A stretch of DNA of 34,983 nucleotides, from the NCBI GenBank assembly GCA_015232555.1, contig JADFZJ010000037.1:1-34983 (forward strand), given 5' to 3'. A program made the position numbers and the translations under genes. Under the pieces are notes generated by a model that was not told the DNA's origin, ran no database searches, and saw only the letters and a list, made by a program, of their open reading frames with translations. Numbering within the stretch: the first letter of the stretch is position 1; the number at the start of each line of letters is the position of its first letter. Below, in pieces: positions 1-34,983 of the stretch. The stretch is from Desulfamplus sp. (GTDB lineage Bacteria > Desulfobacterota > Desulfobacteria > Desulfobacterales > Desulfobacteraceae).

Positions 1-2
1 GA

Positions 3-581
3 AATGTGCTTGAGGTTCTTCGCCAGCCAATGGAAGATGGAGTGGTCAGAATTTCAAGAGCAGGTGCAAAATTCGCCTATCCATCGGTATTTATGCTTGT
101 CGCTGCGATGAATCCCTGTCCGTGCGGATATTACGGGGACAGCGTGCGGGAATGCACTTGCACAGCAGCACAGATTCAGCGTTACAGAGGCAGGATTTCA
201 GGTCCTCTTATGGATAGAATTGATATACATATTGAAGTTCCAGCAGTCTCATATAGTGAGTTGAGCGGAAACGCAAAACCAGAATCGTCAACCCAGATAA
301 GAGAAAGGGTGGTGGCTGCAAGAAATCTTCAAACAGAGCGTTTTAAAGGAAGTAATGTTTTTTGCAATGCTGGAATGCGTCCCCGCGACATAAAAAAATT
401 CTGTTCACTTGAAACTGCTGCATCATCTATTCTTGAGATGGCTGTAAATAATCTTGGACTCTCTGCACGAGCATACAGCAGAGTTTTGAAAACAGCCAGA
501 ACCATTGCGGATTTGGATAGTCAGAAAAATATTCTTCGGCAGCACATAGCAGAGTCTATCCAGTACAGAAATGAACAATAA
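3..581 (+). CDS. comM: ComM/YifB-family Mg-chelatase-like AAA+ ATPase, C-terminal part (5' end outside window)
   Basis: The open frame runs into the window from the left, so this is the C-terminal ~192 residues of a family usually near 500. ComM is a hexameric AAA+ helicase that promotes branch migration of recombination intermediates, for example in natural transformation. The visible part starts with NVLEVLRQPMEDG, the conserved stretch after Walker B in this family. It is followed by the family Cys pattern NPCPCGYYGD...CTC and the sensor/arginine-finger segment SGPLMDRIDIHIEVP. The C-terminal Mg_chelatase_C helical domain follows (LGLSARAYSRVLKTARTIADL). There is no frameshift in the visible part. 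Family assignment is firm; the start cannot be seen. Confidence 0.93.
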   Translation, partial: NVLEVLRQPMEDGVVRISRAGAKFAYPSVFMLVAAMNPCPCGYYGDSVRECTCTAAQIQRYRGRISGPLMDRIDIHIEVPAVSYSELSGNAKPESSTQIRERVVAARNLQTERFKGSNVFCNAGMRPRDIKKFCSLETAASSILEMAVNNLGLSARAYSRVLKTARTIADLDSQKNILRQHIAESIQYRNEQ

Positions 582-668
582 GCAAATACCTATCAAAAAA
601 TCAACATATAACCAAAATTGCTTACTTGGTTACTACCACTTAAAAACTTACAATAGAAGAGTGTTTTT

Positions 669-1616
669 ATGATTAAAAAAGATATTTTTCAGGGAAATCT
701 CAAAGAGCAGTTAAAGGCATCTTCAAAAGATAAACTTCACAGATTTATCCTCTCTGACGGTATGATTAGGGGAGCGGTTGTCAACTGCACACGAATGGTG
801 AACGAGATGCGAGCAAACCATGAGCTTGGACCTATCGAAACACTACTGCTTGGTCAGGCATACATTGCAGCATCACTATTAACAGCCAATCTGAAAGGCA
901 GAGACAGAATAAGCGTCCATATTGAGTGTTCAGGACACGTAAAGGGTCTTGATGTTGAATCAAATGCTTTTGGAGAGGTGAGAGGATATTTGAAAAATCC
1001 AACCTTTTCTACCAATCTTTCAGGCAGTGAAAGAAATATATCCTCACTTTTCGGTGCAGGGTTTCTGACAGTAACAAAATATCTTGAGGATGCCAAAACG
1101 CCATACTCAGGCAAAATAATGCTCGAATATGGTTCTATTGCAGAAGACCTTGCAAACTACTTTGTTCAGTCAGAACAGACACCTACGGCATTTACATTAA
1201 GTGTTCACTTTGACAAACAAGGCAATGTTGACGGTGCAGGAGGTCTTTTTCTTCAATCAATGCCAGGAGAATCAGCAGATTCAAATGTGTTGGCAGAGGC
1301 AGAAGAGATCATGCAGCTCATCACATCTGCTGAAACAGGCTTTTCACTTGGTGCAGCTTTGGCTAATAATATTGAGCCTGACTATATAGTTTTAGAAAAA
1401 TTTGACCGTATGACTCCCCTTCTGCTGGGAAATCATAGGGTAGAGTTTTTTTGCAGATGTAATCCTAAAACAATGCGTGGTTATATCTCAAGACTTCCAC
1501 AAAATGAGCTTGTTGATATTGTACAAAACGGTCCATTTCCACTTGAGATTAGATGCCACCACTGCAATACGTTTTACCATTTTACTCAATCCGATATTCA
1601 AAAGATGATAAGTTAA
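669..1616 (+). CDS. hslO: Hsp33 redox-regulated molecular chaperone
   Basis: This is a cytoplasmic holdase that is inactive when its four cysteines bind zinc and is activated by oxidative unfolding. The 315-residue protein (E. coli 292) opens with the family N-terminal region (HRFILSDGMIRGAVVNCTRMVNEM). The conserved substrate-binding core includes GRDRISVHIECSG. It ends with the zinc centre Cys262-x-Cys264 and Cys296-x-x-Cys299, separated by 31 residues, which fits the CxC...CxxC spacing of Hsp33. The gene stands alone, 87 bp after comM and 58 bp before the ATPase gene. All redox cysteines are present, so it should be functional. Confidence 0.95.
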   Translation: MIKKDIFQGNLKEQLKASSKDKLHRFILSDGMIRGAVVNCTRMVNEMRANHELGPIETLLLGQAYIAASLLTANLKGRDRISVHIECSGHVKGLDVESNAFGEVRGYLKNPTFSTNLSGSERNISSLFGAGFLTVTKYLEDAKTPYSGKIMLEYGSIAEDLANYFVQSEQTPTAFTLSVHFDKQGNVDGAGGLFLQSMPGESADSNVLAEAEEIMQLITSAETGFSLGAALANNIEPDYIVLEKFDRMTPLLLGNHRVEFFCRCNPKTMRGYISRLPQNELVDIVQNGPFPLEIRCHHCNTFYHFTQSDIQKMIS

Positions 1617-1674
1617 GATTTGAAATGAGTGTGTAACATACTGTAAAATTTAAGAAAAATAATGGAGGCTAAAG

Positions 1675-3549
1675 ATGAAGCTGCCTTATGGAATCAGCGA
1701 TTTTCGTTCAATAGTTCTTAGAAGCTACTACTATTGCGACAGAACAGACTTAATACACGAACTTGAAAACAGCAGGTTTCAGCTTTTTCTGCGTCCTCGA
1801 CGATTTGGAAAGTCTCTTTTGTTATCCATGCTTGAGAACTACTACGATGTTGCCAAAAAAAATGAGTTTGATGCCATGTTTGGACATCTCAAAATCGGGC
1901 AAAACCCAACACCTCTTCGCAACTCGTTTTTTATTCTCAAATGGGATTTTTCGTGTGTTGATGCTTCTGGCACTTTAGATAATATTCGGCAATCTCTTTA
2001 TGACCATATAAATTATTGCATCAAAGAGTTTATACTTTACTACAAGGATTATGGAATCCCTGAAATCACTGTTGAACAGAATAATGCATTAATTTCTATC
2101 AAATCTTTAACCAGTGCCATACACACTATGACTTTGCCGGTTTATCTTCTTATTGATGAATACGACAACTTTGCCAACGAGGTAATGATGTCGTCAATCA
2201 TGAAAACCGAGCGATATGAGTCTCTTGTGCAAAAAGAGGGGATACTTAAAACTGTGTTCAAAAATGTTAAGGCTTCGTCATCAAACTCAATATTTGACAG
2301 AGTTTTCATTACTGGCGTGTCGCCTGTAGTTATGAGTGATTTGACAAGCGGATACAACATTGCTGAAAACATCTATTTTGAGCCTGAATACAACACTCTT
2401 TGCGGATTCACTCAAGATGAAGTTTATAAATTGGTTGAGCAGATTGTTGATGAACGATTTGATAGCCTATCATCATCAGATATGACAACTGAATCGTTAT
2501 CAAATAGAGCAACTGAATCATTATCAGATAAAAAAATTGAATCGTCAGATAAAGAAAAAGAGATAAATCAAGCAGTAGAACTTATGCGTGTTTACTATAA
2601 TGGCTATCGCTTTTCATTAGATGCTGATGAAAAAGTGTATAATCCAACACTTGCCTTGTATTTTCTCAAACAGTTCGATAAATCAGGCAAAGTTCCAAGA
2701 AATATGTTTGATGACAACCTTGCAATGGACGAGGCAAAGCTGATTTATATTTCCAGCATTTCAGGAGGTCGTCAGCTTATAATTGACTTGATGCAGGAGG
2801 AGCATCAGGCTTTAATTTCAGAAATCAGCAGAAAATTCGGCATTCAACGTATGCTCTCTGACAAAACGCATGACAGGGCATTTCTCGTCTCATTTCTATA
2901 CTATTTTGGAATTCTTACACTTTCAGGACAGGATCAATATGGAAAACTTACGCTTAAAGTCCCAAATACAGTAATCAAAAGGCTTTATGTTGAGCATATA
3001 CACGAGATGCTAATTCCAGAGGCAATGGAGAGAGATGACGGAAAAAGTGCAGCAGAAAAGCTATTTCAAAACGGAGAAATTGATGAGCTGTGTAAATTTG
3101 TAGAACAGCGTTATTTCAAGGTTTTTCACAACCGCGATTACCGATGGGCAAATGAACTCACCGTCAAAACAGCATTCTTGACCTTGCTTTACAACGATAT
3201 TCTCTTTATCATGGATTCTGAAAAGGAGATTGACCGTCGCTTTGCTGATTTAACCATGATAATTCGTCCGGATATGAGAAAATTCCAGATTTTTGATGTT
3301 CTGGTTGAGTTCAAATTTGTAAGCCTATCAACTGCTGGATTGACAGGCGAAGAGGCAAAGGCACTGTCAGTTGAAGAGCTTGCTATCCATCCAAAAATCA
3401 GCTCTGCGATGGACGAAGCAGTCAAACAGGTGAAGGATTACGCTGTGATATTGAAGGGCAGGTATCCAGAGTTGAGGCTTAAGAGCTTTGCTGTGGTGTC
3501 GCTGGGGTTTGACAGGTTGTGTTGGAAACAGGTTATGTGTAGTGCTTGA
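1675..3549 (+). CDS. AAA-ATPase-like / PD-(D/E)XK nuclease-like protein
   Basis: This 624-residue protein has the two-part architecture of the 'predicted AAA-ATPase (AAA-ATPase_like) + PD-(D/E)XK nuclease' family, which is often present in many copies in anaerobes. The N-terminal signature (LPYGISDFRSIV, then YYYCDRTDLI) leads to a Walker A RPRRFGKSLLL at residues 40-50, with Lys46. Walker B (VYLLIDEYD) is near residue 155-163. The C-terminal nuclease-like motif is Asp525 ... Glu545-Phe-Lys547. A low-complexity Ser/Thr/Glu/Lys segment with two TESLS copies lies at about 263-297, between the ATPase core and the helical part. RBS GGAGG lies 8 bases before the ATG. The gene is 19 bp from the small antitoxin-like gene. 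The cellular role of the family is not established; mobile or defence roles are speculation. Confidence 0.85.
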   Translation: MKLPYGISDFRSIVLRSYYYCDRTDLIHELENSRFQLFLRPRRFGKSLLLSMLENYYDVAKKNEFDAMFGHLKIGQNPTPLRNSFFILKWDFSCVDASGTLDNIRQSLYDHINYCIKEFILYYKDYGIPEITVEQNNALISIKSLTSAIHTMTLPVYLLIDEYDNFANEVMMSSIMKTERYESLVQKEGILKTVFKNVKASSSNSIFDRVFITGVSPVVMSDLTSGYNIAENIYFEPEYNTLCGFTQDEVYKLVEQIVDERFDSLSSSDMTTESLSNRATESLSDKKIESSDKEKEINQAVELMRVYYNGYRFSLDADEKVYNPTLALYFLKQFDKSGKVPRNMFDDNLAMDEAKLIYISSISGGRQLIIDLMQEEHQALISEISRKFGIQRMLSDKTHDRAFLVSFLYYFGILTLSGQDQYGKLTLKVPNTVIKRLYVEHIHEMLIPEAMERDDGKSAAEKLFQNGEIDELCKFVEQRYFKVFHNRDYRWANELTVKTAFLTLLYNDILFIMDSEKEIDRRFADLTMIIRPDMRKFQIFDVLVEFKFVSLSTAGLTGEEAKALSVEELAIHPKISSAMDEAVKQVKDYAVILKGRYPELRLKSFAVVSLGFDRLCWKQVMCSA

Positions 3550-3568
3550 TTGTAGGAGCGTAAAACCT

Positions 3569-3883
3569 ATGAAGCAAAATAAATCATTATTAGAACATCA
3601 ACCCGAAGAAGAACTACGTGCTGAATATGATTTTAAAGGGGCTGTTCGTGGAAAACATTATCGTCCTATAAATAAAGGTTATACTCTTAAAATTTATAAG
3701 ACAGACGGCTCAACAGAGATTCAGGAAATGACTTCTGAAAAATGGGTAATCAGGCTTGATCCTGATATACAGCAATATTTCCATGACTCAACAAGTGTTA
3801 ATCAGGCACTTCGTTCGTTATTAAGTCTTATGACTCAATTTCCTAATTTGTCTAAAAAAGGGGTTAAAAACACAGGAGCATAA
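3569..3883 (+). CDS. Small antitoxin-like protein without recognisable toxin
   Basis: This is a 104-residue protein. The frame is open further upstream (to 3488), but the ATG at 3569 follows the stop of the upstream gene and has TAGGAG about 10 bases before it, so it is the preferred start. The N-terminal half contains EYDFKGAVRGKHYRP. The C-terminal half contains IRLDPDIQQYFHDSTSVNQALRSLL. From memory, this layout (EYDF, RGKHY, then LDPD..(F)PDSxSVNxALRxL) is seen in small antitoxin-like proteins encoded next to toxins or alone, with the C-terminal part resembling a ribbon-helix-helix-type module. No RelE-, BrnT- or PIN-like toxin is adjacent. The gene ends 3 bp before the propeller-caspase ATG and its 3' end carries that gene's RBS, which suggests translational coupling. 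The function is inferred only. Confidence 0.72.
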   Translation: MKQNKSLLEHQPEEELRAEYDFKGAVRGKHYRPINKGYTLKIYKTDGSTEIQEMTSEKWVIRLDPDIQQYFHDSTSVNQALRSLLSLMTQFPNLSKKGVKNTGA

Positions 3884-3886
3884 AAA

Positions 3887-6800
3887 ATGAAAATCCCTCA
3901 CAAAATCAAATTATTATCCCTACTTCTGCTTTTCATAGCAGCATCAATTCCAGCAACATCCGCCCATTCTGCCAACCTCTTCATCGACCCCGCATCCCCT
4001 CTTGTGCAGGTGGGAGGAGAGATAACCCTTTGCGTTAATAATCCCAGCGGTGATGTCAAGTGGAGTTCAATTGAAGGGGAGATAGAAAAAACTGGAACTT
4101 CAGTTAAATACAAAGCCCCTGATTATGTTGCCATAGATGCCGTAACTGCAAAAGACTCGGCAGGCAATGTAGGCACTGTAATCGTTGTCGTGCAGGAAAA
4201 AGCCAAAATTGATGAGCGGTTTTTAAAGGAGAATGCCAACTGGGAAGTTTTTACAAGCCGGAAATTAATTTTGTCGTTACTGCTTTCAGATGACGGTAAA
4301 ACACTCTGGTCTGGAACAAGCGGAGGATTGGAAAAACGGGATGCTGTTACTGGTGAGATTATTCAGGTATTAACCAGCTTAGATGGATTGCCGAGCAACT
4401 GGATTCGATCTTTACTATCCGACGGCAGCGGGGGGCTGTGGATTGGAATTGATGGCGGCGGTGTTGCTCACTTCAGATCCGATGGAACATGGAAAGTATT
4501 TAATACATATAATTCTAAGCTACCGAGCAACTATTTTCGCTCCTTTTTATCCGACGGTAGTGGGGGCTTATGGATTGAAACAGGAATCTTTACAGGAAGC
4601 TCTTGGTTAAGCTGTGGTCTTGACCACCTGAAACCAGACGGAACATGGGAGGTGTCAAATAAAGATACGGGATTGCCGGACAATCTGGTTCTTTCCCTCT
4701 TATCCGATGGCAGCGGCGGGCTTTGGCTCGGAACATGGGGCGGTGGTCTCGCCCGTTTAAAGTCAGATGGAACATCTGAAGTGTTCAACACAGATAACTC
4801 TGGATTGCCTGACAATTATGTTGAATGCCTCTTATCCGACGGCAACGGCGGATTGTGGATTGGAACAGATAAAGGTGGTCTTGCCCATAAGAAATCAGAC
4901 GGAATATGGGAGGTATTTAATACAGAGAACTCGGAATTGCCGGACAACTATGTTCCCTCCTTCTTATCCGACGGAAGCAGCGGCCTGTGGATTGGAACTT
5001 CTGGAGGTCTTGCCCATAAGAAATCAGACGGAACATGGGAGATGTTCAACAGAAATAACTCTGAATTACAATCTAACAATATTCTGTCTCTCTTATCCGA
5101 TGGAAGCGGAGGACTGTGGATTGGAACTAATAATAACGGACTTGCTCATAAGAAACCCGACGGAAAATGGGACATATTTAAAACGGATAACTCTGGATTG
5201 CAGGATACTTGGGTATCTTCTCTATTATCAGACGGCAAGGATGGACTGTGGATTGGAACACAGTGGGGGGGGCTTGCTCATAAGAAATCAGATGGAACAT
5301 GGGAGCTATTTAATTCCAGTAACTCCAAATTGCCAAACAACTGGGTTCTATCCCTCTTATCTGACGGTAGTGCTGGACTCTGGATCGGAACAGATAAAGG
5401 TGGTTTCTCCCACTTCAAAGCTGACGGTACATGGAATACATGGACGTTATCAAACACATCATCTGGAAATTTTATAAATGTCATTTCTCTTTTACCAGAT
5501 GGCAACGGCGGGGCGTGGATCGGGATGGATGGTGGTGATCTCGCCCACTTGAAATCCGACGACACATGGGAAATGTTCAGCACGCATAACTTGCCGGACA
5601 ATCATCTTTTATCCATGTTATCCGATGGCAGCGGCGGACTTTGGATTGGAACAGCTACCGGAGGTCTTGTCCACTTCAAATCTGACGGCACATTCGGGGA
5701 GGTGTTTAACAAGGAAAACTCCAACTTGCCCATCAATGAGGTCAGATCCCTCTTATCCGACGGCAACGGTGGACTTTGGATCGGAACGTACGGCGGCGGA
5801 ATTGCTCATTTCAAATCCAACGGCACCTTGTCCACTTGGTCGGTGTTCAATAAGGATAACTCTGGATTGCCGTCCAACTATATCCAATCTCTCTTATCTG
5901 ATGGAATGGGCGGACTGTGGATCGGAACTTATTACGGTGGTGTTGCCCACTTGAAATCAGATGGCACATGGGAAATTTTCAATATAGATAACTCAGGATT
6001 GTCTGAAAACTGGATTATTTCTCTTTTATCTGACGGCAACGGCGGGGTGTGGATCGGAACGCGTAACGAAGGTCTTTCGCACCTCACCTTCTCTTCTGGA
6101 CAAATTCAAGAAGAGCAATACCTCAAAAACGGACGTGCAGCCATAATAATTGCAGGAGGCGGCAACACTGACGATAACGCCTTATGGGACAGCACCGCAA
6201 AAATCAGCAACTACGCCTACAAGATGCTCAACAAACGTGGTTTTTTCAATACCGATATTCACTATATTTCGCCTATGGATTGGGCAGATTTTAACGGTGA
6301 CGGAATTAACGATAAAATCGTTGACTCCCCTAACCCCGCCCGACAGATTCAACTCTCAGATATTCAGGCAGCCTTTGACTGGGCAAAGACAAAAGGCACA
6401 CTTAACCAGCCACTTTACATATTCTTCACAGATCACGGCGGAAAGGAGCATCTCCAGCTTGCCAGAGGTGTTTACATAGAAGCCTCAGAGCTTAAAACCA
6501 TGCTTGACGATTACCAGAAAACCACAGGCAACAAGGTTGTTTTTGTGATTGATGCCTGCCATTCTGGCACAATGGTTAAAGCTCTTGCTGGAGAAAACAG
6601 GGCGATAATCTCCAGCACTGACACTGGTCTTGCCTATTTTGATAGAACAGAAGACCAAAGTTTTACCTATTTTGTTATAAATGGTTTGTTCAAAGGCATG
6701 AATTTTGTTGAAGCGTTCCATGATGCAGCCAGTAAACAGAAAAAACTGCTTGGCAGATTGTCAGATTACCAGAAAGTATCTGCAGGCACATCTTACAATT

Positions 6801-7816
6801 TTGCTCAAGAACCTCAATTTGACGATACAGGAGACGGCGTTTACAATATTGCAGTTGATGGGGATTGGCTAAAAAAGGTGTCGGTAAATGGAACTTGGAC
6901 AAAAGCAGATGTAACTTTGGCAATTGAGCCAGTTACTCAATCTGGCGTGGTTTCTACTTCGGGTTCTGGTGGTGGTTCTTCGGGTGCAGTTCCGTTAAAA
7001 GCTAAAGCTGCCCTTGCCTCTGGAGTGGTCAGACGAGTTTGGGCTGTAATTCGTCCGCCGCAGATGGATATTCTTGTTGATAGTACTGGTATTCCGCTTC
7101 TTGCGTTTCCAAAAGTTGATTTGAGTCTGCCCAAAAATTCTTCAAATGCAGAAGCTGAAACGGCAGACAGCGATAATCCAAATTCAGAAGAACAAAATAT
7201 TTATAAAGGCAGTTGGAACGGCTTTGTTTACAACGGCGAATATGAAATCACCTTTTACGCAGAAGACAACGAAGGTAATATTGAGAGCAGCGAATCAATC
7301 AAACTGACCGTTGGCGATGGTATGGCGTGTCCAGAAAGAGCATCGCTAAAGGTGAGTGCAACTGGAAACAGCATCAATGACAGTGCTGGAAATACAGATA
7401 ATATAGGCAAAATTGTCTATACATCAGGCGATACTTTGAAAATATCTATAACCGAAAATCTTGCTTACGGATATGACCTTTACGTTGCCCTGTTCATGCC
7501 TGATGGAAATTTTGTTGCGTTGAAAAGTCCCCTCAAAGATTCAAACCAGTTGCAGAAAGAGAATTTCAATAAGCTCTATTGGGGCGACAGGTGGATAGAT
7601 ACAAGCAGAAATACGAATATGGGCAAAGTGGTTGATGTGGTTGATATTTTGTTGTCAGAGGAAATTTTATCACAGAATACGGCATATCAGGGGAAATTGC
7701 CATTAGGTAGTTATTGCGTTTATGCAGCTTTGATTCCGCAAGGAGAGGATTTGTTGAATGCTGCTGGAAAGGGGCTGTTTGTACTCGATGGGGTTTGTTT
7801 TGAGGTTGTGAAGTGA
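3887..7816 (+). CDS. Secreted 14-blade Reg_prop propeller protein with C13/caspase-like peptidase domain
   Basis: This is a 1309-residue protein. A signal peptide spans residues 1-29 (KIKLLSLLLLFIAA, cleavage near SAHSA). A short Ig-like domain follows at about 30-110. Residues ~115-738 contain 14 repeats of about 43 residues with the core LLSDGxGGLWIGTxxGGLAHxKSDGTWEVFN, typical of two-component-regulator propeller blades; 14 is two seven-bladed propellers. A caspase-fold (clan CD, C13-like) domain at ~745-1000 starts at RAAIIIAGGG. It has the catalytic dyad His850 (FFTDHGG) and Cys891 (FVIDACHSG), both intact. A Gly/Ser linker (~1021-1032) leads to a C-terminal region with VRRVWAVIRPP and a probable beta-sandwich (SWNGFVYNGEYEITFYAEDNEGN). 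RBS AGGAG lies in the preceding gene. The substrate is unknown; it is probably extracellular or periplasmic. Confidence 0.9.
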   Translation: MKIPHKIKLLSLLLLFIAASIPATSAHSANLFIDPASPLVQVGGEITLCVNNPSGDVKWSSIEGEIEKTGTSVKYKAPDYVAIDAVTAKDSAGNVGTVIVVVQEKAKIDERFLKENANWEVFTSRKLILSLLLSDDGKTLWSGTSGGLEKRDAVTGEIIQVLTSLDGLPSNWIRSLLSDGSGGLWIGIDGGGVAHFRSDGTWKVFNTYNSKLPSNYFRSFLSDGSGGLWIETGIFTGSSWLSCGLDHLKPDGTWEVSNKDTGLPDNLVLSLLSDGSGGLWLGTWGGGLARLKSDGTSEVFNTDNSGLPDNYVECLLSDGNGGLWIGTDKGGLAHKKSDGIWEVFNTENSELPDNYVPSFLSDGSSGLWIGTSGGLAHKKSDGTWEMFNRNNSELQSNNILSLLSDGSGGLWIGTNNNGLAHKKPDGKWDIFKTDNSGLQDTWVSSLLSDGKDGLWIGTQWGGLAHKKSDGTWELFNSSNSKLPNNWVLSLLSDGSAGLWIGTDKGGFSHFKADGTWNTWTLSNTSSGNFINVISLLPDGNGGAWIGMDGGDLAHLKSDDTWEMFSTHNLPDNHLLSMLSDGSGGLWIGTATGGLVHFKSDGTFGEVFNKENSNLPINEVRSLLSDGNGGLWIGTYGGGIAHFKSNGTLSTWSVFNKDNSGLPSNYIQSLLSDGMGGLWIGTYYGGVAHLKSDGTWEIFNIDNSGLSENWIISLLSDGNGGVWIGTRNEGLSHLTFSSGQIQEEQYLKNGRAAIIIAGGGNTDDNALWDSTAKISNYAYKMLNKRGFFNTDIHYISPMDWADFNGDGINDKIVDSPNPARQIQLSDIQAAFDWAKTKGTLNQPLYIFFTDHGGKEHLQLARGVYIEASELKTMLDDYQKTTGNKVVFVIDACHSGTMVKALAGENRAIISSTDTGLAYFDRTEDQSFTYFVINGLFKGMNFVEAFHDAASKQKKLLGRLSDYQKVSAGTSYNFAQEPQFDDTGDGVYNIAVDGDWLKKVSVNGTWTKADVTLAIEPVTQSGVVSTSGSGGGSSGAVPLKAKAALASGVVRRVWAVIRPPQMDILVDSTGIPLLAFPKVDLSLPKNSSNAEAETADSDNPNSEEQNIYKGSWNGFVYNGEYEITFYAEDNEGNIESSESIKLTVGDGMACPERASLKVSATGNSINDSAGNTDNIGKIVYTSGDTLKISITENLAYGYDLYVALFMPDGNFVALKSPLKDSNQLQKENFNKLYWGDRWIDTSRNTNMGKVVDVVDILLSEEILSQNTAYQGKLPLGSYCVYAALIPQGEDLLNAAGKGLFVLDGVCFEVVK
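4230..6102 (+). repeat. Tandem coding repeat: 14 propeller-blade units
   Basis: The DNA repeats a unit of roughly 130 bp, once per blade, anchored by the recurring TTATCCGACGGCAGCGGCGG-like block and TGGATTGGAAC. Units 5-9 are the most alike (AHKKSDG versions). Units 1, 3 and 10 are more diverged, and unit 3 carries a short insertion. Reading-frame length is kept in every unit, so selection acts on the protein. The similarity creates several spurious open frames on both strands. Confidence 0.85.
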
Positions 7817-7834
7817 CTGGAGATAAATCGTAAA

Positions 7835-7926
7835 TTGTCTGAATCAGGATACTCAAGATAAAAAGGATAAAGAAGGATACCAATCCTGAAACATCTTTTA
7901 ATCCTGACCAATCCTGATTCAGACAA
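7835..7926. repeat. 92-bp interrupted palindromic intergenic element
   Basis: A perfect 16-bp inverted repeat, TTGTCTGAATCAGGAT (7835-7850) and ATCCTGATTCAGACAA (7911-7926), encloses about 60 bp. The inner part carries further short units: AGGAT three times on the left and AATCCTGA three times on the right. The whole element can therefore fold as a long imperfect hairpin. It lies between two convergent genes, where it could also stop transcription. From general knowledge, elements beginning TGTCTGAATCAGGAT recur between genes in many unrelated bacterial genomes; that recollection is not checked here. Confidence 0.75.
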
Positions 7927-7988
7927 CAGATAAAGATTAGACAAGACAATCACTGGTCAAAACATTCTAATCTTAAAAAAAGATACTC

Positions 7989-8747
7989 TCAATTATTTTT
8001 TATGCCGTAACTTTCAAAAATTTTATTGAACTCTCCATTTGCCTTGATCTCTGCAAGACCTTTGTTAAAAGCCTCGATAAGCTCCTTATGCCTGGGGTTC
8101 GCAAAACCGGATGAAATATACAAGTTATTGCTTATAAAAGCATTTTTTGTGAACTTGATTTTTGACAGCATGGAAGGGTCATCTTTTGCCATGATAACTT
8201 TGGCTACAATTTCGTCCTCAAGTGTAAGGTCAATTCGTTTGGCAATCAGCTTTTTGATGTTTGTAATAAGATCAACAACATCTTCACGTATGAAATTTTT
8301 TGATGCCTGAAATTCGTCACTATAATTATAACCTCTTACTGTCCCAATTTTTTTTCCTTTAAGACTCTCAAGTCCATTATATTCAAATGGGTCATCCGCA
8401 TTTTTAATGAACTTGACTATATTTACTGTATAAGGTTCGCTGAACATCATAGATTGTTTATTTTTTTCGTTCATCCATACATCTGGAAGAATATCGTATT
8501 TCCCCTGAATTGTAAGAGCCTCTGCTCTTGCCCATGGAACATATTCCATTTTAACAGTATATCCTTGAGTCTTATATGCAGCTCGAACAATTACAAGAGA
8601 AAGTCCCTCTCTTGTATCTTCTGGATCAACAAATGGCGGGTATGGATCTGCTGCTGCCCGAACGATTTTTTCATCTGCTTCACAAATGGCATTAAATATT
8701 GTTACAGATATCATAACAAAAGCGATAAACATAATCACCTGTTTCAT
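7989..8747 (-). CDS. Periplasmic solute-binding protein, family 3 (amino-acid-type), orphan
   Basis: This is a 252-residue type-2 periplasmic binding protein fold. The signal peptide MKQVIMFIAFVMISVTIFNA is followed by the mature start IVRAAADPYPPFVDPEDTREG, the usual opening strand and ligand-loop of SBP_bac_3 proteins. The hinge-region motif LKGKKIGTVRGYNYSDEF and the C-terminal FNKGLAEIKANGEFNKIFESYG also fit. RBS GGAGG lies 6 bases before the ATG on the minus strand. No permease or ATPase gene is adjacent, so it either serves a transporter elsewhere or is one of the orphan binding proteins used as a sensor input. The ligand cannot be told from the sequence. Confidence 0.85.
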   Translation of the reverse strand: MKQVIMFIAFVMISVTIFNAICEADEKIVRAAADPYPPFVDPEDTREGLSLVIVRAAYKTQGYTVKMEYVPWARAEALTIQGKYDILPDVWMNEKNKQSMMFSEPYTVNIVKFIKNADDPFEYNGLESLKGKKIGTVRGYNYSDEFQASKNFIREDVVDLITNIKKLIAKRIDLTLEDEIVAKVIMAKDDPSMLSKIKFTKNAFISNNLYISSGFANPRHKELIEAFNKGLAEIKANGEFNKIFESYGIKNN

Positions 8748-8929
8748 AAGTTCCTCCGTGCTTTGATTTAAATTAATAATAAAGGTAATCTATTCATAGA
8801 CTTTAATTAAGGCTACAGTATTAAGAATAATATTTACACCATTAACAATAAATTCATGTTTGTCAACCAAAAATAGATGTGGTATGGAGGCTGCCTAAAG
8901 AAGATATAAATGGAGGATAAAGCTTTTAT

Positions 8930-9067
8930 ATGATGAAAAGTATTATAATATACTTATTATTTATTTTGTCATTTTTGCAATTGCTATTTTTTACAGCGTC
9001 AGCCGTAGTTGCAGCAAACAGAGAGTGGCTTGTTGAAAAAGCAGTAAAAGAGCTGGAGTTGCGGTAA
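8930..9067 (+). CDS. 45-codon ORF with signal peptide, probably a gene remnant
   Basis: ATGATG starts a 45-residue frame. It has a strongly hydrophobic stretch (SIIIYLLFILSFLQLLFF) and a cleavage-like TASAVVAA, followed by only NREWLVEKAVKELELR. A GGAGG at about 8912 is rather far (13 bases) from the ATG. It ends inside the RND-like fragment described next, in another frame. The frame looks like the beginning of an exported protein joined by deletion to the tail of another gene. It could be a real small exported protein, but nothing else supports that. Confidence 0.3.
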   Translation: MMKSIIIYLLFILSFLQLLFFTASAVVAANREWLVEKAVKELELR

Positions 9068-9117
9068 ATGATGCTATTGTTTTGATTGACTTTATGAATC
9101 AAGAGAGAAAACGAGAG
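9055..9117 (+). pseudogene. Remnant of an RND efflux transporter
   Basis: In the frame beginning at 9055 the DNA reads GVAVNDAIVLIDFMNQER. This matches the strongly conserved transmembrane-helix motif of AcrB/CzcA-type pumps (G-V-V-V-N-x-A/S-I-V-L-I-D-F/Y-I-N). Neither side continues as an RND protein: the frame is closed by TGA at 9034 upstream and turns to unrelated residues (ELTPMLYF) before TGA at 9157. It lies 40 bp before a TolC-family gene, the partner expected for an RND pump. Confidence 0.6.
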
Positions 9118-9155
9118 CTTACACCTATGTTATATTTTAGGAGAAAGAATAAGGT

Positions 9156-10421
9156 ATGAATAAAATTTTAATATTAATAATTACGTTATTTTCAATAAAC
9201 CATGCAGATGCAATAACGCTTAAAGAGTCAATCAATAAAGCTCTCTCATCCTCTGATCAGGCAAAGGTGATTCAAGAGAGCCGTAAATATTCTGATGCAG
9301 AAGCTCAAAAGGTTGATGCTTTTACAAAACCGAGAGTAGATACATCAGTAAAATATTATGAACTTGGAACAACTGCCGAAGATAGTATCTTTATGGCAAC
9401 GCCAGATCGTCAGATGACAACAGGATTGACTGCAAGCCAATTACTCTGGGCAGGAGAGCGGATAAAAGAGAGCAGAGCGTTGAAAAAGAATCTGATATCG
9501 CTTGCACAGCTTGAAGAGAGTTCCATGAAGCGTGACCTTGTAAAATATGTCTCCAACGCCTTTATTGCAGTTTTGTATCAGCAGGCAAGGATAAATGTGT
9601 TAAAAGATAGGGTTAAACAGCGAACAGATGAACTTGGTGATGCTACAGACCTTTTTGAAGCTGGAATGGTTACAAACCTTGATGTTAGAGAGGCAAAACT
9701 CCAGCTCCATGTTGCAGAGGACGAGCTTAGTTCAGGTGAAAGCCAGTTTCATACTGCTCTTGTTGACTTTAACCTTGTAATTGGTGAAAGCGGAGAGCAG
9801 ACAGAAAATCTCTTGACTCCTGAAGGCTTGCTTGTACGCCCATACTACCTTAATGAGAAACTTACAAAACTTGAGGCTCTGTATAATAAAAAAGAGCAGC
9901 TTGATATAAAAAAGGCAAAAGCTGCTGTCAAAATTTCGGAAAAAAGCCTTAATCTTGCAAAAGATGAGGTAAAACCAGCAGTATTGCTCGTTGCTGGAAC
10001 AGAATATGGCGGTGAGGAGTTTGACGATATGGATGCCTCATGGAATATCGGTGCACAGTTGACGTGGAACTTTTACGATGGAGGCACTATTGATGCTGGT
10101 ATTGCATCTGCAAGGGCACGGAAAAAGAGCCGTGAAGCATCACTGAATCAGGCAGACAAAGCAATATCAGGAACATTAAATAAACTTAAGACAGAGGTTG
10201 CAAGCCTTAATAAAAGGACTAAACTTCAAGAAGAGACATTATCTTTATCAAATGGCAATTATGAAGATGCAAGAGGGCTTTACCTTAATGGAACAATGAC
10301 ATTAACACGGCTTGGAGATTTTAACCTTTTATATGCAGAAGCAAGATTTAATCTGCTTCAGCTCTACTATTTGGAAAATATTATCTCAATTGAGGTTGGC
10401 TCTTTGATTGGGGAGGAGTAG
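9156..10421 (+). CDS. TolC-family outer membrane efflux protein
   Basis: This is a 421-residue OEP-family protein that would form the trimeric outer-membrane channel and periplasmic tunnel of a tripartite export system. A signal peptide (MNKILILIITLFSINHADA) precedes TLKESINKALSSSDQAKV, the usual first helix of the family. Long coiled-coil helices follow, with the repeated family motif FEAGMVTNLDVREAKLQLHVAEDEL and later LYLNGTMTLTRLGDFNLLYAEARFNLLQLYY. The strand segment SWNIGAQLTWNFYDGGTID, with its W-N-F-Y-D-G, is typical. The RBS region is AGGAGAAAG. The inner-membrane partner is absent next to it; only a decayed RND fragment lies upstream. It therefore may work with a pump encoded elsewhere. 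Confidence 0.9.
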   Translation: MNKILILIITLFSINHADAITLKESINKALSSSDQAKVIQESRKYSDAEAQKVDAFTKPRVDTSVKYYELGTTAEDSIFMATPDRQMTTGLTASQLLWAGERIKESRALKKNLISLAQLEESSMKRDLVKYVSNAFIAVLYQQARINVLKDRVKQRTDELGDATDLFEAGMVTNLDVREAKLQLHVAEDELSSGESQFHTALVDFNLVIGESGEQTENLLTPEGLLVRPYYLNEKLTKLEALYNKKEQLDIKKAKAAVKISEKSLNLAKDEVKPAVLLVAGTEYGGEEFDDMDASWNIGAQLTWNFYDGGTIDAGIASARARKKSREASLNQADKAISGTLNKLKTEVASLNKRTKLQEETLSLSNGNYEDARGLYLNGTMTLTRLGDFNLLYAEARFNLLQLYYLENIISIEVGSLIGEE

Positions 10422-10631
10422 TTTTTCCCAACGCTACCCTGCTGAAAGCGGTATTTGACTAAACCGCAAACACCATGGAACCCTTAGGAACTTCACAATA
10501 AAAGTTCAAGTATTGCAGATAGTTTAAAAAAATTCATATATCCTAAATTGAGCAGTTGAATTTTGTGGAAAACGAATATAAAGTAAATTTTGGTTTTTAA
10601 TCTTGAAATTGAGGTAAGGTGATACGTATAA

Positions 10632-11141
10632 ATGGTTGATAAAAAACAAGCTACTTATAAAAAACAGATGGTCGATATTAGCTCCATCAAAATTGGTTAT
10701 GGGCTGGGAGAACTGATGTTCGGGGCAGTCAGAGAAGAGTGTCGTCAATATCTTGGTGATCCTGATGAGGAAGATACTGAAATTTTTGATGGTGAGGAGT
10801 ATGTTCACTGGTATTACGACCAATGGAATATAGAATTATGCTTTGAATCATCTGAAAATTACAGGTTGGGTACAATTATTTTAGAACATCCGAACGCTCT
10901 TTTAGGTGAAGAGCATATTATGGGTAAAAGCATTAAATACATTGAAAATTATCTGATTAAAAACAACTATTCCTATGCAATTGAGATGGAAGAGATGTCA
11001 GATGATAATATGGTGCTTATTGATGTTGATGATATGGAGTGTACCTTCATGTTTCGGGAAAATGTGCTTGAGGGTATACAGTGGAGCTATCTGTGGGTTG
11101 ATGATGATACCCCTCAATGGCCTGAAAGACGGATGCAGTGA
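10632..11141 (+). CDS. Hypothetical acidic protein
   Basis: This is a 169-residue cytoplasmic protein with no signal peptide or membrane segment and a strong excess of Asp and Glu (DPDEEDTEIFDGEEYVHWYYD; EMEEMSDDNMVLIDVDDME). The early stretch IGYGLGELMFGAVREECRQYLGDPDEE resembles the 'G..FG..R.E....LG.PDE' opening of small alpha/beta domains of the SmpA/BLIP type. That resemblance is weak and not diagnostic. It ends 16 bp from the convergent nfo gene. I do not recognise the family. The coding assignment rests on length, start with AAGGTG upstream, and a plausible amino-acid mix. Confidence 0.7.
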   Translation: MVDKKQATYKKQMVDISSIKIGYGLGELMFGAVREECRQYLGDPDEEDTEIFDGEEYVHWYYDQWNIELCFESSENYRLGTIILEHPNALLGEEHIMGKSIKYIENYLIKNNYSYAIEMEEMSDDNMVLIDVDDMECTFMFRENVLEGIQWSYLWVDDDTPQWPERRMQ

Positions 11142-11157
11142 ATGTTTTAATCTCAAA

Positions 11158-12003
11158 CTATTGACGGCAAAAGCTCTTTAACAGAACAATCTCCTCTGAC
11201 CATCGGCTGTCGTCAGGTGTTTCTAAAATCAAGGGGATTCCATCAAAACGGGAATCTTCCATAACGCGTCTGAAAATATCGATACCAAGAGTTCCAGCTC
11301 CTAAGCTCTCATGGCGGTCAACCCGTGATGAAAAGAGCTTTTTGGAGTCATTTAGGTGCATTCCTTTAAGATATTTGAACCCTATAACAGAGTCAAACTG
11401 CTGCCATGTTTTTCTAAAACCATCTTCTGACTTAAGATCATATCCTGCTGAAAAAGCGTGACAGGTATCAATACATACACCAACTCTTGTTTTATCGTCA
11501 ACCTGATCAATTATTTCTGCAATCTGTTCAAATTGAAATCCAAGATTTGTCCCCTGTCCAGCAGTATTTTCAATTACAGGAACAGCGGTTAGGGTTTTAC
11601 TAACAACCCAGTTTATAGACTCTGAAATGGTTTTAAGACAGTCAGTTTCACTCATTTTATTAAGATGGCTACCAGGATGAAAATTGAGTGTAACAAGACC
11701 AAGTTGCTCACATCGAGTCAATTCATCAAGAAATGCCTCTCTTGATTTTTTAAGCCCATCTGCCTCAGGATGTCCAAGATTGATAAGATAGCTATCATGT
11801 GCAAGAATCTGGTTGCTGCCATAACCATATTTGCTGCAATTTTCCTTAAATGATGAAATTGTTTTATCGCTCAATGGCGGGGAATTCCACTGGCGTTGAT
11901 TTTTAGTAAAAAGTGCAAAAGCTGTTGCTCCAATATTGTGAGCATTGACAGGGGCATTTTGTACACCACCTGCGGCACTGACATGGGCACCTATATATTT
12001 CAT
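11158..12003 (-). CDS. nfo: Endonuclease IV (AP endonuclease)
   Basis: This enzyme cuts DNA 5' of abasic sites in base-excision repair, using three metal ions. The 281-residue protein carries every metal ligand of the family at the same numbers as in E. coli Nfo: His69, His109, Glu145, Asp179, His182, His216, Asp229, His231, Glu261. They lie in the signatures [40 protein letters not shown] and RVDRHESLG. The start ATG has AGGAG 7 bases upstream on the minus strand. It is monocistronic, convergent with the acidic protein and divergent from the response-regulator gene. Function is secure. Confidence 0.97.
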
Positions 12004-12123
12004 TCAAGTTCTCCTTTTTTTACTCGATAATATGTTATTTTATCTTATTATATGGTAATTAAGGTGATAAGTGTTATTATACATATCCGTTATTACTTAA
12101 CGGGTTTGCTCAATCATGATTGC

Positions 12124-12154
12124 TTGATTAAACCGAATCTGCTTATGTTATACT
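12124..12154 (+). promoter_or_regulatory. Candidate sigma-70 promoter for the receiver protein gene
   Basis: An extended -10 element, TG-T-TATACT (12146-12154), has TTGATT 19 bases upstream (12124-12129). Just before it is a perfect 12-bp palindrome CAATCATGATTG (12111-12122), a possible operator. The motifs are good but AT-rich sequence yields such matches by chance. Confidence 0.35.
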
Positions 12155-12216
12155 TATGAACTTTACATTTTAAATAACATTTATACAAATTCTAACCACT
12201 CTTTTTATGAGGTTTT

Positions 12217-12717
12217 ATGTCTGACGAATCGACTGTTCCTAAAAAACAGAAGGTACTAATTGTTGAGGACTCACCACAAAATATAAAAATAATCAATGAG
12301 ATTTTGAAAAATGATTATATCATCACAGCAGCAACAAGCGGTGAAAATGCCATATCCTGCTTAGAAGTAAATGAGTTACCTGATATTATTCTTCTTGATA
12401 TCATTATGCCGGGAATGGATGGATACGAAGTTTGTCGGCGAATCAAGCGTAATAAAAAAACCTCTGACATTCCTGTTATATTCATTACTGCAAAGGATGA
12501 TATTGAGGACGAGGAGAAAGGCTTTGAGGCAGGTGCGGTTGATTATATTACCAAACCAGTCAGCCCTTCTATTGTAAAAGCAAGAATAAAAACTCATCTT
12601 CTAATTAAAACTCAACAGGACCTTCTTAAGGAGAGTATTTCTATTTTACAGCACCGAGCAGAAATGCTCCAAAACTTACTTGATGATATATCTAAAACTG
12701 TATCAGCACTACATTAG
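12217..12717 (+). CDS. Stand-alone response-regulator receiver protein
   Basis: This 166-residue protein consists of a CheY-like receiver (residues ~12-130) followed by a short helical tail with no DNA-binding or enzymatic output. The acidic pair Glu17-Asp18 (VEDSP), phospho-acceptor Asp61 (LLDIIMPGMDGYEVC), Thr91 (FITAK) and Lys113 (YITKP) are all present. It is followed after 112 bp by a closely related receiver fused to a kinase, so it may be the target or competitor of that protein. Similar 'PDIILLDIIMPGMDGYEVC' receivers are common in deltaproteobacteria. No output domain is seen, so it probably acts by protein-protein contact. Confidence 0.92.
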   Translation: MSDESTVPKKQKVLIVEDSPQNIKIINEILKNDYIITAATSGENAISCLEVNELPDIILLDIIMPGMDGYEVCRRIKRNKKTSDIPVIFITAKDDIEDEEKGFEAGAVDYITKPVSPSIVKARIKTHLLIKTQQDLLKESISILQHRAEMLQNLLDDISKTVSALH

Positions 12718-12829
12718 ACCAGCTTTAAAAATTGATTTCTATCTACTAAACTCAATGAGTTAACTTCTATTTTGAAGAAAGCCAATCAAATTAGTTTAAA
12801 CAAAATATCACTGTGTTTCATGAGGTTTT

Positions 12830-14020
12830 ATGCATGACAAATCGATCTCACCTCAAAAGCAGATAATACTTATTGTTGATGACTCACCGTCAAATATAAA
12901 AATATTAAATGATACTCTTAAAAGTGATTACATCATCAACGTGGCTAAAAATGGAGAGAGTGCCCTTTCTCATCTTAACAACTGCTTAAATGTTCAGACT
13001 AATATTGAGAACTCAACGAGTATAAATCAGAATCAGAATGATTTTCAGAATGTTAATTACTATCTGCCTGATATTATTCTTCTTGATATAATTATGCCGG
13101 GGGTGGATGGATATGAAGTTTGTCGACAAATCAAGAGTAATAAAAAAACCTCTGACATTCCTGTTATATTCATTACTGCAAAAGATGATATTGCAGACGA
13201 AGAGAAGGGCTTCCATTTAGGTGCGGTTGATTACATTACCAAACCTATAAGCCCGTCAATCGTAAAAGCAAGGATAAAAACACACCTGCTTATTAAAAGC
13301 CAACAAGATATCCTGCACAACAGCATTTCAGTTTTGGAACACAGAGCAGAACTTTTAGAGCATAAGGCAGAGCTTGGTATGCTTGCGGCTGGACTTGCCC
13401 ATGATATCAACAACATTCTTTTTATCTCAATGATGATCGAAAATCTTCCAGCAATGATTCCTGATAACATGGAAGAGAAGCTGATTATAGACGAATATGT
13501 AAAGACTACCATGAACAGCCTGAAAATGGGCAGGGATATCTGTCGTGGTTTTACCAATTACCTCAAAGATATAGGGGAAGATGATATGATTTATCTCTTT
13601 CCGTCACTTCTGGAGCCGCTTAACATGTTAGAAAAAACATTTAAAGTTAAACTTTATAGGGACCTACAGCCTAATCTGCCTTATATAAAATGCAAAGGTT
13701 ACCAGATAAAAAGAGTAATAGTAAATCTTTTCATAAATGCCTGTCAGTCAGTTGAACGTCAGAATAAAAGAGATATAACCATCAAGGTATGGAGTGATAA
13801 TAGGCATATTTTTTTCTCCATTAATGATAATGGACCAGGAATACCAGATAATGTGCTTCCACGTATTTTTGAGGAAAACTACACAACACGTAAAGATGGT
13901 AATGGAATTGGACTCTCAATGGCAAAAAAAATTGTAGATAGCCATAACGGCACAATTGAATGTTTAACTACTATCGGTAAAGGGACAACCTTTATCCTTT
14001 CGCTGCCTGTATTTGAGTAG
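12830..14020 (+). CDS. Receiver-histidine kinase hybrid
   Basis: This is a 396-residue protein. The N-terminal receiver (residues ~12-155) has Asp17-Asp18, phospho-acceptor Asp86 and Lys138. A short coiled linker leads to a phospho-acceptor helix with LAAGLAHDINNIL, His191. The ATPase domain follows, with N-box VNLFINACQSV, G1 NDNGPGIPDNV, and G2 GNGIGLSMAKKIV. There is no membrane segment, so it is a cytosolic kinase regulated through its own receiver. Compared with the upstream paralogue, its receiver has an Asn/Gln-rich insertion of about 25 residues (~52-77) between alpha-2 and beta-3. The ATG follows TTTCATGAGGTTTTATG, almost the same leader as in the upstream gene, with GAGG as RBS. Confidence 0.93.
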   Translation: MHDKSISPQKQIILIVDDSPSNIKILNDTLKSDYIINVAKNGESALSHLNNCLNVQTNIENSTSINQNQNDFQNVNYYLPDIILLDIIMPGVDGYEVCRQIKSNKKTSDIPVIFITAKDDIADEEKGFHLGAVDYITKPISPSIVKARIKTHLLIKSQQDILHNSISVLEHRAELLEHKAELGMLAAGLAHDINNILFISMMIENLPAMIPDNMEEKLIIDEYVKTTMNSLKMGRDICRGFTNYLKDIGEDDMIYLFPSLLEPLNMLEKTFKVKLYRDLQPNLPYIKCKGYQIKRVIVNLFINACQSVERQNKRDITIKVWSDNRHIFFSINDNGPGIPDNVLPRIFEENYTTRKDGNGIGLSMAKKIVDSHNGTIECLTTIGKGTTFILSLPVFE

Positions 14021-14292
14021 AGCAATCTTTTCTCCCCTTTATTAACTCTCAGTATTATATAATTTTTTAAAACTTTGCTTTAATTTCTCTTGAATCCTTG
14101 ATTTTAAAGGGTATAAAAGCCGTTTTCCCTTGAAAAATAAATCAATTAATGTAATCTATCACAACTTACAGGCTGGTATGATACAAAGTCTGACAATATT
14201 AGAATATGTAGTAATTAAAACTGTATAGTATTTAAATAATATATCCAGTATATTTTTAATGATTTAATAATAATTTTATAGGGAATTATTTT

Positions 14293-15405
14293 ATGAATTG
14301 GGATTGGGATAAGCTCAGAGACAAGCAAGATCAGTATGAAAAAAGACGTGGCGATGGGGGAGGAATGGGGATGCCAACACCCCCACAGATTGATGAGATA
14401 GTATCAAAATTCAGGAATTTTAAACTTCCTGGTGGATTACTGATGATTCTTATTCTTTTATTTCTCTTCTTTGGAAGTTCAATGTTTTTCACCGTAGAGA
14501 TTGATGAAGTGGGAGTTATACAGAGATTTGGTAAATACAGCAGAATCTGTCAGCCAGGACTTAATTTTAAACTCCCTTCAGGGATTGAAAAGGTCACCAA
14601 GGTTAAAATTAAGAGAGTTTATAAGGAAGAATTTGGATTTACAACTGGTCAGGAAGATAGTGCATTCTCACGATTGAACGAGAATACAGACATGGTCGCA
14701 TCTATGCTGACAGGTGACTTGAATGTTGCTGTTGTACCGTGGATTGTGCAGTACAGAATATCTGATCCATACAACTATCTGTTCCGCGTTAGAGATGTGA
14801 ACGCAATCTTGCGTGACATGGCAGAAGCTACCATGCGTACAGTTGTAGGTGATAGAAGTATTAATGAGGTTATCTCAAAACGTGAGGAGATCGCTGTTGC
14901 TGCAAGAGAACTGCTTCAAATCGAGATGATTCAGGCAGAAACAGGGATACAGATAGTAACTATTGAGATGAAAAAAACTAATGTTCCAGAGCCTGTTCAA
15001 GCCTCATTTAATGAAGTTAATGAGGCAGTTCAAGAAAAAGAGCAGCTTATTTATAAAGCTAAAGAGGAGTATAATAAAGCTATTCCTGCCGCCAAAGGTG
15101 AAGCACAACGGATTGTAAAAGATGCTGAAGGTTATGCAATTGATCGTGTCAATCGTGCAATGGGTGATGCTGCAAGGTTTACATCTTTATATCAGGAGTA
15201 TTCTAAGGCAAAAGATGTAACTGAAAAACGACTTTATTTAGAGGCAATGTCAGAAATTTTACCTAAACTCGGCAAAAAATATGTTATTGATTCTGGGCAG
15301 ACAAATCTTTTACCTCTTTTGAATATGGGTGAAGCAGCAGGACAATCCCCAACAACAGTATCAGCAGTAAAAGATTTATTAAAGGGAGATGAGGTATTAA
15401 AATGA
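14293..15405 (+). CDS. hflK: HflK, FtsH-associated membrane protein
   Basis: This is the SPFH/prohibitin-family partner that with HflC forms a large cage around the FtsH protease in the inner membrane. The 370-residue protein has a Gly/Met-rich cytosolic N-terminus (RRGDGGGMGMPTPP). A single transmembrane helix spans about residues 47-67. The SPFH domain starts at VEIDEVGVIQRFGKYSRICQPGLNFKLP. The long C-terminal helix (PAAKGEAQRIVKDAEGYAIDRVNRA) is typical. RBS AGGGAA precedes the ATG. It overlaps hflC by 4 bp (ATGA), as expected for obligate partners. Confidence 0.95.
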   Translation: MNWDWDKLRDKQDQYEKRRGDGGGMGMPTPPQIDEIVSKFRNFKLPGGLLMILILLFLFFGSSMFFTVEIDEVGVIQRFGKYSRICQPGLNFKLPSGIEKVTKVKIKRVYKEEFGFTTGQEDSAFSRLNENTDMVASMLTGDLNVAVVPWIVQYRISDPYNYLFRVRDVNAILRDMAEATMRTVVGDRSINEVISKREEIAVAARELLQIEMIQAETGIQIVTIEMKKTNVPEPVQASFNEVNEAVQEKEQLIYKAKEEYNKAIPAAKGEAQRIVKDAEGYAIDRVNRAMGDAARFTSLYQEYSKAKDVTEKRLYLEAMSEILPKLGKKYVIDSGQTNLLPLLNMGEAAGQSPTTVSAVKDLLKGDEVLK

Positions 15406-16394
15406 TGAAATACAAGGGAATTATATATGTAGTACTGTTTTTGACAGCTTTTATTCTGTTTACATCAGCATATATTGTGGATGAGACAGAACAGGTTGTT
15501 ATTACACAGTTTGGAAAGGTTGTAGGTGATCCTGTAACAACGCCTGGTCTTAATTTTAAAGTGCCTTTTATTCAAAAAGCAAGCTATTTTCCTAAAAATC
15601 TTCAGGAGTGGGATGGAGATCCAGGACAGATACCTACAAAGGATAAAACCTTTATCTGGGTAGATACTTTTGCACGCTGGAAAATAGTCGATCCTATCAA
15701 ATATTTTCAGACTGTGAACAACATGACAAGTGCTCAAAGCAGGCTTGATGATATTATTGATCCCGCTGTCAGAAATTTTGTTACGTCATACAGACTTGTA
15801 GAAAGTGTCAGAAATAGCGACAGACCCATGGATACTTTCGAGTCTTTTGATGGAACTGAAAATAATCCGAGTCCAGACGTTCAGAATAAAGATGCCAAAG
15901 AACAGCCTCAAAAACATATATCACAGTATAAAATTGAAGTTGGAAGAAGTGAGATAAACAAAAAAATTATTGCTCAGGCACAGCCCAAATTAGAGGCGTT
16001 TGGAATTGAACTTGTAGATGTAAAGATAAAAAGGATTAATTACGTTGAGAAGGTGCGGGATGCTGTCTATGGCAGAATGATTGCCGAAAGAAAACAGATT
16101 GCAGAAAAATTCCGTTCTGAAGGCAGGGGAGAGGCAAGCAATATAAGGGGTGACAAGGAGAAGGAGTTGCAGCTTATAAAATCTCAAGCATATAAAACTG
16201 CTCAAGAGATTAAAGGTAAGGCGGACGCAAAGGCAACAGCGATATATGCCGATAGCTATGGAGTTGATCCTGGATTTTATTCACTTGTAAAAACTCTTGA
16301 TGTATATAAATCTGCACTTGATAAGAGCAGCACGCTGGTGATTTCAACTGAATCAGATTTTATGAAGTATTTCAAGGGAATCAAGGGTGAGTAA
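15402..16394 (+). CDS. hflC: HflC, FtsH-associated membrane protein
   Basis: This 330-residue SPFH protein has an N-terminal membrane anchor (~residues 6-25). It continues YIVDETEQVVITQFGKVVGDP and TPGLNFKVPFIQKASYF. The C-terminal helix includes RMIAERKQIAEKFRSEGRGEA, the region that packs against HflK. A hydrophilic stretch at about 145-170 (ENNPSPDVQNKDAKEQPQKH) is an insertion in the SPFH domain. The start codon overlaps the hflK stop. The stop codon touches the target-site duplication of the MITE inserted immediately behind the gene, so the native 3' untranslated region has been displaced but the protein is intact. Confidence 0.95.
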   Translation: MMKYKGIIYVVLFLTAFILFTSAYIVDETEQVVITQFGKVVGDPVTTPGLNFKVPFIQKASYFPKNLQEWDGDPGQIPTKDKTFIWVDTFARWKIVDPIKYFQTVNNMTSAQSRLDDIIDPAVRNFVTSYRLVESVRNSDRPMDTFESFDGTENNPSPDVQNKDAKEQPQKHISQYKIEVGRSEINKKIIAQAQPKLEAFGIELVDVKIKRINYVEKVRDAVYGRMIAERKQIAEKFRSEGRGEASNIRGDKEKELQLIKSQAYKTAQEIKGKADAKATAIYADSYGVDPGFYSLVKTLDVYKSALDKSSTLVISTESDFMKYFKGIKGE

Positions 16395-16400
16395 TATTTT

Positions 16401-16578
16401 GGTTCTCCGAGCTTTCCCGTGGTAGATATAATTTTTTATTTGTGATATAGGCCTCAGCTACTCTTCGTAACTATCTAAAATAATTACTAATATCTTAACA
16501 GCCTAAATTAGTGTCAATCAATGAACGCTATTAAAATTGGACAATTTTACTAAAAACCACGGAAAATATCAGAGAGCC
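16401..16578. mobile_element. 178-bp ISL3-type MITE
   Basis: Imperfect terminal inverted repeats of 22 bp lie at 16401-16422 (GGTTCTCCGAGCTTTCCCG...) and 16557-16578 (its complement reads GGCTCTCTGATATTTTCCG...). Both end in CCGTGG. The element is flanked by a perfect 8-bp direct repeat AATATTTT at 16393-16400 and 16579-16586, the duplication length known for the ISL3 family. The right terminus differs from the ISL3 terminus at 34805-34826 at only 2 of 22 positions, and the left at 4. The interior has no coding frame of note. It sits directly after hflC, its duplication overlapping the stop codon. Confidence 0.85.
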
Positions 16579-16620
16579 AATATTTTGTTATTCTCTTACA
16601 TAAAAGAGTAATTTATTCAT

Positions 16621-16674
16621 TTAGAAAAATAAAACCGCAACAGAAAATTTAAGATGATATTTTTCTGTTGCGGT
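16621..16674 (-). terminator. Intrinsic terminator of the bS22-like gene (possibly bidirectional)
   Basis: ACCGCAACAGAAAA (16634-16647) pairs perfectly with TTTTCTGTTGCGGT (16661-16674) across a 13-base loop. Read on the minus strand the stem is followed by TTTTATTTTT, a good U-tract, 68 bp after the small gene's stop. On the plus strand the U-tract is poorer, but it could also serve hflKC. Confidence 0.85.
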
Positions 16675-16741
16675 AGTTATTTTTACGGAATCAGGGAATT
16701 GATTTGTAGATACCGCTATTATAAATAAATATTCAATTCAG

Positions 16742-16834
16742 CTATTTGCGTCTTTGATGTCTTGTTCTTGCGAGGAGTTTTTTATGTTTATGCTTGCGCA
16801 TTTTTTTCCTTCTCTTTTTAATAACACTGCCCAA
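16742..16834 (-). CDS. AURKAIP1/COX24-domain (bS22-like) small ribosomal protein
   Basis: This 30-residue, extremely basic protein begins MGSVIKKRRKKMRKHK and ends ARTRHQRRK. It has almost the same sequence plan as mycobacterial ribosomal protein bS22 and the AURKAIP1/COX24-domain proteins of other bacteria (MGSVIKKRRKRM...KLLxRTRxQRR). The start is TTG, with an unusually strong Shine-Dalgarno AAGGAGG seven bases upstream, and an intrinsic terminator follows. In bS22-containing ribosomes the protein sits on the small subunit near the decoding region. It is divergent from the HExxH protein gene. It is easily missed because of its length and TTG start. Confidence 0.85.
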   Translation of the reverse strand: MGSVIKKRRKKMRKHKHKKLLARTRHQRRK

Positions 16835-16980
16835 AAGACCACCTCCTTTAATCAGTTTCCAAATGTTATATTAATGATGAATTCAAAACTTATATCATAA
16901 AGTTTTGTGATATGTCCATTCTTTTTTCTTGTATAAACCAAGCATACAAGAGTTTTCAATATCTACCACAGGAGCAATTT

Positions 16981-17499
16981 ATGGATAAACAGATAACCTT
17001 TAACCCCGCACAGTTAAAAGAGCTTGGTGATGCGGTTTTAATTGCCGAAGAGCTTGTTAGTAATCATTATAAGATGTCATCAACACAATGGCTTCGCAGC
17101 AGGTATGATATCAAGACTTTTATTGAGCTTCAAGGTGATGAAATTGTTGATGGTCCATTTGCTCAGGTTCTTGGCTATAATGTCAGAAAAAAAGATGGAG
17201 CACTCGGCTCAGGTATAACTGACTATTATACAGTATGTCTTCAAGATAGCACTATTTTAGAGAGAATTGCTCAAAATCAAGAGCTTATATTGTTACCATT
17301 TCTTGTTTACATTACAGTGCATGAACTGGTTCATATTGTAAGATTCTCAAAATTTGAGCAGATGTATTCAGCATCGTCTGAATCTCAGTGTGCTATGGAA
17401 GAAGAGCGTAAGGTACACTCAATAACCGCTGCAATACTAAATCGTGTTGCCATAGCCGGTATGGACAAAGTGCTTACCTATTATAAAAAATGGCTTTAG
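16981..17499 (+). CDS. Conserved-looking protein with HExxH zinc-protease-like motif
   Basis: The ATG at 16981 has AGGAG six bases before it and is preferred over the in-frame ATG at 16912, which would add 23 residues without an RBS. The 172-residue product lacks a signal peptide. Its middle contains VYITVHELVHIVRF, a match to the HExxH zinc-metallopeptidase motif (His-Glu-Leu-Val-His). An acidic/His stretch MEEERKVHSI about 30 residues later could hold the third ligand. No other peptidase hallmark is seen, and the family is not one I can name. It lies between the bS22-like gene and fmdB. Confidence 0.75.
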   Translation: MDKQITFNPAQLKELGDAVLIAEELVSNHYKMSSTQWLRSRYDIKTFIELQGDEIVDGPFAQVLGYNVRKKDGALGSGITDYYTVCLQDSTILERIAQNQELILLPFLVYITVHELVHIVRFSKFEQMYSASSESQCAMEEERKVHSITAAILNRVAIAGMDKVLTYYKKWL

Positions 17500-17562
17500 T
17501 GAATGTGACCGAATTATTGCAATGCTTTGAGCAATGAAATGAAAATTTTAATTAGCCGCTCC

Positions 17563-17590
17563 TTGACAAGAATTAAAGGCTGTCTATTAT
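17563..17590 (+). promoter_or_regulatory. Candidate sigma-70 promoter (distal) of fmdB-like gene
   Basis: Consensus -35 TTGACA (17563-17568) is followed after 16 bases by TATTAT (17585-17590), five of six matches to the -10 consensus. It lies about 125 bp before the fmdB start in a short intergenic region. Confidence 0.5.
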
Positions 17591-17636
17591 ATCATTGATT
17601 TTTGAACCGTGTCGCAATTACGCAATTAATAAATGC

Positions 17637-17664
17637 TTGACAAGATGTAAATACTGACTATTTT
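17637..17664 (+). promoter_or_regulatory. Candidate sigma-70 promoter (proximal) of fmdB-like gene
   Basis: A second TTGACA (17637-17642) is followed after 16 bases by TATTTT (17659-17664). The two boxes share the context CTTGACAAGA and identical spacing, so they look like a tandem promoter pair. Confidence 0.4.
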
Positions 17665-17713
17665 ATCAAAGATTTGAACGAATGAACCATAAAAAATCGG
17701 AGAAGAATGTAAA

Positions 17714-18004
17714 ATGCCTATCTATGAGTATGAATGCAAAGTGTGTGGAAATGTTGATGAAGCATTTCAGAAGATATCAGATGCTCCCTTGGAAAAATGC
17801 AGTAAGTGTGGGGGAAAACTCAACAAGATCGTTTCCCATAGTTCATTTCATTTAAAAGGCTCTGGCTGGTATGTTACTGATTATGGCGGATCAATTTCCA
17901 AATGTGATAAGACCTCTCAGGAGAAAAGCAGCACTAAAAGCGACTCTCCAGGCTCGAGTAAATGTACCCAATCCTGCTCGAGTTCCAATAATAAAGCAGA
18001 ATAG
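17714..18004 (+). CDS. FmdB-family zinc-ribbon regulatory protein
   Basis: This 96-residue protein starts MPIYEYECKVCG, the hallmark of the FmdB/CxxC_CXXC_SSSS family. A zinc ribbon is formed by Cys8, Cys11, Cys29 and Cys32 (CKVCG ... CSKCGG). The next segment, HLKGSGWYVTDYG, is also conserved in the family. The tail is Ser/Lys-rich with two further cysteines (KCTQSC), typical low-complexity for this group. Family members are assumed to be regulators or RNA/ribosome-associated, but the function is not established. It is preceded by tandem promoter-like boxes and is probably monocistronic. Confidence 0.92.
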   Translation: MPIYEYECKVCGNVDEAFQKISDAPLEKCSKCGGKLNKIVSHSSFHLKGSGWYVTDYGGSISKCDKTSQEKSSTKSDSPGSSKCTQSCSSSNNKAE

Positions 18005-18308
18005 TTCTTAACTATATCAATCTGAAGATATGACCTGAATATATAACTCATATAAATAATAGAACTTTAACTATGAAAGCATACTGGAAAGTGTTCTGTA
18101 TGAACGCCATTTTATAACTGTTTAACGTTGTAGCAGCTTAGGAATTACCAGGTTGCTTATTCAATAAAATATAAAGAACAAAAATTATAGAAGGTTATAA
18201 AGATTTAAGATGTCAATCTACTTCAGAGAGCATTGTGTAAGAATTATAATATTTAAATAAACATTAATAACTAAACCGTAAAAATTATATTGAAGGAGAA
18301 TTCAGATC
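18005..18308 (+). promoter_or_regulatory. groES upstream region (304 bp, no gene)
   Basis: The stretch is very AT-rich and holds no coding frame. A candidate promoter is TTCAGA (18222-18227), 17 bases, then a perfect TATAAT (18245-18250), about 60 bp before groES. I found neither a CIRCE operator (TTAGCACTC-N9-GAGTGCTAA) nor a sigma-32-like CTTGAA...CCCCAT box. Confidence 0.4.
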
Positions 18309-18596
18309 ATGAGTTTAAGACCATTACAAGATAGAATTGTAGTTGAGAGAGTTGAAGAGACCAAAACAACAAAAGGTGGAATTATTATCCCTGACACAGC
18401 CAAGGAGAAACCTGCTGAGGGTAAAGTGATTGCGGTAGGCAAAGGGCGGGTTGGAGAAGACGGAAAGCTTATCCCCATGGAACTCAAGGTTGGAGATCGT
18501 ATTCTGTTCAGTAAATATGGTGGAACAGATGTGAAGATTGATGGCATTGACTATCTTATCATGCGTCAAGATGATGTTCTTGGTGTGATTGAATAG
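18309..18596 (+). CDS. groES: Co-chaperonin GroES (Hsp10)
   Basis: This is the heptameric lid of the GroEL folding chamber. The 95-residue length is standard. The sequence starts [37 protein letters not shown], which contains the mobile loop ([10 protein letters not shown]) that contacts GroEL, and continues [10 protein letters not shown] and [28 protein letters not shown] is about 10 bases before the ATG. groEL follows after an unusually wide 146-bp gap that contains no terminator-like hairpin. Confidence 0.98.
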
Positions 18597-18700
18597 TATT
18601 GGGTTTACATATCTCAAAAGTTGTACAGAAATATATATATAAATTCGATAACTACTTTAATATTTTTAAGACAAATTTTTTTTAACTACTTAATACTTAA

Positions 18701-20383
<1,683 letters not shown>

Positions 20384-20477
20384 TTAATAATGATTGAATA
20401 TTGTTTAAAAATAATCAATAGCCATATCATGATATACCACAAGAGTATTACAAGTTGATGATATTTTAGATAATTAG

Positions 20478-20516
20478 AAAGCCCCTGTGCAGTTTTTCTT
20501 GTACGGGGGCTTTTTT
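20478..20516 (+). terminator. Intrinsic terminator of groESL
   Basis: AAGCCCCTGTGCA pairs with TGTACGGGGGCTT (two wobble pairs) around a T-rich loop and is followed by TTTTTT. It lies 95 bp after the groEL stop. Confidence 0.93.
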
Positions 20517-20562
20517 ACGTGATATATAAATACTATTTAGCATGGAATTTTTAAAAAAAATT

Positions 20563-20620
20563 AGATGCTGATGCATATGGGACTTGACATCATCGCAGTG
20601 CTAATATAGCATCAGCATCT
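20563..20620 (+). promoter_or_regulatory. Inverted repeat enclosing a candidate tol promoter
   Basis: AGATGCTGATGC (20563-20574) and GCATCAGCATCT (20609-20620) form a perfect 12-bp inverted repeat with a 34-base spacer. A consensus -35 TTGACA (20584-20589) lies inside, with TAGCAT 17 bases downstream (20607-20612), so the -10 would overlap the right arm. That would suit an operator or an RNA switch for the tol operon, but this is inference from position. The rest of 20384-20752 holds the groEL terminator, this site and the hairpin at 20675. Confidence 0.45.
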
Positions 20621-20674
20621 TTAAATAATCATGGTATAAAATTTATAATATAGTCTTTTCCCCCGTTTGAACTT

Positions 20675-20702
20675 AGGGCACCCAAAGCAGGGCGGGTGCC
20701 CT
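20675..20702. repeat. GC-rich REP-like hairpin upstream of tolQ
   Basis: AGGGCACCC (20675-20683) and GGGTGCCCT (20694-20702) form a perfect 9-bp stem with a 10-base loop. It is strikingly GC-rich for this AT-rich region and lacks a U-tract. It lies 50 bp before the tolQ start. Confidence 0.6.
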
Positions 20703-20752
20703 TACTTGCTTATAAAAAGTGTTATTTTATATTTTAATCTGGAGTTTTGTTT

Positions 20753-21508
20753 ATGAATCCTGAGACGCCCGATCTTTTTAATATGATGATCAGTGCAGGA
20801 CCTGTAGTAAAAACTGTATTGTTAATTCTTCTATTTTTCTCAATTACTTCATGGGCAATTATTTTCATCAAATACAGATATATCAGAAAAGCATACAAGG
20901 ACTCAGTTGATTTTACTGAAATATTCTGGCAATGCCGCAATCTTGCAGATGCTTTTACCAAGGCAAAAATTTTAAAAACCAGTCCTGTTGCAAGAGTCTT
21001 TATAACAGGATATATGGAAGTCAAAAAATTTGATGCTTCAATCACAGATAATACATCAGCAAGAAGTGCAAGTGTGTCTGTTGTAACAAAATTAACAGCA
21101 GAACCTACCAGAGTAATTCCCTCATATAATGTTATGTCAAGTGTTCAAAGAGCATTAAAACGAGCCATAAGCTCTGAAATAAGACGTCTTTCTCAGTTGG
21201 TTACATTTCTTGCAACTGCGGGTAATACAGCTCCGTTTATCGGTCTGTTTGGAACTGTATGGGGCATTCTCAATACATTTCAAGGTATTGGTATGACTAA
21301 ATCCGCAAGTCTTGCGGTAGTGGCACCTGGTATTGCAGAGGCTCTGGTTGCAACGGCTGCAGGTCTTTGCGTTGCTATTCCAGCGGTTATTGCTTATAAT
21401 TATTTTACTGACAGAATAAGGGTACTTGATTCTGAACTTCAAAGCTTTGTTGCAGACCTTTTAAATATTATAGAACGAGATCTTCAGAAAAGTCAGGGGG
21501 CAGCATAA
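20753..21508 (+). CDS. tolQ: TolQ, proton-channel subunit of the Tol-Pal system
   Basis: This inner-membrane protein of the MotA/TolQ/ExbB family uses the proton gradient with TolR to energise TolA. The ATG at 20753 with GGAG 8 bases upstream is preferred to the TTG at 20747. The 251-residue protein has a first membrane helix near residues 18-38. Family helices follow in the second half: FLATAGNTAPFIGLFGTVWGI and then the third helix AEALVATAAGLCVAIPAVIAYNYF. Thr/Gly residues of the proton path (TAGNTAPFIGLFGTVWG, VATAAGL) are present. The stop overlaps the tolR start (TAATG), showing tight coupling. Confidence 0.95.
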   Translation: MNPETPDLFNMMISAGPVVKTVLLILLFFSITSWAIIFIKYRYIRKAYKDSVDFTEIFWQCRNLADAFTKAKILKTSPVARVFITGYMEVKKFDASITDNTSARSASVSVVTKLTAEPTRVIPSYNVMSSVQRALKRAISSEIRRLSQLVTFLATAGNTAPFIGLFGTVWGILNTFQGIGMTKSASLAVVAPGIAEALVATAAGLCVAIPAVIAYNYFTDRIRVLDSELQSFVADLLNIIERDLQKSQGAA

Positions 21509-21915
21509 TGCAGGTTGGTGGCGGAAATGATCAATTAATGTCAGAAATTAATGTAACTCCATTTGTGGATGTTATGCTGGTATTGCTAATAATATTCATG
21601 GTTTCAGCTCCAATGATGGTCGAAGGTGTTGATGTCAACCTTCCCAGAGCATCATCAGCACCTTTAAAAACTGATGAAGAAAATCTTGTGATTTCCATTC
21701 AGAAAGATAATCAAGTTTATCTAAATGATCAGGTAATAGATATCGAATTATTGACAGAAAAACTACAAAAAATACTTGAAAATGTAGAAAAAAGGGATGT
21801 TTATTTAAAAGCTGATAAAGACATTGCTTATGGCATTGTTGTTGATGTTATGTCCAAGGTAAAATCGGCGGGAATAACCTCTCTTGGAATGATTACTCTT
21901 CCAGAAGAAGAGTAG
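21508..21915 (+). CDS. tolR: TolR (ExbD/TolR family)
   Basis: This 135-residue protein has one membrane helix (~residues 17-37) that includes INVTPFVDVMLVLLIIFMV. The Asp in FVD (Asp21) is the conserved protonatable residue of TolR/ExbD. The periplasmic domain (ISIQKDNQVYLNDQVID...VYLKADKDIAYG) is standard. It overlaps tolQ by one base and ends 15 bp before tolA. Confidence 0.95.
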   Translation: MQVGGGNDQLMSEINVTPFVDVMLVLLIIFMVSAPMMVEGVDVNLPRASSAPLKTDEENLVISIQKDNQVYLNDQVIDIELLTEKLQKILENVEKRDVYLKADKDIAYGIVVDVMSKVKSAGITSLGMITLPEEE

Positions 21916-21930
21916 TGCTGCTGAGATACA

Positions 21931-23310
21931 ATGAATCGCTTAGATTTTTTAAAATCCATAAGTGCCGCTTCAAGAGAGAGACAGGTAGAGGCCAGCCCAT
22001 CTGTTAAAATGATGTATGGACTTTCGGCGGCTCTCCATGGGCTGTTGTTCTTGATTGTAATGTTCACTCAAAATTTAAATCCTGTACCTATGGTGCCTTT
22101 TGCTGTTCAGGTTGATTTGGTATCATTCTCTCCAGGGCTTCCAAAGAGTAGCTCATCATCAGATAATAAAAATAATTTAGAATCTGATATTGGAGAACAA
22201 GCAGATAGTAAATCTCAATCTGTTGTCAAGAAGTCTAAAAGTGGACCAAAGGTTAAAAATGAAAGTCAGAGTCAGAAAGAATCTAACAATTCTGATCCCG
22301 TTAAGTCTCTGAAAAAAAAGATTATAAAACCTGATGTTGAGGTCAAAGAAAAGAGGGAATCTCCTCTTGCTGAAACTCCAAAAGCTAAAGTTAAATCAGA
22401 ACCTAAACCTGAGTCAAAGCCCGAGGTAAAAACTGAACCTAAGCCAAAGCCTAAAACTGAACCTGAACCAAAGCCCGAGCCAAAGAAGGAATCAGAAGTT
22501 GTTGAAAAAACAGAAACAGAAGAACCTGTTATTGCAAAAAAGAAAGAGTCTTTAAAAAAGAAAACATACGACTCTGAGAAGGTTGAAAAAAGCTCAAAGG
22601 AAACAGTAGTTGAAAAAGAGACTTCCAAAAGCAAGACAGTATCTTCAGAAACAACTGCTGACTCTGCTCAAACTGATAAGGTAGCAAGCAAAAGCAGCGG
22701 ACAGGGAACAGCAGAAAAGGAAGAGGCTTCTACTAAACAGGGTGGAGTTGAAAAAGGGAAACACTCTGGTAACGGTTCTGGAGACGATACTAATAAAAAT
22801 TCATCACGCAATTCTGGTGCAGCGGGAGATGCTCAGGGAGGCGATGATTCAGGTGAGGCTCAAGGCAAAGCAAATTTAGCTGATGCGTTGAACCGAATGA
22901 AAAGTAAGGTGGCAAGTCAGTCTCCTAAGAAAGGCGGCGGAGGTTCTGGAACTGGTAGTGGAGGAAGTTCTGGAGCAGGGGCAATTGCTTCAACCGGAGG
23001 ACAAGGGGCAGGTACTACAGCCGAGGCTATTGGTCTTTATAATCTTGAACTATACTACAAAATCAGACAGAACTGGTCGTATAATCCAAGCCTTGCTGGA
23101 GCGGACGGTAAAGTTGAGGTAAGAATCGTGATTAAAATATTGCAGAACGGAGAAATAAGGGATATCTGGTTTGAGACACATTCAGGCAATAGCCATCTTG
23201 ACGAATCTGCACTAAAGGCGGTAAAAAAATCCAATCCTCTGCCCCCATTACCCGCAGGCTACACGTCCTATGATATAGGACTTATATTTACACCTTCTGG
23301 TTTAAAATAA
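21931..23310 (+). CDS. tolA: TolA/TonB-like energy-transducing protein
   Basis: This 459-residue protein spans the periplasm and links TolQR to Pal and TolB. An N-terminal cytosolic segment is followed by a membrane helix at ~32-48 (AALHGLLFLIVMF). The very long periplasmic region (~70-350) is charged and low-complexity. It has Lys/Glu/Pro repeats (PKPKPKTEPEPKPEP) at about 150-195, then Gly/Ser-rich stretches. The folded C-terminal domain (~360-459) is of the TonB/TolA C-terminal type: YYKIRQNWSYNPSL, VRIVIKILQNGEIRDIWFE, LDESALKAVKKSNPLPPLP. RBS is weak. Position between tolR and tolB supports tolA rather than tonB. Confidence 0.92.
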   Translation: MNRLDFLKSISAASRERQVEASPSVKMMYGLSAALHGLLFLIVMFTQNLNPVPMVPFAVQVDLVSFSPGLPKSSSSSDNKNNLESDIGEQADSKSQSVVKKSKSGPKVKNESQSQKESNNSDPVKSLKKKIIKPDVEVKEKRESPLAETPKAKVKSEPKPESKPEVKTEPKPKPKTEPEPKPEPKKESEVVEKTETEEPVIAKKKESLKKKTYDSEKVEKSSKETVVEKETSKSKTVSSETTADSAQTDKVASKSSGQGTAEKEEASTKQGGVEKGKHSGNGSGDDTNKNSSRNSGAAGDAQGGDDSGEAQGKANLADALNRMKSKVASQSPKKGGGGSGTGSGGSSGAGAIASTGGQGAGTTAEAIGLYNLELYYKIRQNWSYNPSLAGADGKVEVRIVIKILQNGEIRDIWFETHSGNSHLDESALKAVKKSNPLPPLPAGYTSYDIGLIFTPSGLK

Positions 23311-23385
23311 ATTTTTTTGCCTGAAATATTTTTTGTTGTTATAAAATATTATTGTGTTAAATAACAGACTTAAATAATAAAAAAG

Positions 23386-24756
23386 ATGGGGATTATGTCT
23401 CAAAACATAAGTATAAATTTTAGGGGTGCATTAAATTCATGTAGATTTTTTCTCTTACGTGGATTATTGTGCGTTCTGGTGTTTTTTCCTGCTGTTGGTA
23501 TGGCACAGCATGCCTATATTAATATTAATGATCCGTTAATGCGGAAAATTCCTGTAGCTGTACCTTTTTTCAAAGCATTTACAGGTCATGAGCAGGAGGT
23601 CTCTCTTGGTAAAAATGCTGTAGATATTATGTCAAATGCCCTTGACTTTACAGGTTATCTTGCTGTACTGGACAAGGCATCTTTCATTGAAAACCCTGCT
23701 CAAAAAGGAATTACAGGGGCAGAGATAAATTATAAAAACTGGACGGTCATTGGTGCTGAGCTGCTTATTACCGGCGGAATTGTAGAACAGAATGGAACCG
23801 TACGGTTAGAATTACGGCTTTTTGATACTTTTAAAGAGACATTGCTTATAGGTAAGGTTTATACAGGGAATAAAGAAGATATCAAAAGCATGGTTTACCG
23901 TTTCTGTGCTGAAATTTCTTTATTGTTAACCGGTAAAATGGGGGTTTTTGGAAGTAGGATTGCTTTTGTTTCAACTGTAAAAGGAAACAAAGAGATATTT
24001 ACCTGCGATTTTGATGGTGGAAATATCTCTCGGGTAACTAACTTTAATAATATAACCATTTCACCTGCATGGTCTTCTGATGGAAATTTTATTGCTTTTA
24101 CCTCTTATGCCAAAGGAACTCCTGCACTTTACATCAGGGATTTAAGATCAAATAGCGATGTAGTTCTGGCTAAGAAAGGTCTGAATATTACTCCAGCATG
24201 GATTCCAGGACAATTCGCTTTGGCCGCAACATTAAGTTTTTCAGGTGATCAGGATATTTATATTGTATCTGGAACAGGTCAAGTAAAAAACCAATTGACT
24301 AAAGTGAGTGGTATTGATGTCTCACCAGCATTTTCACCAGATGGGGGAAGATTTGCTTTTGTCTCCAAACGCTCTGGAACGCCTCAAATTTATATTGGAG
24401 ATACAGGGTCTGGTTCAGCCACAAGACTAACTTTTCAGGGTAATTATAACACCTCTCCTGCATGGTCTCCAGATGGTGAGAAGATAGCTTATGTTGGTGT
24501 TGTTAAAAATAGTATTAACATTTATGTTATTGGTGTCAACGGGGGTGGACCGACTCAGCTGACAAGCGGTCAAGGAGATAATGAAGATCCATCATGGTCC
24601 CCAGATGGAAATCTTATTGCCTTCAGTTCAACACGCCAGGGGGCATCAAGAATATTTGTGATGACTGCAACCGGAGCAGATCAAAGACTTCTTTTTACAT
24701 TAGGAGGTTCTCAGACAGAGCCGACGTGGTCATCTGGGGTTGGAAATAATAAATAA
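23386..24756 (+). CDS. tolB: TolB, periplasmic propeller protein of the Tol-Pal system
   Basis: This 456-residue protein has a signal peptide (FFLLRGLLCVLVFFPAVGMA, cleavage before QHAYIN). The N-terminal alpha/beta domain (KIPVAVPFFKAF, then WTVIGAELLITGGI) precedes a six-bladed WD40-like propeller. Blades carry the repeated motif ISPAWSSDGNFIAFTS / SPAFSPDGGRFAFVS / TSPAWSPDGEKIAYV / EDPSWSPDGNLIAFSS. In the family the mature N-terminus contacts TolA and the propeller contacts Pal. Start: ATG at 23386 or 23395; neither has a strong RBS and both keep the signal peptide. Confidence 0.96.
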   Translation: MGIMSQNISINFRGALNSCRFFLLRGLLCVLVFFPAVGMAQHAYININDPLMRKIPVAVPFFKAFTGHEQEVSLGKNAVDIMSNALDFTGYLAVLDKASFIENPAQKGITGAEINYKNWTVIGAELLITGGIVEQNGTVRLELRLFDTFKETLLIGKVYTGNKEDIKSMVYRFCAEISLLLTGKMGVFGSRIAFVSTVKGNKEIFTCDFDGGNISRVTNFNNITISPAWSSDGNFIAFTSYAKGTPALYIRDLRSNSDVVLAKKGLNITPAWIPGQFALAATLSFSGDQDIYIVSGTGQVKNQLTKVSGIDVSPAFSPDGGRFAFVSKRSGTPQIYIGDTGSGSATRLTFQGNYNTSPAWSPDGEKIAYVGVVKNSINIYVIGVNGGGPTQLTSGQGDNEDPSWSPDGNLIAFSSTRQGASRIFVMTATGADQRLLFTLGGSQTEPTWSSGVGNNK

Positions 24757-24789
24757 ATTATTAAATGATTCAAATCTTAGGAGGAAAAA

Positions 24790-25347
24790 ATGGGAAAAAA
24801 AATTGTTGTTAAGGTTATGATTATGCTTTTTCTGTCAGCAATGATGCTGACCGTTTCTTGTGCAAAAAAGACTGTTGAAACAGATCCGTCAGCAGGCATT
24901 CAGAATGGTTCACAAGACGGACTTTCTGCTGAAGAGATTGCAAGACAAAAAGCACTTGAAGAAGAGCGTATGAGAGAAGATGCATTAAGAAAAGCTATTG
25001 CTGCTGAAAGAGAAAAGTTTGAGATGGAAGATATTTACTTTGATTTTGACAGTGCAGAGCTTGTTCCTGATGCACGTATGCTTCTTAAAGAAAAAGCAGA
25101 TTTTCTTACTCGAAACAGCGGTCTCACAGTTACAATAGAAGGACATTGTGATGAAAGAGGAACTACAGAGTACAACCTTGCACTTGGTGAAAGACGTGCT
25201 ATGTCAGCAAAAAGATACTTACAAGACCTTGGTATTGCTGAATTCCGTCTGAATACTATCAGCTATGGAGAGGAAAGACCTTCTGTACAGGGTAATGACG
25301 AATCTGCATGGTCAAAGAACAGACGTGCTCATTTTGTAATTAGGTAA
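24790..25347 (+). CDS. pal: Pal, peptidoglycan-associated lipoprotein
   Basis: This 185-residue lipoprotein is anchored in the outer membrane through Cys24 (lipobox LTVSC). A helical linker (EEIARQKALEEERMREDALRK) leads to the OmpA-like peptidoglycan-binding domain: DIYFDFDSAELVPDARMLL, then VTIEGHCDERGTTEYNLALGERRA with the diaminopimelate-binding Asp and Arg, and INTISYGEERPSV-type ending. RBS AGGAGG before the ATG is the best in the cluster, in line with the high Pal levels usual in bacteria. A long hairpin follows before cpoB. Confidence 0.96.
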   Translation: MGKKIVVKVMIMLFLSAMMLTVSCAKKTVETDPSAGIQNGSQDGLSAEEIARQKALEEERMREDALRKAIAAEREKFEMEDIYFDFDSAELVPDARMLLKEKADFLTRNSGLTVTIEGHCDERGTTEYNLALGERRAMSAKRYLQDLGIAEFRLNTISYGEERPSVQGNDESAWSKNRRAHFVIR

Positions 25348-25426
25348 TATATTCTAAAGTTAATATTACTATATATAGTAACTGATTTATAAAACAGACC
25401 GCTTATTATAGTAACTAAATACAATT

Positions 25427-25506
25427 AAAATCCACCTCCCCTTCAAACCGGCTGTATATTATATATTCAGACGATTTTTGAGAGTCAGCAGGGGAAGGTG
25501 GATTTT
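25427..25506 (+). terminator. Long hairpin between pal and cpoB
   Basis: AAAATCCACCTCCCCTT (25427-25443) pairs with AGGGGAAGGTGGATTTT (25490-25506) with a single bulge around a 46-base loop. The right arm ends in TTTT, so it can act as a terminator or attenuator that lowers cpoB expression relative to pal. Almost the same sequence read on the minus strand also ends in TTTT. Confidence 0.65.
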
Positions 25507-25640
25507 ACTCATTTAAACAGTAGCTGGTAAATCTTTGGTATTATTAGCAATATATTATATGTATTTATTAAGCTCGTTTGGATGTTTTTTTGTTATTATA
25601 GATTTTATATTTAAACTTACTTTTAAGGTGTTGAGATGCT

Positions 25641-26549
25641 ATGATGAAAAAAAATAATTTGTTGCTTTTGAATATATTTTTTTTAACAATTTTTTGTTCT
25701 GGCTGTGCTGGAAACCATAAAATTGAGGCTCTTGAAAGCAAGGTGGCAACTCTTGAAGAGGAGAATGCAAAACTCACAAAACAATACAACAGCATTATTA
25801 ATGAAGATTTTATAACTCTTGAAAAAGAACAAAGAGAAAAGTATGCTGAAGTAAGAGATATGATGGAGAGCCTAAAAACTGACATTCAGGCGGTCAGAGG
25901 CAATCTTGAAGAGTCTGAACATCGCCTTAAAGAGGCGAGTGAAGCAGCCGGTGCGTCTGAGTTAGGACGTATTGATAATGCTGTATCTAACAATTACAGA
26001 CGTATTCTCCGAATTGAAAAGCATCTTGGGCTTGAGTCCTCTGACCCTGCTGATAGCGGTCTTGTTTCCACTTCACAGACAACAACGCCAGTAGCACCAA
26101 ATACATCATCCATACAACAACCAGTGGTTACAGGAAACGGCACAGAATCAACTAATAAAACTATAGCACAAAATATGAGTGTGGATAGTTTGTATAATGA
26201 GGCTAAAGCTTCTTTAGACTCTGGAAAGAATGAACAAGCAAGAAATCAATTTGAAGCGTTTATAAATCGTTATCCAACTTCGGATAATGCTGATAATGCA
26301 AGGTTCTGGATAGCAGATAGTTATTATCGGGATAAGTGGTATGAAAAGGCAATTCTTGAATATCAGAGGGTAATTGAAGAGTATCCTAAAGGGAATAAAA
26401 TTCCTTCAGCTCTTTTGAAACAAGCTTACTCTTTTGCAAATCTCGGAGAGAAAGGGAATGCTCGTTTAATTTTAGAGGATTTGATTAAAAAGTATCCTCA
26501 AACCCAGGAATCTGAAAGTGCTAAAGAAAAACTTAAAACATTAAATTGA
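25641..26549 (+). CDS. cpoB: CpoB/YbgF-like TPR protein of the Tol-Pal system, probable lipoprotein
   Basis: This protein coordinates Tol function with septal peptidoglycan synthesis in E. coli. The 302-residue protein has an N-terminal hydrophobic segment ending in CSGC-A (Cys22), a lipobox, so it is probably lipid-anchored. A coiled coil follows (~29-125: KIEALESKVATLEEENAKL ... LEESEHRLKEASEAA), then a Ser/Thr/Pro linker. Tetratricopeptide repeats occupy ~180-302 (YNEAKASLDSGKNEQARNQF, FWIADSYYRDKWYEKAILEY, ALLKQAYSFANLGEKGNARL). This matches the tol-pal_ybgF layout. Start at 25641 or the adjacent ATG 25644. Confidence 0.93.
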   Translation: MMKKNNLLLLNIFFLTIFCSGCAGNHKIEALESKVATLEEENAKLTKQYNSIINEDFITLEKEQREKYAEVRDMMESLKTDIQAVRGNLEESEHRLKEASEAAGASELGRIDNAVSNNYRRILRIEKHLGLESSDPADSGLVSTSQTTTPVAPNTSSIQQPVVTGNGTESTNKTIAQNMSVDSLYNEAKASLDSGKNEQARNQFEAFINRYPTSDNADNARFWIADSYYRDKWYEKAILEYQRVIEEYPKGNKIPSALLKQAYSFANLGEKGNARLILEDLIKKYPQTQESESAKEKLKTLN

Positions 26550-26590
26550 AAACAATTGATAAACTCAATATCAATACAACATTAACCTGA

Positions 26591-27082
26591 ATGCTCAAAG
26601 TAATAGGTATAGATCCTGGACTTGCGGGGACAGGAATTGGTCTGGTTCAGGGAGATGGACAAAAAATCTCAGCCTACTCTTTTGGCAGTATCAATACTGA
26701 TAAAAAAGATTCACTTTATTTACGCCTCAATCTTATTTATACCCAAACCCTTGATTTCCTCTGTCAGCAATCCCCTGACATCGTTGTTTTGGAAGATATT
26801 TTTTCACTTAAGCAGTATCCCAATTCAGGGATTACTCTTGGCAAAGTGACTGGTGTTCTTCTGCTTGCTGCCTATAAATCTGGTGCATCAATCCACGAAA
26901 TTCCTGTAAAAGAGGCTAAAAAGCTGATTTCAGGGACAGGTAGTGCAGATAAATATCAGGTGGAAAAATCTGTGAGACACTTTCTGAATCACCCCGAAGA
27001 AATAAGACCTTTTCATTCATCTGATGCCCTTGCTTTAGCAATTGCCGGATTTTTCAGATGTGCTAATGCTAAAACGGTCTGA
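26591..27082 (+). CDS. ruvC: RuvC Holliday-junction resolvase
   Basis: This enzyme cuts four-way junctions symmetrically as a dimer. The 163-residue protein has the RNase-H-like fold with catalytic Asp8 (GIDPGLAGTG), Glu68 (VVLEDIF), His142 and Asp145 (HSSDALALA). The third position is His rather than the Asp of E. coli, as in the Thermus enzyme, so it is a known variant and not a defect. It starts 41 bp after cpoB and is followed by ruvA and ruvB. Confidence 0.96.
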   Translation: MLKVIGIDPGLAGTGIGLVQGDGQKISAYSFGSINTDKKDSLYLRLNLIYTQTLDFLCQQSPDIVVLEDIFSLKQYPNSGITLGKVTGVLLLAAYKSGASIHEIPVKEAKKLISGTGSADKYQVEKSVRHFLNHPEEIRPFHSSDALALAIAGFFRCANAKTV

Positions 27083-27115
27083 TTGAAGTATTAATGCTCA
27101 ATAGAGGATGCTTGA

Positions 27116-27841
27116 ATGATTGCATATATGGAAGGCAAATTATTAAAGATGAATCGGGACGGGATTCTTTTATTAGCCGGATATATAGGTTATGAGATTC
27201 TTCTTCCTGTGTTTGTAATGGAAAAGTTAGTATCTCAGCTTTCAGATGCAGATAATCCGCCTTCAGAATCTCCTTCTGACCGTCAGATTTCCCTTTATAT
27301 CTACTATTATCAAACCGACAGGCAGCCGAAACCCGTTCTCATAGGGTTTCACTCAGAAGAAGAGAAGGATTTTTTTGAGATTTTCATCTCTGTTGATGCG
27401 ATAGGACCTCTTAAAGCAGTAAAGGCTATGGAAAAATCGATATCCCTGATAGCATCTGCTATTGAACAGCAGGATATTGATTTTCTTGCTACTTTGAAGG
27501 GTATTGGAAAAAGAACTGCTCAAAAAATTGTCGCTTCTCTCCATGGCAAAGTAGCACGTTTTATCTCCGAATCTGTTACTGATTCTAAAAATTATTCAGG
27601 AAATTCAACAACATCTAATTCAGGAGATTCACTAATTGCTGCATATACCTTAGAATCATCAAGGGCTGTTTTATCTATTTCCATGCAGAAACTTTATCAG
27701 CAGGTTGTTGATGTTCTTATTGATCAGCTTGGCTATACAGGTGCAATTGCAAAAAAAATGGTCTCTATGGCAATGGAAAAAAATCCTTTAATATCAACAC
27801 CTGAAGAGCTTTTTGAGGCTGTACTGCATGGAAAACTCTAA
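27116..27841 (+). CDS. ruvA: RuvA Holliday-junction-binding protein, enlarged
   Basis: RuvA tetramers hold the junction while RuvB motors pull DNA. Domain I (MIAYMEGKLLKMNRDGILLLAGYIGYEILLP), the helix-hairpin-helix region (FLATLKGIGKRTAQKIVASLHGK) and the RuvB-binding C-terminal three-helix domain (YTGAIAKKMVSMAMEKNP) are all present. The protein is 241 residues rather than about 200. An insertion near residues 40-60 (LSDADNPPSESPSDRQ) and a longer Ser/Asn-rich linker account for the difference. It lies 33 bp after ruvC. Confidence 0.94.
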   Translation: MIAYMEGKLLKMNRDGILLLAGYIGYEILLPVFVMEKLVSQLSDADNPPSESPSDRQISLYIYYYQTDRQPKPVLIGFHSEEEKDFFEIFISVDAIGPLKAVKAMEKSISLIASAIEQQDIDFLATLKGIGKRTAQKIVASLHGKVARFISESVTDSKNYSGNSTTSNSGDSLIAAYTLESSRAVLSISMQKLYQQVVDVLIDQLGYTGAIAKKMVSMAMEKNPLISTPEELFEAVLHGKL

Positions 27842-27883
27842 TGAAGATTGGTGTCTCATCATAAAAACAGGCTATTCAACAAT

Positions 27884-28939
27884 ATGAGTGATTCTATTAT
27901 CTCGTTCTCTTCATTATCATCTCAATCCCTAAATGAGATATCTTCTCCAAAAGAGATCCCAGCAGACAGGGATGCAGATGCTGGCTACTCGCTGAGACCA
28001 GAAAAGTTTGATGATTATGTTGGGCAGTCAGAGACAGTCGAGACCCTCAAGATTGCGATTCAGGCTGCCAAGATGCGCGAGGAATCACTTGATCATATTC
28101 TTCTTCACGGGCCTCCTGGACTTGGGAAAACGACCATATCCCACATTATTGCCAATGAGATGGGAGGAACTTTGACAGTGACATCAGGACCTGCCCTTGA
28201 AAAAGGAGGAGACCTTATTGGAATGCTGACCAACCTTGCAGATGGTGATTTTCTTTTCATTGACGAAATACACAGAATTCCCAAGACAGTTGAAGAGTTT
28301 CTTTATCCTGCAATGGAGGATTATGCAGTAGATTTTGTTTTTGATAAAGGAATTCACGCAAGAAGTCATCGTTATAGACTTAAACACTTTACTCTTGTAG
28401 GGGCTACAACTCGGGTGGGACTTTTATCATCGCCTCTGCGTGACAGATTTGGTCTTTTTAGAAATCTTGATTTTTACACAATTGATGAGCTTATAACCAT
28501 AATTAGGAGATCATCTGTGCTTTTAAAATCCCCTATGGACAGCGAAAGTGCATTGGAGCTTGCAAGAAGATCAAGAGGAACTCCAAGGATAGCCAACAGA
28601 CTGCTCAAGCGGGTTAGAGATTACTCACAGGTACGTTCAAACGGGCAAATTACCCTCAAAAGCGTACGAGATGCCTTGGCTCTTGAAGGTATTGATGAGA
28701 TAGGATTGACTCCTTTAGATAGAAACTATCTAAATACCATAATTGACTTTTACAGCGGAGGACCTGTTGGTATTGAAGCCGTTTCAGCAACTCTTCAGGA
28801 AGAGCCTGACACCCTTGTGGATGTTGTAGAACCCTATCTTCTGAAGTGCGGTCTTGTGCTTCGTACCTCTTCTGGCAGAAAAGCGTCAAGAAAAGCCTAC
28901 GAACATCTTGGTAAGTCATATCAAATGGAGCTTTTATAA
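27884..28939 (+). CDS. ruvB: RuvB Holliday-junction branch-migration motor
   Basis: This AAA+ hexamer drives branch migration with RuvA. The frame is open from 27848, but the ATG at 27884 gives a sensible start ([10 protein letters not shown]) ahead of the family opening [31 protein letters not shown] 27851 remains possible. The core contains Walker A ([10 protein letters not shown]), Walker B (FIDEIHRI), sensor 1 GATTR, arginine finger LRDRFG, and sensor 2 ([17 protein letters not shown]). The C-terminal winged helix ends [14 protein letters not shown]. The product is 351 residues, with a slightly long N-terminal extension. Confidence 0.96.
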
Positions 28940-28944
28940 TAGTT

Positions 28945-30102
28945 ATGGTATTATGTATAAAAGTACAGAATAGAACTATATACTGTTTGTTGACTTTACT
29001 TCTATCTATTACCTTATATCTTGTTTTAGTATTACCTGATATTGTAATTGCAGATGAGAGCAATAGTTTATATATAAATAGTAATGATATCTATAGTGAA
29101 GATAGAATAAAAAATAAGTATGCCATAGGTTCTGATTTAAAAGCTACAAAACCAATAAAAACATATGAGATTAATCTTATACCATCTTCATTAGTTAAAT
29201 CTCCAAGAGAAAGCTCTTCTGCAATTTTAGTTGAAAAAGATTCTCAAACACTTTGGGTATATACATCAAAAAATGGTGAGTTTATCAAAGCTCTTGAAAT
29301 ACCATGTTCAACTGGTGAAGTGGATGGACCAAAGATGGTTGAAGGAGACAAGAAAACCCCTGAGGGTATATATTTTTTAAAAGAGGTCTATGAAGATCGT
29401 TTTTTGACACCAATCTATGGCAGCCGTGCTTTTACAACTGATTACCCTAATTTTCTTGACAAAATACTTGGAAAAACAGGCAGTGCTATATGGATTCACG
29501 GTACAAACAAGCGTCTTAAACCAATGGATTCAAATGGTTGTGTGGCAATGAATAGTGATGATGTTGTCAAACTTGATCCTTATGTGGTTCTTGATGAAAC
29601 GCCGGTCATTATAATGGACAGGCTTGATTATGCTTCTGTTGAAACTACTATGGCACAGCGAGATGACCTTCTTGATTTTCTTTCTAAATGGATTGAATCA
29701 CTTAATAAAGGCTCCTATTTGGAATACCTTTTCCATTATGAATCAAATTATTTGCCGGAGGTTCAGTGGTGGGCAGAGTGGGTTGACATACGTTCCCGTA
29801 CAGCAGTGTCAGCAAATCCAATCAAAGCAAAGTTTGATCGTGTTGGTATCTATAAACACAAAGATTATTTTGTAGTTTTGCTCAATTTTCAGGTATCATC
29901 GGGTTACCGTACAATTTCTGTTGGAAATCGAAAATTATTTATAAAATCACGCAATAACGTATCCTCTTTTTATGCTTATAATTTGTATAAAATAATTGGG
30001 GATGTTTTTCAAAGCATTGAGAATAAAAAAGCAGAAGATAAAAACAATAACTATAACGATTTTATCGCTGCTGCTGCACAGCTTGACAGGCAATATAGAT
30101 AA
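28945..30102 (+). CDS. L,D-transpeptidase (YkuD family) with C-terminal extension
   Basis: This is an exported peptidoglycan-crosslinking or -trimming enzyme of 385 residues. The membrane anchor or signal sequence is at ~11-30 (TIYCLLTLLLSITLYLVLVL). The YkuD domain (~90-215) has ILVEKDSQTLWVYTSKNGEF, GDKKTPEGIYF, and the catalytic pair His185 (IWIHGT) and Cys199 (SNGCVAMN). The usual Arg after GCV/I is replaced by Ala here. The remaining ~150 residues (YASVETTMAQRDDLLDFLSKW ... YDFIAAAAQ-like end) look like the Cds6/NTF2-type domain found in this subgroup. It starts 5 bp after ruvB, so it is probably co-transcribed with ruv, without a clear RBS. Confidence 0.9.
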   Translation: MVLCIKVQNRTIYCLLTLLLSITLYLVLVLPDIVIADESNSLYINSNDIYSEDRIKNKYAIGSDLKATKPIKTYEINLIPSSLVKSPRESSSAILVEKDSQTLWVYTSKNGEFIKALEIPCSTGEVDGPKMVEGDKKTPEGIYFLKEVYEDRFLTPIYGSRAFTTDYPNFLDKILGKTGSAIWIHGTNKRLKPMDSNGCVAMNSDDVVKLDPYVVLDETPVIIMDRLDYASVETTMAQRDDLLDFLSKWIESLNKGSYLEYLFHYESNYLPEVQWWAEWVDIRSRTAVSANPIKAKFDRVGIYKHKDYFVVLLNFQVSSGYRTISVGNRKLFIKSRNNVSSFYAYNLYKIIGDVFQSIENKKAEDKNNNYNDFIAAAAQLDRQYR

Positions 30103-30120
30103 TATAAAATAAAATAGAAC

Positions 30121-30149
30121 TTGACATATTGTGCCAAGTAAGGTAATGA
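30121..30149 (+). promoter_or_regulatory. Candidate promoter of rplM-rpsI
   Basis: A consensus TTGACA (30121-30126) lies 60 bp before the rplM start. The -10 position at 17 bases reads TAATGA, a poor match, so only the -35 box is convincing. Confidence 0.35.
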
Positions 30150-30185
30150 AACCAAATTATTTTTTATGAACAGGAGAAAGGTGAA

Positions 30186-30620
30186 TTGAAAAAATATACA
30201 TATAGTGCGAAACGCTCGGATAATAAAGAAAGCTGGTGTATCATTGATGCCAAGGACAAAGTATTAGGAAGAGTAGCATCTGAAGTGGCTGCAAGGATTC
30301 GTGGAAAAAACAACCCTCTTTTTACCCCTCATGCTGACACTGGTGACTGGGTAATAATTATCAATGCTGATAAAGTGCGTTTGACTGGTAATAAATTAGA
30401 TCAAAAGAGATATTACCGTCATTCTGGCTACATGGGTGGAATTAAATCTGTGACTGCAAGAGAACTTCTTGAGAAAAAGCCTGAAGAGTTGCTGAAAAAG
30501 GCTGTAAGAGGAATGCTTCCTAAAAATCCGCTTGGAAGAAAACTTAACACCAAATTGCATGTCTATGCAGGTAACGACCATCCTCATGTGGCTCAAAAAC
30601 CTGAGGTTATTGAGATATAA
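30186..30620 (+). CDS. rplM: Large-subunit ribosomal protein uL13
   Basis: This 144-residue protein has the family blocks [48 protein letters not shown] and [15 protein letters not shown], ending [17 protein letters not shown]. The start is TTG (30186) with AGGAGAAAG a few bases upstream; no ATG fits the conserved N-terminus. It is paired with rpsI, the usual arrangement, with 117 bp between the genes. Confidence 0.98.
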
Positions 30621-30737
30621 TCTGTTTTTACACGCTGACATATTCAGTAGACAGTTTTATTCAAAAAAGAGTTAAAAGTCATAGATTAGATTTGTTGAAG
30701 TATTGTATGAAAAATATAAAGGAAATGTTGATTAGTT

Positions 30738-31133
30738 ATGGAAAATGAGAATATCTACTACGCAACTGGGAAACGTAAAAGTTCTGTTTCAAAAACATGG
30801 CTGAAACCAGGCAGCGGTAACATTACAGTGAATAACAGATCATTAAATGATTATTTTGTACTGGGTTCAGCAAGAGAACTTCTGTCTTCACCTTTAGTTC
30901 TGACTGAAAATATTGACAAGTTTGATATTAAAATTACTGTTCTTGGCGGCGGAATAGTGGGTCAGGCTGGTGCGGTAAGACATGGTATTACAAAAGCTCT
31001 TGTGCTTGCTAACCCTGAACTTAGGGGAGTTCTTAAAAAAGCAGGCTTTCTTACCAGAGATGCAAGAGTTAAAGAAAGAAAAAAATATGGTCAGAAAGGT
31101 GCGAGAGCCAATTATCAGTTTTCAAAAAGATAA
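30738..31133 (+). CDS. rpsI: Small-subunit ribosomal protein uS9
   Basis: This 131-residue protein opens [21 protein letters not shown] and contains [20 protein letters not shown]. It ends [20 protein letters not shown] then QFSKR. The C-terminal SKR is the tail that touches the P-site tRNA in bacterial ribosomes. It is followed by an intrinsic terminator. Confidence 0.98.
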
Positions 31134-31173
31134 ACAGATTATTTATCTACAAACTATTAGACAAATTTGTTTC

Positions 31174-31210
31174 AAAGGGGGCAGGTAATTTTTACCAGTC
31201 CCCTTTTTTT
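31174..31210 (+). terminator. Intrinsic terminator of rplM-rpsI
   Basis: AAAGGGGGCAGGTAA pairs with TTACCAGTCCCCTTT (one mismatch, one wobble) around a four-base loop, and the stem runs into a T-tract ending at 31210. The start codon of sbcB follows at once. Confidence 0.92.
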
Positions 31211-32725
31211 GTGAGTAATATGACCTCTTTTTTATTTTATGATATTGAAACTACGGGTTTGAATGCAGCATTTGATCAGATTCTCACATTTGCTGCCATA
31301 AGAACAGATACTAATTTGAATGAAATTGAACGTTATTCAGTTACTATTCAGATGAGACCTGATATTGTGCCGTCTCCGGGTGCATTTATTACCCATAGAC
31401 TTATGCCTGAAGAGTTGGCAGAAGGTGTATGCGAATATGAAGCTGCTCGTGAAATTCATGCGATTGTCAACGTATCTGGAACAATCTCAATCGGTTATAA
31501 TAACCTTGGTTTTGACGATGAGTTTCTCAGGTTTACATTCTACAGAAACCTTCTTGACCCCTATTCTCACCAATATGCAAATGGATGTTATAGAATTGAC
31601 CTGTTGCCTATTGCAACAATTTACAGAATCTTTAAACCTGGCATTATAAACTGGCCCACAACTGATACGGGTAAATCAAGCCTTAAACTTGAATTAATAA
31701 GCAATGCCAATCAATTTATGACATCTGGCAGGTCTCATAATGCAATGGCTGATGTTGAGGCAACTATTCAATTAGCAAGATGCCTAATTAGAGAAGATCA
31801 AGTCTGGTCATATTGCCTTTGCTTCTTTGACAAAAACTGGGATAGAACGCGAATAGACAAAATGTTGAATCAACCATCTGATGCTGATTATCCTGTTGCT
31901 CTTATGGTATCCCACAGGCTTGGTGGAGCCGACTCAACATACATGGTGCCTGTTATTGGTATTGGCAGATCATACCACTATAAAAACCAGAGTCTCTGGA
32001 TTCGATTGGACAGAGATATCATTCCCAACTCAAAAATTATTAATCCCAATGAGCTAATGGTTATCAGAAAGAAAGATGGTGAAATAGGCGTTGTTCTTCC
32101 TCACTTACCAAGATACTGGGATCGCCTTTCAGACGAACAGAAATCCTTTGCTGAAAACAACCTCTCCTCTATCTATGAAAGTGAGGAAAATCATTCGCTT
32201 TTTAAACGCATCATTGAATATCACCGTGAATTTAAGTATGAACAGGTTCTTGAGGCTGATCTTGATTCTCTACTCTATCAATCACCATTTTTTACTAATG
32301 CAGAAAAACAGGAGATGGGGCGTTTTCACAGAAACTCGTTTGCTGAAAAAATTGCTATGGTTGAAACTATTCAATCATCACGAGTTAAAGCTATGGCAAT
32401 TCGGATTATTTTTAGAAACTTTTTTAACAAAGATACGCTATCAATTAGCATAATAAATAATCAAAAGGATAACATCAAGAACGGCTTTAACAAACAGATA
32501 TTTAATTTAATATTAAAAGACTACGAAAGTTACATGGAAAGGGTTAGGTACAGCAGTATTGATCCTGACTTTAATACAAAGAAAATTATCGGTTTTAAAC
32601 GGGACGAACGCCTTGTACCGACAAAGGCTATTGATGAGGTAATAAATATACGCCGTGATATTGCATTGGATGATGAGCAGAACAAAATATTGGATTGGCT
32701 TGAGAAGTATCTATTATCTATCTAA
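31211..32725 (+). CDS. sbcB: Exodeoxyribonuclease I (SbcB/ExoI)
   Basis: This enzyme degrades single-stranded DNA 3' to 5' in recombination and repair. The 504-residue protein (E. coli 475) has the DEDD exonuclease core: FLFYDIETTGLN (catalytic Asp and Glu), IGYNNLGFDDEFLRFTFYRN, RIDLLPIATIYR, GINW-type GIINWPTTD, and SHNAMADVEATIQLA. The SH3-like and C-terminal helical regions of ExoI follow. The start may be GTG 31211 or, better matched to family length, ATG 31220. Neither has a clear RBS beyond GTGAG, and both lie directly behind the ribosomal-protein terminator. It converges on the PilZ gene with an 11-bp gap. Confidence 0.93.
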   Translation: MSNMTSFLFYDIETTGLNAAFDQILTFAAIRTDTNLNEIERYSVTIQMRPDIVPSPGAFITHRLMPEELAEGVCEYEAAREIHAIVNVSGTISIGYNNLGFDDEFLRFTFYRNLLDPYSHQYANGCYRIDLLPIATIYRIFKPGIINWPTTDTGKSSLKLELISNANQFMTSGRSHNAMADVEATIQLARCLIREDQVWSYCLCFFDKNWDRTRIDKMLNQPSDADYPVALMVSHRLGGADSTYMVPVIGIGRSYHYKNQSLWIRLDRDIIPNSKIINPNELMVIRKKDGEIGVVLPHLPRYWDRLSDEQKSFAENNLSSIYESEENHSLFKRIIEYHREFKYEQVLEADLDSLLYQSPFFTNAEKQEMGRFHRNSFAEKIAMVETIQSSRVKAMAIRIIFRNFFNKDTLSISIINNQKDNIKNGFNKQIFNLILKDYESYMERVRYSSIDPDFNTKKIIGFKRDERLVPTKAIDEVINIRRDIALDDEQNKILDWLEKYLLSI

Positions 32726-32736
32726 AATTTAAATTT

Positions 32737-33495
32737 TTATTTTGAGTCAACCTTGCTTAACCTCCTTAATTCATCTAACTGAGCCATGTGGATAAATTTA
32801 TTTAATTGAGCCTCTTTATCTGGCGTAAGCCCAATGAATTTAACCCCTGCAAAGATATGTTTCTCTGAGTAATTATTATTTATTCTGACAATATCAATCT
32901 TTAAAGGTATGGTTGCAAATGGCTGTTTAGAATTTGGAGTCATTAAAAGCATTCCAATTACAGCTTTAGTATTACGCTGTAAGTCTGTTAGTGGATTTGT
33001 TGTTCTATTGAGTTTTGAAGGAATAATTATGCCAAGACCATTTATTGAGATATCTCTTATGAAGAAATCTTTTGTTGAATAGTAGCTGCTATTATTAAAG
33101 AGTAACTTTGCTTTAACTGTAAAATTGCCGCTTATTGGCATTCTGTATGCGGAACGGATGTTGGTTTCAATCAAAAGAGGTGTATATTCAAACGTGATAG
33201 CTCCAACCCTGCTGTTATCAAACAGAGAATAATCTTTATAAAAAACTAAAGGTCTGCATTTTATCCCGAATCTTTTTTTATCAAAATTAACTTTAATCAA
33301 TGAGGTCAGATGCAGTTCATCAAAAGGGGTGGAAGGGGTTATATTACGAAGAGGTTGAGCAACGGTTATACTGTGTTTTGTGTGGTCAGCATCATAAATA
33401 ATAGAAGATGCTGCAATAGGATGAAGGGAGTTGAGATTCAGTACAATCTCAACTCCTGTTGACGGTGCAAATATCTCTTCTATGGTTTGGGTCAT
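32737..33495 (-). CDS. PilZ-domain (c-di-GMP-binding) protein
   Basis: This 252-residue cytosolic protein has two domains, like YcgR. The N-terminal half (~1-108) resembles the PilZN/flagellar-brake beta domain. The C-terminal PilZ domain starts at Arg114-x-x-x-Arg118 (RSAYRMPISG) and has the second c-di-GMP motif Asp148-x-Ser-x-x-Gly153 (DISINGLGI) and FAGVKFIGL near the end. Both motifs are intact, so binding is expected. Its target could be motility or exopolysaccharide, but nothing adjacent tells. It lies 28 bp after the HU gene on the same strand. Confidence 0.9.
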   Translation of the reverse strand: MTQTIEEIFAPSTGVEIVLNLNSLHPIAASSIIYDADHTKHSITVAQPLRNITPSTPFDELHLTSLIKVNFDKKRFGIKCRPLVFYKDYSLFDNSRVGAITFEYTPLLIETNIRSAYRMPISGNFTVKAKLLFNNSSYYSTKDFFIRDISINGLGIIIPSKLNRTTNPLTDLQRNTKAVIGMLLMTPNSKQPFATIPLKIDIVRINNNYSEKHIFAGVKFIGLTPDKEAQLNKFIHMAQLDELRRLSKVDSK

Positions 33496-33523
33496 ATTAA
33501 TATTGAGAGTATGGATACTAAAT

Positions 33524-33817
33524 TTACTTTATAGCATCTTTTAATGCTTTACCAGGTATAAATTTGGGGACATTTCTTGACGGAATATCAATCTCTTTTC
33601 CAGTTTGGGGATTTCTACCTTTTCTTGCCTTTCTTTCTGATGTTTTAAAAGTTCCAAAACCCACGAGAGTAACTGTTTTGTGTTCTGCGAGTGCTTCTGA
33701 AATTGAAGCTAACATACAGTCAACGGCTGCTTGAGCATCTTTTTTGCTGTTCAGTACTTCTGCAACCTTGCTTATTAAATCGCCCTTGTTGATTCCTTTG
33801 CTGCTCTCTTTTTCCAT
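33524..33817 (-). CDS. HU-family DNA-binding protein
   Basis: This 97-residue nucleoid protein has the HU/IHF fold: helical dimerisation region (GDLISKVAEVLNSKKDAQAAVDCMLASISEAL), strands (VTLVGFGTFKTSERKARKGRNPQTG) and the DNA-binding arm ending RNVPKFIPGKALKDAIK, with the intercalating Pro of the arm tip in DIPSRN. The Thr/Lys-rich N-terminal extension is about six residues. RBS GGAG lies upstream of the ATG on the minus strand. HU versus IHF cannot be decided from one subunit, but the arm looks HU-like. Confidence 0.95.
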   Translation of the reverse strand: MEKESSKGINKGDLISKVAEVLNSKKDAQAAVDCMLASISEALAEHKTVTLVGFGTFKTSERKARKGRNPQTGKEIDIPSRNVPKFIPGKALKDAIK

Positions 33818-34124
33818 CTATGACTCCTTTTGTTTTTATGGTTTGTTTTTTGATACATTACAACTCTAATACATTATAGTTCTCTGTTCTTCCAATGCAG
33901 GTTAAGTTACGTGTTTGATGTGTAGGTGTCAAGTGTTTATTAGGATTTTTTATGGCTTATGACCATTAAAGCCATCTTGCACAATATCACAATTCCATTA
34001 TCCTTGCTTTTTATCAGATTTAATATAACATATATTAAATTTATTTTATACTCTAACGCATTCAAAACACTAAAGATAATCCCAATATTAGGGAGCATAG
34101 AAACCCAATTTTCAGGTGGATACG
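33818..34124. other. Divergent intergenic region between HU and CheX-like genes
   Basis: This 307-bp AT-rich stretch has no convincing gene. On the minus strand a perfect TATAAT (33873-33878) about 55 bp before the HU start is a plausible -10 box, without a good -35. Two copies of ATACATTA-like sequence (around 33853 and 33870) flank it. Nothing clear is visible for the plus-strand gene. Confidence 0.4.
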
Positions 34125-34580
34125 ATGGAAGCAGCAGTCATAAACTGTTTTATAGAGGGAACCTTTCATATACTTGATACAACATCTTCAGTAAAGGTTA
34201 AACCCAATACCCCGTATATTAAAAATAGCAAAATTGCAGAGGGAGACATTACAGGTCTGCTTGAAATTGCAGGAGACATTAAGGGTACTGCCGCAGTCAG
34301 TTTTACAAAGAGAAGTATTCTTGCCGTTGTCTCTAAAATGTTTGGAGAGGAGATGACTCAAATTGATGCCGAAATTACTGATGCAGTTGGAGAGATAGGT
34401 AATATGATATCTGGTCATGTAAATACAAAAATGGCTGAAATGGGGAAACATGTTAAAGTGAAACTTTCAGGCGTTACAAATGGCAAAAAGCATCAAGTTG
34501 ATCATGCGGATGGCAAAAAAATAGTTGTACTTCCATTTAAAACAACTATGGGTAACGTCTGGATAGAGCTTTGTTACTAA
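34125..34580 (+). CDS. Stand-alone CheX-like chemotaxis phosphatase-type protein
   Basis: This 151-residue protein has the CheC/CheX fold. The active-site helix has Glu90-Ile-Gly-Asn93 (VGEIGNMISGH), the ExxN motif that dephosphorylates CheY-P in Thermotoga CheX. Only one such motif is present, as in CheX. The end (LPFKTTMGNVWIELCY) is the normal terminal strand. The frame also permits GTG at 34116, but that codon overlaps the Shine-Dalgarno AGGTGG (34114-34119), so ATG 34125 is chosen. No che gene is adjacent. The stop is 6 bp from the stop of a convergent transposase remnant. Confidence 0.9.
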   Translation: MEAAVINCFIEGTFHILDTTSSVKVKPNTPYIKNSKIAEGDITGLLEIAGDIKGTAAVSFTKRSILAVVSKMFGEEMTQIDAEITDAVGEIGNMISGHVNTKMAEMGKHVKVKLSGVTNGKKHQVDHADGKKIVVLPFKTTMGNVWIELCY

Positions 34581-34586
34581 TGCCAA

Positions 34587-34804
34587 TTATGAGTTGAACT
34601 TTGTTGACAATAAAAACATAGTCGCTGCAATTTTGCCAAAGACATGTACCATCAAGCCTCTGAAAGAGCGAACTTTTGAAGCAACCTGAATACCTGTTTT
34701 TTCCTGAATCCAGTTGAATAAGGATTCAATGGGCTGTCGAACCTGACTGACCAAAGTAGATAAAGCTGACTCAAACAGCAACAATTCTTTTTGTCCTTTT
34801 TTCT
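34587..34804 (-). pseudogene. C-terminal part of a DDE transposase, interrupted by an ISL3 element
   Basis: On the minus strand the frame runs ...SQKKGQKELLLFESALSTL and then SQVRQPIESLFNWIQEKTG, ASKVRSFRGLMVHVFGKIAA, to TAA at 34587. The blocks RQPIESLFNWIxEKTGIQxASKVRS..GLxVHVFG are what I recall from IS4-type (DDE_Tnp_1-like) transposases. The reading frame is open up to the ISL3 terminus at 34805, where it is cut. Everything 5' of the cut is outside the window, so the gene is broken by insertion. Confidence 0.72.
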
Positions 34805-34983
34805 GGCTCTCAGAGATTTTCCGTGGTTGACAAGTGCCCTATTTTGTAATAAGAAGCTCAGCCCCAATGGTATCCAATAGTATTCGTTGTCTGAGATGTT
34901 GAATGTTAAATATCCCATAGCATCTTCGTTTTATAACCTTGATCTTATTATTCAATCCCTCCACAAAGCCGCTGTTACAGCGT
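34805..34983 (-). mobile_element. ISL3-family insertion sequence, 3' end (continues outside window)
   Basis: The element ends at a terminal repeat (34805-34826, plus strand GGCTCTCAGAGATTTTCCG followed by TGG). The C-terminus of an ISL3 transposase lies inside it. It disrupts the DDE transposase at 34587-34804. The other end is not in the window, so the 8-bp duplication cannot be tested; from this side it should read TTTTTTCT (34797-34804). Confidence 0.8.
34839..34982 (-). CDS. ISL3-family transposase, C-terminal 47 residues (partial)
   Basis: Read on the minus strand the frame gives NSGFVEGLNNKIKVIKRRCY, then GIFNIQHLRQRILLDTIG and stop TAG at 34839. The segment SxxxVEGLNNKIKxxKRRCYGxxNxxHLRQRI is the C-terminal hallmark of ISL3 transposases, and its Glu is the last residue of the DDE triad. 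The 5' part lies beyond the window edge. The stop lies 12 bp from the terminal repeat, which fits a complete end. Confidence 0.85.
   Translation of the reverse strand, partial: RCNSGFVEGLNNKIKVIKRRCYGIFNIQHLRQRILLDTIGAELLITK

Follow-up and report, generated by a model that had tools for sequence, protein, structure and literature searches.

A multicopy 178-bp MITE behind hflC in a Desulfamplus-type genome very probably belongs with the ISL3 family and is probably an internal-deletion derivative

MITEs are elements of under about 500 bp. In Microcystis aeruginosa PCC 7806, a 187-nt MITE that has GGCTCTTCG at its ends and duplicates 8 nt of target has been attributed, on grounds like those used here, to an ISL3-family transposase (PMC11448079), and ISL3, MITE and 8-bp also occur together in a second paper (PMC8615141). 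The ISL3 family (PF01610, NF033550) itself combines terminal inverted repeats with A/T-rich target duplications of 8 bp, features that it has in common with the MITE described here; ISL3 elements have a transposase gene, whereas this MITE has none. Our literature search found no paper combining Desulfamplus, a genus of magnetotactic sulfate reducers, with MITEs. By the description in PMC11448079, the Microcystis element is like the Desulfamplus one in several respects: both are near 180 bp long and lack a transposase, GGCTCT stands at the start of their ends (in our case of the right end), their duplications measure 8 nt, and their ends match ISL3 elements of the same genome. They differ in sequence and host, in copy number (31–33 identical copies there; six complete and three truncated ones in the present genome) and in the extent of the end match (9 nt compared with 18–20 of 22 positions here). 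Unlike the Microcystis MITE as described there, the Desulfamplus MITE has one arm in which the likeness to an ISL3 3′ end continues past the inverted repeat.

The window, by which we mean the whole stretch of DNA analysed (34,983 nucleotides), is contig C37 of an assembly of 106 contigs and 3.82 Mb. It contains the MITE just behind hflC and the right end of an ISL3-family element at its edge (Table 1). The element has the features by which MITEs are recognized, being short, non-coding and multicopy, with inverted repeats and a target-site duplication. A sequence-only reading had described the intact 8-bp duplication, the match of both MITE ends to the ISL3 terminus starting at 34805 and the sharing of two bases between the duplication and the hflC stop codon. 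All three descriptions hold; the stop codon TAA lies at 16392-16394 and is separated from the MITE by six bases.

Table 1 Features of the window around the MITE and the ISL3-family end (positions in the window)
Feature	Position	Strand	Details
hflC, FtsH protease modulator	15402..16394	+	TIGR01932, 285 bits
Target-site duplication, left	16393..16400	none	AATATTTT; opens with the final two bases of the hflC stop codon
MITE	16401..16578	+	178 bp; every one of the six frames has stops, no transposase gene; same-genome copies: six full, three at contig ends
Terminal inverted repeat, left	16401..16422	+	17/22 paired with right end; ISL3 right end 18/22, ISL3 left end 20/22
Left arm	16401..16484	+	resembles ISL3 3′ (transposase C-terminus) end; for bases 25-86, summed score against four ISL3 right ends reached by 0 of 1,000 and 0 of 2,000 shuffles
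Terminal inverted repeat, right	16557..16578	-	ISL3 right end 20/22, ISL3 left end 19/22
Target-site duplication, right	16579..16586	none	AATATTTT
Possible IS982-family transposase C-terminal remnant	34589..34804	-	NF033520 weak match, E=1e-4, 22 bits vs cut-off 130
ISL3-family element, right end, multicopy	34805..34983	-	cut by contig end; transposase C-terminus, PF01610 at 34881-34976

Full copies of the MITE lie on six contigs (C37, C24, C31, C29, C101 and C22), and three further copies, on C22, C71 and C66, are cut by contig ends. Identity to the window's MITE is 98–100%, except for one full copy (C22) at 91%. In line with the expectation of multiple copies with different duplications, five of the six full copies are bounded by perfect 8-bp repeats, all different (AATATTTT, ACTTTTTA, TCAAAATA, GAAAAATA and ATTTTTTT); the copy on C29 lacks a duplication (left flank GATAATTT, right flank AACTTTTT). 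The C101 copy terminates in GGC, not GCC, and only 11 bp separate it from an ISL3 end (C101:5363-5580, L005/L011). A partial match at C52, covering MITE bases 142–178 only, was rejected, with no partner end bearing a perfect 8-bp duplication in the locus. The C31 copy interrupts a gene and leaves it in two pieces. The C-terminal piece is matched in four of the nine other genomes of the genus; the three relatives that were read (G007, G008 and G001) have an uninterrupted frame with no insert, and the fourth (G002) has a stop within the match. The N-terminal piece, which is short in this genome, was matched by eye, and the gene may have decayed for other reasons as well.

No ISL3 other than the one at the window edge was seen in multiple copies in the genome. 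This element has two distinguishable ends, the left one seen on other contigs, and its right ends are mutually 97–99% alike over up to 185 bases. Clearly different ISL3 ends had been named as evidence against a relationship with the MITE; the genome's ISL3 ends instead agree with those of the MITE at 18–20 of 22 positions. PF01610 matches at four places, all of them C-terminal pieces; a single N-terminal piece lies where contig C46 ends (PF14690 above its cut-off, NF033550 at 45.5 bits against a full-length cut-off of 180). An ISL3 transposase gene assembled in full was not found in this genome, the assembly breaking inside the repeat; because contigs end inside both MITE and ISL3 repeats, these appear to be sites where this assembly breaks. 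Directly beside the window's ISL3 end, 34589-34804 has no Pfam match and, at E 0.001, resembles nothing else in this genome, and the ISL3 may have inserted into an older IS there.

The flanks of the multicopy ISL3 were compared for all 88 pairs of 8 left and 11 right ends, a count that leaves aside the C62 relic, a short match to the left end at C29:134211 and the end fragments on C69 and C52. Identical 8-mers were found in four contig-end pairs (C97/C87, C83/C20, C35/C49 and C21/C24), and one further pair matches at 7 of 8 positions; as many 8/8 pairs arise in 1 of 5,000 column shuffles. In agreement with the sequence-only reading, these pairs point to 8-bp duplications for the partner ISL3, and a related element in G010 is flanked by AAATTTCT. 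The matching flanks also suggest that the two contigs of each pair adjoin in the genome, with an ISL3 copy between them. For AGAAAAAA, the flank of the ISL3 end in the window, no partner was found among the flanks compared. Taken together, the nine duplications (five of the MITE, four of ISL3) consist of A or T at 67 of 72 bases, compared with 62% A+T in the window. The left flank of the left ISL3 end on C46 (L021) is AATATTTT, the same 8-mer as in the MITE duplication behind hflC, which probably reflects a common preference for A/T-rich targets.

Related ISL3 elements occur in several relatives. The G010 element has a PF01610 match and its perfect duplication, and its transposase, spread over two overlapping frames, is probably incomplete. 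The related transposase of G008 scores above the cut-offs of both NF033550 and PF01610, and C62 of the present genome holds the decayed remains of a G008-like ISL3, with N- and C-terminal pieces close together. When 30 loci in relatives were scanned for paired ends in a search for complete ISL3 elements, perfect 8-bp duplications were found at L110/L054 (one G010 element) and L121 (G057). An ISL3 candidate with unrelated ends, L102 (G002), has 25 of 25 paired end positions and flanks agreeing at only 2 of 8; flanks at L104 agree at 4 of 8, and the remaining scanned loci gave no pair under the pattern used. L104 lies on G033:C1, from the same family, a single contig with 39 PF01610 matches, most of them equal in score, which looks like an ISL3 burst. 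At E 1e-4 the MITE itself has matches in 3 of the 389 genomes searched within the order, its own genome included; plasmid and phage collections gave none at E 1e-5. Its counterpart in G028 is 178 bp long with the duplication AATTCATA (only one full-length copy was found using its own sequence), and a MITE-like element in G004 is 169 bp long and has no duplication.

To place the arms of the MITE, we used anchored alignments past the inverted repeat (bases 25–86 for the left arm) and counted the shuffles reaching the observed score. For the left-arm interior against ISL3 right ends, these were 0 of 1,000 for G008, 1 for the C62 relic, 2 for G010 and 118 for the present multicopy ISL3; the summed score against the four right ends was reached by none of 1,000 shuffles, and that against two left ends by 951. 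A repeat with 2,000 shuffles gave 0, 0 and 1 for the G008, C62 and G010 types, 225 for the present ISL3 and 0 for the sum of four, and unanchored local alignment of the left arm gave 1, 2 and 278 of 500 for G008, G010 and the genome's own ISL3. The present ISL3 is thus at chance level in all three comparisons, and the left arm fits the G008/G010 type, of which only a relic was seen in this genome, better. The likeness extends to about base 84 and is to ISL3 3′ ends, not 5′ ends. No ISL3-end likeness was detectable in the right-arm interior (right ends 481, left ends 298 of 1,000 shuffles), and derivation of this arm from an ISL3 left end was discarded, with no alignment signal. From the one arm that can be placed, the MITE probably arose from an ISL3 element by internal deletion.

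The MITEs of relatives have the same orientation of likeness in their left arms, with summed scores reached by 3 of 1,000 shuffles against right ends and 988 against left ends for G028, and by 0 and 339 for G004. By ISL3 type, the counts per 1,000 were 0 (present ISL3), 0 (G010), 2 (G008) and 5 (C62) for G004, and 10, 9, 16 and 34 in the same order for G028, so that neither MITE singles out an ISL3 type. In a weaker local test, the ISL3 left end likewise gave a score with the left arm of G004 (22 of 500). Their right arms gave nothing firm past the inverted repeat (right and left ends, 46 and 912 per 1,000 for G028; 106 and 943 for G004).

These data bear on which ISL3 element made the MITE and which moves it. 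The sequence-only reading had cast the MITE as a passenger of the transposase at the window edge; the common ends speak for this, and the better fit of the left arm to another ISL3 type speaks against it, leaving movement by that transposase plausible. One possible history, which we rate at less than an even chance, makes the window-edge ISL3 both parent and present mover. It is, after all, the sole multicopy ISL3 seen, its ends agree with those of the MITE, within-genome identity is similar for its right ends and for all MITE copies apart from the 91% one, and the left arms of the G004 and G028 MITEs match it as well as any type; the left-arm interior of the window's own MITE, however, prefers G008, G010 and the C62 relic. 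It is also conceivable, though short of an even chance, that the MITE outlived its parent, an ISL3 of the G008/G010 type now reduced here to the C62 relic, and moves through the transposase of a diverged cousin with which it shares little beyond the inverted repeat. The G004 and G028 MITEs make this history less likely, as they do not prefer the G008/G010 type over the present ISL3. Whichever ISL3 was involved, the MITE is very probably a non-autonomous ISL3-family element, most likely derived by internal deletion and most likely moved by a borrowed ISL3 transposase.

The site behind hflC was compared across relatives. Among MAGs named Desulfamplus sp., seven have hflC proteins 82–87% identical to the one in the window and an eighth has one at 65%; for D. 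magnetovallimortis the value is 78%. These identities place the host in or near Desulfamplus. We inspected 10 of 28 hflC loci (seven of the eight Desulfamplus sp.-named MAGs, D. magnetovallimortis and two others), with up to 180 bases of downstream DNA, or 250 for the seven Desulfamplus sp. and only 29 in L067. The insert is absent from 7 of 7 Desulfamplus sp. loci, and likewise from D. magnetovallimortis and two more distant genera. The DNA behind hflC has diverged among relatives, so absence is judged by position; of the predicted empty site in relatives, the missing insert was found and an exact single AATATTTT was not. The MITE sits between the hflC stop codon and an inverted repeat, CCGCAACAG...CTGTTGCGG, at 16635-16673. 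This repeat is exact in five of the seven Desulfamplus sp. loci and has one base changed in L091 (L067 ends earlier), and it may be a terminator.

Could the element instead be an immobile regulatory or RNA element kept behind hflC for its function? Its RNA folds better than shuffles (z -3.38), with an outer stem formed by the terminal inverted repeats. Nevertheless, its copies adjoin unrelated genes, one of them lying within a gene, it is missing behind hflC in the relatives examined, and in 16300-16950 Rfam gives no hit at E 0.1, promoter-like sites are about as many as expected by chance (4 compared with a mean of 3.0) and there is no terminator-like site. We consider such a role very unlikely.

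The MITE was the sole match in the window to a structural scan for elements of 80–600 bp whose flanks form a perfect 8-bp direct repeat and whose ends pair at 14 or more of 22 positions; the best result from 20 dinucleotide-shuffled windows was 16 of 22, in one of the 20, so structure by itself puts the MITE only moderately above chance. Its reality is settled because other copies have the same borders: although that one shuffled window paired 16 of 22 positions beside a perfect 8-bp repeat, six full copies with identical borders in one genome refute a chance coincidence of inverted and direct repeats in A/T-rich DNA.

We propose that an ISL3 element lost its interior to become the MITE, whose left arm of about 84 bp still resembles an ISL3 3′ end, and that the MITE would retain both ends recognized by ISL3 transposase. 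Supplied in trans, this transposase would insert it at A/T-rich 8-bp targets, duplicating them. One such insertion would have struck the very end of hflC, at the final two bases of its stop codon; since insertion duplicates the target, neither this codon nor the protein would have changed, and the MITE would simply have joined the DNA behind hflC. Here the transposase source, the chemistry of transposition and the neutrality of the hflC insertion are what we infer. With an ISL3-attributed MITE already known from Microcystis, the MITE is real but ordinary. What it contributes is an ISL3-type MITE family from a Desulfamplus-type genome; related elements occur in a second species of the genus and in a second genus of the family. 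It also provides a case in which one arm is traceable, probably through internal deletion, to the 3′ end of an element of the parental type.
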